Positions 1 to 56,389 of a DNA stretch of 56,389 bases are shown one piece after another; the stretch's first letter is position 1; the number at the start of each line of letters is the position of its first letter. The DNA is taken from positions 1 through 56,389 of the forward strand of contig JAJNBB010000006.1 of assembly GCA_021155885.1 (NCBI GenBank), read 5' to 3'. Below the pieces are notes generated by a model. That model was given only the letters and a program-made list of their open reading frames with translations. It made no database searches and had not been told where the DNA came from. Source of the stretch: Fibrobacteria bacterium (GTDB lineage: Bacteria > Fibrobacterota > Fibrobacteria > UBA11236). A program made the position numbers and the translations under genes.

Positions 1-2
1 TC

Positions 3-230
3 GCCACGAACTACTACCATCTGCAAGTGGCGACCGATGATTCTTTCATGCACCTCGCGGTGAACGACAGCCAGGCGGTGAGCACCGATCAAAGCGCCGG
101 TCCCGCCCAACGAAAGGTCGCCTTGAAGCGGGGAAGGGATTATTACTGGAGAGTGGTGGGGGTGGGAAACGGAGGCTCTACCCCCTCGATCACCCGAAAG
201 ATGACCCTGTCGGTTTATCCGCCCGATTGA
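3..230 (+). CDS. C-terminal end of an FN3-like (surface) protein, 5' truncated by window
   Basis: The reading frame is open from the window edge to the TGA at 228-230, so only the last 75 or so residues are seen. The segment has the alternating beta-strand look of a fibronectin type III domain, with the typical end pattern DYYWRVVGVGNGG followed by a short last strand (MTLSVYPP). An internal GTG at 27 could be read as a start, but the fold continues upstream of it (NYYHLQVATDD), so truncation by the window is more likely. Such domains are common at the end of secreted or surface proteins in the FCB group. The function of the whole protein cannot be told. A GC-rich spacer of 178 bp follows before the next gene. 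Confidence 0.6.
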   Translation, partial: ATNYYHLQVATDDSFMHLAVNDSQAVSTDQSAGPAQRKVALKRGRDYYWRVVGVGNGGSTPSITRKMTLSVYPPD

Positions 231-377
231 TCGATCCACCGGCGGCGAAAGCACGGCGGGGGCAAACTATATTAGGGGACACCGTCCCTCCGCCTTTGGC
301 CGGTGGGGCCGGGTTCGAGTGTGATTTCCGGCCGAGCCCCCCCAAAATCCCCCTTTAACGGCATTTCGCTTCCATCC

Positions 378-393
378 ATATATCGCGATATAT
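378..393. promoter_or_regulatory. Perfect 16-bp palindromic operator before the ArsR-methyltransferase gene
   Basis: ATATATCGCGATATAT is a perfect palindrome in a very AT-rich island, followed by a second near-repeat (ATTGATATAT, 392-401). It ends 15 bp before the ATG at 409 and no Shine-Dalgarno sequence lies between, so the transcript may be leaderless or nearly so. ArsR-family dimers bind palindromes of this kind, and SAH/SAM-linked ArsR regulators (SahR type) control metH in Proteobacteria. The inference is autoregulation plus control of the following metH. Confidence 0.6.
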
Positions 394-408
394 TGATATA
401 TTTGCGTC

Positions 409-1356
409 ATGGATTCCGGCCTCGACATTGAGGAGCTGACAGCCGTCTACAAGCTGCTGGGCGACGAGATGCGCCTGCGCGTGCTGGCGCTGCTCCAGGG
501 CAACGAGCTGGCGGTGGGGGAGATCCAGAAGATACTGGGCATTGGGCAGAGCACGCTCTCGTCGCAGCTCGCGCTTTTGAAAGAGCAAAACTTGGTGGCG
601 AGCCGCAAGGAAGGCCAGAAGGTTTTCTACCGCATTCCTTCCGAAAACTCGCGCAAGCTGAACCTGCTGCGCGCCGCGTTGGAGAACACCGCGTCGGCCA
701 AGTGGCACGCGCGCGACCGCCGGCACCTGCAGAAGACCTTGCTGGAGCGTTCCGAGTCGTCGCGCGACTTTTTCAACCGGCAGGCGGCCGTGCAGAACCT
801 GCCCTCGCCGGGACAGACCTGGCAGGCGCTGGCGCACGGCTTGATGGGATTGCTGTCGGGTCGCCGGGTGCTCGACCTGGGCTGCGGCAGCGGGCGCCTC
901 GCGCGGCGGTTCGCCGCGGCGGGGAACCTCGTGACGGCGGTGGACAACAGCGAGGAACAGATACGGCTGGCAAAGGCGGACGCGGCGGGCCCGAATCCCG
1001 ATTTCATCCTGGCTTCCATGGAGGCCACCGGGTTGCCGCCCGATTCCTTCGACGTGGCGCTGCTTTCGCAATCGCTGCACCATGCCGCCGATCCCGCCGG
1101 CGTGATCCGCGAAGCACACCGTCTGCTGACGCCGGGCGGACGGCTGGTGATCCTCGACCTGCTGGCCCACGAGGAAGACTGGCTGCGGGGCAAGTTCGGC
1201 GACTTCTGGCTCGGGTTCGCCGAGCACGACCTGCGCTCCTGGACCGAAGCCGCGGGGTTCCGCATCACGCATTTCGAAATCACGCCTCCCTCGCCGGAAT
1301 ACCCGGACCTGGAGGGAGTGCTGGTTTTGGGAGAGAAAAAACGAAATGATGAATGA
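409..1356 (+). CDS. ArsR-family regulator fused to a SAM-dependent methyltransferase
   Basis: The 315-aa protein has two parts. Residues about 10-85 form an ArsR-type winged helix (LGDEMRLRVLALL, then the recognition helix region GQSTLSSQLALLKEQ). Residues about 130-315 form a class I methyltransferase with motif I VLDLGCGSG near residue 153 and the later LTPGGRLVILDLL strand. The metal-binding cysteines of arsenic or zinc sensors are absent from the HTH part, so SAM or SAH is the more likely ligand. It lies directly upstream of metH on the same strand, with a repeat element in the 108-bp gap. This matches methionine-cycle regulators that sense S-adenosylhomocysteine. Start chosen at ATG 409 because the HTH begins almost at once and the operator ends just upstream. 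The regulatory role is inferred; the domain calls are strong. Confidence 0.85.
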   Translation: MDSGLDIEELTAVYKLLGDEMRLRVLALLQGNELAVGEIQKILGIGQSTLSSQLALLKEQNLVASRKEGQKVFYRIPSENSRKLNLLRAALENTASAKWHARDRRHLQKTLLERSESSRDFFNRQAAVQNLPSPGQTWQALAHGLMGLLSGRRVLDLGCGSGRLARRFAAAGNLVTAVDNSEEQIRLAKADAAGPNPDFILASMEATGLPPDSFDVALLSQSLHHAADPAGVIREAHRLLTPGGRLVILDLLAHEEDWLRGKFGDFWLGFAEHDLRSWTEAAGFRITHFEITPPSPEYPDLEGVLVLGEKKRNDE

Positions 1357-1440
1357 TGAATGCGGAAATATGGAAGATGGCCGCTTGACGGTATGCATCC
1401 TTTTCCCTTTCACCTTTCCGCTTTCCGCCTTCATCATTAA
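1345..1440. repeat. Heptad-phased inverted repeat (ATGATGA type), copy 1
   Basis: The left arm (1345-1369) reads two and a half ATGATGA units and then TGCGGAAA. The right arm (1415-1440) is an imperfect reverse complement, TTTCCGC...TTCATCATTAA. The arms enclose about 45 bp. The left arm overlaps the last codons of the ArsR-methyltransferase gene and the right arm ends 24 bp before metH, so the element sits inside a likely operon. The same arm sequence recurs at 6330-6420. Confidence 0.7.
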
Positions 1441-1464
1441 CAACGAAACGATTCCGGAGAATTC

Positions 1465-5166
<3,702 letters not shown>

Positions 5167-5170
5167 GAGC

Positions 5171-5219
5171 GGTAGTCGACACTCAGTACTGAGTACCGAC
5201 TACCGAGTACTGATTTTTT
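5171..5219 (+). terminator. Rho-independent-type terminator after metH, built from 7-nt repeats
   Basis: GGTAGTCG (5171-5178) pairs with CGACTACC (5197-5204) around the perfect palindrome CTCAGTACTGAG (5183-5194). A second ACCGAGTACTGA unit and a run of six T follow. The unit spacing is 7 nt (TCAGTAC, TGAGTAC, CGACTAC, CGAGTAC), as in other spacers of this window. Confidence 0.65.
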
Positions 5220-5246
5220 AGTTTAGAACGCTCTGAAAGGGGCCCT

Positions 5247-5573
5247 ATGAAAAAGTCTTCGATGCTCACCCAGCTCGCTCTCGCGGGAATCGCCGCGGGC
5301 CTCGCGGCCGCCGCGCCCGCGCATACCGCCGGGACGACGGTCAAGACCGCCAAGGTCGCCAAGGCCGAAACGGCCGACACGGCGAAGGCCGCGTCCGCCA
5401 AGCATGCCTGCGCCGGCAAGAACGCCTGCAAGGGCCGGGGCGGCTGCGCGATGACCGATAAGGATCTCAAGGCGCGGGCCAAGAAACTGGGAATTCCCCT
5501 GAGCAAGGCCGGCAAGGCGCATGGTTGTAAGGGCCAAAATGCCTGCAAGGGTTTGGGTGGCTGTAATATGTAA
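5247..5573 (+). CDS. Secreted Cys-rich protein with a duplicated CxGxNxCKGxGGC motif
   Basis: The 108-aa product starts with a clear Sec signal peptide (MKKSS, then a hydrophobic Ala/Leu-rich core ending near APAHTA, residue 28). An Ala/Lys/Thr-rich linker follows, then two copies of the same motif: HACAGKNACKGRGGC (from residue 53) and HGCKGQNACKGLGGC at the very end. Six cysteines and two histidines are thus paired in repeats, which suggests periplasmic metal binding. Similar short CKG-rich secreted peptides occur among bufferin-type copper-binding RiPP precursors, but no BufB/BufC-like maturation gene is nearby, so this link is only a suggestion. An AAAGGGG ribosome-binding site precedes ATG 5247. 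It follows the metH terminator and appears to be its own transcription unit. Confidence 0.8.
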   Translation: MKKSSMLTQLALAGIAAGLAAAAPAHTAGTTVKTAKVAKAETADTAKAASAKHACAGKNACKGRGGCAMTDKDLKARAKKLGIPLSKAGKAHGCKGQNACKGLGGCNM

Positions 5574-5590
5574 ACCGGGTCGATTTCGTC

Positions 5591-5660
5591 TCACCCTTCG
5601 ACAAGCTCAGGGTGAGCGGAATCCCATTTCCCGCTCATGCTGAGCTTGTCGAAGCATGAG
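5591..5660. repeat. Dispersed palindromic repeat with TTCGACAAGCTCAGGG core
   Basis: Left arm 5591-5619 (core CTTCGACAAGCTCAGGGTG) and right arm 5631-5660 (core CATGCTGAGCTTGTCGAAG) are near-perfect reverse complements with an 11-bp loop. This core is a well-known type of dispersed intergenic repeat in many unrelated bacterial genomes. When read as protein it gives the familiar spurious peptide LSLSKHE, which is seen here as a false N-terminal extension of the next gene. Confidence 0.8.
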
Positions 5661-5681
5661 AATCCCTTATACTCCGCCTGT

Positions 5682-6335
5682 ATGCTATCTCCCCGCTGGA
5701 TATTCCTCGACTTCGACGGCGTGATCATGGACTCGATGACGCTGAAGCTGGACGCCTATTGTTTCGCGCTCGCGGAGTATGGGTTTTCCCGCGAGGAGGT
5801 GCGGCGGGCCCAGTTGATGTACGCGGGCTTGTCGCGCTCGCGCGCCCTGCCCCTGATGATCGAGGCCTTAGGCGGAGAACCGCTGGCGGAGGAAGCCCAG
5901 GCGCGCGTGCTCCGGCGGTTCGCCGAGGAAGACATCCGCCTTCGGCCCCGCATGGAATTGTTGCCTGGCGTGCGGGACTTCCTGGAGGAGGCCGCGACGC
6001 GAAGCGTCCCGCTGGCGGTGGTGACCGGAACGCCGCAAGGGGTGATCGACGGCACGATGGACCACTTCGATATCCGACGCTATTTTCGCGAGGTGCACGG
6101 GTACCCGCCCGCGAAGCCGGCGCATTTGCAGGGGCTTTTGGATCGGCACGGTTTGCGTCCGGACGAGGCGGTCTACGTGGGGGACGCCATTCTCGACTAC
6201 CGCGCCGCCGAGGAAACGAAAATCCCCTTCATCGGCATCGATCGCGGGGACGACCCGTTCAGGGGGTTAACTCTAACCGCATATTTGAAGGGCCTTCCGG
6301 AAATGGGGGATTTGCTAGGATGGAAGGCTAAATGA
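5682..6335 (+). CDS. HAD-superfamily hydrolase, phosphoglycolate phosphatase/beta-phosphoglucomutase-like
   Basis: This 217-aa protein has the HAD motifs in order. Motif I is FLDFDGVIMDS at residues 8-18, with the nucleophile and acid/base aspartates. A helical cap follows, then motif II (VVTGTP), the motif III lysine region (GYPPAKPAHL) and motif IV VYVGDAILDY with acidic residues. Such enzymes remove phosphate from small sugar phosphates or phosphoglycolate in the cytoplasm. The exact substrate cannot be told. An in-frame ATG at 5637 exists, but the extra residues are only translated repeat DNA (MLSLSKHE), so ATG 5682 is taken. It converges with the 2OG oxygenase gene through a repeat element at its stop. 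Confidence 0.85.
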   Translation: MLSPRWIFLDFDGVIMDSMTLKLDAYCFALAEYGFSREEVRRAQLMYAGLSRSRALPLMIEALGGEPLAEEAQARVLRRFAEEDIRLRPRMELLPGVRDFLEEAATRSVPLAVVTGTPQGVIDGTMDHFDIRRYFREVHGYPPAKPAHLQGLLDRHGLRPDEAVYVGDAILDYRAAEETKIPFIGIDRGDDPFRGLTLTAYLKGLPEMGDLLGWKAK

Positions 6336-6420
6336 TGAATGATGAGTGAGGAGTGATGAAAGACACGGTGGGGGCGGCTTCCTGCTCCTCATCATTCATC
6401 ATTCCGCATTCATCACTTTC
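6330..6420. repeat. Heptad-phased inverted repeat (ATGATGA type), copy 2, between convergent genes
   Basis: The left arm 6330-6360 (AATGATGAATGATGAGTGAG and onward) and the right arm 6385-6420 (CTCATCATTCATCATTCCGC and onward) are imperfect reverse complements. The block TGATGAATGCGGAA, seen on one strand here, also occurs in copy 1 at 1345-1440. The element overlaps the stop of the HAD gene and the end of the oxygenase gene, so it may act as a shared bidirectional terminator. Confidence 0.7.
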
Positions 6421-7255
6421 CTGTATACCGATGCTTCACGTCCTCCGGCTTGCGGGGCCTGAACGCGCGGTACACGCCCCGCGCCCAGGCGTCGAAACGC
6501 AGCCAGGCGTCGCGCACCGGTTGTTCCGGCCTTCCGCGAAAGCTCGTGACGTGAAAGTAGTCGAATCCCTCCGGAGATTCGGGAGAGAAGTAGTAGTTCG
6601 ACACGCAGTTCCGCGTCCGCCCATTCGCCCCGCGGATGGGATTCACCGAGTGGTACGAGGTCCGGTTGGTGTTCATCAGGACCAGGCGATTGAAGCGCGG
6701 CTCGATCCGCACGGGGTTTTCCCGCCGCGCGTCCCACAACTCCAGATTGCCCCCCCGGGCGGCCTCCCAGCCCGGCGTCACGTAATAGAGGGCGTTGATG
6801 CGCCGGTACTGCCCCAATAACGGATTTCCCGAATTGTCGATATGGGGATTGAGAAAATCTCCTTCCTCCATCGAGCTGAGGCCGCTGCTGTAAAGGTTGG
6901 CGTCGGGGTTGAGCTGCCGGATGCCGGTGATTTTTTCCACGGCGCGCAGGACGCGCGGGGATTGCAGGGCGAAGGTGACGTCCTTTAAAACAGGGTCATA
7001 GGCGTCCATGTCCACGCCGATGCTCTTGCGTTCCTTGAGGCTGTCGTATTTGCGAAGGCGTTCGGGGGCGGGGAAGGCGGAGGCGATGGCGGAGGCCCAA
7101 TCCGGCGGCAGCAGGTCGTCCAGAACGAGATGGCGCACGGGGAGGGAGGCGTTCCAGGCCCGGGCCAGGGCGTCCCCCTCGCGCTCGAGGCGCAGGGCGA
7201 CGTGGTCCGCGATTTGCGAGGATGAGGGCGAGGCGTTCCGGGTCATGGTTTCCAT
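6413..7255 (-). CDS. 2OG-Fe(II) oxygenase, prolyl-4-hydroxylase-like
   Basis: The 280-aa protein shows the double-stranded beta-helix iron motif. HID in NPHIDNSG gives the HxD pair, and TSYHSV about 75 residues later gives the distal histidine, with a nearby Arg/Asn-rich strand for 2-oxoglutarate. The segment YYVTPGWEAARGGNLELWD between them is typical of the 2OG-FeII_Oxy_3 family. It would hydroxylate an unknown small molecule or peptide with O2 and 2-oxoglutarate. It is the last gene of a reverse-strand block, 10 bp after the yejE-like gene, so it probably shares the transcript. A second, unrelated-sequence oxygenase (PhyH type) lies upstream in the same block. Confidence 0.85.
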   Translation of the reverse strand: METMTRNASPSSSQIADHVALRLEREGDALARAWNASLPVRHLVLDDLLPPDWASAIASAFPAPERLRKYDSLKERKSIGVDMDAYDPVLKDVTFALQSPRVLRAVEKITGIRQLNPDANLYSSGLSSMEEGDFLNPHIDNSGNPLLGQYRRINALYYVTPGWEAARGGNLELWDARRENPVRIEPRFNRLVLMNTNRTSYHSVNPIRGANGRTRNCVSNYYFSPESPEGFDYFHVTSFRGRPEQPVRDAWLRFDAWARGVYRAFRPRKPEDVKHRYTGK

Positions 7256-7265
7256 CCTGTTCGAC

Positions 7266-8297
7266 CTATTCGACGCGCGCGTCGGCCTTGGGATCGAAAG
7301 CCTCGCGCAGGCCCTCGCCCACGAAGGTCGCGAGCAGCAAGGTGATGAAGAGCGCGGTGACCGAGGTGACGGCCAGCCACGGCGCCTGGAGGTTGTCGAG
7401 CCCCTGGCGGAGCAGTTCCCCCCACGAGGGCGCGGGAGGCTGCAGGCCGAAGCCCAGGAAGTCCAGGGAAGTCAGCGCGGAGATGCCGGAGACGAGCATG
7501 AACGGCAGCAAGGTGATCACGGGGGTGAGCGCGTTGGGCAGCACGTGGCGCAGGAAAATGCGCCATTCGGGAATGCCGAGCGCGCGGGCGGCCTTGACGT
7601 AGTTGAGCCCCTTGAGGCGGTAGAATTCGGCGCGCAGGTAATAGGACAGCCCGATCCACTCGAACAGGGCGACGACGCCCACCAGGAGGGCGAAGCTGCG
7701 TCCGTAGATCGCGCCGAGCAGGATGACCACGTAGAGGAAGGGCAGGGCGGACCAGATCTCGATGAACCGCTGGCCGACGATGTCGGTCCGGCCTCCCAGC
7801 CATCCCTGCAGGCCGCCGATGAGAATGCCGAGGCTGACGGCCAGCAGGGCGATGAGCAGGGCGAAGGCCATGCACAGGCGGAAGCCGTAAAGAAGGCGCG
7901 AGAGGACGTCGCGCGCCGTATTGTCCGTGCCCAGCCAATGCGCGCGCGAAGGGGCGTGCGGCGGGTTTCCTTCCAGGTCGAGGTGCGCGCGGTAGGGTCC
8001 CCACTTTACGGGAGGAAACAGGATCCACCCGCCGCTCGCGGCGAAGGCGGGGTCCTCGTCGAGCGCGTGGTAGTCGACCTGGGTTCCCTGTTCGAGGCCG
8101 AAAGCCGTGCCGGGGTAGAATTTGAAGGCGGGCGCGTAGACGCCGCCCTTGTAGCCCAGCAACAGCGGGCGGTCGTTGGAAAGAAGTTCGCTGAAAAGCG
8201 ACAAGACGAAGAGGCCCGACAGGACGAGCAGGGAAAACCACGCGCGCCGGATGGACCGGAAGCGGCGGAACCGGGCGCGGGTGAGGTCAGAGAACAC
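7266..8297 (-). CDS. yejE: ABC transporter permease, YejE type
   Basis: The 343-aa protein has an N-terminal membrane segment (residues about 20-40) and a large extracytoplasmic loop with the YejE-typical pattern NDRPLLLGYKGG, later GWILFPPVKWGPY and HWLGTDNTARDVLSRLLYG. Five further membrane helices carry the EAA loop (KAARALGIPEWRIFLRHVLPN). In E. coli YejABEF imports peptide compounds such as microcin C. With YejB it would form the membrane channel. A repeat element lies in the 138-bp gap to the upstream yejB-like gene. No ATPase (YejF) gene is in the window, so it must be supplied from elsewhere. Confidence 0.88.
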   Translation of the reverse strand: MFSDLTRARFRRFRSIRRAWFSLLVLSGLFVLSLFSELLSNDRPLLLGYKGGVYAPAFKFYPGTAFGLEQGTQVDYHALDEDPAFAASGGWILFPPVKWGPYRAHLDLEGNPPHAPSRAHWLGTDNTARDVLSRLLYGFRLCMAFALLIALLAVSLGILIGGLQGWLGGRTDIVGQRFIEIWSALPFLYVVILLGAIYGRSFALLVGVVALFEWIGLSYYLRAEFYRLKGLNYVKAARALGIPEWRIFLRHVLPNALTPVITLLPFMLVSGISALTSLDFLGFGLQPPAPSWGELLRQGLDNLQAPWLAVTSVTALFITLLLATFVGEGLREAFDPKADARVE

Positions 8298-8327
8298 GGA
8301 AGACCTCTTCGTTGGCCTGGCTTTCGG

Positions 8328-8430
8328 GGTTGTTGGTTGTCGGTTGTTGGTTGTCGAAAAAAGGCGGTTCGGACGCGTACGCGCCTTTCCGGTTATTCAC
8401 TCCAACAACCAAGTACCAACAACCAACAAC
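8328..8430. repeat. Heptad-phased inverted repeat (GGTTGTT type), copy 1, inside the yej block
   Basis: The left arm 8328-8356 consists of four 7-nt units (GGTTGTT, GGTTGTC, GGTTGTT, GGTTGTC). The right arm 8403-8430 is built from the complementary units CCAACAA/CCAAGTA/CCAACAA/CCAACAA. The loop holds a second, terminator-like hairpin, AAAGGCG (8360-8366) against CGCCTTT (8382-8388). The element lies between the yejB-like and yejE-like genes and could lower expression of the downstream genes. Confidence 0.75.
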
Positions 8431-8435
8431 TTTTT

Positions 8436-9449
8436 TCATTTCAATCTTATCCTCGGGTCGATCCACACGTACAGCACGTCCGAGAACAGGCGCCCCAGCA
8501 TGGCCAGGAAGCTGGACAGGATGATGATGCCGAGGACGACGTTGTAGTCGCGGTTCTCGATGGAGTTATAGACGAGCAGGCCCATGCCGTCGATGTCGAA
8601 GACCTTTTCGATCAGAAGGGCGCCGGCGAACATCAGGGTGAAGATTTCGCCGGCGCGGGTGGCGAGGGGGATCAGGGCGTTGCGCAGCGCGTGCTTCCAT
8701 ACGGCCTGCCGGAAGGTCATGCCCTGCAGCAGGGCGGTGCGCATGTAGTCCTTGGGCATTTCCTCGAGCAGGGAGTTTTTCATCAGCAAGGTGAGGAAGG
8801 CGAACTCGCCGGCCATGTAGCAGAGCAGGGGTAGGGTCATGTGCCAGAGGAAGTCGGTGGTCTTTCCCCACAGGCCATAGGATTCCCAGTCGTCCGACAC
8901 GATTCCGGCCAGGGGGAACCAGTCGAGATAGCTGCCGCCGGCGAGGAAGGTGAGAAGCAGCACGCCCAGGGCGAATCCGGGCACGACGTAGCCGGCGAAG
9001 AGGGCGGCCGACGAAAGAGTGTCGAAAGCCGACCGGTGCCGGAGGGCCTTGTACAGGCCGAGCGGGATGCAGATCAGGTACGACAGCAGGAAGGAGGTGA
9101 GCCCGAAGAACAGGCTGACCGGGAACTTCGACCGGATGACGTCCCAGGCGGGTTCGCCGTAGGCGTAGGACATGCCCATGTCGAGGCGCAGAAGCTTGCC
9201 GGCCCAGCGCAGGTAGCGAACATGAACGGGCTGGTCGAAGCCGTAATGGCGCTTGATGTTCTCGACTTCCTCGGGCGATATCGACTTGGAGGCGTCGCGG
9301 CCCTTGTCGCTCGCGGCCTGCTGGATGCGCGAGATCATTTGTTCCACCGGCCCGCCGGGAACGAACTGCGTGAGCGCGAAGCACACGATGGAAATCCCGA
9401 ACAACGTCGGGACCATCAGCAGCAGGCGGCGGAGGAGGTAGGCTTGCAT
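8436..9449 (-). CDS. yejB: ABC transporter permease, YejB type
   Basis: The 337-aa protein begins MQAYLLRRLLLMVPTLFGIS and continues with the VPGGPVEQMI motif, both characteristic of YejB/OppB permeases. The FAGGSYLDWFPLAGIVSD loop is close to the YejB signature. About six membrane helices are visible, with the EAA loop MRTALLQGMTFRQAVWKHALRN. It should pair with the YejE-like permease to import oligopeptides or related compounds across the inner membrane. It lies 50 bp downstream of the PhyH-type oxygenase gene on the same strand. The start at ATG 9449 fits the usual N-terminus. Confidence 0.9.
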   Translation of the reverse strand: MQAYLLRRLLLMVPTLFGISIVCFALTQFVPGGPVEQMISRIQQAASDKGRDASKSISPEEVENIKRHYGFDQPVHVRYLRWAGKLLRLDMGMSYAYGEPAWDVIRSKFPVSLFFGLTSFLLSYLICIPLGLYKALRHRSAFDTLSSAALFAGYVVPGFALGVLLLTFLAGGSYLDWFPLAGIVSDDWESYGLWGKTTDFLWHMTLPLLCYMAGEFAFLTLLMKNSLLEEMPKDYMRTALLQGMTFRQAVWKHALRNALIPLATRAGEIFTLMFAGALLIEKVFDIDGMGLLVYNSIENRDYNVVLGIIILSSFLAMLGRLFSDVLYVWIDPRIRLK

Positions 9450-9499
9450 GGGGGGAGAAGGCGACGTTCCCGCCGCCGTTAATCGGCCTTCGCCATGCG

Positions 9500-10492
9500 T
9501 CAGGCCCGGCGTTCCGAAATGGCGTCCCGGCGCAGGGTTCTCAGCCGGGTGATGGCGCGGCGGGTCCAGGAAAGGAAATCGCCCAGCGGCAGCAGGCGCT
9601 CGGAGATCCGGTAGCTGCCCTTGCTCGTAAGGATCGCGGAATACGGCGTGCCGTTGTACACGCGCGGGGCGAACCTTCCGGTGAGGATGTTCAGGACCTC
9701 GCGATGGTAGATCTTGCCGGTCAGGTAGTTCGACGAAACCGGGGTATGGTAAAGGCAGTCGTCGAAGTAGTAATGGGTCACCTGCGACCAGCGCGTCGAG
9801 CCTTCCTTGCGGATCTTGGCCCCGCCGTGGACCAGGTTGGAGGCCCAGACGAACACGTCGCCCTTTTGGGCGTTCAGGGTTTCCCTGCGCAGCCCGTGGG
9901 CGTTCATCAGTTTCTCGATGTAGTCCTCGTAGCGCAGATAGCTTTGCTCCCCGCGCTTGGTCATGCCCAGGTCGAAGTAGGTGTACTCGGGAAGCTTATG
10001 GGAGCCCGGATAGTAGAACAGGGGCCCGTTGTCGGGATGGATTTCCTCCAGCGCGGCCCAGGCGCCGCACATATAGCGCGGGGGAAGGCAACTGAAGTGG
10101 ATGGCGTCGCTATGCGCGCGCTGCTGCGACCCTTTCTGGAAGTTCAGGGTTTGAAAGGGAAACGGCTCCCTCCCGTACAACAGGCGGAGGGTGGCGAGCA
10201 CCCGTTCGTTGCCGGCCAGTTCGCGCACCGCGGGCGATTCCCGCCAGGCGTCCTGAACCCGGAAGTTGTAGTCGGTCCCGTCGGACGGCTCCGCCCGGAA
10301 CAGGGAACTCACCTCGCGCTTGATTCGGTCGGCCAGTTCCTCCGTGGCCGCGCCCCGGAGGATGACGTATCCTTTTTCCCGGAAGTGATGGACCCGCTCG
10401 AGGTCTTCCGCGTTCAGGTTTTTCTCCGCCAGATGTTCGGCGAAAAAGGGCGATTCCACCCAAGGCATGTTCATGCGAAGCGAAGTGTCCAT
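9500..10492 (-). CDS. Phytanoyl-CoA dioxygenase (PhyH)-family oxygenase
   Basis: This 330-aa protein has the PhyH-family iron site. HSD in RAHSDAIHFS gives the HxD pair, GPLFYYPGSHKLPEY is the typical middle strand, and NLVHGGAKI gives the distal histidine, followed by an Arg-containing strand for 2-oxoglutarate. The N-terminal segment FREKGYVILRGAATEELAD is the usual family entry. It probably hydroxylates a small metabolite; the substrate is unknown. It lies upstream of the yejB-like gene and may modify what the importer brings in, which is inference from position only. The start at ATG 10492 has an AGGGG ribosome-binding site that partly lies in a leader hairpin. Confidence 0.85.
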   Translation of the reverse strand: MDTSLRMNMPWVESPFFAEHLAEKNLNAEDLERVHHFREKGYVILRGAATEELADRIKREVSSLFRAEPSDGTDYNFRVQDAWRESPAVRELAGNERVLATLRLLYGREPFPFQTLNFQKGSQQRAHSDAIHFSCLPPRYMCGAWAALEEIHPDNGPLFYYPGSHKLPEYTYFDLGMTKRGEQSYLRYEDYIEKLMNAHGLRRETLNAQKGDVFVWASNLVHGGAKIRKEGSTRWSQVTHYYFDDCLYHTPVSSNYLTGKIYHREVLNILTGRFAPRVYNGTPYSAILTSKGSYRISERLLPLGDFLSWTRRAITRLRTLRRDAISERRA

Positions 10493-10498
10493 GTTTCC

Positions 10499-10540
10499 CC
10501 TGAATGCCGGTCCCCGGTTTCCCCGCCGGGGCGATTCAGG
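10499..10540 (-). promoter_or_regulatory. Leader hairpin that includes the ribosome-binding site of the PhyH-type gene
   Basis: In the mRNA sense, CCTGAAT pairs with ATTCAGG, GCC with GGC and CCCCGG with CCGGGG, giving about 16 base pairs with one bulge and an 8-nt apical loop. The last stem bases are the first part of the AGGGG Shine-Dalgarno sequence just before ATG 10492. Folding would therefore partly hide the ribosome-binding site. Confidence 0.5.
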
Positions 10541-10624
10541 CCAAAAAATAGACTTTAATCCCCCTCTTTTCGGGGTTTCGACAAGCCGTCGATTCCCGAC
10601 TATTTTTCAAAAAAAGGACGGATC

Positions 10625-10771
10625 ATGAATAGGATTTTGCGTAGGGCGCTGATCGCCGTGAGCAACGTGCCCTGGGTCAACCGCATCCTTTGCACCCATC
10701 TGGGCGGGCAGGTATGGCGCGCCGACAAGACGGTGCGTTGCATGGAGTGCGGCAAGATCTGGAAGTACTAG
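10625..10771 (+). CDS. 48-aa basic protein with CxH and CxxC pairs (possible zinc ribbon)
   Basis: The short gene starts at ATG 10625 with a good AAAGGACGG ribosome-binding site and ends at TAG 10769-10771. The product is 48 residues, starts with a basic amphipathic helix (MNRILRRALIAVSNVPWVNR), and then has CTH at residues 23-25 and CMEC at 39-42 before GKIWKY. One CxH and one CxxC pair about 14 residues apart would suit a small zinc site. Codon use is like the neighbours (GGC, CTG, AAG). It stands alone on the plus strand between two reverse-strand genes. I do not recognise the family. Confidence 0.65.
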   Translation: MNRILRRALIAVSNVPWVNRILCTHLGGQVWRADKTVRCMECGKIWKY

Positions 10772-10785
10772 GCGCCCGGAGCGCC
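10771..10785. terminator. Short GC hairpin between convergent genes
   Basis: GGCGC (10771-10775) and GCGCC (10781-10785) form a 5-bp stem with a 5-nt loop directly after the 48-aa gene and 2 bp from the end of the yejA-like gene. There is no clear T-run, so its termination strength is doubtful. Confidence 0.3.
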
Positions 10786-10786
10786 T

Positions 10787-12592
10787 TCAGTCCCGATAGC
10801 GCACCGCCCCCGTGTCCACGGGCTGGCTTTTCTTTCCCCGTACCGCGGCGTCCTTGTCCTTGTCGACGAACCAGTAGGGGATGATGGCGTCTTCGCGGTT
10901 GTACTTGTCGAGCAGGTATTTCGGCGTGCCGAAGCGGTTCCAATAGAGCAGGCGCGTGTTGTCGGACTGCCACAGGAGGATGTAGGGGACGATGGCGGTC
11001 AGGCGGGCGTCGAGCTTCGCGAGGATCTCGTTCCGCTTGCCCAGGTCCATCTCGGTTTTCTGCGCCTCGATCAGCGCGTCGATTTCCTTGTCCTTTACCC
11101 CCGGATAATTGTTTGAGGCGATCTCGTCCGCGGTGGAGGATTTCCACGAGGCTTCGGGATCGCGCAGGCGGCTCGCTCCCCAAGCCGCCCAGTACAGGTC
11201 GAAATCATGGTTGTCCATGCGCTTGCTGACCGTCGAGGCCGACATCTGGTCCAGGCGCGCGTCGACGCCCGCTTTCTTAAGGTCCTCGAGGTACACGTTG
11301 TAGTGCGGCATCACCGAGGCCGTGAGGAAGGTCAGCGAGAACCGCTTGCCGCCCTTCGTCAGCACGCCGTCGGGCCCGGGCTTCCAGCCCGCCTCGGCGA
11401 AGAGCTTGCGCGCTTTTCCGGGGTTGTATTCCAGGAAGGGGGCGTTCGGGTTCTTGTTTCCCGGGTACAGGTCGGGGTAATAGGAGTTCAGCAGGAAGTA
11501 CTGGTTGTACATCAGCTTGTCGTTGATCAGCTCGCGGTTGAGCAGGTGCGAAAGGGCCAGGCGCACGCGCACGTCCTGGAAGAGCGGGCGGCGGAGGTTG
11601 ATGGCGAAGCCCTGGAAACCCTTGGGCTCCTGGTTGTAGATCGCGTGGCGGGCCACCGCGCCCGTGGCGATGCCCGGGATCTGCGCCACGCCGGTCTGCT
11701 CGGCCCACAGCGCGGCGGTATAGATCGGGTAGGCGTCGAAATCGCCCTTCTTGAACGCCTCCAGCGCCTTGTTCCGGTCTTCCATGAAGCGGTATTTGAT
11801 CTGGCCGAAGTTGTATTTGTACTGGTTGTAGCGGCGGGTTCTTCCCCACCAGTCGTCGCGGCGCTCCAGGGAGATGTAGCGCTCACGCTTCACTTCGCCC
11901 AGCCGGTACGGGCCGCTGACGACCTCGAAATCGAAGTTGCGGGTGTTGAAGTCCTTGCCCTTCCAGGCGTGCTCCGGAAAGGCGACGAGGCCGGCGGCCT
12001 CCCAGAAGTTGCTCCAGTGCGCCTCGCGCGCCTGGATCCGCAGCGTCAGGCTGTCCACGGCCTCGGGGCGGTCGAAGCGCGACAAGCCCACCCGAAAGAT
12101 GGGGGTCATGTTCTTCGGGTTCATGATCACGTCGTAGAAGAACTGGAAGTCGCGTACCGTGACGGGCTTGCCGTCGCTCCAGCGGGCGCGGGGATCGATA
12201 TGGAAGGTGAAGGTTTTCCCGTCTTCCGAGATCTCCCAGCTTTCGGCCAGCACGCCCACCGGTTCGTCCTTGGTCGAATGCAAAGTCACCAGGCTCTCGT
12301 AGAGCAGGTCCATCACGCTCTTGGCGAAGCTCGTGTAGTCGAGCCACATGTTGATGGATTTGGGGGAGGGGCCGCCCCACGTCACGTAGGTCCCGCCCGC
12401 GGCAGCGGCGGGGTTGGCGATCGGGTCAAACTCTCCGCCGGAGTCGACGACGGCGGCCGTGGCCGCGCCGGCGGCGCCGGGCGCCCCCGAACCCTTCTCT
12501 TCTTTTTTCTTCCCGCACCCCGTGAACGCCGCGAGGGCGAGGGTCAGGGAAGCGGTGAGGGCGGCGGAGCGGATGGAGAAAAGTGAAAGCAT
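10787..12592 (-). CDS. yejA: Peptide ABC transporter substrate-binding lipoprotein, YejA type
   Basis: The 601-aa protein has a lipoprotein signal with the lipobox FTGC at residues 23-26, followed by a Lys/Glu-rich tether. It then follows the SBP_bac_5 pattern: MDLLYESLV, LAESWEISEDGKTFTFHI, ARWSDGKPVTVRDFQFFYD, and the late FAEAGWKPGPDGVLTKGGKR segment that is close to YejA. The length (about 600) also fits YejA. It would bind peptide-like substrate in the periplasm and hand it to the YejB/YejE channel. It faces the oppA-like gene across an 85-bp divergent gap. Between it and the rest of the yej block lie the 48-aa gene on the other strand and the PhyH-type gene. Confidence 0.88.
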   Translation of the reverse strand: MLSLFSIRSAALTASLTLALAAFTGCGKKKEEKGSGAPGAAGAATAAVVDSGGEFDPIANPAAAAGGTYVTWGGPSPKSINMWLDYTSFAKSVMDLLYESLVTLHSTKDEPVGVLAESWEISEDGKTFTFHIDPRARWSDGKPVTVRDFQFFYDVIMNPKNMTPIFRVGLSRFDRPEAVDSLTLRIQAREAHWSNFWEAAGLVAFPEHAWKGKDFNTRNFDFEVVSGPYRLGEVKRERYISLERRDDWWGRTRRYNQYKYNFGQIKYRFMEDRNKALEAFKKGDFDAYPIYTAALWAEQTGVAQIPGIATGAVARHAIYNQEPKGFQGFAINLRRPLFQDVRVRLALSHLLNRELINDKLMYNQYFLLNSYYPDLYPGNKNPNAPFLEYNPGKARKLFAEAGWKPGPDGVLTKGGKRFSLTFLTASVMPHYNVYLEDLKKAGVDARLDQMSASTVSKRMDNHDFDLYWAAWGASRLRDPEASWKSSTADEIASNNYPGVKDKEIDALIEAQKTEMDLGKRNEILAKLDARLTAIVPYILLWQSDNTRLLYWNRFGTPKYLLDKYNREDAIIPYWFVDKDKDAAVRGKKSQPVDTGAVRYRD

Positions 12593-12677
12593 GGTATCCC
12601 CGTCGAGGCGTCTGGAACTGGAAGTCCGGAATCTAGCAAAGACCCGGTTTCAGAAGCCAGAAGTTACCTTGTCCGCC

Positions 12678-14468
12678 ATGACGAAGCCGGTTTGGGGCGC
12701 CCTCTTTCGGCCGCTATGGCTGGGGATCCTTTCCATGGGGATCCTGGGGAGCTGCACGCCTGACTGGGGAAGAGGCGAGCCCGGCAGCGTGTACCGGGGG
12801 GCGCTGATCGCCAACCTGAAAACCTTCGACCCCGCGCAAGCCTCGGACTCGTATTCGAACCAGAGCCAGTTCCAGGTTTACGAGGCATTGTACGAGTACA
12901 AGTACCTGGCCCGTCCCTACGAAATCCAGCCCTGCCTCGCGGCGGCGCTTCCCGAAGTCAGCGCGGACGGCCGCGTTTACATCATCCGCGTGCGCACCGA
13001 CATCGAGTTCCAGGACGACCCCGCCTTTCCCGGCGGCAAGGGCCGCCGGATCAACGCCCACGACTTCGTCTACAGCATCAAGCGCCTCGTCGACGTGCGC
13101 ACCCAGACCTACGGCTGGTGGATTTTCGACGGCAAGGTGGCCGGCCTCAACGATTTCCGCGCGGCCTCGGAGAAGCTCCCCCCGCTGCCGGATTCAGTGC
13201 ACCCCGCCCTGTACGACCGGGAAGTCGCGGGCCTGCGCGCGCTCGACGACAGCACCTTGCGCATCGAGCTCACGCGGCCCTACCCGTACTTCAAGTACAT
13301 CCTGGCCATGCCGTACGCCGCGTTCGTGGCGCACGAGGTCGTCGACCATTACGGGCCCGAGTTCCTCAACCATCCCGTGGGCACGGGTCCCTACGTGCTC
13401 AAGGAATGGCGCCGCGGGCTGCGCCTGACCTTCGAGCGCAATCCCAAGTACCGCCACGGTTTCTACCCCTCCGAGGGAACCGCCGAGGACAGCGCGAACG
13501 GCCTGCTGGCGGATTCCGGCAAGGCGCTGCCCTTCATCGACCGCGCGGAGCTATACATCTACAACGAGACGCAGCCGATGTGGCTGAACTTTTTGCGCGG
13601 CAACCTCGACCGCAGCAGCATCCCCAAGGACAATTATTCCCAGGCGGTCGACCCCGAGCGCGGGCTGCGCGGGGAGATCGCCGAGAAGGGCGTCACCCTC
13701 ACGCGCATGTGGCAGCTGGACCTGATCTACATGTGCTTCAACATGATCGACCCCGTGCTGGGGAAGCACAAGAAGCTGCGGCAGGCGATGTCGCTGGCGT
13801 ACGACGTCGAGACGGTGCTGGACCGTTTTTACAACGGCCGCGGGATCCGCGCGCAGAGCTTCATCCCGCCGGAGATTTCCGGCTTCGACTCTTCCTTCCG
13901 CAGCCCGTATGGAACGTACGACGTGGAACGCGCCCGCCGGCTGCTGGCCGAGGCCGGCTTTCCCGGCGGCAAGGGCCTCCCCGCGTTTTCGTACCTCACG
14001 ATCGCCTCGACCGAGATGCGCCAGCGCGGCGAGCACTTCGCGCAGAACATGGCCGCCATCGGCGTGAAGGTGAACGTGGAGAGCTGCACGTGGCCGGAAT
14101 ACCTGGAACGCATGCAAAATCGCAAGTTCCAGATCGTGGGGGCCTCGTGGATGGCCGACTACCCCGACCCCGAGAACTTTATGCAGCTGCTCTACGGGCC
14201 CAACAAGCCGCCCGGAGAGAATAACGCGAGCTACCAGAACGACGCCTACGACCGTCTGTTCGAAAAAGCATCCGTGCTTTCGGACGGCCCCGAGCGGTTC
14301 GCCCTGATCGAGCGCATGAAGGCCATCGCGGCCGAGGACGCCCCGTGGATTTTCGTGGTGCACCGGCAAGCCGCCGTGCTTTCGTATAAGCGCCTGGGAA
14401 ACCTGAAGTCGCACGCCGTGGCGGAGAGCCCGATCAAGTATTACAAGATCGTGGGGACGCGGAAATGA
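12678..14468 (+). CDS. Oligopeptide ABC transporter substrate-binding lipoprotein (OppA/DppA family)
   Basis: The 596-aa product starts at ATG 12678. It has a short signal with the lipobox LGSC (cysteine near residue 23) and then SBP_bac_5 features: ANLKTFDPAQASDSYS, YEALYEYKYLARPYEIQPCL, GTGPYVLKEWRRG, and the WMADYPDPENFMQLLYGPN segment typical of OppA proteins. A longer in-frame ORF starts at 12414, but that part is antisense to the yejA-like gene and has no signal peptide, so it is rejected. The protein would bind peptides outside the inner membrane for the two permeases encoded downstream. It is divergent from the yejA-like gene, so the two importers could share a control region. Confidence 0.9.
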   Translation: MTKPVWGALFRPLWLGILSMGILGSCTPDWGRGEPGSVYRGALIANLKTFDPAQASDSYSNQSQFQVYEALYEYKYLARPYEIQPCLAAALPEVSADGRVYIIRVRTDIEFQDDPAFPGGKGRRINAHDFVYSIKRLVDVRTQTYGWWIFDGKVAGLNDFRAASEKLPPLPDSVHPALYDREVAGLRALDDSTLRIELTRPYPYFKYILAMPYAAFVAHEVVDHYGPEFLNHPVGTGPYVLKEWRRGLRLTFERNPKYRHGFYPSEGTAEDSANGLLADSGKALPFIDRAELYIYNETQPMWLNFLRGNLDRSSIPKDNYSQAVDPERGLRGEIAEKGVTLTRMWQLDLIYMCFNMIDPVLGKHKKLRQAMSLAYDVETVLDRFYNGRGIRAQSFIPPEISGFDSSFRSPYGTYDVERARRLLAEAGFPGGKGLPAFSYLTIASTEMRQRGEHFAQNMAAIGVKVNVESCTWPEYLERMQNRKFQIVGASWMADYPDPENFMQLLYGPNKPPGENNASYQNDAYDRLFEKASVLSDGPERFALIERMKAIAAEDAPWIFVVHRQAAVLSYKRLGNLKSHAVAESPIKYYKIVGTRK

Positions 14469-14471
14469 GAA

Positions 14472-14560
14472 CGGTTGTCGGTTGTTGGTTGTTAGTGAGC
14501 GCGGGAGGCTTCCCGTGAAAGCGCCTGTGTTTTCCAACAATCAACAACCGACAACCGAAA
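14472..14560. repeat. Heptad-phased inverted repeat (GGTTGTT type), copy 2, inside the opp block
   Basis: The left arm 14472-14494 (CGGTTGTCGGTTGTTGGTTG and onward) and the right arm 14533-14560 (AACAACCGACAACCG core) are almost perfect reverse complements in 7-nt steps. The loop contains a small CGGGAGGCTTCCCG hairpin. The element lies between the oppA-like and oppB-like genes, in the same kind of place as the copy in the yej block. Confidence 0.75.
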
Positions 14561-14594
14561 ACGAAACACGTTCGGCCCTCGGAGGAAGTGCCCC

Positions 14595-15527
14595 ATGATC
14601 TCCTTCCTCCCGCGCCGTTTGCTGCATGCGCTGGCGACCTTGTTCGGCATCACGCTGCTGATCTTCGCGCTGTTCCATTGGGTGGGCGGCAACCCCGCGA
14701 TCCGCATGGTGGGCAAGAACGCCACCGTGGAGGAAATCGCGAGGGTCTCGCGCCAAATGGGCTTTGACCGTCCCTTCTGGACCCAGTACCTGGATTACCT
14801 CGGCGACCTGGTGCGCTTCGATTTCGGGCGCTCCTGGGAAACCCGGCAGCGCGTCTCGGAAATGATCCTCGACGGGCTCGGGCCGTCGCTTTCGCTGGCG
14901 ATCCCCGCCTTTCTGCTGGGGACCGTGGTCGCCCTGACCGTGGCGCTCACCGCCGCCCTGTACCGCGACCGCTGGCCCGACCGCACGCTGGTGATGCTCG
15001 CGATCGCGGGCATGAGCGTGAGCATGCTGGCGTTCATCATCGCGGCGCAATACCTCTTCGCCTTCCGGGCCGGCTGGTTTCCCATTTCGGGCTGGGAGCC
15101 CGGCCTGCGCGGCGTTCCCTTCCTCGCGCTGCCCGTCGGCATCTGGATCGCGGCCAGCCTGGGGTCCGCGGTGCGCTTTTACCGCGCGGTGTTCATCGAG
15201 GAGATGCGCAAGGAATACGTCCTCACGGCGCGGGCGAAGGGGCTGGCGTGGCCGCGCATCCTGACCCGCCACGTGCTTCCCAACGCGATGATCCCCGTGC
15301 TGACCCATGTGGTCATGGAATTGCCGATGCTGTTCACCGGGTCGCTGCTGCTGGAGAACTTCTTCGGCATCCCGGGACTCGGCAACATGAGCATCAACGC
15401 CATCAACGCCTCCGACCTGCCGGTCATCAAGGCCATGACCTTCATCGGCGCGGTCCTGTACCTGGGCGCCAACATCCTGGGCGACGTGCTGTATGCCGTC
15501 GTCGATCCCCGCGTGAGGGTTTCCTGA
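14595..15527 (+). CDS. Oligopeptide ABC transporter permease, OppB/DppB family
   Basis: The 310-aa protein has the OppB start (PRRLLHALATLFGITLLIFAL), the FHWVGGNPAIRMVG loop and six membrane helices. Its EAA motif is EYVLTARAKGLAWPRILTRHVLPNA, and it ends YAVVDPRVRVS. It forms half of the inner-membrane channel. A GGAGG ribosome-binding site stands before ATG 14595. The stop overlaps the start of the next permease (ATGA), so the two are translationally coupled. A heptad-repeat element lies in the 126-bp gap to the binding-protein gene. Confidence 0.92.
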   Translation: MISFLPRRLLHALATLFGITLLIFALFHWVGGNPAIRMVGKNATVEEIARVSRQMGFDRPFWTQYLDYLGDLVRFDFGRSWETRQRVSEMILDGLGPSLSLAIPAFLLGTVVALTVALTAALYRDRWPDRTLVMLAIAGMSVSMLAFIIAAQYLFAFRAGWFPISGWEPGLRGVPFLALPVGIWIAASLGSAVRFYRAVFIEEMRKEYVLTARAKGLAWPRILTRHVLPNAMIPVLTHVVMELPMLFTGSLLLENFFGIPGLGNMSINAINASDLPVIKAMTFIGAVLYLGANILGDVLYAVVDPRVRVS

Positions 15528-16375
15528 TGCGCGATTTATGGGCCCGGATCCGGCGGCGCTTCGGCCGCGACGTATTGGCGACGACTGCCGTGGTCGTGAT
15601 CGCCTTGTACATCCTGGCGGGCCTGTTGGCCCTCGCGGGCGTTCTCGCGCCCGGCTACTCCCAACAGATCGGCGAGGCCTACGCGCCGCCGTCGGCCGCT
15701 CACCCCCTCGGCCTGGACGTGCTGGGCCGGTCGGTGTGGGAGCGCGTCGTCCAGGGTTCGCGCGTCGCGCTCATCGTGGGGTTCTTCTCCACCGTGATCG
15801 CCATCCCGCTGGGCACCGTGCTGGGCTTGGTCGCCGGTTACTTCCGGGGATGGATGGACGCCTTCGTGGTCTGGCTCTATTCGACCCTCGACGCGGTGCC
15901 GACCATTCTCCTGCTTCTTGCGCTGGCCCTGGTCCTGCCCACGGGCAAGGGACTCGCCACCGTGTGCATCGCGCTCGGCGTGACCTCGTGGGTCAGCACC
16001 TGCCGCTTCGTGCGCGGCGAGGTCATCCGCCAGAAGGAGCTCGACTACGTCCGCGCGGCCCGCTCCGTCGGCGCCACCGACAGCCGTATCCTCTTCGTTC
16101 ACCTGCTGCCGAATGTCCTCCATCTCGTGCTCGTGCAGGCTTCCCTTGTCTTTGTCTATTCGATCAAGAGCGAAGTGATCCTCTCCTACCTGGGCGTGGG
16201 GGTGCAGAACTTCCCGAGCTGGGGCGTGATGATCGACGACGCGCGCCTCGAGCTCGTGGGCCGCGGCGTCTGGTGGCAGTTCGCCGCCGCCACGGCCGCG
16301 CTGTTCGTGCTCGTGCTGGCCTTCAACCTGTTCAACGATGCGTTGAAGGATGCCTTGGATCCGAAGGAGGGGTAA
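15527..16375 (+). CDS. Oligopeptide ABC transporter permease, OppC/DppC family
   Basis: The 282-aa protein starts at ATG 15527, which overlaps the stop of the oppB-like gene by one base (TGATG). It has an N-terminal membrane helix (residues about 20-42), the OppC signature HPLGLDVLGRSVWERVVQG, and further membrane helices. The EAA motif is DYVRAARSVGATDSRILFVHLLPN, and the end is FNLFNDALKDALDPKEG. It pairs with the OppB-like permease. No OppD/OppF ATPase gene follows; the next gene encodes a small membrane protein, so the energy-coupling subunits must be encoded elsewhere. Confidence 0.92.
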   Translation: MRDLWARIRRRFGRDVLATTAVVVIALYILAGLLALAGVLAPGYSQQIGEAYAPPSAAHPLGLDVLGRSVWERVVQGSRVALIVGFFSTVIAIPLGTVLGLVAGYFRGWMDAFVVWLYSTLDAVPTILLLLALALVLPTGKGLATVCIALGVTSWVSTCRFVRGEVIRQKELDYVRAARSVGATDSRILFVHLLPNVLHLVLVQASLVFVYSIKSEVILSYLGVGVQNFPSWGVMIDDARLELVGRGVWWQFAAATAALFVLVLAFNLFNDALKDALDPKEG

Positions 16376-16376
16376 A

Positions 16377-16820
16377 ATGAATCGGCAGGGTCTCGTCGGC
16401 CGCCTTCCCGAAATCATGCTGGGATCCACGCTGGCCGTTTCCTGGCTCGCTGCGATCCTGGCCTTGCCCGACCCGGAATATCAGGGCCTGGAGATTCCCG
16501 TCGCCCTGGTGATGAGTCCGCTTTTTGGCGCCTTGTTCGGCTGGCCCTTGGCCTGGCTGGTGGGGAAAACGTCGCGCAAGAGCTCCGGCGCCCTGCTGAC
16601 ACGGATCCCCTTGTACCTGGTGGGGGTCGGCGCCTCCATGCTAGCCGCCTTGCTGGCCCTGCGCGCCTTGTGGTCCTTCTCCACGCGCGGCACCGAGGGA
16701 TTCATCCTCCCCTTTTTCGCCGTGTTCGGGTACATGTTCCTGGCGCGCCTGAGAAAGCTGGAAGCCTCGCTCGGGCGCACATCGAACCTGCTAAGACCCG
16801 GTTTCCGGATCGACCCCTAA
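16377..16820 (+). CDS. Hypothetical membrane protein with about four helices
   Basis: The 147-aa product starts at ATG 16377 with a strong AAGGAGG ribosome-binding site, one base after the oppC-like stop. Four hydrophobic stretches are visible (from about residues 14, 38, 73 and 103), joined by short loops, with a basic tail. I do not recognise the family. Tight spacing suggests it belongs to the opp transcript, but it has no feature of a transporter ATPase or binding protein. An in-frame start at 16350 would overlap the oppC-like gene and is not favoured. Confidence 0.65.
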   Translation: MNRQGLVGRLPEIMLGSTLAVSWLAAILALPDPEYQGLEIPVALVMSPLFGALFGWPLAWLVGKTSRKSSGALLTRIPLYLVGVGASMLAALLALRALWSFSTRGTEGFILPFFAVFGYMFLARLRKLEASLGRTSNLLRPGFRIDP

Positions 16821-16860
16821 ACCAGTTGCCTGTATCTTCATCGAAGAGAATCAAGGATCC

Positions 16861-17379
16861 ATGCCCCGCTACGTAGCCCTCCTTCGCGGCGTCAGCCCGA
16901 TGAACCTCCGCATGCCGGACCTGAAGAAGGCCTTGGAAGCCGCCGGCTTTACGAACGTCAAGACCTTGCTCTCCAGCGGCAACGCCGCCTTCGACAGCCG
17001 CAAGGCCTCCGAAGTCGGCCTCCAAAAGAAAATCGAGCAAGCGCTGACGCGGGAATTGGGTAAGCATTTCCTTGCTATTGTGCGCGCCCAGGAAGACCTG
17101 CAAGCCCTGCTCGAGGCGGAGCCTTACGCGAAGTTCTCACTGCCGAAGGGGTCCAAGAAGGTGGTCACCTTTCTGCTTCGTGAATCCCCGGCCAAGCTGA
17201 AGCTGCCGATCGTTCTGGACAACGCGCGCATCCTCGCGATGGACGGTCATGAGGTGTTCTCGGTCTACGTTCCCGACCCGAAGAAGGGGCCGGTATTCAT
17301 GAGCCTTCTCGAGAAGACCTACGGCAAGGACATCACGACGCGCACCTGGGACACCGTCCGCAAATGCGCGGCGGCCTGA
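16861..17379 (+). CDS. DUF1697 family protein
   Basis: This 172-aa protein starts MPRYVALLRGVSPMNLRMPDLKKAL, with TNVKTLLSSGNAAFDS shortly after; both are hallmarks of the DUF1697 family (YALLRGINVGG...VKTYIQSGNVVF in relatives). The family has a ferredoxin-like fold and no proven activity. Length is typical. It begins a run of small same-strand genes (Ig lipoprotein, DUF1801, DUF5808-like, YdeI-like) that are often seen together in soil bacteria. The real role is unknown. Confidence 0.82.
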   Translation: MPRYVALLRGVSPMNLRMPDLKKALEAAGFTNVKTLLSSGNAAFDSRKASEVGLQKKIEQALTRELGKHFLAIVRAQEDLQALLEAEPYAKFSLPKGSKKVVTFLLRESPAKLKLPIVLDNARILAMDGHEVFSVYVPDPKKGPVFMSLLEKTYGKDITTRTWDTVRKCAAA

Positions 17380-17397
17380 CTTGGGCAAGGTGCGAGA

Positions 17398-17790
17398 ATG
17401 GAAAATTCCGTGATCAAGGCTTCAAAGGGACTGTTGGCCTGGATGGTTTTTTCCGGTTGCCTGTTCGACGGCAGCGAGACGTTTTCCGTGAGCGGCCCGC
17501 AACCTCATAGCGCCACCGTCGAGCTCGGGGCGGGCGCGTCGTTCAAGGTTACGGCCTCCTGTGTCGGCGCCTGCGGCGAGGTCCTGTACCAATGGCGGAA
17601 AAACGGCGTCGACCTGGTGAATGGCAAAACCGTGCCGGGATCCCTGATTGCGGGCGCCCAGGATGCGGAACTGCAAATCAGCAACGTGCATTACCAGGAT
17701 GCGGGAACTTATTCCTGCTTCGTTCGCCATCCGCCCTCCGACAGCCTGGTCAGCAACCTGGCGATCTTGAACGTGATTCCCCCGCCCTGA
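17398..17790 (+). CDS. Small Ig-like domain lipoprotein
   Basis: The 130-aa product has a short signal with the lipobox FSGC (cysteine about residue 20) and then one immunoglobulin-like domain. The features are a first cysteine in VTASCVGACGEV, the core tryptophan in YQWRKNGVDL, and the DAGTYSCFVRHP end motif with the partner cysteine. Such DAGxYxC Ig domains are common in FCB and PVC surface proteins. It would sit on the outer side of a membrane. No partner is evident. It lies 18 bp after the DUF1697 gene. Confidence 0.75.
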   Translation: MENSVIKASKGLLAWMVFSGCLFDGSETFSVSGPQPHSATVELGAGASFKVTASCVGACGEVLYQWRKNGVDLVNGKTVPGSLIAGAQDAELQISNVHYQDAGTYSCFVRHPPSDSLVSNLAILNVIPPP

Positions 17791-17823
17791 AGCGTTAATT
17801 AGTTTTCGCCCCAAGGAGATCCC

Positions 17824-18237
17824 ATGGCCAAGACCGACTACAAGAACGCCGACGAATACCTCGCCACCCTTTCTCCCGAGGCGCGCAAGATCCTTGGGAC
17901 CGTGCGCAAGACGATCCGCGCGGCCGTGCCGGGGGCGGAGGAAGTGATCAGCTACCAGATCCCCGCTTTCAAAAAGGACGGAAGCTGGATCTTCTACTAC
18001 TCGGCATATAAGGGGCACTATGCCTTGGCCTGCCCGCCGCCGTTCGCCGCCTTCAAGGCCTTCGCGAAGGAACTCGCGCCGTACAAGAAATCGGTGAGCG
18101 CCGTCCAGTTCCCGTACGACCAGCCCGTGCCCGTGGAGCTGATCACCAAGATGTCGAAGCATCAGGCGGAACAGATCCAGGCGAAGCCCGCCGCGCGTCC
18201 CGTCAAAAAGGCTGCCCCCAAGGCCAAGAAGAAATAG
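17824..18237 (+). CDS. DUF1801 (YdhG-like) protein
   Basis: The 137-aa protein has the DUF1801/YdhG pattern: EYLATLSPEARKILGTVRKTI, GAEEVISYQIPAFKKDGSWI, and YKGHYALACPPP. The family shares a YjbR/CyaY-like fold and has been suggested to act as an iron chaperone, which is not proven here. The last 25 residues are a Lys/Ala/Pro-rich tail (KPAARPVKKAAPKAKKK) that is probably disordered and could bind nucleic acid. An AAGGAGA ribosome-binding site precedes ATG 17824. Confidence 0.82.
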   Translation: MAKTDYKNADEYLATLSPEARKILGTVRKTIRAAVPGAEEVISYQIPAFKKDGSWIFYYSAYKGHYALACPPPFAAFKAFAKELAPYKKSVSAVQFPYDQPVPVELITKMSKHQAEQIQAKPAARPVKKAAPKAKKK

Positions 18238-18251
18238 CGGCCGGTTCGCAA

Positions 18252-18494
18252 ATGCGCAAGGACAAAACCCAGGAAGAGGTCAACGAGGCGGAATGGCGCG
18301 ACCCGGCCAGCTGGCGCGGGGGCTGGCTCGGCTTGTACTTCGGCAAGCGCGACGCGCGCCTGCTGGTGCCGAAGCGCAGACCCGGGGGTGGGTGGACCGT
18401 GAACCTGGCCCGCCGCGAAGGCAAGGCCCTGTTGCTCGCCTTGCTGGGCGCCGCGGTGACGGCGCTTCTGGTCGCCCTGGACCGGGCCGCCTAA
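18252..18494 (+). CDS. DUF5808-like small protein with C-terminal membrane helix
   Basis: The 80-aa product has the pattern W..GWLGLYFGKRDARLLVPKRRPGGGWTVNLAR in residues about 19-54, which resembles the DUF5808 motif (LFYxNPDDPRLFVPKRxGxGWTLNFA). One hydrophobic segment follows (ALLLALLGAAVTALLVAL) and then a charged end, so it is likely a tail-anchored or single-pass membrane protein. Function is unknown. It lies 14 bp after the DUF1801 gene and probably shares its transcript. Confidence 0.65.
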   Translation: MRKDKTQEEVNEAEWRDPASWRGGWLGLYFGKRDARLLVPKRRPGGGWTVNLARREGKALLLALLGAAVTALLVALDRAA

Positions 18495-18531
18495 GCCATT
18501 GTCAACCCGACGCATTAAATTTTCGAGCGGC

Positions 18532-19143
18532 ATGAATATGAAGAACATCGTGGCCGACACGCCGTCGGAATACCTCGCGGCCCCGGAACTCCCCGTGCTG
18601 GCGTTTGCTTCCGTCGCGGCGTGGGACAAATGGCTGGCGAAGCATCACGCCACGAAGGGCGTGTGGATCAAGATGGCCAAGAAGGCCACGGGCATTCCCT
18701 CGGTCACCTGGGACGAAGCGGTGGACGTCGCGCTCTGCCACGGCTGGATCGACGGCCAGCGCCTGGGCCTCGACGAAAAATTCTTTCTGCAGAAGTACAC
18801 GCCGCGCCGGTCCCGCAGCATTTGGTCCAAGCGGAACATCGCCAAGGTGAAGGCGTTGACGACGGAGGGGCGCATGCGCCCCGCGGGCCTGGCCGAGGTG
18901 GAGCGAGCGAAGAAGGACGGCCGCTGGGACGCCGCCTACGGCTCCTCGAAGGAGATGGCCGTCCCGGAGGACTTCCTGAAGGCCGTGAAGAAAAGCAAAA
19001 AGGCGCGGGCCGCCTTCGACGCCCTCAAGGCGGCGGGACGCTTCGCGATTTCGTTCCGTCTGCACACGGCGAAAAAGCCCGAGACGCGCGCGCGCCGTTT
19101 CGCGGCCCTGCTGGCGATGCTGGAAAACGGGACGTTCAAGTGA
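18532..19143 (+). CDS. YdeI/OmpD-associated (OmdA) family protein
   Basis: The 203-aa protein has the family pattern WDKWLAKHHATKGVWIKMAKK, then AVDVALCHGWIDGQR, then KYTPRRSRSIWSKRN, and a C-terminal OmdA helical part (FLKAVKKSKKARAAFDAL). Members such as YdeI have been linked to envelope stress and antimicrobial-peptide tolerance in enterics; no activity is known for this type. ATG 18532 is taken as start. ATG 18538 is an equal choice, while the TTG at 18499 adds residues unlike the family. Confidence 0.82.
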   Translation: MNMKNIVADTPSEYLAAPELPVLAFASVAAWDKWLAKHHATKGVWIKMAKKATGIPSVTWDEAVDVALCHGWIDGQRLGLDEKFFLQKYTPRRSRSIWSKRNIAKVKALTTEGRMRPAGLAEVERAKKDGRWDAAYGSSKEMAVPEDFLKAVKKSKKARAAFDALKAAGRFAISFRLHTAKKPETRARRFAALLAMLENGTFK

Positions 19144-19235
19144 CGGTCAAGGCGCCGGAGCCGGCGTAACCGCTGTCTTCGTTTGTCGCGTTTTCATCCA
19201 AATTTGGCGAATGCTTTACCCTTGACTGACCGGTT

Positions 19236-19263
19236 TTGCCGGCCGCGCGCGGGCATGTATGTT
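19236..19263 (+). promoter_or_regulatory. Likely promoter of the first hsp20 gene
   Basis: TTGCCG (19236-19241) and TATGTT (19258-19263) are 16 bp apart, about 40 bp before the start codon. The second hsp20 gene has the same TATGTT box with TTGACC, also at 16 bp, so the pair supports a shared promoter type. Confidence 0.4.
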
Positions 19264-19304
19264 TCCGGAACGGAATCCTTTGGCTTCCGAAAGAAAGGAA
19301 CCCC

Positions 19305-19709
19305 ATGTTAAACCGGGAATTGTCTTTTCACAAGACACGACCTGCGCGTGACCCCTCGGATTCAAGACCGGCGTGGTCCGAAAACGATCCCGCCTTCGCC
19401 GTCGTCGAGAACGACGACGAAGTGGCGATTCGCACGGAACTTCCGGGACTCTCCGGAAGGGAAGTTTCGGTGCGGTGCGAGAATGGAGTGCTGCACGTTT
19501 CGGGCGGGAAGATCGGGATGAACGAGAAAAAGATCGGGCATTTTCGTTCCCGGGAAAACTGGGCGGAAATTTTTTCGCGCTCCCTGGAACTCGGCAACCG
19601 CAGGGGCTGGAGCCATGCGCGCGCTTCCCTCAAGGACGGCGTTTTGACGGTGAGGTTGCGGAAGTCCGCCACCGCCGGCGACCCGAGGATCGAAATCCCG
19701 GTCCACTAG
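19305..19709 (+). CDS. Small heat shock protein, Hsp20/alpha-crystallin family (paralogue A)
   Basis: The 134-aa protein holds an alpha-crystallin domain (residues about 38-130): DEVAIRTELPGLSGREVSVRCENGVLHVSGGK at the front and the C-terminal ASLKDGVLTVRLRKS with the typical DGVLTVxLPK-like strand. It ends with IEIPVH, which resembles the I-x-I/V tail motif used in oligomer contacts. It would bind unfolding proteins in the cytoplasm without ATP. The start at ATG 19305 has an AAAGGAA ribosome-binding site. A second, clearly related copy lies at 22329. The pair flanks the phosphate-uptake genes. Confidence 0.9.
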   Translation: MLNRELSFHKTRPARDPSDSRPAWSENDPAFAVVENDDEVAIRTELPGLSGREVSVRCENGVLHVSGGKIGMNEKKIGHFRSRENWAEIFSRSLELGNRRGWSHARASLKDGVLTVRLRKSATAGDPRIEIPVH

Positions 19710-19715
19710 GGTGCC

Positions 19716-19756
19716 CGAGGGGGAGGCCGCGGAACCCTACCGGGTCGGCCCCCTCG
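19716..19756. terminator. Bidirectional terminator between hsp20 A and pit
   Basis: CGAGGGG and GGCCG on the left (19716-19729) pair with CGGCC and CCCTCG (19746-19756) with a small bulge. A T-containing stretch (CTTGTTT) follows on the plus strand. The hairpin lies between the two convergent stop codons. Confidence 0.5.
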
Positions 19757-19765
19757 CGCTTGTTT

Positions 19766-20758
19766 CTACCGGATTGCCAGGAACACCTTGCCGATGAGGA
19801 AGGCGACCAGTCCCGAGGCCGGGATGGTCAGCACCCACGCGACGGCCATGTTGCCCGCCACGCCCCAGCGCACCGCGCTGGCCCGCTTGGCGGTGCCCAC
19901 GCCCATGATCGAACTGGAGATGACGTGGGTGGTGGAGACCGGCGTGCCGAAGTGGGTCGCGCCGAGGATGACGATGGAGGCGGCGGTCTCGGCGGCGAAG
20001 CCGTTCACCGGCTGCAGCTTGATCATTTTGTTGCCCATGGTCTTGATGATGCGCCAGCCGCCGGTCGCGGTCCCGACCGCCATCGCGGTGGCGCAGGCGA
20101 ACACCACCCAGAACGGGATGTGAAAGGTGTCGATGTAGCCGGCGCCGAACAGGGCCATCGCGATCACGCCCATGATTTTCTGCGCGTCGTTCGACCCGTG
20201 GCTGATCGCCATGAAGCCGGCCGAGCCGATCTGGAGGATCTTGAAGGTGTGGTTCACGAAGCCCGCGCGGGCCCTGCGGAAAAGCCACATGATCAGCACC
20301 ATGATGAGGAACCCGCCCAGCAGGCCGAAGATCGGCGAAAGAATCAGGGCCTTCAGGATCTTGAGCAGGCCGCCCGCGTTCAGCACGCCGAAGCCGTAAT
20401 AGGAGGCGGCGCCCCCGACCACGCCCCCGATCAGCGCATGCGATGACGAGGAGGGGATGCCGAAATACCAGGTCAGCAGGTTCCAGAAAATGGCCCCCAG
20501 CAGCGCGGCCGCCACGATGCCGTTCGTCACCAGGGAGGGATCGACGATGCCCTTGCCGATGGTATTCGCCACCGCGGTGGAGAGGAAGGCGCCGCCGAAG
20601 TTGAGCGCGGCCGCCATGAGGATGGCGACGCGGGGCGACAGCACGCGGGTCGAGACCACCGTCGCGATGGCGTTCGCGGCGTCGTGCATGCCGTTGATGT
20701 AGTCGAAGGCGAGGGCGATGACCACCACCGCCGCGATGATCCAGATTCCCTCAGCCAT
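19766..20758 (-). CDS. pit: Inorganic phosphate transporter, Pit family
   Basis: The 330-aa membrane protein has the duplicated PHO4/Pit signature: NGMHDAANAIATVVSTRVLSP near residue 22 and SHGSNDAQKIMGVIAMAL in the second half. The GIPSSSSHALIGGVVG and GTPVSTTHVISSSIMG loops are also typical. About ten membrane helices are visible. It takes up phosphate (often as a metal-phosphate complex) with a proton. Its start overlaps the stop of the upstream DUF47 gene by 8 bp, so the two are co-translated, which is the usual DUF47-Pit arrangement. Confidence 0.95.
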   Translation of the reverse strand: MAEGIWIIAAVVVIALAFDYINGMHDAANAIATVVSTRVLSPRVAILMAAALNFGGAFLSTAVANTIGKGIVDPSLVTNGIVAAALLGAIFWNLLTWYFGIPSSSSHALIGGVVGGAASYYGFGVLNAGGLLKILKALILSPIFGLLGGFLIMVLIMWLFRRARAGFVNHTFKILQIGSAGFMAISHGSNDAQKIMGVIAMALFGAGYIDTFHIPFWVVFACATAMAVGTATGGWRIIKTMGNKMIKLQPVNGFAAETAASIVILGATHFGTPVSTTHVISSSIMGVGTAKRASAVRWGVAGNMAVAWVLTIPASGLVAFLIGKVFLAIR

Positions 20759-21374
20759 GTTTCAGCACGATGCGTTCGACGATGCCGGCGACCGTCTTGC
20801 ATTTGTCCGTGGCGGTCTCGAGGTAGTCGTAAATGTCCTTCCACTTCATCACCGTCAGCGGATCGATCGAGCCCGAGAACAGCGCGCCGAGGGCGTCGCG
20901 CGCCACTTCGTCGGCCACGCTCTCGAGGCGGCTGATCTCCTTGCAGTAGGGGATCACCTTCTCGTACTTGAATCCCGGGATGAGGGGCATCATGGCCTGG
21001 ATCTGGATGGCCTGCTGGCGGATCACGCTGGCGAGCTGCTTGACCGCGTCCGTGGGCTCCGAGAGCCGGTACAATTGCATGCGCTCGGTTACCGACTCGA
21101 TGGTGTCGAGGCAGTCGTCGAGGGCCTGCACCAGCTCGTGGATGTCCTCGCGGTCGATGGGGGTGATGAAGCTTTTGTCCAACGCCACCAGGATGTCGTG
21201 GGTGAGTTCGTCCGCGTCATGTTCGATGCGCTCCAGTCGGGCCGCGCATTCCGCCGCCTTCTCCGGATGCGCGACGGCCTCGGTCAGGGTCGCGGCCCCT
21301 TGTTCGAGGAAAGCGGCGCTTTTCTCGAACAGCTTGTAAAACTGGTTGTTGTTGGGAATCAGCTTGTTGAACAT
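20751..21374 (-). CDS. DUF47 family PhoU-like regulator of the Pit transporter
   Basis: The 207-aa all-helical protein begins MFNKLIPNNNQFYKLFEKSA and contains RIEHDADELTHDILVALDKSFITPIDREDIHELVQALDD, given here in two parts: the ExxxD metal motif EHDADE near residue 50 and DREDIHELVQALDD after it. This is the DUF47 (PhoU-like) signature. Members bind metal clusters and modulate Pit-type phosphate uptake. An upstream in-frame ATG at 21515 adds 47 residues unlike the family, so ATG 21374 is chosen. It overlaps pit by 8 bp. Confidence 0.92.
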   Translation of the reverse strand: MFNKLIPNNNQFYKLFEKSAAFLEQGAATLTEAVAHPEKAAECAARLERIEHDADELTHDILVALDKSFITPIDREDIHELVQALDDCLDTIESVTERMQLYRLSEPTDAVKQLASVIRQQAIQIQAMMPLIPGFKYEKVIPYCKEISRLESVADEVARDALGALFSGSIDPLTVMKWKDIYDYLETATDKCKTVAGIVERIVLKHG

Positions 21375-21568
21375 GCTTGTCCTCGGACGGGGTGACTCAG
21401 CCGTGAACGGCTTCGTGCCTTCGGCACAGGGAACGGGAAACGCGGAGCAAAGGTAGGTTTCCTGTAGCAAAACGGAAATGAAATTGAAATGCCGAAGCGG
21501 CCTGGAATGCTCCAAAAAAGCCGAAATTTCTTGAATTTAACCGGGCTCACCCGGGTAGTTTATTGCGC

Positions 21569-22096
21569 ATGACCGGAAAGCAGGTGAGGATCGCGGGTTG
21601 GAGCGCGGCGGTGGTGTTGATCGCCCTGCCGGGGATCGCAATGCTCTTCACCGGTGAAGTGCGCTGGGGGGTGGGCGATTTCGTTTTTTGGGGGGCGCTT
21701 CTCGTCGGCGCGGGAATCGTCCTGGAGATCACGGTGAGAAACAAGGCCGACCGGACTTACCAGCTGGGGATGGGGGTGGCCCTGGCCTCGACCTTTCTGC
21801 TGATGTGGATGGCCGCGGCCGTGGGCATCCTCGATGGGGCCGACTGGCTATTGGGCGGTGTGTTCGTCGTCGGCTTGCTGGGAACGGCTTTGTCCGGCTT
21901 CAGGGCCGCCGGGATGGCCCGCGCGCTGACGGCGACGGCCGTCGCCCAGGGGATCGTCGGGCTGATCGCCTGGGGAACGGGCCTGACCCCCGTGCCGGTT
22001 CTAAAAATCGTGGTCCTTACGGCCTTCTTCGTCGCGCTCTGGCTCGCCGCGGCGCTGCTGTTCCGCAGGGCCGCGGCCGCGCGCCCGGGTCGGTGA
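21569..22096 (+). CDS. Hypothetical membrane protein
   Basis: The 175-aa product (ATG 21569) has five hydrophobic segments: AAVVLIALPGIAMLF, a second near residue 38, ASTFLLMWMAAAVGIL, VFVVGLLGTAL and the C-terminal VVLTAFFVALWLAAALLF. It resembles an unnamed family of short integral membrane proteins (start pattern TGKQVRIAGW) found in many Proteobacteria. No catalytic residues are visible. It is divergent from the DUF47-pit operon, with a 194-bp gap between the start codons. Confidence 0.7.
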   Translation: MTGKQVRIAGWSAAVVLIALPGIAMLFTGEVRWGVGDFVFWGALLVGAGIVLEITVRNKADRTYQLGMGVALASTFLLMWMAAAVGILDGADWLLGGVFVVGLLGTALSGFRAAGMARALTATAVAQGIVGLIAWGTGLTPVPVLKIVVLTAFFVALWLAAALLFRRAAAARPGR

Positions 22097-22268
22097 GTCC
22101 ACCGAAGGCCCGCTCTTCAAACGGGATCGGCTTCATCCGATCTTCCCATTATTTGATAAGGTACGCACTTTTTTTGTTTCCCGCGCCTGTCCATGAGTCA
22201 CAAAATGTATCGAACGTATTGAAAATCACGAATCCTTGAGAAGACGGTTTTTCTTTCGCGGATTCCGC

Positions 22269-22296
22269 TTGACCGTCCTCCGCGTAGGTGTATGTT
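22269..22296 (+). promoter_or_regulatory. Likely promoter of the second hsp20 gene
   Basis: TTGACC (22269-22274) and TATGTT (22291-22296) are separated by 16 bp and lie 33 bp before the start codon. The -10 box and spacing match those of the first hsp20 gene. Confidence 0.45.
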
Positions 22297-22328
22297 GAGG
22301 ATCGGCTTTCGAATGGAAGGAGTCTCCC

Positions 22329-22703
22329 ATGCCTAATCGCCAATTGTCTCACCTTGCCGCACCGTCCCGCGGAGCCTCTCCTCTCTTCGCCGTCTTCGAG
22401 GATGAGCACGAAGTGGACGTCTTCGCCGACCTGCCGGGACTCTCCGGCGCGGAAGTCTCGGTGCGGTGCGAGGAGGGGGTACTGTACATTTCCGGCGGGA
22501 AGGTCGACATGAACGAGAAGCGGGTAGCCGGGCACTTTCGTTTCCGGGAAAACTGGGCGGAAATTTTTTCGCATTCCCTGGAGCTCGGCGATCACATGGA
22601 CTGGAGCCGCGCGGACGCCTCTCTCAAGGATGGCGTTCTGACCGTGAGACTGCCAAAGTCCGCCGTATCCGCCAGCCCGAGGATCGAAATCCCGGTCCAC
22701 TAA
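22329..22703 (+). CDS. Small heat shock protein, Hsp20/alpha-crystallin family (paralogue B)
   Basis: The 124-aa protein is a close relative of the protein at 19305. The core regions DLPGLSGAEVSVRCEEGVL, RENWAEIFSHSLELGD and SLKDGVLTVRLPKS align without gaps, and both end IEIPVH. The N-terminal 35 residues differ, which fits the usual pattern of fast change outside the alpha-crystallin domain. A strong GGAAGGAG ribosome-binding site precedes ATG 22329. Its stop codon lies inside a three-fold 13-bp repeat. It probably acts as a holdase like its paralogue. Confidence 0.9.
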   Translation: MPNRQLSHLAAPSRGASPLFAVFEDEHEVDVFADLPGLSGAEVSVRCEEGVLYISGGKVDMNEKRVAGHFRFRENWAEIFSHSLELGDHMDWSRADASLKDGVLTVRLPKSAVSASPRIEIPVH

Positions 22704-22732
22704 GACGGTCCACTAAGACGGTCCACTAAGAC
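22694..22732. repeat. Three exact 13-bp tandem repeats over the hsp20 B stop codon
   Basis: GGTCCACTAAGAC occurs three times in a row (22694, 22707, 22720). The first copy contains the last codons and the TAA stop of hsp20 B. Since 13 is not a multiple of 3, the three TAA triplets (22701, 22714, 22727) stop all three forward frames. Confidence 0.9.
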
Positions 22733-22763
22733 GGACGGCGCGGAGCGAGAAGGCGAATCGCGC

Positions 22764-22791
22764 GTAGGGGCGGACGGCCGTCCACCCCTAC
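22764..22791. terminator. Palindromic hairpin between hsp20 B and lysC
   Basis: GTAGGGGCGGACGG (22764-22777) and CCGTCCACCCCTAC (22778-22791) pair over 14 bp with one mismatch. The right arm covers the lysC stop codon. It may end both convergent transcripts, though a T-run is missing. The GTAGGGGC arm type is a common dispersed palindrome in many genomes. Confidence 0.5.
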
Positions 22792-24104
22792 CTACGCGTC
22801 ATTTCCGCATATAACGCGCGAATCGCCTTTTCGTAATCGGCGTTGGCCACGCCGATAATGATGTTCAGCTCCGACGCGCCCTGGTCGATGATGCGCACGT
22901 TGACCTTGGCCTCGGCGAGGGCCTTGAAGACCTTCGCGGCCATGCCGATCTGGCGGGCCATGCCCTCGCCCACGACGGCGATCAGGCACAGCTCGCTTTC
23001 CACCTCCAGCTTGTCGGGCTGCAAAATGCGCTGGGCATCCTCGCGCAGGGCCTCGGACTTGTCCCCGATCTCCTCCGACGCGATCAGCACGCTCATGCTG
23101 TCGATGCTGGTGGGGCAATGCTCGATCGACACGCCGTGCGTCTCGAACAGTCCCAGGAAGCGGCGCGCGAACCCGACTTCCTTGTTCATCATGTTCTTTT
23201 CCACCGTGAACAGCGAGAAGTTCTTCTTGCCGGCGATGCCGGCGATGTCATACTGGGTCACCTCGGGCAGCTTCGCCACGATCAGTGTGCCCGCGTCGTC
23301 GGGCTTGTTGGTGTTGCGGATGTTGATCGGGATCCCGGCCTCGCGCACGGGCGCGATGGCCTCGTCGTGGAACACGCTCGCGCCCATGTACGACAGCTCG
23401 CGGATCTCGCGGTAGCTCACCAGGTCGAGCGGGTGCGGGTTCTCCACGATGCGCGGGTCGGCCATCAGCAGGCCCGATACGTCCGTCCAGTTCTCGTACA
23501 GCTCCGACCTCGACGCGCGCGCCGCGATGGCGCCCGAGATGTCCGACCCGCCGCGCGAGAAAGTCTTCACCTGCCCGTGCGCGTCCGCGCCGTAGAACCC
23601 GGGAATCACGTAGCGCTTCGATTCGTCCTTCAGCCGCGCCCCGAGGGTTTCGTAACTGCGCGGGTCGAGCCGCCCGGTCTTGTCGAAGAAAATGCATTCG
23701 GCGGGCTCGACGAATTCGGCGCCCAGGAAGGCGGCCATCAGCCTGCCGGAGAAATATTCGCCGCGCGCGGCGATGAAGTTCCTGTCGGCCCCGTTCACGA
23801 TTTGCTTGTGGAAGGCCTCCATCTCGGCCGCCATGCCCGCGTTCAATCCCAGCTCCTTCTCGATTTCGAGAAAGCGGTCGCGGATCAGCGCGAACGGGGC
23901 CTCCAGCGGCATGTTCTTGCGCACGGCCTCGTGGCACATGTACAACAGGTCCGTCAGCTTGGCCTCGCCGGAATGCCGCTTGCCCGGGGCCGACACCACG
24001 ATCACGCGGCGGCGCGGGTCGCGGTCGAGAATATCCCGGATTTTGAGGAACTGGCGGGAGTCGGCGACGCTGGAACCCCCGAATTTGCTGGTAATGCGGC
24101 TCAT
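22788..24104 (-). CDS. lysC: Aspartate kinase
   Basis: The 438-aa protein begins MSRITSKFGGSSVADSRQF, the KFGGSS motif of aspartate kinases. It continues with VIVVSAPGK, the kinase-domain GRGGSD-like motif SRGGSDISGA, and two ACT domains at the C-terminus (FSLFTVEKNMMNKEVGF; LCLIAVVGEGMARQIGMAAK). It phosphorylates L-aspartate in the first step to lysine, threonine, methionine and diaminopimelate. The ACT domains suggest feedback control by an end product. The in-frame ATG at 24173 adds 23 residues not seen in the family, so ATG 24104 is chosen. It is single, not fused to homoserine dehydrogenase. Confidence 0.93.
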   Translation of the reverse strand: MSRITSKFGGSSVADSRQFLKIRDILDRDPRRRVIVVSAPGKRHSGEAKLTDLLYMCHEAVRKNMPLEAPFALIRDRFLEIEKELGLNAGMAAEMEAFHKQIVNGADRNFIAARGEYFSGRLMAAFLGAEFVEPAECIFFDKTGRLDPRSYETLGARLKDESKRYVIPGFYGADAHGQVKTFSRGGSDISGAIAARASRSELYENWTDVSGLLMADPRIVENPHPLDLVSYREIRELSYMGASVFHDEAIAPVREAGIPINIRNTNKPDDAGTLIVAKLPEVTQYDIAGIAGKKNFSLFTVEKNMMNKEVGFARRFLGLFETHGVSIEHCPTSIDSMSVLIASEEIGDKSEALREDAQRILQPDKLEVESELCLIAVVGEGMARQIGMAAKVFKALAEAKVNVRIIDQGASELNIIIGVANADYEKAIRALYAEMTRR

Positions 24105-24253
24105 GGTGGGCGAAAGGTAAGAAACAGGGGGCAGATAGGGATGGTGCCATGAGGCCGCTTGCGGACGAATCATTGGGGCGCGTGGGTGGACACGTTCCGC
24201 AAGGTCGAACGCGCGCAGGGATGGGTCGACGCGGCGGTTTTTCGACGGGCGGT

Positions 24254-24282
24254 CGTAGGGGCAAATAATTATTTGCCCTACG
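24254..24282. repeat. Dispersed palindrome (CGTAGGGGCAAATAATTATT type)
   Basis: The left arm CGTAGGGGCAAATA and the right arm TATTTGCCCTACG pair with one bulged G around AT. It lies in the 189-bp gap between lysC and the DHH gene, 12 bp from the end of the DHH gene, and may end that transcript. In the rest of this gap I see no gene or clear promoter. Confidence 0.7.
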
Positions 24283-24293
24283 ATTGCATGGAA

Positions 24294-25292
24294 TCACCCG
24301 TATACGTCGAAAAACCGCCGCGCGAACGCCTCGGCCTGGTCGGCCGGGAGCCGGTTGATGCCCGCGGCGAGGGCGCGGCCGCCGCCGGTGGGAAACTCCC
24401 GGGCGAGATCGGAGGCACCCGGCGCGTCCTTCCGCGCGCGCGGCGCGCGGATCGACACCTGGAAGGAACCGTCGTGCAGGGTCTGCAAAAGGGCGACCGC
24501 GCGGTCCGGCTCGCGCAAGGCCATCCGGCTCGCGAAGGTCGAGCCGAGACGGCGCGCCCACGCCTCGGGAGGAAGCCGGAAGAGCTGCGCGCCTCCGTTC
24601 TTACCCATGGGCGCCCTTTCGGGGCGCAGGTCCCCCAACCTCTCCTCGTCTTCGTGCATTTGGCGCCTTAGCGGTTCGATCAGGCCCGATTCGTCCAGGA
24701 ACGCCATCGGGTCCCGGTAGGCGTCCATGCGCTCCGCCACCTCGAGGGGATGAAAAAGCACGTCGGCGGGGGTTTCGCCGTGGGCGTTGTAATTGATGAG
24801 TTCGCCGGCTTCGCGGAGGATTTCGAGCGCGCCCGCGCCGAGGCCGAGGGGGGCCAGGAGGGCGGCGGCGGCCTGGGGAAGGTTGTCGCCGAACGCGGCC
24901 ATGGCGGCCCACCGCGGATCGGCCCCCGGAAAGGCGGCGTGAGCCAGCAGGGCCGTGCAGGTCCCTCTGGTATTTTGAATGCGAGTTTTCAGATTGGACC
25001 GGGTAGGAATCGCTCCCGCCTCGTGATGATCGTACCAGAATATCCGGACCGTCGGGTTTTCGAGGAGGCGCTCCAGCGCGGGCCGGTTGCTGTCGAGGCT
25101 GATGTCGAAAACGTAAAGGTCCTGGCCGTCATCGCCGGAAACCCGTTGCAGGAGGGCAATTTCGCGTTTCAGGCCCGTGATGCGCGCGTCGGGCCTTATC
25201 CCCGAAAGCCCGGCGATATGCTGGCTGATGATGCCGTCGGCGTCGCCGTTAAAAAGGAAACGGACCTGCGGTGAAAACTCGGGAAGATTCAT
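24294..25292 (-). CDS. DHH-family phosphoesterase
   Basis: The 332-aa protein has the DHH-domain metal motifs: FNGDADGIIS near residue 14, VFDISLDSN with the second aspartate near residue 64, and WYDHHEAGA (the DHH motif) near residue 90. The end has a GGGRALAAGINRLP segment like the DHHA1 substrate-binding GGGH region, although here the last residue is Arg instead of His. Members cleave cyclic dinucleotides, nano-RNA, PAP or similar phosphodiesters; the substrate cannot be chosen from sequence. The start at ATG 25292 is set by family length. It is divergent from hppA across a gap that contains a repeat element. Confidence 0.82.
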   Translation of the reverse strand: MNLPEFSPQVRFLFNGDADGIISQHIAGLSGIRPDARITGLKREIALLQRVSGDDGQDLYVFDISLDSNRPALERLLENPTVRIFWYDHHEAGAIPTRSNLKTRIQNTRGTCTALLAHAAFPGADPRWAAMAAFGDNLPQAAAALLAPLGLGAGALEILREAGELINYNAHGETPADVLFHPLEVAERMDAYRDPMAFLDESGLIEPLRRQMHEDEERLGDLRPERAPMGKNGGAQLFRLPPEAWARRLGSTFASRMALREPDRAVALLQTLHDGSFQVSIRAPRARKDAPGASDLAREFPTGGGRALAAGINRLPADQAEAFARRFFDVYG

Positions 25293-25326
25293 AGGATATT
25301 TGTATTTTCCCCGGTCTTGACACGAA

Positions 25327-25416
25327 ATCCGTATCCGGAAGATTCCGGATACCGTCAAGGATAAAACAACGATAAAAATTGAAGGGCGTACGGTGTCCGG
25401 AATACGGATGCCGTGA
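25327..25416. repeat. Inverted repeat of the heptad-phased class between the DHH gene and hppA
   Basis: The left arm 25327-25358 itself contains a perfect 10-bp stem with a 2-nt loop (GTATCCGGAA against TTCCGGATAC, 25331-25352). The right arm 25390-25416 (TGTCCGGAATACGGATGCCG) is an imperfect reverse complement of the left. The right arm runs into the hppA ribosome-binding site (GAAGG), so folding could affect its translation. Confidence 0.65.
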
Positions 25417-25424
25417 AGGCAACC

Positions 25425-27500
25425 ATGGATCTCAATATCGAACTGCCCCTGTTCCTCGGTTTCGCGGGAGGCCTCGCGGCCGTGGCCTATGCGATCTGGA
25501 AGTCGCGCTGGATCATGGGGCTCGAAGTCCCCGATGAAAAGCTCCGCCGCATCGGGGGCTATGTCGCCAAGGGCGCGATGGCTTTCCTCTCGCGCGAGTA
25601 CAAGGTCCTGCTTCCCATCGCCCTCATCGCCGCGGCGCTTCTGTTCTTCGGCGGCCATAGCCATCTCAAGTGGGAGGCCCTGACCTTCCTGCTCGGCGCG
25701 GGCTGCTCCGCGCTCGCCGGCTACTTCGGCATGCGCATCGCGACGCAGGCCAACTCGCGCACCACCTGGGCCGCGCGCACCGGCCTCAACGAAGCCCTCA
25801 AGGTTTCCTTCGCCGGCGGTTCGGTGATGGGCATGAGCGTGGCGGGCCTCGCGCTCATCGGCATTTCCAGCATCCTGTACGCCACCATCCACGCCTTCGG
25901 CCGCGACGCCGAGGCGCTCGGGTCCTGGTCGCTCCCCATCCTTTCCGGCTTCGCGCTGGGCGCCTCCTGCATTGCGTTGTTCGCGCGCGTGGGCGGCGGC
26001 ATATACACCAAGGCCGCCGACGTCGGCGCCGACCTCGTCGGCAAGGTCGAGGCCGGCATCCCCGAGGACGACCCGCGCAACCCCGCCACGATCGCCGACA
26101 ACGTGGGCGACAACGTGGGCGACGTCGCGGGCATGGGCGCCGACCTGTACGAGTCCTTCGTCGCCTCGGTGCTCGGCTGCATGATCCTCGGCCTGGCCAT
26201 CGACGCGCCGCCCGACCTGAAGCTGCGCCTGTGCCTGCTGCCGTTGGTGCTCGGCGCCGCCGGCGTGATCGCCTCCATCATCGGCATGTCCCTGGTGCGC
26301 GTACGCGAGGGCGGCTCGCCCCAGGCGGCCCTGAACCGCGGTTCCTTCGTGGCCGCCGGCCTCGCGGCGCTGTTCAGCTGGCCGATCTTCCATTACGGCC
26401 TGAAGGGCATGACCTTCGCGCAGGGCTTCACCGCCAACAATCTTTTCGTCTGCACCATCATCGGCGTGGTGGCCGGCACGGCCATCGGCCTGCTCACCGA
26501 ATACTACACCGGCACGGGCCGGCGCCCCGTCGACTCCATCGTGCGCGCCTCCGAAACGGGTCCGGCGACCACCTTGATTACCGGCCTCGGCGTGGGCATG
26601 GCCTCCACCGTGCTCCCCGTGGTCGTCATGGCCCTGACCGTGCTCCTCGGCTACTGGCAGGCCGGCCTGTTCGGCGTCGCCATCGCCACCGTGGGCGTGC
26701 AGCTCACCTTGGGCATCCAGCTCGCCGTCGACGCCTTCGGCCCCATCGCCGACAACGCGGGCGGCCTCGCCGAGATGTCGGAGCAGCCCCCCCACGTGCG
26801 CGCCAATACCGACAAGCTCGACGCCGTCGGCAACACCACGGCCGCCATGGGCAAGGGCTTCGCCACCGCCTCGGCGGCCCTCACCTCCGTGGTGCTGTTC
26901 TCCGCCTTCAAGGAAGAGTCCGGCGCGGGCACGATCGAGATCACCGACCCCATGGTGCTGATCGGCCTGCTGCTGGGCGCGGTCGTGCCCTACCTGTTCT
27001 CCTCGATGTGCATGATGTCGGTGGGCCGCGCCGCCTTCAAGATGGTGGAGGAAGTCCGCCGCCAGTTCCGCACCATACCCGGCCTGCTCGCCGGCAAGGC
27101 GGAGCCCGACTACGGGCGCTGCGTCGACATTTCCACCTCGGCCGCGCTGCGCGAAATGATCCTGCCCGGCCTGCTCGCCGTGCTTTCCCCGGTGGCCGTC
27201 GGCTTTCTGGGCGGCGTGCCGATGCTGACGGGCTTCCTGGTGGGCGTGACCATCTCGGGCGTGGCGCTCGCGATCTTCATGTCCAACGCGGGCGGCGCCT
27301 GGGACAACGCCAAGAAGACCATCGAGGCCGGCGCGGGCGGCGGCAAGGGTTCGGAGTCGCACAAGGCCGCCGTGGTCGGCGACACCGTGGGCGACCCGTT
27401 CAAGGACACCGCGGGGCCTTCGCTGAACATCCTGATCAAGCTCATGGGCGTTATGTCCGTCGTGATCGCTCCCATGCTGCGCCGCTATTGGGGAAATTAA
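25425..27500 (+). CDS. hppA: Membrane-bound proton/sodium-translocating pyrophosphatase
   Basis: The 691-aa protein has about 16 membrane helices and the conserved motifs of M-PPases: the [20 protein letters not shown] loop, [20 protein letters not shown] with the Mg-pyrophosphate aspartates, and the C-terminal [12 protein letters not shown] and [17 protein letters not shown]. At the K+-site motif GNTTAA (near residue 469) the last position is Ala, as in the K+-dependent class; K+-independent pumps have Lys there. It couples pyrophosphate hydrolysis to H+ or Na+ export; which ion cannot be told here. ATG 25425 is preferred over GTG 25413 because GAAGG lies at the right distance. Confidence 0.96.
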
Positions 27501-27622
27501 CGGATCGGTTTTCGACGGCTGCGACCGGCGTCCCGCGACGTTGCTCCTCCTCGTCGTACTCCCGGTACGACTGCGTCGGAGCGCCTTGCGGGCCTTGGTC
27601 TCGCTCGCCGGAAACCGATCCG
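27501..27622 (+). repeat. Structured repeat element after hppA (copy 1 of 2)
   Basis: It starts right after the hppA stop. The outer arms CGGATCGGTTT (27501-27511) and AAACCGATCCG (27612-27622) are exact reverse complements. Inside lies the hairpin GTCGTAC-TCCCG-GTACGAC (27553-27571), flanked by GCTCC and GGAGC. The same element, with a compensatory change in the stem, lies at 29818-29916. It probably forms a 3' RNA structure and may act as a terminator. Confidence 0.7.
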
Positions 27623-27676
27623 TTACTCCTTTCTTTTTGAAAACATTATTTTAGGCATACTACGCCGAGGTGAACC

Positions 27677-28462
27677 ATGGAACGCAAGAATCGACTTTAC
27701 CAGATCCTGTTTCCCAACCAGGCCCTGATCGCCTCGCAACTGAACCCCGAGGAGTTCGCCCAGCACTACCTGGTGGGGTCCACCCGCCATTACAGCGGCA
27801 AGCTGGCTTTCGCGGAGATCGACGGCAGCTTCCGCCACCCGTACTTCAAGATCGACGAGGCCTTCGCCGAGCTGAAGCCGCATCCGGACGGAACCCCCAA
27901 GCGCACCAAGTTCATCTGCTCCTACCGCGTGATGGAGCACATGGATTTCGACTTCATCCTGAAGCTGTACCTGACCACCTCGGAGGGGGCCGTCCTGGAG
28001 CTCAGCCCGGGCGTGTACGACAAGACCCACCAGCCGGGTTTCCTGCGCACTTACGCCGAGATCGCCCCGCTGTCGATGCTCGTGCTTTCGCCGTTGTCCA
28101 TGCCCGACTTCGGCACCTTCATCACCGAGCCGGGCAACCCCAAGGGCGCTCCCAAGCTGTTCTACGCGCAGATCGATTTGAACACCGAGGAGTTCCTCGA
28201 GACCTTCGAGAAGAACCCCTTCGCCCAGGCGCCGTTCTCCTTCCTGCACCCCTCCAAGCTGCGCGACGCGATCCTGGGAATGCGGGACGAGCCCGCCAAG
28301 TCCACCAAGGGCCTCTCGTTGTTCTGTCCCCTCGACCAGATTTCCTTCAAGAAAATCCGTCACGGGTTCATGTTCGCCTCGCCGGACCGCTACAAATTTT
28401 TCCCCATGCCCTCGCCGCAGGAGATCGAAGCCAAGAACTTCAAGTTCTGGCAGGGGATGTAG
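27677..28462 (+). CDS. Hypothetical protein, 261 aa, family not recognised
   Basis: The product is soluble by appearance, with no signal peptide or membrane helix. It starts MERKNRLYQILFPNQALIAS and is rich in aromatic and proline residues, with segments such as YLVGSTRHYSGKLAFAEIDG, HMDFDFILKLYLTTSEGAV and SLFCPLDQISFKKIRHGF. The codon bias (GGC, CTG, AAG) is that of the neighbours, and GAGGTG stands before ATG 27677, so I think it is real. I cannot assign a family. It stands alone between the hppA repeat and a nested terminator, so it is probably a single-gene unit. Confidence 0.75.
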   Translation: MERKNRLYQILFPNQALIASQLNPEEFAQHYLVGSTRHYSGKLAFAEIDGSFRHPYFKIDEAFAELKPHPDGTPKRTKFICSYRVMEHMDFDFILKLYLTTSEGAVLELSPGVYDKTHQPGFLRTYAEIAPLSMLVLSPLSMPDFGTFITEPGNPKGAPKLFYAQIDLNTEEFLETFEKNPFAQAPFSFLHPSKLRDAILGMRDEPAKSTKGLSLFCPLDQISFKKIRHGFMFASPDRYKFFPMPSPQEIEAKNFKFWQGM

Positions 28463-28467
28463 CCGGA

Positions 28468-28566
28468 AGCTTACAGCTTACAGCGAACAGCAAAAAAGGC
28501 GGCCGCCCTGGCTGCCTTTTTTGTTTTCCGCTATTCCCTATTCGCTGTAAGCTGTCCGCTGTAAGC
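28468..28566. repeat. Heptad-phased inverted repeat (AGCTTAC/AGCGAAC type) between convergent genes
   Basis: The left arm 28468-28491 is AGCTTAC, AGCTTAC, AGCGAAC, AGC. The right arm 28530-28566 carries the complementary units (TTCGCTG, TAAGCTG, TCCGCTG, TAAGCT) with one extra unit. The arms flank a classical terminator. The unit AGCGAAC/AGCGGAC also builds the element at 45358-45440. Confidence 0.8.
28491..28526. terminator. Bidirectional rho-independent terminator
   Basis: CAAAAAAGGCGGC (28491-28503) pairs with GCTGCCTTTTTTG (28511-28523) with one mismatch, giving A- and T-runs on both sides of a GC stem. It lies between the convergent 261-aa gene and the SDR gene, inside the heptad-repeat element. 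Confidence 0.85.
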
Positions 28567-29357
28567 TAACTCACCCTCGGCGCGTTCTGCTTGCGCATCA
28601 TCTCGGCCAAGGTGTCGTCCGGCAGGGCGTGGGTGAGCGCGTCGCGCGCCTTGTTGGCGAGCCCGCTGACCACCGAGGTCTTGCCCGCCATCAGGGCCTC
28701 ATAGCCGTCGCGCGCGACCTGGGCCGGGTCGGCCAGCCCGTCGCGGTGCTCCTCCCAATGCGCGTCGCCCGCGTTTCCGAAAAAACCCGTGTCGGTCGCG
28801 CCCGGGAGCAGCGCGGTTACCGTGACGCCCGTGCCTTTCCATTCGTTGGCGAGGGCGTGCGAGAGGCTGTGGACGTAGGCCTTGGTGGCCCCGTACACGG
28901 CCAGCAGGGGCGAGGGCATCTTGCTGACCACGGAGGCCAGTTGCAGGATACGGCCGTCGCCGCGCGCGACCATTTCGCGTCCGAAAAGATGGCTGAGCGC
29001 GGTGAGCGAAACCAGATTGACCTGGATGATTTCCAGGTGGCGGCCGAGGTCGGTGTCGAGGAACGCGCTGAACTCTCCCTGCCCCGCGTTGTTGACCAGG
29101 ATGTCGACGCGCACGTTTTCGGAGAGCGTCCAGGCATAGATTTCCTCCGCGGCGTCCGCGATGGACAGGTTCACGGGAAGGGTGCTTACGCGCGCGCCCT
29201 CGTCGCGAAACTCCCGAGCGCAGCGTTCCAGGTCCTCCTCGCTGCGAGCCACGAGCACGAGATCGAATCCTTCCTGCGCGAACACCCGGGCCAGCTCGTA
29301 CCCGATGCCGCTGGTGGCGCCCGTTATCAGGGCGGTTTTTCCGGTCCCGTCTTTCAT
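28566..29357 (-). CDS. SDR-family NAD(P)-dependent oxidoreductase
   Basis: The 263-aa protein is a classical short-chain dehydrogenase. It has the cofactor motif TGATSGIGYE at residues 12-21, NNAG near residue 90, the catalytic serine in LASVVSK (Ser142) and Tyr155/Lys159 in the YGATK motif. The VARSEED stretch after the second strand has an Arg that favours NADPH. The substrate is unknown; the closest general type is DltE/YqjQ-like SDRs. It shares its end region with a repeat element. Its 5' end faces the small lipoprotein gene across about 146 bp. Confidence 0.92.
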   Translation of the reverse strand: MKDGTGKTALITGATSGIGYELARVFAQEGFDLVLVARSEEDLERCAREFRDEGARVSTLPVNLSIADAAEEIYAWTLSENVRVDILVNNAGQGEFSAFLDTDLGRHLEIIQVNLVSLTALSHLFGREMVARGDGRILQLASVVSKMPSPLLAVYGATKAYVHSLSHALANEWKGTGVTVTALLPGATDTGFFGNAGDAHWEEHRDGLADPAQVARDGYEALMAGKTSVVSGLANKARDALTHALPDDTLAEMMRKQNAPRVS

Positions 29358-29503
29358 GCGGACCTCCTTGTTTTTGTTTACAAGCAGGCTACAAAGCCCG
29401 CGAAAAGGGGCAAGTAATCCGGGGGCAAGTTTTCGTCAGGAATGCGCATGGCGTGTCCGCCCCCGGGGTGTATATTCCTGTGCGAACGCCCCCGGGAGAA
29501 CCC

Positions 29504-29815
29504 ATGAAGAAAACCGCCCTCGTCCTGACGTTGGTTACCCTCCTCCTGCTCGCCCTGGGCCTGGGGGGGTGCGGCTTCGTCGGTTCCACGCCCATCTCTC
29601 CCGAGCACCCTCCGGGATTCTTCATGGGGATCTGGCACGGCATGATCGCCCCCTGGACCTTGATCCTGCGCCTGTTCTTCGAGATCAAGATGTACGCGGT
29701 GCCGAACAACGGCTGGTTCTATGATCTGGGCTATTGGATCGGCATCACGGGCTCGATCCCGTTCGGGTGGCTGGCCGCGATAATCGCCGTCCTGGTCCAT
29801 GTTTTTATGGGATAA
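29504..29815 (+). CDS. Small membrane lipoprotein, conserved unknown family
   Basis: The 103-aa product has a signal with the lipobox LGGC (cysteine at residue 23). A short segment PISPEHPPGFFMGIWHGMIAPWTLILRLF follows (conserved core FFMGIWHGMIAPWTLI), with a hydrophobic stretch, an NNGWFYDLGYWIG loop and a last membrane helix (WLAAIIAVLVHVFM). I have seen this core pattern in unnamed bacterial proteins, but no role is known. A GGGAGAA ribosome-binding site precedes ATG 29504. A structured repeat element begins 3 bp after the stop. Confidence 0.7.
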   Translation: MKKTALVLTLVTLLLLALGLGGCGFVGSTPISPEHPPGFFMGIWHGMIAPWTLILRLFFEIKMYAVPNNGWFYDLGYWIGITGSIPFGWLAAIIAVLVHVFMG

Positions 29816-29817
29816 AC

Positions 29818-29916
29818 GCCGGGCTGCGAGCGTCGCAATGCGGCGTTGCTCCTCCTCGGCGTACTCCCGGTACGCCTGTGTCGGAGCGCCTGGCCTTGCT
29901 CGCTCTCGCACCGGCT
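29818..29916 (+). repeat. Structured repeat element after the small lipoprotein gene (copy 2 of 2)
   Basis: This copy aligns with the element at 27501-27622 over its central 70 bp (GTTGCTCCTCCTC core, then hairpin, then GTCGGAGCGCCT). Its hairpin is GGCGTAC-TCCCG-GTACGCC (29858-29876). Compared with copy 1, the second stem pair is G-C instead of T-A, so pairing is kept. The outer arms (GCCGGGCTGCGAGCG against AGCCGGTGCGAGAGCG when reverse-complemented) differ in sequence from copy 1 but also pair. Confidence 0.7.
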
Positions 29917-29978
29917 TGGTGAGGCGGGATTTGAAACCGGAGCGCTAAAATTTATTGAAAAACGTCACTTTGTGCCGC

Positions 29979-30007
29979 TTGAGGCCGTCCTAAATGGATG
30001 CTAGGTT
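29979..30007 (+). promoter_or_regulatory. Possible promoter of dnaE
   Basis: TTGAGG (29979-29984) and TAGGTT (30002-30007) are 17 bp apart, with AT-rich DNA just upstream (29946-29962). They lie 46 bp before ATG 30054. The match to the -10 consensus is weak. Confidence 0.3.
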
Positions 30008-30053
30008 GGTACCGTAGCAGCGATTTTTCCACAGTTTTGGGCCCAAACTTCTC

Positions 30054-33000
30054 ATGTCTTCCCCCGATTTCGTCCATCTTCACGTGCACTCGGAGTATTC
30101 GATGCTCCGGGCCACCTCCCGCGTTCCGAAGCTGATCCAAAAGGCCCAGGAACTGGGCCAGATGGCGCTGGCGCTGACCGACCACGGCAACATGTTCGGG
30201 ATGCTGGAGTTTTTCACGGGGGCGAAAAAGGCGGGGCTGAAGCCGATCATAGGGTGCGACCTCTACGTGGCCCCGGACTCGTGCCGCAACACGAATTACG
30301 CGGCGGGCGAGCGGGCGTGGCACCAGGTGGTGGTGCTGGCCGAGAACGAGACGGGGTACCGCAACCTGCTGCAGCTATGCTCGGTGGGGTATCAGGAAGG
30401 TTACCATCAAAAGCCGCGCGTGGACCGGGCCGCGCTGGAGAAGTTCGGCGAGGGCCTGTTCTTTTTGATTCCCAACCTCGACAGCGAGGCGGGATCGTGT
30501 TTTCTCAAGGGCCAGGAGAAGAAGGCCCTGGAGTCGCTGGAGTTCTACGCGGCCTTCGGCCGGGACCGCGTCTACCTGGTCGTGCAGGACCACGGCGTCG
30601 AGGACGAGCGGACGATCAACAAGTTCTTTTTGCGGCTGCACGAGGAGTCGGGCTGGAACCTCCTCGCGGCGAACGACGTGCATTACACGGAGCGCCGCGA
30701 GGCCGCCGCGCACGAGATCGTGCTGTGCATCGAGGCCAACACGCGCCTGAACGATCCGTCGCGCCCCCGCTTCCCCTCGGACCAGTATTACCTGCGTTCC
30801 GGGGAGGAGATGCAAACGCTGCTGGGCCGCTACCCCGGCGCGCTGGAGAACACCGTGAAGCTGGCCGAGGCCTGCAACGTGGAGATAAGCTTCGGAACGC
30901 TGCATCACCCGCAGTTTCCGATTCCCCCGGAGCACGGGGACGCGGACGCGTTCCTCGCGCACCTCGCGCGCGCGGGCCTGAAATCCCGGTACTCCGAGGT
31001 TACCCCGGAGCTGGTCGAACGCCTCGAATACGAGCTCGCGGTGATGAAGAACATGAAGGTCGCGGGCTACATGCTCATCGTGCAGGACTTCATCAACGCG
31101 GCGAAGGAACGGGGGATCCCCGTGGGCCCGGGCCGCGGCTCCGCCGTGGGCTCGCTCGTGTGCTACGCGATCGGCATCACCGACGTCGACCCGGTGCGCT
31201 ACAAGCTGCTGTTCGAGCGCTTCCTCAATCCCGAGCGCGTGTCCATGCCCGATATCGACACCGATTTCTCCGACGGGGGCCGCCAGGAGGTCATCCAGTA
31301 CGTGGTGGACAAGTACGGCACGGAGTCGGTGGCGCAGATCGTGACGTACGGCCGCCTGAAGGCCAAGGCCGTGCTGAAGGACGTGGCGCGCGTCCTGGGC
31401 ATCGACCACAAGGAGATCGAGCGCCTCAACAAGTTCATCCCGCCCCTCGCGCGCGGCCTCGTGCGCCCCCAGGGCGACAAGAACCGCGAGGTCACGTACG
31501 CCTCCGACATCCAGGAGGTCATGACCGCCCTCACGGCCGGCGGCGAGCTGTACGCGAAGCTGTGGGAGCACGCGCTCAGCCTGGAGGGAATCGTGCGCCA
31601 GGCGGGCATGCACGCCGCCGCCGTCATCATCGCGCCGCGCGCCGTGGTCAACTTCGCCCCCCTGTTCCAGCAGCCGGGTTCCGACCAGGTGATGATCCAG
31701 TACGACATGCGCTACTCCGAGGACATCGGCCTGCTCAAGATGGACTTCCTGGGCCTGCGCAACCTGTCGGTGATCCAGGACTGCATCGAACAGATCCAGC
31801 GCAACCACGGCGTGCGCATCGACCCGCTCAAGCTCGACATGGAGGACCCGAAAACCCTGGAGATGCTGGGCAAGGGCCTGACCGTGGGCGTGTTCCAGTT
31901 CGAATCCGGGGGCATGCAGGACTACCTGCGCAAGCTTCGCCCCGGCGGCCTCGAGGACCTGATCGCGATGAACGCGCTTTACCGCCCGGGCCCCATGGAA
32001 TTCATCCCGCAGTACATCGCCCGCAAGCGCGGCACCGAAAAGCCGGACTACTACCACAAGGATCTGGAGCCGATCCTGAGCGAGACCTACGGCGTGATCG
32101 TGTACCAGGAGCAGGTGATGCAGCTGGCGCAGGTGCTGGCCGGCTTCTCCCTGGGCAGCGCGGACCTGCTGCGCCGCGCCATGGGCAAAAAGGACGAGAA
32201 GAAGATGGCGGAGCTCAAGCCCAAGTTCGTGGACGGGGCGAAGGCCCGCGGCTACGACCCGGCCCTCGCGCTCCGCCTGTGGGAGATCCTCGTTCCGTTC
32301 TCGAGCTACGCGTTCAACAAGTCCCACTCCGCGGCCTACGCCCTGGTGGGCTACCAGACCGCCTACCTCAAGGCGAACTACACCGCCGAGTTCATGGCGG
32401 CCAACATGAACTCCGAAATGCAGGACACGTCGCGCCTGGTCGTGCTCCTCAACGAATGCAAGCAGATGGGCGTGGAAGTGCTGTTTCCCGACATCAACCG
32501 CAGCGAGGCGACCTTTCGCGCGGAGAACGGGAAGATCGTCTACGGGCTCGCGGGCATCAAGAACGTGGGCGTCCAGGCGGTCGAGAAGCTCGTCGAGGAA
32601 CGCGGGAAGAACGGCCCCTTCACCTCGCTGTTCGATCTCTGCAAGCGCGTCGACGGCCAGGCCCTGAACCGGCGCGCCCTGGAGTCGCTGATCCTGGCCG
32701 GCGCGCTTCCCGTGGATTTCCCCGGCAACCGCGCGGAGCAGTTCGCCGTGGTGGAAACCGCGCTGGCCTGGGCCGCGAACCTGCAGGCCGACCGCCTGGC
32801 GGGCCAGGTCAGCTTGTTCGACGCGGGCGGGGACGGCGGCGCCGACGCCGCGCACGAGCCGGCGATGCCGCAGCTGGACCCGTGGCCCTACCACGAGCTG
32901 CTCGAGAAGGAGAAGGAGGTGCTCGGCCTCTATCTGTCCGGCCACCCGCTCGAGCCCTACCGCATGGAGCTGGAGGGCTTCGCCACCGCGCCCCTGGATC

Positions 33001-33545
33001 CGGAGCGGCTGCACAAGCACAACGGGTCGAACGTCATCCTGGGCGGCATGATCACGCGGCTCAAGCAGCGCATCAGCCCCAAGGACAACCGCACGTTCGC
33101 CTTCGCCGACCTGGAGGACTTCGTGGGCAAGGTCGACGTGGCGATCTGGTCCGACGTGTTCGAGAGCGTGCGCCACCAGGTCGAGGTCGATTCCATGGTG
33201 CTGATCCGCGGCGCCCTGACCTGGGACGAGGAGCGGCGCGTGCACAAGCTCACGGCGACGAAGGTCCTCAACCTCTCCGAGGCGCGCGAAAAGCTGGCCA
33301 AGAGCGTGCACGTGCGCTTGCACACGGCCGGCCTCCAGCCCGAGCAGCTGGAAAAGATGCAGACCGTGTGCACCCGGTTCCCCGGCGATTGCCGCCTGGT
33401 TTTCCACCTCGAAAACCCGCACCGCGACCCGCTCGACATCGTTTCGGACGCCTTCCAGGTCAGCCCGGACCCCGAATGCTTCGACAAGCTGCAGGAATTC
33501 GTGGGGGCGGGGAACGTGTGGCTGAGCGCGAAAGGGTACGGCTGA
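30054..33545 (+). CDS. dnaE: DNA polymerase III subunit alpha
   Basis: The 1163-aa protein is a DnaE-type replicative polymerase. The PHP domain comes first (HLHVHSEYSMLR at residues 7-18, DHGNMFG near 43). The palm has the catalytic motif MPDIDTDFSD near residue 400 and GPGRGSAVGS just before it. The fingers have FNKSHSAAYALVGYQTAYLK, then a helix-hairpin-helix part, and an OB domain follows (VILGGMITRLKQRISPKDN near residue 995). There is no exonuclease insert, so it is not PolC. It copies the chromosome within the replisome, with proofreading by another subunit or by the PHP domain. It is a single gene with normal length. Confidence 0.97.
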   Translation: MSSPDFVHLHVHSEYSMLRATSRVPKLIQKAQELGQMALALTDHGNMFGMLEFFTGAKKAGLKPIIGCDLYVAPDSCRNTNYAAGERAWHQVVVLAENETGYRNLLQLCSVGYQEGYHQKPRVDRAALEKFGEGLFFLIPNLDSEAGSCFLKGQEKKALESLEFYAAFGRDRVYLVVQDHGVEDERTINKFFLRLHEESGWNLLAANDVHYTERREAAAHEIVLCIEANTRLNDPSRPRFPSDQYYLRSGEEMQTLLGRYPGALENTVKLAEACNVEISFGTLHHPQFPIPPEHGDADAFLAHLARAGLKSRYSEVTPELVERLEYELAVMKNMKVAGYMLIVQDFINAAKERGIPVGPGRGSAVGSLVCYAIGITDVDPVRYKLLFERFLNPERVSMPDIDTDFSDGGRQEVIQYVVDKYGTESVAQIVTYGRLKAKAVLKDVARVLGIDHKEIERLNKFIPPLARGLVRPQGDKNREVTYASDIQEVMTALTAGGELYAKLWEHALSLEGIVRQAGMHAAAVIIAPRAVVNFAPLFQQPGSDQVMIQYDMRYSEDIGLLKMDFLGLRNLSVIQDCIEQIQRNHGVRIDPLKLDMEDPKTLEMLGKGLTVGVFQFESGGMQDYLRKLRPGGLEDLIAMNALYRPGPMEFIPQYIARKRGTEKPDYYHKDLEPILSETYGVIVYQEQVMQLAQVLAGFSLGSADLLRRAMGKKDEKKMAELKPKFVDGAKARGYDPALALRLWEILVPFSSYAFNKSHSAAYALVGYQTAYLKANYTAEFMAANMNSEMQDTSRLVVLLNECKQMGVEVLFPDINRSEATFRAENGKIVYGLAGIKNVGVQAVEKLVEERGKNGPFTSLFDLCKRVDGQALNRRALESLILAGALPVDFPGNRAEQFAVVETALAWAANLQADRLAGQVSLFDAGGDGGADAAHEPAMPQLDPWPYHELLEKEKEVLGLYLSGHPLEPYRMELEGFATAPLDPERLHKHNGSNVILGGMITRLKQRISPKDNRTFAFADLEDFVGKVDVAIWSDVFESVRHQVEVDSMVLIRGALTWDEERRVHKLTATKVLNLSEAREKLAKSVHVRLHTAGLQPEQLEKMQTVCTRFPGDCRLVFHLENPHRDPLDIVSDAFQVSPDPECFDKLQEFVGAGNVWLSAKGYG

Positions 33546-33658
33546 CTGTCCTCCCGGGAAAAACCTCGGCCGCGTCCTGGAATTACATTAATGTTTTTCA
33601 TGGAGCGACTTAAGAATATCCCTCGTCCGGAACGAGCCGGGCAATATACTGGACCCAA

Positions 33659-34414
33659 ATGATACAGGGAAAAAAAGTCGTCGTGGTTCTCCCGGCCCTC
33701 AACGCCGAGAACACGCTCCAAAAAACTTACGCGGAGATGCCGCACGACATCGTGGACGAGATCGTGCTGGTCGACGACGCCAGCGAGGACGCGACGGCGC
33801 GGCTGGCGGAGGCCCTTGGCATCCATCACGTCCTGATCCATTCTCGGCGCGGCGGCTACGGCGCCAACCAGAAGACCTGTTACGACAAGGCCCTGGCCGT
33901 GGGCGCCGACATCGTCGTGATGCTGCATCCGGATTACCAATACACTCCGCGCCTCATCACCGCCATGTGCAGCATTATCGCCCAAGGAGTCTATCCGGTG
34001 GTGTTCGGCTCCCGCATTCTGGGCGGAGGGGCCCTGCGCGGGGGAATGCCCCTTTATAAATACGTTGCCAATCGCACGCTCACGCTGGCGCAAAACCTGC
34101 TGCTGGGGCAAAAACTGTCGGAGTACCATACCGGCTATCGCGCTTATGCGCGCGAGGTGCTGGAGTCGGTAAACTACCGGGCCAATTCCGACGATTTCAT
34201 ATTCGACAACCAGATGATCGTCCAAATCTTCGAGCGCGGCTTCGCCATCGCCGAGGTGACCTGCCCGACGAAGTATTTCCCCGAAGCCTCGTCCATCAAC
34301 TTTCGCCGTAGCGTCCGGTATGGCCTGGGGGTTCTGGGCACTTCCTTTCTGGGGTTCCTTCGCAGGATGGGCTGGTCGAATTCCGAACTATTCGCGCGGC
34401 GGCAAGGGCCATGA
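33659..34414 (+). CDS. Glycosyltransferase family 2
   Basis: The 251-aa protein has a GT-A fold: VVVLPALNAENTL at the start, EIVLVDDASEDATA with the first aspartates near residue 40, and IVVMLHPDYQYTP with the metal-binding acidic residue near residue 88. The middle segment YHTGYRAYAREVLE is typical of DPM1/DolP-mannose-synthase-like GT2 enzymes. It likely moves a sugar from a nucleotide donor to a lipid carrier. It overlaps the following membrane glycosyltransferase gene by 4 bp (ATGA), which supports a joint role in decorating a cell-surface molecule. Confidence 0.9.
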   Translation: MIQGKKVVVVLPALNAENTLQKTYAEMPHDIVDEIVLVDDASEDATARLAEALGIHHVLIHSRRGGYGANQKTCYDKALAVGADIVVMLHPDYQYTPRLITAMCSIIAQGVYPVVFGSRILGGGALRGGMPLYKYVANRTLTLAQNLLLGQKLSEYHTGYRAYAREVLESVNYRANSDDFIFDNQMIVQIFERGFAIAEVTCPTKYFPEASSINFRRSVRYGLGVLGTSFLGFLRRMGWSNSELFARRQGP

Positions 34415-35934
34415 AGAGAATCGGGCCCGGCGGCCTGCCTCTCCTTTTTGCGGTCGTGTGCCTGTCGTTGGCATTCCGTCTGGACTTTCAGCAGCTTCAC
34501 AACGATTACTGGGACGTACACTTCATCGCAAGCCACCTTTCATGGGCTGACCGCGCGAGCTGGTTCAACCCGCAGTACCCCATAGGCTACGTGCTGCTGC
34601 TCAAGGGACTCCTGGGTTTCGGATCTCCCGCCGTGCCCGCCATCCTCGCCAACATCGCGTTCACCGCCGGGACGGTATGGATCGCCGCCCGCCTGTATGC
34701 CGGCTTTCTGGCGCCACCCTTTGCCGCTTTCGCCTTGCTGGCTCTCTGCTTATACCCCGATGTTTTCAAGTACGCTACGGCCGGGGGCGGCGACCCGGGG
34801 GCGGTGTTTTTCTTCGTGGCGGGCGCGGCCTTGTTGATTTCCCGGCTTCACCGTTCCCCGCCTCCCGGTGAAAATCATGTCCTCTTTTTCGGGGCGGGCC
34901 TTCTCTTCGGGGTCTCGGCATTATTCCGGTACCATGCCTTGGTGGCCGCGGTCCTGCTGGGGTTCGCGCTGCTGGCTGTCTATCCCCGGTATTGGAAGTC
35001 CGCTTTCCTCGTCGCGGCGGGGACCGCATTGGCCTATAGCCCTCAGTGGGCCGTCAATCTCGCCTCGGGCCACAGCCTGATGGAAACACAATTCGGTCCC
35101 ATGAACGTCTACGACCTCATGCACGGCCTGAATTGGTACCGGATCACCGAGGTCGAATTTCCTGCATCCGTTGGGCAAATCATCGCGGAGGATCCCGGCC
35201 TCTTCCTGCGGAAATACCTGGCGGCTCTCTGGTCGTTCAAGCATGCCTATTTGCCCGCCCTCCTCGCGGTGGCCCTCGAGCGGGATCCCCGCGCGCGCCG
35301 CGTCGCGGGCGCCCTGGCCTTGTGGTCGGGCGCCTACTTCCTGATTTTCTCCGCGACCACCAGCGGACGCCAGGCCCTGCTGGCCGTACCGTTGACCTTC
35401 CTGTCGCTCGGGATGTCGGCGCACGCCGTCTGGACCCGGCTTGTCGGCTATCCCTCTTCGCGTCCTTTCCCTTCCCTGCGGGCCGCGGGCCTTTTGCTGC
35501 TCGGCGCATCCTTGCTCGGCCTGCACTTCTATCGCGACCTGGCCCTGCTCGCCCAGCGCTCCCGCGCGCGCGACTCGGCTCTTGCCGTGGAGGCCTTCTT
35601 GAAGAATGCGGGAGTGACGCGCGCATCCCAGGCGTTCACCAGCGACTACGACCTTTATTTCAGGACGATTCCCGGCCCCGTGCCCTACTTCAATGGCGGT
35701 GCGCCGCGCCTGGGAACCTATCTCTACAACCAGACCTACCCAGAATTCCCGGTCGATTCGCCGGCGGCTTTCGTGGAGACCTGCCGTGCCCGCGGGGTCC
35801 GGTTCGTCGTCCTCGGGCCCGAAATCCCATGGCTTTCCGCGCCCCTCACAGAGGTTTTCGAGGGGAAAATCACGCCCGCGGGAATGATTTTCGAAACCGC
35901 TGCGGGCGGCTACAAGATTTATCGCGTATTGTGA
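34411..35934 (+). CDS. Membrane glycosyltransferase, PMT/ArnT-like (GT39/GT83-type)
   Basis: The 507-aa protein has about ten membrane helices. In the first extracytoplasmic loop it has LHNDYWDVHFIASHLSW, an acidic site in the place where ArnT/PMT-like enzymes carry catalytic Asp/Glu. The loop NPQYPIGYVLLLKGLLGF and the C-terminal soluble part (RGVRFVVLGPEIPWLS) fit the family architecture. It would use a polyprenyl-linked sugar made by the GT2 partner encoded just upstream and transfer it outside the inner membrane. The acceptor is unknown. Its end overlaps the end of the convergent FemAB-like gene by 16 bp. Confidence 0.78.
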   Translation: MKRIGPGGLPLLFAVVCLSLAFRLDFQQLHNDYWDVHFIASHLSWADRASWFNPQYPIGYVLLLKGLLGFGSPAVPAILANIAFTAGTVWIAARLYAGFLAPPFAAFALLALCLYPDVFKYATAGGGDPGAVFFFVAGAALLISRLHRSPPPGENHVLFFGAGLLFGVSALFRYHALVAAVLLGFALLAVYPRYWKSAFLVAAGTALAYSPQWAVNLASGHSLMETQFGPMNVYDLMHGLNWYRITEVEFPASVGQIIAEDPGLFLRKYLAALWSFKHAYLPALLAVALERDPRARRVAGALALWSGAYFLIFSATTSGRQALLAVPLTFLSLGMSAHAVWTRLVGYPSSRPFPSLRAAGLLLLGASLLGLHFYRDLALLAQRSRARDSALAVEAFLKNAGVTRASQAFTSDYDLYFRTIPGPVPYFNGGAPRLGTYLYNQTYPEFPVDSPAAFVETCRARGVRFVVLGPEIPWLSAPLTEVFEGKITPAGMIFETAAGGYKIYRVL

Positions 35935-36929
35935 GGGCCGCGTGAGAATCGGTCTCGCAGGCCCGCCAGCAGCCCCACGAGACCCGTGCGGTTCAACGCC
36001 CCGTCATACTCGACCGTCCGCGCGCCCAGGCTGGCCTTGAAGGCCTCCAGCGCGGCCAGGCCGCCGCTGCCCATCAGGTCGAACGCCGGGAAGCCGCGGC
36101 CCGCGGCGTCGGCGATCATGTCGTGGTACAGCAACTGGGTCGCGCCGAGCTTGAAGTAGGCTTCGTCCGCCGCGCCGTGCCAGATGCAGGCGTGGTCGTT
36201 GTGGTAGAAGGCGATATACCCCGCGGCGGCCTTGCCCTCGTGCCCGGCCAGCCAGAGCCGGATCTTCCCCTGTGTTTCCGGGGCCTCGGCCGCGGCCCGG
36301 AGCGCTTCGAACAGGGCGCGCGGGTAGACCGAGGTCGCGCCGGTCCCCCAGCGTCGCAGCGATTTCAAGTACAATCCGTGGTAGTCGTCCCAGTCCGCCG
36401 GGGACCCGGCCGCGCGCACGGTCACGCCGTTTTCCCGGGCGATGCGCAGCCGCCGGCGCGGGTCGGGAGCCCAGTCCCGCGCGGGCGACTCCGCGTGCGC
36501 GGGGGTGAGGTCGATCCACTGGGTCCGCGCGGGGAGGCGGGTCAAGCGCGCGCCGGGAAGGGGGTTGCGCGTGAACGGCGACCCGGCCGCGTGCAGGTTC
36601 AGGGAGGCAAGCCGTGCCTCGACCCGCGCGCGCTCGCCGTCGTCCAGGACGCGCGGGCACACCAGCGCGGAGTAGGTCCCGAAGGGGCTGAAGTAGCGGA
36701 GGCGCCCCCAGCGGCGGTCCCGCAGCAGGGGCAGGCAGGCCTGGACGGTTTCACCCGCGCGGGTGAATTCGAAAAGCAATGGCGCGATTTCAGCGGAGCG
36801 GCCCGCACCGCGCGCGTGCGCGGCGGCGAGGCGAAGCCAGGCGGGGGTCTGGAAAAAGGTGGCCGAGGAATCCTGGCGGGCCAGGGCTTCCCACAGCGGG
36901 AGGGGGCAAAGCGCCACGGGGGACTTCAC
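35919..36929 (-). CDS. FemAB/GNAT-like acyltransferase (Acetyltransf_6 type)
   Basis: The 336-aa protein shows two GNAT-like halves. The first has ATFFQTPAWLRLAAAH near residue 24. The second has RIARENGVTVRAAGSPADWD, YHGLYLKSLRRWG, then GKAAAGYIAFYHNDHACIWHGAAD and TQLLYHDMIADAAGRGFPAFDLMG. This is the pattern of FemAB-related proteins that add amino acids or acyl groups to cell-envelope precursors or polysaccharides. Substrate is unknown. It is 12 bp after the 50-aa membrane protein gene on the same strand and probably the last gene of the long lon-yggS series. Confidence 0.82.
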   Translation of the reverse strand: MKSPVALCPLPLWEALARQDSSATFFQTPAWLRLAAAHARGAGRSAEIAPLLFEFTRAGETVQACLPLLRDRRWGRLRYFSPFGTYSALVCPRVLDDGERARVEARLASLNLHAAGSPFTRNPLPGARLTRLPARTQWIDLTPAHAESPARDWAPDPRRRLRIARENGVTVRAAGSPADWDDYHGLYLKSLRRWGTGATSVYPRALFEALRAAAEAPETQGKIRLWLAGHEGKAAAGYIAFYHNDHACIWHGAADEAYFKLGATQLLYHDMIADAAGRGFPAFDLMGSGGLAALEAFKASLGARTVEYDGALNRTGLVGLLAGLRDRFSRGPHNTR

Positions 36930-36941
36930 CGGAGCGGGGGC

Positions 36942-37094
36942 TCAGACCCCGTGCGCCTCATCGGTATCCAGGGGCTTTTCCCGGAACACGCGGAGCACGA
37001 TGCGCGCCACCGCGAGAAGAATGCCCACCACCGTGATGATGCCGAGGATCTTGATCCATCCCTTTCCCTTGCGGGCCGCCAATACGTTTTTCAT
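36942..37094 (-). CDS. 50-aa single-pass membrane protein
   Basis: The short gene reads from ATG 37094 to TGA 36942-36944. The product has a basic N-terminus (MKNVLAARKGKGWIK), one hydrophobic helix (ILGIITVVGILLAVARIVL) and a charged tail ending DTDEAHGV. By the positive-inside rule the N-terminus would be cytoplasmic. A purine-rich GGAGAGAG stretch lies before the start. It lies 81 bp after yggS and 12 bp before the FemAB-like gene. The family is not recognised. Confidence 0.6.
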   Translation of the reverse strand: MKNVLAARKGKGWIKILGIITVVGILLAVARIVLRVFREKPLDTDEAHGV

Positions 37095-37175
37095 GATGCT
37101 TGCTCTCTCTCCGACGAAGCGTCTTTTGCGATGTACTGCACAAAAGACTTTCGCCCTGAGCCCTAATATACAACA

Positions 37176-37889
37176 CTACAACGCCGGACGGCCCCCGAAA
37201 AGCGCGGTGCCCACGCGCACGAAGTGCGCTCCCTCCTCGACGGCCGTCTCGAAATCCCCGGACATCCCCATCGAGAGCCTGGACAGGCCGGGATGGCGGT
37301 CCCGGAACTTTTCCCGCGCGCTTCGCAGCAGGGAGGCCAGTTCCCGGAAGCAGGCGCGCGCCGCCTCGGCGCCCCCCTCCACCGGGCCCAAGGTCATCAG
37401 GCCGATGAGATTCAGGTTTGGCGCCGGCGCAAGTTTTTCCAGCGTCTCCATTAATTCCGAAGGCTCCAGTCCCGACTTGGAGGGCTCCCGGGAGGTGTTC
37501 ACCTGCACCAGCACGTCGCGTCGCACCCCGAGTTCCCCCGCCACCCGGTCGAGCGCTTCCCACAGGGCGGGCGAGTCGACGGAATGGATGGTGGTGCAAA
37601 GCGGCAACACCTTGCGCACCTTGTTCCGTTGCAGGCTCCCGATCAAATGCAGCGCGTAATCCGGCGCTTTTCCGGAAGCGTCGGCGGGCAGGGGAAACTT
37701 CTCCAGCACCTCCTGCACGCGGTTCTCGCCGAAGATCCGGGCCCCGGCGGCGCGGGCTTCGAGGAGGCGGGAGACGGGGTGGGTTTTGCTCACCCAGATC
37801 AACTCGACCTCGGAAGGCGCGCGGCCGGCGCGCGCGCAGGCGGCCTCGATGCGGGAGCGGATGGCGGCGTGGTTTTCGGCGAGGCTCAC
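37176..37889 (-). CDS. yggS: YggS family pyridoxal phosphate homeostasis protein
   Basis: The 237-aa protein is a fold type III PLP-binding protein with the lysine in LIWVSKTHPVS (near residue 35), FGENRVQEVLEKF, LHLIGSLQRNK, VDVLVQVNTS-like DVLVQVNTSREPSKSG, and the C-terminal LSMGMSGDFETAVEEGAHFVRVGTALFG. All are hallmarks of YggS/PROSC. It buffers pyridoxal phosphate in the cytoplasm. It starts with GTG 37889, which overlaps the stop of the upstream glycosidase-like gene (GTGA), so translation is coupled. In FtsZ-containing bacteria yggS is often near division genes; here it is with lon. Confidence 0.95.
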   Translation of the reverse strand: MSLAENHAAIRSRIEAACARAGRAPSEVELIWVSKTHPVSRLLEARAAGARIFGENRVQEVLEKFPLPADASGKAPDYALHLIGSLQRNKVRKVLPLCTTIHSVDSPALWEALDRVAGELGVRRDVLVQVNTSREPSKSGLEPSELMETLEKLAPAPNLNLIGLMTLGPVEGGAEAARACFRELASLLRSAREKFRDRHPGLSRLSMGMSGDFETAVEEGAHFVRVGTALFGGRPAL

Positions 37890-39760
37890 TTGCGCATCCA
37901 GGAATGAAACGTGGCATGGTCAAACGCGGGCACGCTTACCTCCACGAAGTGCAAGCCGGAGCGTAGCGCTGCCTTGAGGAAGATCTCGTCGAGAGACAGG
38001 CGCGACCCGCCGGCGGGGACGCTCTTGCGCGCCGTTCCCAGGAGATGGCCCGAAAGGTCGTATACGCGAACGCGGAAGTCCATCGTCTCGGGCGCGAGGA
38101 TCTCAAGGGTGGAGCCCGCGAGCTTGAACTTTGGGGCCTCGCCGGGCCGCGCCGCCAGGGCGCTGGGATCGGCTTCGTCGAAGCGGGCCACGATGGTGTG
38201 CAGGGAGTCGGGGCCGAGGCCTCCGTTCACGGCGTCGCGCAGGACGAAGGTGAGGTCGCCGCTCTTCGCGCCCTTCCAGGTGACCGTCACGTCGCGCGCG
38301 GTGTCGCCCGGCGCGAATACCAAGGTCTGTGGCAAGGCGGAGTATTGGGCCGCCTCGATCGTCCCGTGCTTGCGGGCCACGGTTAGCTTGACGGTGTCGA
38401 CCTCGGCGCGCCGGAGGCGCACGCGCAGCGTCACGGGCAGCATCCCGTCGCCCGGGGCGTGGCGTGTGCTGTCGCCGACGAAGCCCGCCTTCTCGGCGCA
38501 GGGCGATCCCGTGGCGCGCAGGTAGTAGAGCCTGCCGATGGCGTTGAGCCGCCCGCAGGGGAAGTCGCCGTCGAGCGGGTTGAATTCGGCGTCGCGCGCG
38601 AGGCGTGTGAGCGGGGGTGATATTCCCGGCAGGCCGGCCAATTGCATGTCGAAGCCCGTGCCCTTATAGTAGAACCACATGCCGAAGCGGGAATTGGCCT
38701 CGAATACGTCGATCAGTCCCGAGGCCTTAGCGGCCGCTTGGTCCTCGCCTAAGGCGGGGTCGATGTTGCCGAACTCGGTGATCCAGACCGGGGGGGTCGC
38801 GCCGCGCGCCTGCAGGCGCCCCTGGATCGCCAGGGCGAGCGAGTCGAGCACGCGCTTCACGTCGGCCTGGGTCTGGGCCGGCGCGCGATCATCGAAGGGA
38901 TAAACGTGCAGGCTCACCACGTCGGGCCGGATCGAAGGATCGAGCGCGGCGAGCACGGAGTCGAGGTAATGGACCGTGCCGGTCGCCAGGATGCGCGACG
39001 ACACCGTGGCCCAGAGGTCGGCGTGCACGAGGGCCGCCAGCACGTCGGCCACCGAGGTCGACACGTCGGTCAGCTGGGCGCGGACCCGAAGCTCCAGCTG
39101 CGCGGCCAGCGTCTCCCGCAGGAGGGGAACGAGGTCCATGCCGGTTTCGCGCACGAAGAACGGCCCGATCGCGACGCGGGCCGAGGGATCCTCGCGCTTG
39201 ATGAAGCGATGGTAGCGCGCGTAGACCTCGGCGTAGCGGGCGGGGGAGATGGCCGGGAAGAGGTTCGGCTCGTTGCCGATCTCCCACACGGTTCCTGTAA
39301 CCTGGGGGTTACGGGTCTTCTCGCGCCGAATCGTCGCGATGACGTGCAGGCTCTCGGCCGCCGCGAGGGCGCGGGCGTCGGGTTCGTACCAGGTGAACTT
39401 GGGCTTGGACGTAAGCCGGAGGCTGGCGTTCCACGTAGCCAGCGCGGCGGCATAGGCGCCCAGCGCCGCCTCGAACTCGGCGTTGCTCTGCCCGAGGCCG
39501 TCGTTGCGCACGTTGAGCTTGGCCACCTTGCGCAGCACCTTGTGCCCCGGGGGAGGGTCGTTGAGCGAATCCACCGAGCTGAAGACCGGGCCGACGGCGT
39601 AGTTGCCCTCGAGCGCGTAGTAGGGGAGGCCGAACTTCTGCGCCATCGGCTTGCCGCCGGTGCCGACGAAGCCGAAGCGGGCGTCGGTCGTCGCCCCCAG
39701 CGACAAACCCGCGGCGGCCAATACCCAAACAAGGGCAAAGCAAGAAGGAGAAAGGCGCAT
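37886..39760 (-). CDS. Secreted clan-A glycosidase-like protein with T9SS-type C-terminal sorting domain
   Basis: The 624-aa protein has a signal peptide (MRLSPSCFALVWVLAAAGLSLG, residues 1-22) and then a TIM-barrel part. VWEIGNEPN gives the clan-A NEP acid/base glutamate (Glu164) and VWITEFGN the likely nucleophile (Glu329), so it looks like a GH39/GH5-type retaining hydrolase. A beta-rich domain follows (about 430-540). The last 80 residues have FRVRVYDLSGHLLG, then AALRSGLHFVEVSV and a final Lys, which resembles the type A sorting domain of T9SS cargo. It starts 10 bp after lon and overlaps yggS by 4 bp. The ORF extends upstream to 39883, but that part overlaps lon. Substrate is unknown. 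Confidence 0.78.
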   Translation of the reverse strand: MRLSPSCFALVWVLAAAGLSLGATTDARFGFVGTGGKPMAQKFGLPYYALEGNYAVGPVFSSVDSLNDPPPGHKVLRKVAKLNVRNDGLGQSNAEFEAALGAYAAALATWNASLRLTSKPKFTWYEPDARALAAAESLHVIATIRREKTRNPQVTGTVWEIGNEPNLFPAISPARYAEVYARYHRFIKREDPSARVAIGPFFVRETGMDLVPLLRETLAAQLELRVRAQLTDVSTSVADVLAALVHADLWATVSSRILATGTVHYLDSVLAALDPSIRPDVVSLHVYPFDDRAPAQTQADVKRVLDSLALAIQGRLQARGATPPVWITEFGNIDPALGEDQAAAKASGLIDVFEANSRFGMWFYYKGTGFDMQLAGLPGISPPLTRLARDAEFNPLDGDFPCGRLNAIGRLYYLRATGSPCAEKAGFVGDSTRHAPGDGMLPVTLRVRLRRAEVDTVKLTVARKHGTIEAAQYSALPQTLVFAPGDTARDVTVTWKGAKSGDLTFVLRDAVNGGLGPDSLHTIVARFDEADPSALAARPGEAPKFKLAGSTLEILAPETMDFRVRVYDLSGHLLGTARKSVPAGGSRLSLDEIFLKAALRSGLHFVEVSVPAFDHATFHSWMRK

Positions 39761-39770
39761 ATTCAATGCC

Positions 39771-42155
39771 CTAGCCAAGGCTTTTTCGCTTCTTGCCGAA
39801 CACGAGCGCAAGAACCTCGTCAATCGAATGACACAAGGAAATTTTAAGCCCCTTCCGCGCCTCCTTCGGAAGGTCGCCGGCATCGGGCGCGTTCTCGTGC
39901 GGGATGCACAGCCGCGTCACGCCGGCTTGCAGCGCGGCCAGGGCCTTTTCCGGCAGGCCACCGATCGCATGGAGATGCCCGGCGAGCGAGACTTCGCCGG
40001 TGAACGCCAGGCGCGGGTCCACGGGGCGGCGGGTCATCGCCGAAACGAGCGCCAGCACCATCGCGATGCCGGCCGACGGGCCGTCCTTGGCGATCGCCCC
40101 CTCGGGCACGTGCAGGTGCACGTCGGTTTTCTGGAACAGGGCGGGGTCGATCCCGTAGCGCTGGGCGCGCTGGCGCGCGAGGGTCAGGGCGATGTGCGCC
40201 GACTCCTTCATCACGTCGCCGAGGTTGCCGGTCAGCGTCAGCTTGCCGCGCCCGGAGAGCAAGGTGCATTCCACGCGCAACGTCTCGCCGCCCGCGGCCG
40301 TCCAGGCCAGGCCGGTGACGATGCCGGGCTCGCGCGCGGCGGGCACGGACTTCTCCTGCCTTACCGGCAGGCCCAGGTAGGCGCGCAGGTCCGCGACCTG
40401 GAGGGCGGCGGGCTTCGCCTTGCCCGCGGGTTTTCCGGAGGCGACCTCGCGCGCGCGCTTGCGCGCCAGCTTCGAGAGTTCGCGGTGCAACTGGCGCACG
40501 CCCGCTTCGCGCGTGTAGCGCCGCGCGACGGCGGCCAGCGCGGCGTCCGAAACTTCCAGTTGCTTTTCGGTCAGGCCGGCCGCCTCGCGGATCCGGGGCA
40601 ACAGGTGCCGCCGCGCGATCTCCAGTTTTTCCGAGTCGTAGTATCCGGGCAGGCGGATCACTTCCAGGCGATCGTGCAGCGGTCCGGGAATGCGCTCTTC
40701 CACGTTGGCCGTGGTAATGAAGAACACCCGCGACAGGTCAATGCCCGTTTCGAGGAAGTGGTCGGTGAAGTCGCCGTTCTGCTCGGGGTCGAGGACTTCG
40801 AGCAAGGCCGAGGCCGGATCCCCGCGGAAATCGCCGCCCATTTTGTCGATCTCGTCGAGCAGGATCACGGGGTTCATCGACCGGCACTTTTTCAGCGCCT
40901 GCACGATGCGGCCGGGCATCGACCCGATATAGGTGCGGCGGTGCCCGCGGATTTCGGCCTCGTCCCGCAGGCCGCCCAGGGAGACGCGCGCGAACTCGCG
41001 GCCGAGCGCGGTGGCCACCGAACGTCCCAGCGAGGTCTTACCCGTGCCCGGCGGGCCGACCAGGCAGAGGATGGGGGCCCCCGCGTTCTTCCGCTCGCGC
41101 GTCAGCTTGAAGACCGCGACATGCTCCAGGATGCGGTCCTTCACGTCCTTCAGCCCGAAATGGTCGCGGTCGAGGCGGGCCTTGACCTGGCCCAGGTCCA
41201 GGCGGTCCTCGGTCGCGCGGTCCCAGGGGAGCGCCAGGAACCAGTCCACGTAGCCGCGGATCACGGAGTACTCGGGCGAGGAGGAATGCACGTAGTCCAG
41301 GCGGCGCAGTTCGGTGAGCGCGCGGTCCAGCGCCTTCGCGGGAAGGCCCCGCGCGCGCAGCTCGGCCTCGAGCTTGCGGATCTCCGGGTGCACGGAGGGG
41401 GCTCCCTGGCCCAGCTCGGCCTGGATCTTGCGTAAATGCTCGGAGAGGAAGTATTCCTTTTGGCTCTGGGCGATGCCCGCGCGCACCTCGTGTTCCAGCC
41501 GGTGGGCGTCGGAGTTGGCGGCGATTTCGTTGGAGAGGAATTCGCGCGTCATCCGTAGCTTCGCCGCGGGGTCGGGGTTTTCTATCAGCGCCTGGCGCAG
41601 GGCGGTGGGCAATTTGAGCTGGCCCGCCGCGGCGTAGGCCTTTTCCAGCGGGCCGGGAAGCGCGGCGAGCAGATCGGCCAGCGCCTGCGGGGCGTCGGGG
41701 CGCTGGCCGACATATTCCGCGAAGTCGGATTCCAGGCCGGCGACGAGGCTCGCCAGCGCCTTCGCCGATCCGGAAGGTTGCAGGCTTCCCCGGGCCGTGA
41801 GAAAATCGTTCTCCGCTTTCCAGTCGCGCACGACGCCGACGGCCTGCCCCTCCACGAGGACCTTCGAAAGGCCGTTGGGCAGCGCGGTGCTCGAGAGTAC
41901 CCGGCCGATCACGCCGACCGGCTTCAGGTCGGAAGGAAGCGGTTCTTCATCGCGCGCGTTTTCCTGCAAGGTGAAAAAGGCGGTTTGCCCGGGGTGGGCG
42001 AGCGCTCGGGCCAGGGCGTTGAGGGATTGCGCGCGGCCCAGGAGCAGGGGCGAGACGGTGCCCGGAAAGAGCACCATATCCCTCAGCGGGATCACCGGGA
42101 GGGGATGGCCTGTGAAGGCTTCCTCGGCAGGCGCGGGTGTTTTTTTGGCCGTCAT
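39771..42155 (-). CDS. lon: ATP-dependent protease Lon
   Basis: The 794-aa protein has the full LonA layout. The N-terminal substrate domain begins [15 protein letters not shown] coiled region follows, then the AAA+ domain with Walker [10 protein letters not shown] near residue 365 and Walker [11 protein letters not shown]. The C-terminal serine protease domain has the catalytic serine in [10 protein letters not shown] near residue 692 and the partner lysine in [10 protein letters not shown] about 43 residues later. It degrades misfolded and regulatory proteins in the cytoplasm. It follows the histidine-kinase-like gene by 32 bp and is followed by a secreted glycosidase-like gene after 10 bp. 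Confidence 0.97.
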
Positions 42156-42187
42156 GAATCCTTCGGGGTTGGAAGCCGCGCGCGGCC

Positions 42188-43369
42188 TTAGCTTCTCGCG
42201 CGAACCTGGACGCGCGTTCCCTTTCCGGGCGTGGAGTCGATCCGCAGGTCGGCGTCCAGCGCGTGGGCGTGCTCCTGCAGGCTGTTCAGGCCGCGCCCCG
42301 GCGCCGGATGGGCGGTGTCGAAGCCGGCGCCGTCGTCTTCCACGGTGACGCTGACGGGAGCCGCGGCCAAGGTCACGTTGACGCGGCGGGGAAGACCGTG
42401 ACGCACGGCGTTGGACACGCTCTCGATCGCGATCTTGGCCATGTTGTAGGCGTCTCCCTGGCTGATGGGGGCCTTATCCCGAACCTCGATCTCGAACATC
42501 ACGCCCGCCGCCTCGCACAGGTTTCCGGCCTGGCGGCGGACTTCGACGGCCAGGCCGGCCATGCTGGCCGGTTCGCCGTCGATGCCCGCCACCAGCTCGC
42601 GCAATTCGATCAGGGCCTCCCGGGCGCGCCTCTGGGCCCTCAGCAAGGGATCGGCCTGCGCGTTTCCGGCGCCCCCCGCGCGCGCCACCTCGTGCCACAG
42701 GGCGATTTCGGAAAGGGCCGACCCCAAGGTGCCGTCGAGCGTGCGGCCGATGCGGGCGCGTTCATCCAGCGTGCCTTTCACGCGCGCCCGTTCGGCCTTG
42801 GCGAACGCGCCCTGGCGCGTCCAGTCGGCCAGGTAAGCCGTCAGGAGATAGACCACGGCCCCCATTCCCGCCATGAAAAAGCTCACCAGCGATTTATCCG
42901 AGACCTCCAGGCCGTTCATGTACCCTAGGCCGCCCAAAACCGGCGCGAGAACCGACAGTGCCAACGAGCCCACCGATTTGGGATTGCCGAAGGCGTCGAA
43001 CAGCACGATCAGCAGGTAGAGAATCCACAGGGCGTACACGATCTTCGGGGTGGAAAAGGGAATGGACACCGTGGCGAGGAGGTTGGCCCCATGCGAGATC
43101 AACTCGCGGGGCGCCGGAGGCACGCGGCGGTAGCCCATGGCCACGATCGCCGCGAACACGGCGAGGTGTACCGCGAGGCCGGCCGCGATGAGGGCGGGGT
43201 CGCAGCCGGTCCAGGCGCGCACCGGCGGCAGGAGGAAGAAGAAGAGGATGCCGAGGACGATGGGAAGATCGACCCGGAAGAGGAAGCGGGCGGAGTAGGT
43301 GTCGTCGCCGAACACGTCGGTGTCCGGCTGCGGCCAAAGCGTCCAGGAAGAACCGGGGGCTTTATTCAT
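42188..43369 (-). CDS. Membrane histidine-kinase-like protein lacking the phospho-acceptor His
   Basis: The 393-aa protein has five or six membrane helices in the first 185 residues and then a HisKA_3-type (NarX/LiaS-like) region. At the phospho-acceptor site, where relatives have ERxRIARELHD, it reads ERARIGRTLDG, so the histidine is Asp212. The ATPase domain remains good: the N box is SVSNAVRHG (Asn320) and the G box is VEDDGAGFD, followed by GRGLNSLQEHA. It may be a pseudokinase, a phosphatase or a partner of another kinase. No response regulator is nearby. It lies 29 bp after clpX and 32 bp before lon, so it is likely co-transcribed with both proteases. Confidence 0.8.
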   Translation of the reverse strand: MNKAPGSSWTLWPQPDTDVFGDDTYSARFLFRVDLPIVLGILFFFLLPPVRAWTGCDPALIAAGLAVHLAVFAAIVAMGYRRVPPAPRELISHGANLLATVSIPFSTPKIVYALWILYLLIVLFDAFGNPKSVGSLALSVLAPVLGGLGYMNGLEVSDKSLVSFFMAGMGAVVYLLTAYLADWTRQGAFAKAERARVKGTLDERARIGRTLDGTLGSALSEIALWHEVARAGGAGNAQADPLLRAQRRAREALIELRELVAGIDGEPASMAGLAVEVRRQAGNLCEAAGVMFEIEVRDKAPISQGDAYNMAKIAIESVSNAVRHGLPRRVNVTLAAAPVSVTVEDDGAGFDTAHPAPGRGLNSLQEHAHALDADLRIDSTPGKGTRVQVRARS

Positions 43370-43398
43370 GAAAAGGAATTACAAAAGTCCGGGAGGCG

Positions 43399-44658
<1,260 letters not shown>

Positions 44659-44659
44659 G

Positions 44660-45259
44660 TCAGTCGGCCTTCTTCTTGCGGTTTCCGGGGTTGAACACCT
44701 CGTCGACCACGCCGTACTCGACCGCGTCGAGCGCGCTCATGTACAGGTCGCGGTCGGTGTCCTTGTGGATCTGCTCCACGGTCTTGCCGGTGCATTCCGC
44801 GAGGATTTTGTTCAGCTCGGTCTTGGTCTTGATGATTTCCTTGGCGTGGATCTGGATGTCGCTCGATTGCCCGCCCGCGCCGCCGCTGGGCTGGTGCAGC
44901 ATGACCTTGCCGTGCGGCAGGATGAAGCGCTTGCCCTTGGTGCCCGCGGCGAGCAGCAACGCGCCCATGCTGTAGGCCGAGCCCACGCAGATCGTCTGCA
45001 CGTCGGGACGCACGTATTTCATCACGTCGAGGATCGCCAGCCCAGCGGTCACCGACCCGCCGGGCGAGTTGATGTAGATCAGGATGTCCTTGTCGGGGTC
45101 CTCGTACTCAAGGAACAGCATCTGGGCGACGACGGTGTTGGCGACGTAGTCGTTGATCTCGGTGCCGAGGAAAATGATGCGCTCCTTCAGCAGGCGCGAA
45201 TAGATGTCGTAGACCCGCTCGGAGCGGCCCGTGGTTTCAATGACGGTAGGTATGTACAT
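44660..45259 (-). CDS. clpP: ATP-dependent Clp protease proteolytic subunit ClpP
   Basis: The 199-aa protein has the complete catalytic triad at the usual numbers: Ser97 in GSAYSMGA, His122 in MLHQPSGG and Asp171 in [10 protein letters not shown]. The start [24 protein letters not shown] is typical, with a short or no propeptide. It forms the tetradecamer that degrades proteins delivered by ClpX. A TATTAT box about 23 bp upstream of the start could be a -10 element for a promoter in the tig-clpP gap, which also holds a heptad-repeat element. Confidence 0.97.
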
Positions 45260-45357
45260 GAGGCCTCGTGGTTATACCTTAATAATACCAAAGCGGAGGG
45301 AGGGCCGATAAGTGCCCAATGGCCTGGAATCCCCTCCTCGTCGCGTTTTGAAACGCA

Positions 45358-45440
45358 AGCGGACAGCGAACAGCGGACAGCCGGACGGGGGTGGAACGCC
45401 CTTGCGTTCGCTACCCGCTGTCCGCTGTTCGCTGGTTCGC
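45358..45440. repeat. Heptad-phased inverted repeat (AGCGGAC/AGCGAAC type) in the tig-clpP gap
   Basis: The left arm 45358-45381 is AGCGGAC, AGCGAAC, AGCGGAC, AGC. The right arm 45418-45440 is the reverse complement apart from its outer end (GCTGTCCGCTGTTCGCTGG). The 36-bp loop is GC-rich. The right arm ends 2 bp from the tig stop codon. It may set the ratio between tig and clpP transcripts. Confidence 0.8.
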
Positions 45441-45441
45441 T

Positions 45442-46674
45442 TTATCCCTTGTACCCGATGATCAGGTCGAGCGTTTTCTCGGCCTTCGCCTCTTCGCGGA
45501 TGTCGACGATCTTGCCGTTCTTGCGCAGCGTGGCCTTCAGGCTCTCGAAGTCGGTGCCGTAGCGCATCGCCAGGTCCCGGATCTTGGCGTCGACCTCCTC
45601 CTGCGAGGGCTTCACGTTCTCCTTCGCCGCGATCGCGTCGATCAGGCGCCAGCGGCGGATCTGGTTCACCGCCTCCTGCTCGAGGTCGCTGTGGTCGTGG
45701 CCGTGGTCGTCGTTCTCGTGCACGTGGCCCATCTCCTGCAGGCGGTGGTGCACGTAGTTCTGCACGCGGGCCTTGGGCACCTCGACCGGGTTGCTCGCCA
45801 GCAGGCGGCCGATGGCCTCGTCCCACGCCTTCTCGCGCGCCTCGCGCAGGGCGCTCTCCTCCAGGCGGGCCTTCAGGCGGGCGCGCAAGTCCCCGAGGTT
45901 CTCGTAGCCGATGCTCGCCGCGAAGGCGTCGTCCAGCTCGGGCATCACCACCTCGAGCACCTGCTCGATGGCGAGCTTGTAGGCCGAGTGCTTGCCGGCC
46001 AGGGTCTGGTTCGCGTAGTCGCCGGGGAAGGTGAACGAGACGTCCTTGACGTCGCCCTTGCTCACGCCCTCGAGCGCCTTGTCCAGCTCGGGCACGCTGC
46101 CCTTGCCGAGCTCCACGCGGAACACCGGGTGCTGGGGCAGTTCCTGCGCCTGGCCTTCGACCTCGATCTTCTCATAACGGGCCATCACCACGTCGCCGAC
46201 CTTGGCCGCGCGCGGCGCCTCGATCTCGCGTCCCAGCTGGCGGCGGATATCCTCCACGCGCGCGTTCACCAGGGCGTCGTCCACGGCGCCCGTCTTCAGC
46301 GGGATGTCGTACTTGTAGTCCTTCGGCTCGACCGGGGGGTCCACCTCGACGATGGCCTTCGCCGTGATCGGCTTGCCGTCGGCGTTCTCCAGGTTCTCCA
46401 CGCGCGCCGGCGCGATCGGCTCGATCGCGTTCGTCTTGCAGGCCTCGCGGATCGAGTCCTCGAGCAAGGTTTCGAGGGCCTCGGCCGCGATCGGCTCCTT
46501 GAAGCGGGCGGCGACCACGTGCTTCGGCACCTGCCCGGGACGGAAACCGTTCACCTTGATCTGCTTGCTGTACTTCTTGACCTTGTCCTCGAAGATCTTG
46601 TCGAGACGATCGCGCGGGATTTCGAGATCGAGGACGCGCTCGGTGGCGCTGGAGGAGGTCACGGTTGCTTTCAC
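45442..46674 (-). CDS. tig: Trigger factor
   Basis: The 410-aa protein has the ribosome-binding domain (KATVTSSSATERVLDLEIP at the start, then the GFRPGQVPKH signature, like GFRxGKxP). A PPIase domain follows (KVGDVVMARYEKIEVEGQAQ) and then a helical C-terminal domain. It is a chaperone at the ribosomal exit tunnel. GTG 46674 is chosen as start because GAAAGG lies at the right distance and the sequence begins exactly as in the family. The longer in-frame ATG at 46761 would lie inside the tRNA-Leu gene and is rejected. A His/Asp-rich stretch (HVHENDDHGHDHSD, near residue 314) in the C-terminal domain is unusual and could bind metal. Confidence 0.95.
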   Translation of the reverse strand: MKATVTSSSATERVLDLEIPRDRLDKIFEDKVKKYSKQIKVNGFRPGQVPKHVVAARFKEPIAAEALETLLEDSIREACKTNAIEPIAPARVENLENADGKPITAKAIVEVDPPVEPKDYKYDIPLKTGAVDDALVNARVEDIRRQLGREIEAPRAAKVGDVVMARYEKIEVEGQAQELPQHPVFRVELGKGSVPELDKALEGVSKGDVKDVSFTFPGDYANQTLAGKHSAYKLAIEQVLEVVMPELDDAFAASIGYENLGDLRARLKARLEESALREAREKAWDEAIGRLLASNPVEVPKARVQNYVHHRLQEMGHVHENDDHGHDHSDLEQEAVNQIRRWRLIDAIAAKENVKPSQEEVDAKIRDLAMRYGTDFESLKATLRKNGKIVDIREEAKAEKTLDLIIGYKG

Positions 46675-46731
46675 GGAATTGCCTTTCAAAAACTCGTTTA
46701 TGGGCGCGGCCCCAGGTCGGCCGGCGGGTCT

Positions 46732-46814
46732 TGGTGCAAAGGGGGGGACTTGAACCCCCACACCGAAGTACCAGATCCTAAATCTGGCGCGTCTACCAAT
46801 TTCGCCACCTTCGC
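46732..46814 (-). tRNA. tRNA-Leu (anticodon UAG)
   Basis: On the minus strand the acceptor stem GCGAAGG pairs with CCTTTGC (one G-U pair), followed by A and an encoded CCA (46732-46734). The D arm is GCGAAATTGGTAGACGC, the anticodon stem is CCAGA/TCTGG with loop TTTAGGA, giving UAG. A short variable arm (TACTTCGGTGT) and the T arm GGGGG-TTCAAGT-CCCCC follow. It lies 57 bp upstream of the tig start on the same strand, with no terminator between, so it probably shares a transcript with tig. Confidence 0.95.
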
Positions 46815-46827
46815 AATGGGAGGGGTA

Positions 46828-46856
46828 AAAATAACCCCCGAAGGGGCCGGGTGCAA
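46828..46856 (-). promoter_or_regulatory. Promoter of tRNA-Leu (and probably tig)
   Basis: On the minus strand TTGCAC (46856-46851) and TATTTT (46833-46828) are 17 bp apart, with the tRNA 5' end 13 bp after the -10 box. Spacing and position are close to ideal for a housekeeping promoter. The spacer contains a CCCCTTCGGGG inverted repeat. Confidence 0.65.
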
Positions 46857-46968
46857 TGCCGGAATTGGCTCAAATCACCGAAAATCAGGGAGTTAGAAGG
46901 ATGCTTTTGGGCGCCTTGAACCTCCCGTTCCGCATAATCGACGGCGCCGCTTCCTTCCCGCCCGGGCG

Positions 46969-47001
46969 AAAAAAAAGGCCCCGGTCGCCCGGAGCCTTTT
47001 T
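46969..47001. terminator. Terminator after rng
   Basis: An A8 run, then GGC and CCGG, pairs with CCGG, GCC and T5 across a TCGC loop (46969-47001) with one mismatch. On the minus strand it ends in a long U-run, 45 bp after the rng stop. The rest of this spacer (46857-46968 and 47002-47046) shows no gene. Confidence 0.8.
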
Positions 47002-47046
47002 CATCCCTGAACCGCGCGCTTACGCCGCGGTGTTCGCACGCGCCGC

Positions 47047-48624
47047 CTAGGCGGCGCTGTTGGAAACCGTCAGTTCCTCGCCGGAGCGGGTCGCGAACAC
47101 GCGGAACTCGTCGATGTTGGCCTCGTCGTCCTCGACCAGCTGGATGTTGGCCTTGTGCGACTGCTCCAGGTACTTGAAGACCTGGGCGCGGTTGTCGGTG
47201 AGCAGTTCGATCATGTGCGGGCTCAGCGCCAGCGTGATGTCGGGCGTGCCCTTCTTCGCGCGGTAGCGGCGCAGCCAGCGGTCCACCGACGCGAGCACCA
47301 GCTCGCGCGACGGCACGTAGCCGGCCCCGTGGCAGGTGGGGCAGGAGTTGGTCTGTTCCTGCACGGCGTCGGGACGGATGCGCTTGCGCGTGATCTCCAT
47401 CAGGCCGAACTGCGACAGGGGCGCGAAGGAGATCGGCGCCGTGTCCTGGCGGATGGCCTTCTTGAACTCGCGCACCACGGCTTCCTTGTCCTCCTCGGAA
47501 TCCATGTCGATGAAGTCGACCACCAACAGGCCGCCCATGTCGCGCAGGCGCATTTGCTTCGCGACCTCCCAGGCCGCGTCCAGGTTGGTCTCGAGGATGT
47601 TCTTGCCCTGGTCGCGGCCCTTGACCTTGCCGCCCGTGTTCACGTCGATGGCCGTGAGGGCCTCGGTGCGGTCGATCAGCAGGTAGCCCCCGCGGCGCAG
47701 CGGCACGCGGCGGTGGAAGTTCTTCTCCAGCTCGTCCTCGATGCCGAAGTGGTCGAAGAGCGACTCCTCGCCGGTGTACAGCTTGACCTTGCCCACCTTG
47801 TCGGGGGACAGGACCTTCAGGTTGCCGACCACCGTGGCGCATTCCGCGCGGTCGTCGATCCACACCGCGTCCACCTCGTCCGAGAAGTAGTCGCGCAAAG
47901 TGGTGTCGCTGGTGTCGCTTTCCTTGTGGACCAGCGAGGGAGCGGACAGCGTCGCCGCGGCCTGCTTGCAGGCCTCCCACTTCGCCTCGAGGATCTTCAT
48001 CTGCTTGGCGAATTCCGCCTCGCTCTCGTTCAGGCCGTTGGTGCGCACGATGTAGCCGCACTCGGGGGACTTGAGTTCGCGGATCATGCGCTTGAGCGCC
48101 CGGCGCTGCTGCGGCTCGCGGGCCTTCTTGCTGACGCCGATGAAGTCGGTGCCGGGCATGCAGACCAGGAACGGTCCGGCGAAGGACAGGTGGGTGGTCA
48201 GGCGCGGGCCCTTGGTGCCGATGGGCTCCTTGGTGATCTGGACCAGGACTTCCTGGCCGACCTTGAGAAGCTGGTCGATGGGCTTTCCGGCCGTGTCCTC
48301 GCGATGCGCGTGGGGGCGGCCCTCGTCCTCGTCGTCGTCCTCGCCGAGGGCGTCGTCGAGCAGGGAACGGCTCTCCACATCCTCGACGTGGAGGAAGCCG
48401 GCCTTCTCCAGGCCGATGTCGACGAAGGCGGCCTGCAGTCCGGGGAGGACCGCGTTGACCACGCCTTTATAGACGTCGCCTACGAGGCGGGTGGAATCCG
48501 GCCTTTCATAGAAGACTTCGCTGAGGCGCCCATCCTCGAGGATGGCGATGCGCTTTTCGTACGGCCGTACGTTGATGAGGATTTCCCGCTTGGAGCGGGA
48601 AACGCCGCGATGGGAATTTCCCAT
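47047..48624 (-). CDS. rng: Ribonuclease G (RNase E/G family)
   Basis: The 525-aa protein has the RNase E/G catalytic core. The S1 domain starts near residue 40 (STRLVGDVYKGVVNAVLPGLQAAFVDIG, read in two parts around GDVYKG). The DNase-like domain has magnesium aspartates in TAIDVNTGG (near 327) and VVDFIDMDS (near 367). The zinc link is CPTC (near 428). It lacks the long RNase E tail, so it is the G type. An acidic insert (DDALGEDDDEDEGRP, residues about 89-103) interrupts the S1 domain. It processes rRNA and mRNA 5' ends. Palindromes in the leader and over the start codon suggest self-control. SD AAGGAAAG precedes ATG 48624. Confidence 0.94.
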   Translation of the reverse strand: MGNSHRGVSRSKREILINVRPYEKRIAILEDGRLSEVFYERPDSTRLVGDVYKGVVNAVLPGLQAAFVDIGLEKAGFLHVEDVESRSLLDDALGEDDDEDEGRPHAHREDTAGKPIDQLLKVGQEVLVQITKEPIGTKGPRLTTHLSFAGPFLVCMPGTDFIGVSKKAREPQQRRALKRMIRELKSPECGYIVRTNGLNESEAEFAKQMKILEAKWEACKQAAATLSAPSLVHKESDTSDTTLRDYFSDEVDAVWIDDRAECATVVGNLKVLSPDKVGKVKLYTGEESLFDHFGIEDELEKNFHRRVPLRRGGYLLIDRTEALTAIDVNTGGKVKGRDQGKNILETNLDAAWEVAKQMRLRDMGGLLVVDFIDMDSEEDKEAVVREFKKAIRQDTAPISFAPLSQFGLMEITRKRIRPDAVQEQTNSCPTCHGAGYVPSRELVLASVDRWLRRYRAKKGTPDITLALSPHMIELLTDNRAQVFKYLEQSHKANIQLVEDDEANIDEFRVFATRSGEELTVSNSAA

Positions 48625-48674
48625 GGTGTTCTTTCCTTGAAATATGAACCCCGTTTCAGCTCCGGGAGCTGAAA
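48610..48674 (-). promoter_or_regulatory. Two palindromes in the rng leader and over its start codon
   Basis: ATGGGAATTTCCCAT (48610-48624) includes the rng start codon, so in the mRNA the AUG would pair with a CAU four codons later (6-bp stem, 3-nt loop). A second, perfect 10-bp inverted repeat around one central base (TTTCAGCTCC against GGAGCTGAAA, 48654-48674) lies 29 bp upstream of the start. E. coli rne is known to be autoregulated through its 5' leader structure, so similar control is plausible. Confidence 0.55.
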
Positions 48675-48810
48675 GAACAGGGCGTTAATGAAGGTCCAGA
48701 AGAAGTGCATTCTTCCCTTTTTTTCCGGAAGCCCCGTGAAAGAGGGCTCAATATCCGGTAAAATTCGCGAATTCGAATTGAATTCAGGGGAAAAAGTAGA
48801 AACTAACGAG

Positions 48811-48982
48811 GTTACAGGGTACAGGTAACAGGTAACAGGTTACAGGGAACAGGGAAAGCCGGTAAATTCGCTGTTTTTGGGGGACTTGGAAGAAGCGCCT
48901 TAGGCCCATGCGGAACCTGCGACCCAGGCGCCCATTCCATGCTTTTGCGCTCTCTGTTCCCTGTAACCTGTACCCTGTTCCC
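48811..48982. repeat. Heptad-phased inverted repeat (ACAGGTA/ACAGGGA type) between sprA and rng
   Basis: The left arm 48811-48855 has six 7-nt units (ACAGGGT, ACAGGTA, ACAGGTA, ACAGGTT, ACAGGGA, ACAGGGA). The right arm 48952-48982 carries four complementary units (GTTCCCT, GTAACCT, GTACCCT, GTTCCCT) and overlaps the sprA stop codon. Nearly 100 bp lie between the arms. The whole gap 48625-48981 (357 bp) holds only this element and the rng leader; I see no gene in it. Confidence 0.8.
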
Positions 48983-51900
48983 TAAAACCGCATCGTAAAC
49001 TCCCCGTGCAGCGCGACTTCGTGGATGTATTCGTGGTTGGGGGTATGGAAAAGCTGGGTATAGATGTATTCAGCGAAGAATTTGGCGTCGACGTTGTTGG
49101 TGAAGTTGTAAGTGGCCTCGGGTTTGACGCGGGCGGATACCTCCTCCTTTTCGCGGTATTTTTTCCCGTTTTGCTCGCTTTCGATGCGCAGGTAGTCGGC
49201 GGCGCCGTTGAGCGTCAGGCGCAGGTTGTTCTTGAGGCGCACGTAATAGCGCCAGAACTGGATGCCCTTCTGGGTTTCGAGGTCCCAGGACAGGGTCGGC
49301 TCGACGCCGCAGGCCAAGGTCCGGCGGGGAGATTGCTTGGCGGGGTCGCGCACATAGACGGGCTGGGGGGGCTGCCGGTCCCCGAGGTAGGTGAGCGGCC
49401 GCACGGCGACGGAGTCGGCGATCTTGCCGTACAGGACCTCGGTGGCGTGGGAGGCGTTGAAGGAGATCTCGATGCGCATGTCGTTCTTGGCGGTGCCGGT
49501 GAGGCGAAGCAGCGGGGCGAACGTGTGCTTGTAGGTGTCCCGGTCGTTGCCCGAGGAAAAGGCGCCGAATTGCGATTCCTCGCGGTAGTTGTAATTGGTG
49601 TAGGCCGTGAGGGAGCGCAGGCCGTCGCGCACGAACGGGATGCTGGCGGCGAAGTCGTTGAAATTGCCGGCGACCGAGATTTCCGGCCAGACGACCACCG
49701 TGTCCGAGGGGATGAAGTAGCGGTACAGCGTGTATTGCTTGGAATATTTCATGCCGCCGGTGAGGTCGAGGTTGAGCGGCGGCACGGAGAACCCGCTTTG
49801 CAGGTCGATCGCGCGGTTCACCACGTGGTTCATGCCGGTGCCTCCCGTGGCGCTTTGCCCCAAGGCGGGATCGGGCTCGGAGAGGTAATCGAAGAACGCG
49901 GGGTTGGGGACGCCGCGGAAGATGTTGTCGAGGGCGGAGGGGCCGTACACGAAGCCGAACTGGTAGGCGGAAAGCGCGCTGAGGGTGACGCCCTTGTCGA
50001 CGAGGTAGTCGTAGGTGAACGCCTCGGCGTTGTAGCGGTTGGAGACCGTGTAGGTCAGGTCGAGGTTGCGCACGCGGTAATCCTCGATGAACTTTTTCAC
50101 GGCGTTGGCCCCGCCCTCCAGTCCCTTGGCCAGGGAGCCCACGCTTCCGATCAGCTGTCCCGGGCTCAGCCCCGAGGTGAAGCGGATCTCGTGGTCGGCG
50201 TTGGCCTCGAAGTGCGCGGGCCGGACGGTGCCGCCGAAGCCCTCCTGCTGGGAGTTGACCCAGGTGTGCCGGTAGCCGGAGTTGAAGCCGGCCCCGGTGG
50301 TCAGCCAGGACAGGGGCGCCGCGGTGAAGTCGGCGTGGAAGCTTTGGGTGCGGTTGCGCTCGCGCGCCAGGATGCCGTACACGTCGCCGCGGTGGGTGGT
50401 GTCGACGCGCGACACCGGGTCGATGCCCGCGCCCATGCGGCTGTCGTCGAAGGAGAAGATCAGGCTGCGCGCCGAGCGGCCGTTCTCGCAGCTGGCCGCG
50501 AAGAAGCTCTCGCGGTCGAAGCACTGGCGGTCCAGGTCGAAGTCGCGGTTGATGTCGAGGCGGTAGCCGAAGTTGAAAAAGCTGAAGAGCTTCCATTCGA
50601 GGTCGAAGGCGTGGGACAGGTCCACGTTGTAGACGGCCGGCGTGGGGATGATCACCTCGAGTTCGTCGCGCGGCTTCGTCACGGTGTAGGCGCGCACGAA
50701 GGAGTAGTCGGCCACCACGAGGTTGACCCGCTCGGGCAGGGGGCTGAAGCTGAGCGCGGCGAAGTCGTCGGGCACGTATTTGGAGCGCGAGGCCGACTCG
50801 AGGGGCCGGTAGGACGGGACGGTCTTGGGGGACAGGTTGTAGGTCAGGCGGTACTTGTAGTCCCGCGTGTCGTCGTTGCGGTAGTATTCGGTGTGCTCCG
50901 AGCCGGCGTAGCGGTATTCCATGGCGGGCCGCTCCAGCAGCGCGCGCGTGACGAAGCTTTTGGAGAGCATGTCCTTCCGGTAGCTGATGTTGAAGCCCTC
51001 GCGGTAGTCGGCGGTCTGGTAGACCCGCGCGTAGCGGTTGTTCACGTCGGCCGTGCTGTCGTCGTCGTCGTGGATGGAGGAGAGCCGTCCGTCCAGCAGG
51101 TCGCGCGAGATGTCGAAGAGCCCCGTGCCTCCCAACTGCAGGTCGGAGAACGGCCGCGTGAAGGGGCGCTTGAGCGCTCCCTGGTAGGTGAAGGTGACGG
51201 GAATGCTGACGCCCCATTCGTCGGGCAGGAACTTGTTGGCGAAGACCGAGAGCGTCGAGTTGTAGTCGACCGTCGTGCTGGAGTTGGCGGGCGTGGACTT
51301 CGTCTGGCTCATGGTCGCGAAGTTGCCGTTGGTGTACTGCATGTTGGCGGACACGTTGATGAAGTCGGCGAACTCCAGCTGGATCTGGCTGCGGATGGCG
51401 GTGCCCGCGGTGCGGTCCACGCCCTCGAGGCGCAGGTCGTTCACCCAGATCTCCCCCCGCTGGTTCTGGGCCGCGCCGGAGTCCACGTAGATCACGAGCC
51501 GCATCCAGTTGATGGAGCCGAGGTTCGGGTTGCCGATGATGGAGATCTCGAGGGAGGAGTCCGCGCGGCCCGGGTGCCACACCTTCTGGCTCACCTCGCG
51601 GCCGGCGAAGGCCTGGTACCGCGGGTCGTTCTTTAGGCCCGTCAGGTCCGACAGGCGCACGGTGAACGAGTTGCGCTGCCACAGGGCGCGGTGCTCGGGG
51701 TCGAGCGGGGCGGTGGTGTCCATGTGGAGCCGTATCTCGTAGTAGTCGCGCGAGTCGCGGTTGCCCAGATCCTTGCCGAGCCGCAGGCCGAAGCGCACCC
51801 GGCCCTGGCCCGCCGCCCCGCCGGGCACGGCCGAGGAGTCGCCGTGCACCTCCAGGCTCAGGCGGTCGTAGCGGGTGAAGTCCTTGGGGTCGTTGGCAAG

Positions 51901-54900
51901 GACGCGGGTGGCCCCGACGACTTCGCCCGGGTGCAGGTTGTCGTAGCGCAGCACCAGCGCGCGCTCGGGCAGCGGCTCGTCGGTGCGCGTGTCGCGCTCC
52001 TGGGGCGTGTTGGGGGACTGCCGGTAGCCGCGTTCCTCCTGCCGGTTGATCACGTCGACGCGCAGGGTATTGCTGTCGCGCACCGAGGGCGGCGTATCGA
52101 CGCAGTTGGTGTCGGCGAGGTCGCCGCTGCAAAAGCGGTTGTCGATGATCTCGTAGCCCGTGTTGCGGCCGCCCTCTTCCCAGGCGTTGCCCACGATGTT
52201 CACCCGCGCCAGCAGGAGGTTCGCCTCCGACACGCGCTTGGGCAGGTTGCCGACCCAGAGGCGGAGCATCTTGCCGTTGGTGAGGATGCTCTGCTCGCTT
52301 TCGGTGTTGCTCGGGTCGATGCGCACCCCCCCGCCGTAAAGCGGGATGCGGTACTTGCGCCAGCCGTTGCGCAGTTCCTCGCAGTGAAAGCGCGCCTCGC
52401 ACAGAGAGTCCAGGGGCATGGTGAAGCGCAGGTACCGGTTCAGGGTGTCCAGCGTCCCGGAACGGTCGAGGTCCTCCGTGTCGTACGCCACGGCCCCCGT
52501 TCCCTGGTTGTTGCCCTCGGTGCCGTTGACCTGATAGGTCTCCTCGGTGGCCCCCGCGGTGGGTTCCTTCCAGTCGTCGAGGCCGGGATCGATGTTGTCG
52601 ACCCCCGAGGGGAGGGGATAGCAGGAGGGCTTGCATTCCCAGCGCACGCCGTTTTCGATCCCGCCCTTTTTGCTCGCGATCCCGTCCAGTCCGGCGTCTT
52701 CCTTGTTTGTGAGCTGCCCCAGGAACTCGTTCACCTCGGATTGCAGCTGCCCGTCCGGCTCGCCGTTCGCGATTCCGGGGATGCTGAGGTCCTCGGAGAT
52801 GCGGCCGAGGTCGGCGTGCAGCGTGCCCTCGCGCCCCTGCACCACGATCTCGAGCGTGCGCTTGCGGCTGTGATCCGAAAGTCCCTGCGGGAAGGCGCGC
52901 ATGATGCCGCCCCATGAGGTTCCCGCCAGGTTGTCGTTGGGGACGAACCGAAGCTTGAGCAAGGTCTGCTCGCGGCTGTTGGTGTAGCTGTTGCCGGTGT
53001 TGCCGTAGATCTGGTCGTACTTCATCGTGGAGCTGCTGTGCCAGACCAGCTGTCCCTGATGCCGGTAGTCGAGGGTCTCGTCCACCCTCCCGTCGGGGCC
53101 GAACGCCGGGGGCGAGGCCTGCGTCCAGCTATAGAGGGTGAGCGGCAGCGTCGAGACGTTCTGGCTGAAGTCGAAATTGTCGACGTAGGCGCTGTTGCGC
53201 GTGTTGGGGTTGTAAAGGCTGTGGGCGATTTCGAACTCGAAGTTGGCGAGCGAGCGCCTTTCGGTTTGCACGAAGGGGAACATGTTGGCGAACTTGGTCA
53301 TCCACTTGGGTTCGCCGGCCAGGCGGGTGTTCATGCCCAGGAGCAGGTGGCTGAACGGCTCGTACCCCAGCTCGGGCTGCTTCTCCGTGGTGGTCTGGCT
53401 CTTGTACAGCACCGTGGCCCCGATCAGGCTCTGGTCGGAGATTTTGTCGAGCTTGTACTCCATGCGCGTGCCGAGCAGGACCTTGTCCTGGATCTGGAAG
53501 GGGGGGTCGCACTCGAAGCTGATGTCGAGGTCGGCGTTGGGGTCGCGCGCGCGCGCGGAGGTCAGCGTGATCTGCCCGGTCTCGTAGACGACCTCGTAGT
53601 CGAGGCCCTTCTTCAGCACCGTCGAGCCGTTCAGGACGATGCGTTCGGTGCCCGGGTTGATGTCGTAGCATTGCTGGCCGCCGGCGGCGAAGGAGTTCTC
53701 GCGCACGTCGAACGAGCTCTTGCGCTGGCGCCCGAACACGAGGAAATGGGTGGCCACCGGCCCGTTCTGGACCTCCTCGATGCTGGTGCTGTAAAGCGCG
53801 GCTTCGGGGGTCACGCGCTTCATGGGGGTGAGGCAATTGGCCGTGTCGAAACCGGGAATGCCGTTGCTGAGGCAGGGAAGCACGAGGTAGCCCTGCTCGA
53901 GCTTGAAGATCAGGGAGTTGTCGATGTCGAGCTTCGTGCCTTCGGACCGCTTCATGATCCCGAGCCTTCTCACGTACAGGCTGTCGCCCTGAAGCCTTTC
54001 GCTCCCGTTGTTGTCCACGACCCGGATGGTGAAGTTGTCGCGATCCTGCGCGGCGACCTTCCCGATGTTGTAGACGTTGCGCCACATCAGGGGCTCGAGG
54101 TCGGGATTGCCCTGGAAGTTGCGCGCATAGATCAGGATATGGTTGTCGGTGTCGCGCGAGAGAATCGGGTCTCCCTGGTAGCGCACCGCGAGCGTGACGT
54201 CGCGGGAGCCGCCGGGGACCGAGAGCAGGCGCAGGGTCTCGTCGTAGGTGTATTCATCCTCCGACAGGGGCCGCCAGTTTCCGATGACGCACACCGTGGT
54301 CTTGTTGCCGGCCTCGTCGTAGGCGCAGGCCTGGGCCGAGTCCTTGTCGACGGTCGGGTCCGCCGTGCTGTTCAGCAACTGGAAAACCCGGACGGGGGTG
54401 CGGTTGCGCAGCTGGGTGTAGGCAGGGGGAGTCCCCGTCCAGTTCGCCGGGTTCGCGTAGTCGGCGCGGTCCTTGAGCGTAAGCCAGAAGTGCCGGTAGA
54501 AGTCGATGGCCTTGTCGTCGATCCCGAACTCGCGCGCCTCCGCCGTGGCGCCGAGCTTCTGCCGCTCCTGCGAACCGCCCTCCTGCGACGCGATGGTGGT
54601 GATCTCGAGGTTGCCGATTTTCATGCGCGTCTTGAGGCCGAACAGGCCCCGGTGGTTCTCGGTATAGCCCGTGAGGTTCGTTCCCGTCAGGCTGAGCGAG
54701 GTGTTGCCCGCCTCGATTTCCTGAATGATGTCGTCCTCCAGCTCGTCGCCCTCGCCGCGGTAGCTGATCTTCATTTGGTCGCGCAGGTTGCTGCCGAGGC
54801 CTTCCTCGCTGTTGATCTCCACCTGGATCAGGCGCCCGATGGTTCCCTTGACCGCGAAGGCCGGCTGCTGGTCGAGGGTCAGGCTGGGGAACCAGCTTTG

Positions 54901-55491
54901 GGTGTAAGGGACGCCGCTGCCGCTCTTGCGGCTGCCCGCCGTCACCAGCTTGTAGGAACCGTTGATGGTCAGCTTGGGCTTGTCCACGCCGATGCGGCGG
55001 GCCCAGTCGGGGATGCGGAACGGCAGGTCGAAGATGAAGGTGCCGAACTCGCCGTCGGGCGCGCCCTCCTCCTTCCCCGAGAACTCGAGCATCCAGCGCC
55101 GCTCCAGCAAAAGGTCGCGCATGTCGGTGGAATAGGTGTTGATGGTGGGGTAGTAGGCCGCCCACAACTGCGTCGAGTCGTTTCCCAAAACGAGGTACTC
55201 GACGATTTCCACCTTGCCCGTGACGGGGTCGGCGTTGTACTGGCGCTGCAGCGCCGTGCTGTTGATCTGCAGCAGCCCCACCGGCGACGAGGTGCCGTTC
55301 ACCGGTTTCAGGCCCGACATCGGCGTCGCCTCGGGCGGCTTCTTGAGGTAGGTGGGCGCCTGCGCGTGCGCGACGCCCGCCGAAAGGTGCAACAAAAGAT
55401 TCAGGCCCGCGCACAGCCCAAGCAGCGGGAAGGCGCGAAGAAGCCTTCCCGCGCGGGAAACGCGGGCATTTTGATACCATTTGTTACACAC
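48982..55491 (-). CDS. sprA: Cell-surface protein SprA, type IX secretion outer-membrane translocon
   Basis: The 2169-aa protein has a signal peptide (LLGLCAGLNLLLHLSAGVAHA, cleavage near residue 44, first listed part within 20 residues: LCAGLNLLLHLSAGVAHA). SprA-type segments follow: LLLERRWMLEFSGKEEG, FIFDLPFRIPDWARRIG, ITTIASQEGG, LNGSTVLKKGLDYEVVYETG and the late EIWVNDLRLEGVD. The C-terminal half is rich in alternating beta strands ending HGEFTMRF with a terminal Phe, as expected of a very large outer-membrane barrel. SprA forms the 36-strand translocon of T9SS in Bacteroidota. The length (2100-2400) fits. It is a single gene, divergent from map. The glycosidase-like protein at 37886-39760 is a plausible cargo. 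Confidence 0.9.
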   Translation of the reverse strand: MCNKWYQNARVSRAGRLLRAFPLLGLCAGLNLLLHLSAGVAHAQAPTYLKKPPEATPMSGLKPVNGTSSPVGLLQINSTALQRQYNADPVTGKVEIVEYLVLGNDSTQLWAAYYPTINTYSTDMRDLLLERRWMLEFSGKEEGAPDGEFGTFIFDLPFRIPDWARRIGVDKPKLTINGSYKLVTAGSRKSGSGVPYTQSWFPSLTLDQQPAFAVKGTIGRLIQVEINSEEGLGSNLRDQMKISYRGEGDELEDDIIQEIEAGNTSLSLTGTNLTGYTENHRGLFGLKTRMKIGNLEITTIASQEGGSQERQKLGATAEAREFGIDDKAIDFYRHFWLTLKDRADYANPANWTGTPPAYTQLRNRTPVRVFQLLNSTADPTVDKDSAQACAYDEAGNKTTVCVIGNWRPLSEDEYTYDETLRLLSVPGGSRDVTLAVRYQGDPILSRDTDNHILIYARNFQGNPDLEPLMWRNVYNIGKVAAQDRDNFTIRVVDNNGSERLQGDSLYVRRLGIMKRSEGTKLDIDNSLIFKLEQGYLVLPCLSNGIPGFDTANCLTPMKRVTPEAALYSTSIEEVQNGPVATHFLVFGRQRKSSFDVRENSFAAGGQQCYDINPGTERIVLNGSTVLKKGLDYEVVYETGQITLTSARARDPNADLDISFECDPPFQIQDKVLLGTRMEYKLDKISDQSLIGATVLYKSQTTTEKQPELGYEPFSHLLLGMNTRLAGEPKWMTKFANMFPFVQTERRSLANFEFEIAHSLYNPNTRNSAYVDNFDFSQNVSTLPLTLYSWTQASPPAFGPDGRVDETLDYRHQGQLVWHSSSTMKYDQIYGNTGNSYTNSREQTLLKLRFVPNDNLAGTSWGGIMRAFPQGLSDHSRKRTLEIVVQGREGTLHADLGRISEDLSIPGIANGEPDGQLQSEVNEFLGQLTNKEDAGLDGIASKKGGIENGVRWECKPSCYPLPSGVDNIDPGLDDWKEPTAGATEETYQVNGTEGNNQGTGAVAYDTEDLDRSGTLDTLNRYLRFTMPLDSLCEARFHCEELRNGWRKYRIPLYGGGVRIDPSNTESEQSILTNGKMLRLWVGNLPKRVSEANLLLARVNIVGNAWEEGGRNTGYEIIDNRFCSGDLADTNCVDTPPSVRDSNTLRVDVINRQEERGYRQSPNTPQERDTRTDEPLPERALVLRYDNLHPGEVVGATRVLANDPKDFTRYDRLSLEVHGDSSAVPGGAAGQGRVRFGLRLGKDLGNRDSRDYYEIRLHMDTTAPLDPEHRALWQRNSFTVRLSDLTGLKNDPRYQAFAGREVSQKVWHPGRADSSLEISIIGNPNLGSINWMRLVIYVDSGAAQNQRGEIWVNDLRLEGVDRTAGTAIRSQIQLEFADFINVSANMQYTNGNFATMSQTKSTPANSSTTVDYNSTLSVFANKFLPDEWGVSIPVTFTYQGALKRPFTRPFSDLQLGGTGLFDISRDLLDGRLSSIHDDDDSTADVNNRYARVYQTADYREGFNISYRKDMLSKSFVTRALLERPAMEYRYAGSEHTEYYRNDDTRDYKYRLTYNLSPKTVPSYRPLESASRSKYVPDDFAALSFSPLPERVNLVVADYSFVRAYTVTKPRDELEVIIPTPAVYNVDLSHAFDLEWKLFSFFNFGYRLDINRDFDLDRQCFDRESFFAASCENGRSARSLIFSFDDSRMGAGIDPVSRVDTTHRGDVYGILARERNRTQSFHADFTAAPLSWLTTGAGFNSGYRHTWVNSQQEGFGGTVRPAHFEANADHEIRFTSGLSPGQLIGSVGSLAKGLEGGANAVKKFIEDYRVRNLDLTYTVSNRYNAEAFTYDYLVDKGVTLSALSAYQFGFVYGPSALDNIFRGVPNPAFFDYLSEPDPALGQSATGGTGMNHVVNRAIDLQSGFSVPPLNLDLTGGMKYSKQYTLYRYFIPSDTVVVWPEISVAGNFNDFAASIPFVRDGLRSLTAYTNYNYREESQFGAFSSGNDRDTYKHTFAPLLRLTGTAKNDMRIEISFNASHATEVLYGKIADSVAVRPLTYLGDRQPPQPVYVRDPAKQSPRRTLACGVEPTLSWDLETQKGIQFWRYYVRLKNNLRLTLNGAADYLRIESEQNGKKYREKEEVSARVKPEATYNFTNNVDAKFFAEYIYTQLFHTPNHEYIHEVALHGEFTMRF

Positions 55492-55697
55492 AGTATTTAT
55501 TGTACCGACCTTTTGCCGGAGCCTTCCGATCCTTCGTTATTGGTGCGCGGCTTTTTCGGAGGGGACTCCGTGAAAGATCATTCCTGAAATTCCCGGCCGG
55601 ATCCTCGTTAAAAGGGCTAGTATTATACGAAAAACGGCCATTCGATGGGCTTTTTCGGGCCCCAGCGAGGCAAGATTTTCCAGAAGGAGACGGGCGC

Positions 55698-56389
55698 ATG
55701 ACCATTCAGGGACAAAAGGACATTGACGGCCTTAAAAAGGCCGGTTTCGCGGTCGCCGACACGCTGGAAACCATGAAATCCGCCCTCCGGGACGGCATCA
55801 CCACCCGGGAGCTCGACCAAATCGGCGCCGAAAGGCTGAAAAAGCACGGCGCCGTCTCGGCCCCCATGAAAATGTACCGCTTCCCGGGCTCCACCTGCAT
55901 CAGCGTCAACCACGAAGTCGCCCACGGCATTCCCTCGGACCGGGTGATCCGGACCGGCGACCTCATCAATATCGACGTATCGGCCGAATTGGACGGTTAC
56001 TACGCCGACACGGGCTTTACGGTGCCCTTCGGAATCGTCGACCAGGAATTGCTGAATCTGTGCGCCTGTTCGAAGCGGGCCCTGGGAAAGGCCCTGGGCG
56101 CGGCGCGCGCGGGAGAAAAGCTGAACCGCATCGGCGAGGTGGTCGAGCAGGAGGCGGTCAAGTCGGGGTTCGACGTCCTCCGCAACCTGACCGGCCACGG
56201 GATCGGGCGCAAGCTGCACGAGGAGCCGAGCATTTTCAGCTATTACGACCCGCGCCAGCGGGGGCGCCTGGGCAAGGGGATGGTGGTGGCCATCGAGACC
56301 TTCGTCTCCACGGGCGGCCGGTTCGCCGAGGAAACCGGAGACGGGTGGACCTTGGTCGCCGACGACGGCGGTTACGTGGCGCAGTACGA
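55698..56389 (+). CDS. map: Methionine aminopeptidase type I, 3' truncated by window
   Basis: The frame starts at ATG 55698 with an AAGGAGA ribosome-binding site and is open to the window end (230 codons). It has the MAP metal-site motifs: CISVNHEVAHGIP with the substrate histidine, NIDVSAELDGYYADTG with two aspartates, LTGHGIGRKLHEEP with the metal histidine, and VVAIETFVS with the first glutamate. The last metal ligand (Glu in the QYEHT motif) would be the next residue after the visible QY. It removes the initiator methionine from new proteins. The 206-bp gap to sprA is divergent; a TATTAT box at 55620-55625 could be the -10 of map. Confidence 0.95.
   Translation, partial: MTIQGQKDIDGLKKAGFAVADTLETMKSALRDGITTRELDQIGAERLKKHGAVSAPMKMYRFPGSTCISVNHEVAHGIPSDRVIRTGDLINIDVSAELDGYYADTGFTVPFGIVDQELLNLCACSKRALGKALGAARAGEKLNRIGEVVEQEAVKSGFDVLRNLTGHGIGRKLHEEPSIFSYYDPRQRGRLGKGMVVAIETFVSTGGRFAEETGDGWTLVADDGGYVAQY

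Follow-up and report, generated by a model that had tools for sequence, protein, structure and literature searches.

A palindromic, probably mobile DNA element often placed at stop codons in a Fibrobacteria genome and in distant bacteria

Introduction

Small palindromic repeats are usually detected by sequence similarity. For two of them the target of insertion has been described: RUP inserts at TA, probably through IS630-Spn1 (PMC2229807), and MITEPsy1 at CTAG or YTAA, which it duplicates (PMC3189936). We have analysed a palindromic element found in a window of 56,389 nucleotides (the whole stretch of DNA studied, contig JAJNBB010000006.1 of Fibrobacteria bacterium assembly GCA_021155885.1). 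The contig is C41 of G000, here called the own genome, a MAG of 2.59 Mb in 101 contigs that is 87.5% complete. A search of the open-access literature found no element of such kind described. The original prediction, made from the letters of the window, had proposed two copies of a structured element that could be either a selected RNA structure or a palindrome-maintained repeat.

Results

Two related copies in the window

The two copies are indeed related, with 81% identity across 88 nt (27517-27604 and 29822-29909) and the same TCCCG loop. The exact core CGTAC-TCCCG-GTACG occurs at 27555 and 29860, where the chance expectation for CGTACN5GTACG with one mismatch allowed is 0.75. The proposed compensatory change from T-A to G-C in the central stem was confirmed (GTCGTAC/GTACGAC against GGCGTAC/GTACGCC). 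The features of the two loci are as follows.

25425..27500, + strand: hppA, H+-translocating pyrophosphatase (PF03030, E 1.4e-260)
27498..27625, + strand: full palindrome of copy 1, an inverted repeat with outer arms TAACGGATCGGTTT / AAACCGATCCGTTA
27512..27611, + strand: inner 100-nt hairpin of copy 1 with internal loops (covariance model R1, 101.2 bits, E 2.7e-19)
27553..27571, + strand: apical hairpin of copy 1, GTCGTAC-TCCCG-GTACGAC (sequence and pattern match)
27677..28462, + strand: gene after copy 1 (no Pfam family), directly after hppA where the element is absent
29504..29815, + strand: small lipoprotein-like ORF (no Pfam family)
29817..29916, + strand: inner 100-nt hairpin of copy 2 (covariance model R1, 111.3 bits, E 1.8e-21)
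29858..29876, + strand: apical hairpin of copy 2, GGCGTAC-TCCCG-GTACGCC (sequence and pattern match)

The palindrome of copy 1 is near-perfect, with a folding energy of -74 kcal/mol (z -6.6 against shuffles). It has TA at each outer end (27498-27499 and 27624-27625), and its first codon is the TAA stop of hppA (27498-27500). Copy 2 begins 1 nt after the TAA stop of the lipoprotein-like ORF (29813-29815). Its outer arms pair over about 6 bp only and its fold z-score is -2.6, so the pairing outer arms described for both copies hold mainly for copy 1. A further palindrome, AGCTTACAGCTTACAGCGAACAGC ... GCTGTAAGCTGTCCGCTGTAAGCT, lies right behind a TAG stop at 28453-28575 and encloses a terminator-like hairpin (AAAAAAGGCGGCC/GGCTGCCTTTTTT).

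Family size and spread

The family counts about 30 members in the 2.6 Mb own genome, where a search with copy 1 as the query gave about 23 real copies. A covariance model built from 19 own-genome copies gave about 31 matches in the own genome and 16 in the same-genus genome G001, with no match in the same-genus genomes G002 and G003. Three same-family genomes had 3 to 5 matches each, and many same-class genomes had 1-7 weaker ones. Whole-genome searches at E 0.01 also found the element in distant bacteria, with five matches in an actinobacterial MAG (G062) and four in an Acidobacteria MAG (G063); 3 of 60 genomes around the latter matched at 1e-4. Nine genomes that came from chance pattern matches or from a Myxococcales MAG gave none at E 0.01, in a search whose first pass missed the L121 copy.

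Most matches in a pattern search of genome contigs were due to chance and lay mostly in apparent coding DNA. The model score exceeded 38 bits in only 4 of 16 pattern loci, one of the four being in a same-genus genome. The GGCTGCGACC/GGTCTCGCTC motif common to loci selected by pattern follows from the selection itself; the copies in G063 and G130 were found by the model alone. A plasmid collection gave one weak match only, inside an annotated Streptomyces plasmid gene, and a phage collection gave no match to the element.

Covariation and the nature of the structure

The covariation test suggested with the original prediction strongly supports a selected structure across 19-32 genome copies. When 30 pairs were scored over 19 copies, 96.8% of cells were paired, double compensatory changes were present in 22 of the 30 pairs, and the covariation score was 0.473 against 0.133 in shuffles. 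Sliding one side by 1-3 columns lowered pairing to 34-44%.

Structure at the RNA level is expected to favour G-U over A-C. The first alignment contained 589 Watson-Crick, 5 G-T and 13 A-C cells, and 74 model-aligned rows (about 2000 pairs) contained 45 G-T and 54 A-C. For tRNAs in the same DNA 16 of 234 pairs were G-T (6.8%, against about 2% in the element); ARAGORN shows no A-C cells as pairs, and this comparison is therefore valid for the G-T share only. Since G-T is no commoner than A-C, the element looks like a DNA structure rather than an RNA. Neither window copy matched an Rfam 15 family at gathering score, and relaxing the search to E 10 gave a single 16-bit chance match over the end of copy 2. 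Four other element loci had no match in Rfam.

The internal loops persist across copies, and in some their strands are swapped (TCCTC/TGCGTC against CCGTC/TTCCTC), as one would expect of a loop recognised as a structural motif. A swapped loop below the apical hairpin is seen in rows L016, L019, L021, L022 and L023 of alignment A1. Loop columns were not significantly more conserved than stem columns within the own genome (0.86 against 0.81, p = 0.21). No regular U-run follows the right arm when flanks are read by eye, T-runs being found in few copies only, for example copy 1.

Placement at stop codons in the own genome

The placement of 32 own-genome copies was taken from a gene caller run on this genome, the gene calls being approximate. 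Sixteen copies start -3 to +16 nt from the stop of a same-sense gene. The left gene is in sense for 22 copies (two-sided p = 0.05) and points away in the other 10. The expectation of a sense-oriented stop codon in front of every copy thus fails, half of the copies lying elsewhere. Many copies of the own genome lie directly against a TGA or TAA stop, and clear TAGTG ends are lacking here. None of the nine copies with a CCCTG motif at the right abuts a stop, against 16 of the other 23 (Fisher p = 0.0008), the classes having been set after inspection of the flanks.

CTTCGTT-like and CCCTGTT-like motifs lie beside many copies, and at L073 (G001:C3:126098-129496) two elements in opposite orientation are joined by a CTTCGTT-rich array. 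Another short structured repeat, GTTGAAAGCATGAG-hairpin-CGAATCA, is present in or beside the arms at L015, L018, L020, L021, L065 and L081, and its insertions have made mosaics in the own genome and in G001.

Long copies in distant genomes

The relatives found in other genomes, Acidobacteria- and Myxococcus-type MAGs among them, have the form of near-palindromes of about 162 nt. TAGTG...CACTA ends or close variants, usually within CTAG, were observed in G006, G008, G009, G062, G063, G130 and the Myxococcales MAG. Three near-identical 162-nt copies occupy different loci in G006. Seven near-identical copies with CTAGTG...CACTAG ends do so in G130; of these, one is without the core and another is truncated at the end of a contig. 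The occurrence of almost the same sequence at separate loci shows movement. Beyond GTG/CAC the terminal repeats differ entirely between genomes, and many copies have arms of their own. Outer arms consisting of inverted host DNA were rejected as an explanation because L063 and L079 share arms at different loci.

The terminal TAG is the stop codon of a flanking called gene in all seven G130 copies, on both sides at L180. The same holds at L031, L082, L086 and L151, and by eye at L083; at L034 and L152 the terminal TAG is not a gene stop. In orthologues without the element the position of the stop codon (TGA, TAA or TAG) is unchanged, and so the genes are not truncated by the element. Placement at stop codons is far from random, and it is exact in distant relatives. 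CTAG is rare, and 5 of 17 extragenic sites are at stops (the window and loci from G130 relatives), which makes CTAG density alone a poor explanation, with the reserve of a small sample. The strand relative to the gene is opposite in G130, and mostly opposite in G006, compared with the own genome.

CTAG or TA is found at both ends of most long copies and less clearly in the own genome, with no base-exact empty site. From these ends we infer a target of TA, with a preference for CTAG. To the left of the element at L181 (G130:C18) there is a 20-nt remnant, CTAGTGCCCCGACACTAGTG, which resembles two joined element ends and is perhaps an excision scar.

Empty sites in same-genus genomes

The two copies of the window are missing from the corresponding gene junctions of same-genus genomes, and so are at least three further copies. 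In G001, G002 and G003 hppA is followed by the next gene within a few bases and without a hairpin, and the C terminus of hppA is the same in these three genomes without the element. The site of copy 2 is empty in G001, that of L009 in three genomes and that of L063 in G001. L064 lies between genes that we take, from their sequence, to be parA and parB; in all three relatives these two genes have an ATGA overlap. An origin of the elements in loops of pre-existing terminators was rejected because the hppA and parA/parB relatives have abutting or overlapping genes and no hairpin. The relatives are only 70-82% identical, so that junctions are not base-exact, and at this distance the comparison with empty sites has shown no target duplication.

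At L005/L030, L010/L068 and L062/L073 the element is present in both species with different stems, which indicates either slow turnover or the same site targeted twice. At L067 and L069 a stretch that lies about 190 nt to the left of the element is of very high identity between two species, where neighbouring genes elsewhere reach no more than 75-80%. This stretch has no Rfam match and is possibly an undescribed RNA.

Searches for a mobilising enzyme

Enzyme searches covered the Y1_Tnp and DDE_3 domains. Y1_Tnp (IS200/RAYT) was found in none of G000 (87.5% complete), G001, G006 and G008. DDE_3 (IS630) was absent from all element-bearing genomes tested; it was detected in two genomes only, both without the element by the model. 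RAYT/Y1 and IS630 DDE_3 were rejected as the mobiliser, being absent where the element is richest.

Discussion

The element is dispersed, has near-identical copies at different loci, is present or absent at orthologous junctions, is placed exactly at stops and shows strong Watson-Crick covariation. It is probably a non-autonomous, MITE/REP-like palindromic mobile DNA that lands at TA or (C)TAG, very often at stop codons, and that may be recognised as folded DNA. As is general for MITEs, the copies in G006 and G130 are dispersed and near-identical, have terminal inverted repeats and are too short for a transposase gene. A near-palindrome of roughly 100-165 nt would copy itself to new sites by means of an enzyme that recognises the folded single strand or cruciform and not the sequence of the stems. 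The stems would then be free to drift while remaining complementary, and the ends, TAGTG...CACTA, would stay fixed together with several unpaired positions in the loops. Entry at TA, with the G of the element next to it, would rebuild a TAG stop and hence be harmless to the gene. Alternatively, stop placement could come from selection for a post-stop function rather than from targeting. More tentative is the full proposal of a cross-phylum mobile DNA that is recognised by the shape of its fold and not by its sequence, inserts at the TA of TAG stops, rebuilds the stop and is moved by an undescribed enzyme.

Three other explanations were weighed. The first is a hairpin with a function as RNA in the 3' UTR, where it would act directly behind the stop as a terminator, a REP-like barrier or an RNase III substrate and so stabilise or end the mRNA. 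The sense stop within 16 nt of 16 of the 32 own copies, the left gene in sense for 22 of 32, the stop codon on which nearly all distant long copies begin and the very stable fold of copy 1 all suit such a role. We nevertheless consider it unlikely, as G-U is no commoner than A-C, the gene strand is reversed in G130 and mostly so in G006 relative to the own genome, 10 of the 32 own copies have a left gene that points away, no regular U-run lies behind the right arm, the same junctions lack the hairpin in same-genus genomes and no Rfam family matches. Of the two possibilities in the original prediction, the repeat kept as a palindrome is therefore the better fit, in the form of palindromic mobile DNA, and an RNA structure is disfavoured by the G-U and A-C counts and by the strand of the distant copies.

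An ordinary MITE with a CTAG or TA target, moved by an IS5- or IS630-type DDE transposase and palindromic only through its long terminal repeats, has precedents in MITEPsy1 (PMC3189936) and RUP (PMC2229807) and would explain the CTAG or TA at the ends of long copies. It appears improbable, with DDE_3, the IS630-type domain covered by the searches, in no element-bearing genome tested and the internal covariation left unexplained. Transposases of the DDE type depend on a terminal sequence of their own, and here the terminal repeats of different genomes are entirely unlike beyond GTG/CAC. Compensation by Watson-Crick pairs only, with no wobble intermediates, and the many copies with unique arms could also be produced in quasi-palindromes that do not move and in which template-switch repair at replication forks keeps the arms matched. 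That process would erase the conserved internal mismatches, and the near-identical copies at seven loci in G130 need movement. With such dispersed copies seen, template switching is very improbable as the explanation and at most a contributor.

One architecture is common to hairpins in Fibrobacterota, Acidobacteria-type, Myxococcus-type and actinobacterial MAGs (labels as given for the MAGs), and because the stems change so fast it is visible to structure-aware searches only. If the shape of the DNA is what is recognised, the element would join integron attC sites as another example of mobile DNA whose folded strand is what is read. To be seated exactly at stop codons would be a simple means of damage-free spread in gene-dense genomes. 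G130 and G006, with their near-identical copies, are direct places to seek the mobilising enzyme.

Several described systems resemble the element in part. Like integron attC sites (PMC2727003) it has little sequence conservation, and folded-strand recognition, shown for attC, may apply to it also; however, the aligned copies, read by eye, have no R-box GTTRRRY, and the element occurs as dispersed single copies rather than in cassette arrays. REP/REPIN sequences with RAYT (Y1) are likewise dispersed, extragenic, imperfect palindromes in both orientations (PMC2817692), whereas the element is longer (100-165 nt) and Y1_Tnp is lacking in the two richest genomes. MITEPsy1 of Pseudomonas syringae is of similar length (100 nt) and has a target, CTAG or YTAA, of the kind that the element may use, but it has 18-nt terminal repeats related to ISPsy2, a restricted distribution and some copies that interrupt genes (PMC3189936). 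RUP of Streptococcus pneumoniae and Correia/NEMIS (PMC2229807) are also dispersed long stem-loops of about 100-160 bp with TA termini. They carry a conserved terminal repeat of their own, that of RUP matching IS630-Spn1, where the element has hypervariable, compensated stems; unlike them, the element is seated at stops, and no IS630-type transposase was found in the element-bearing genomes tested. The element differs from those described in its stems, hypervariable yet Watson-Crick, in its seating at stop codons and in its spread across phyla.
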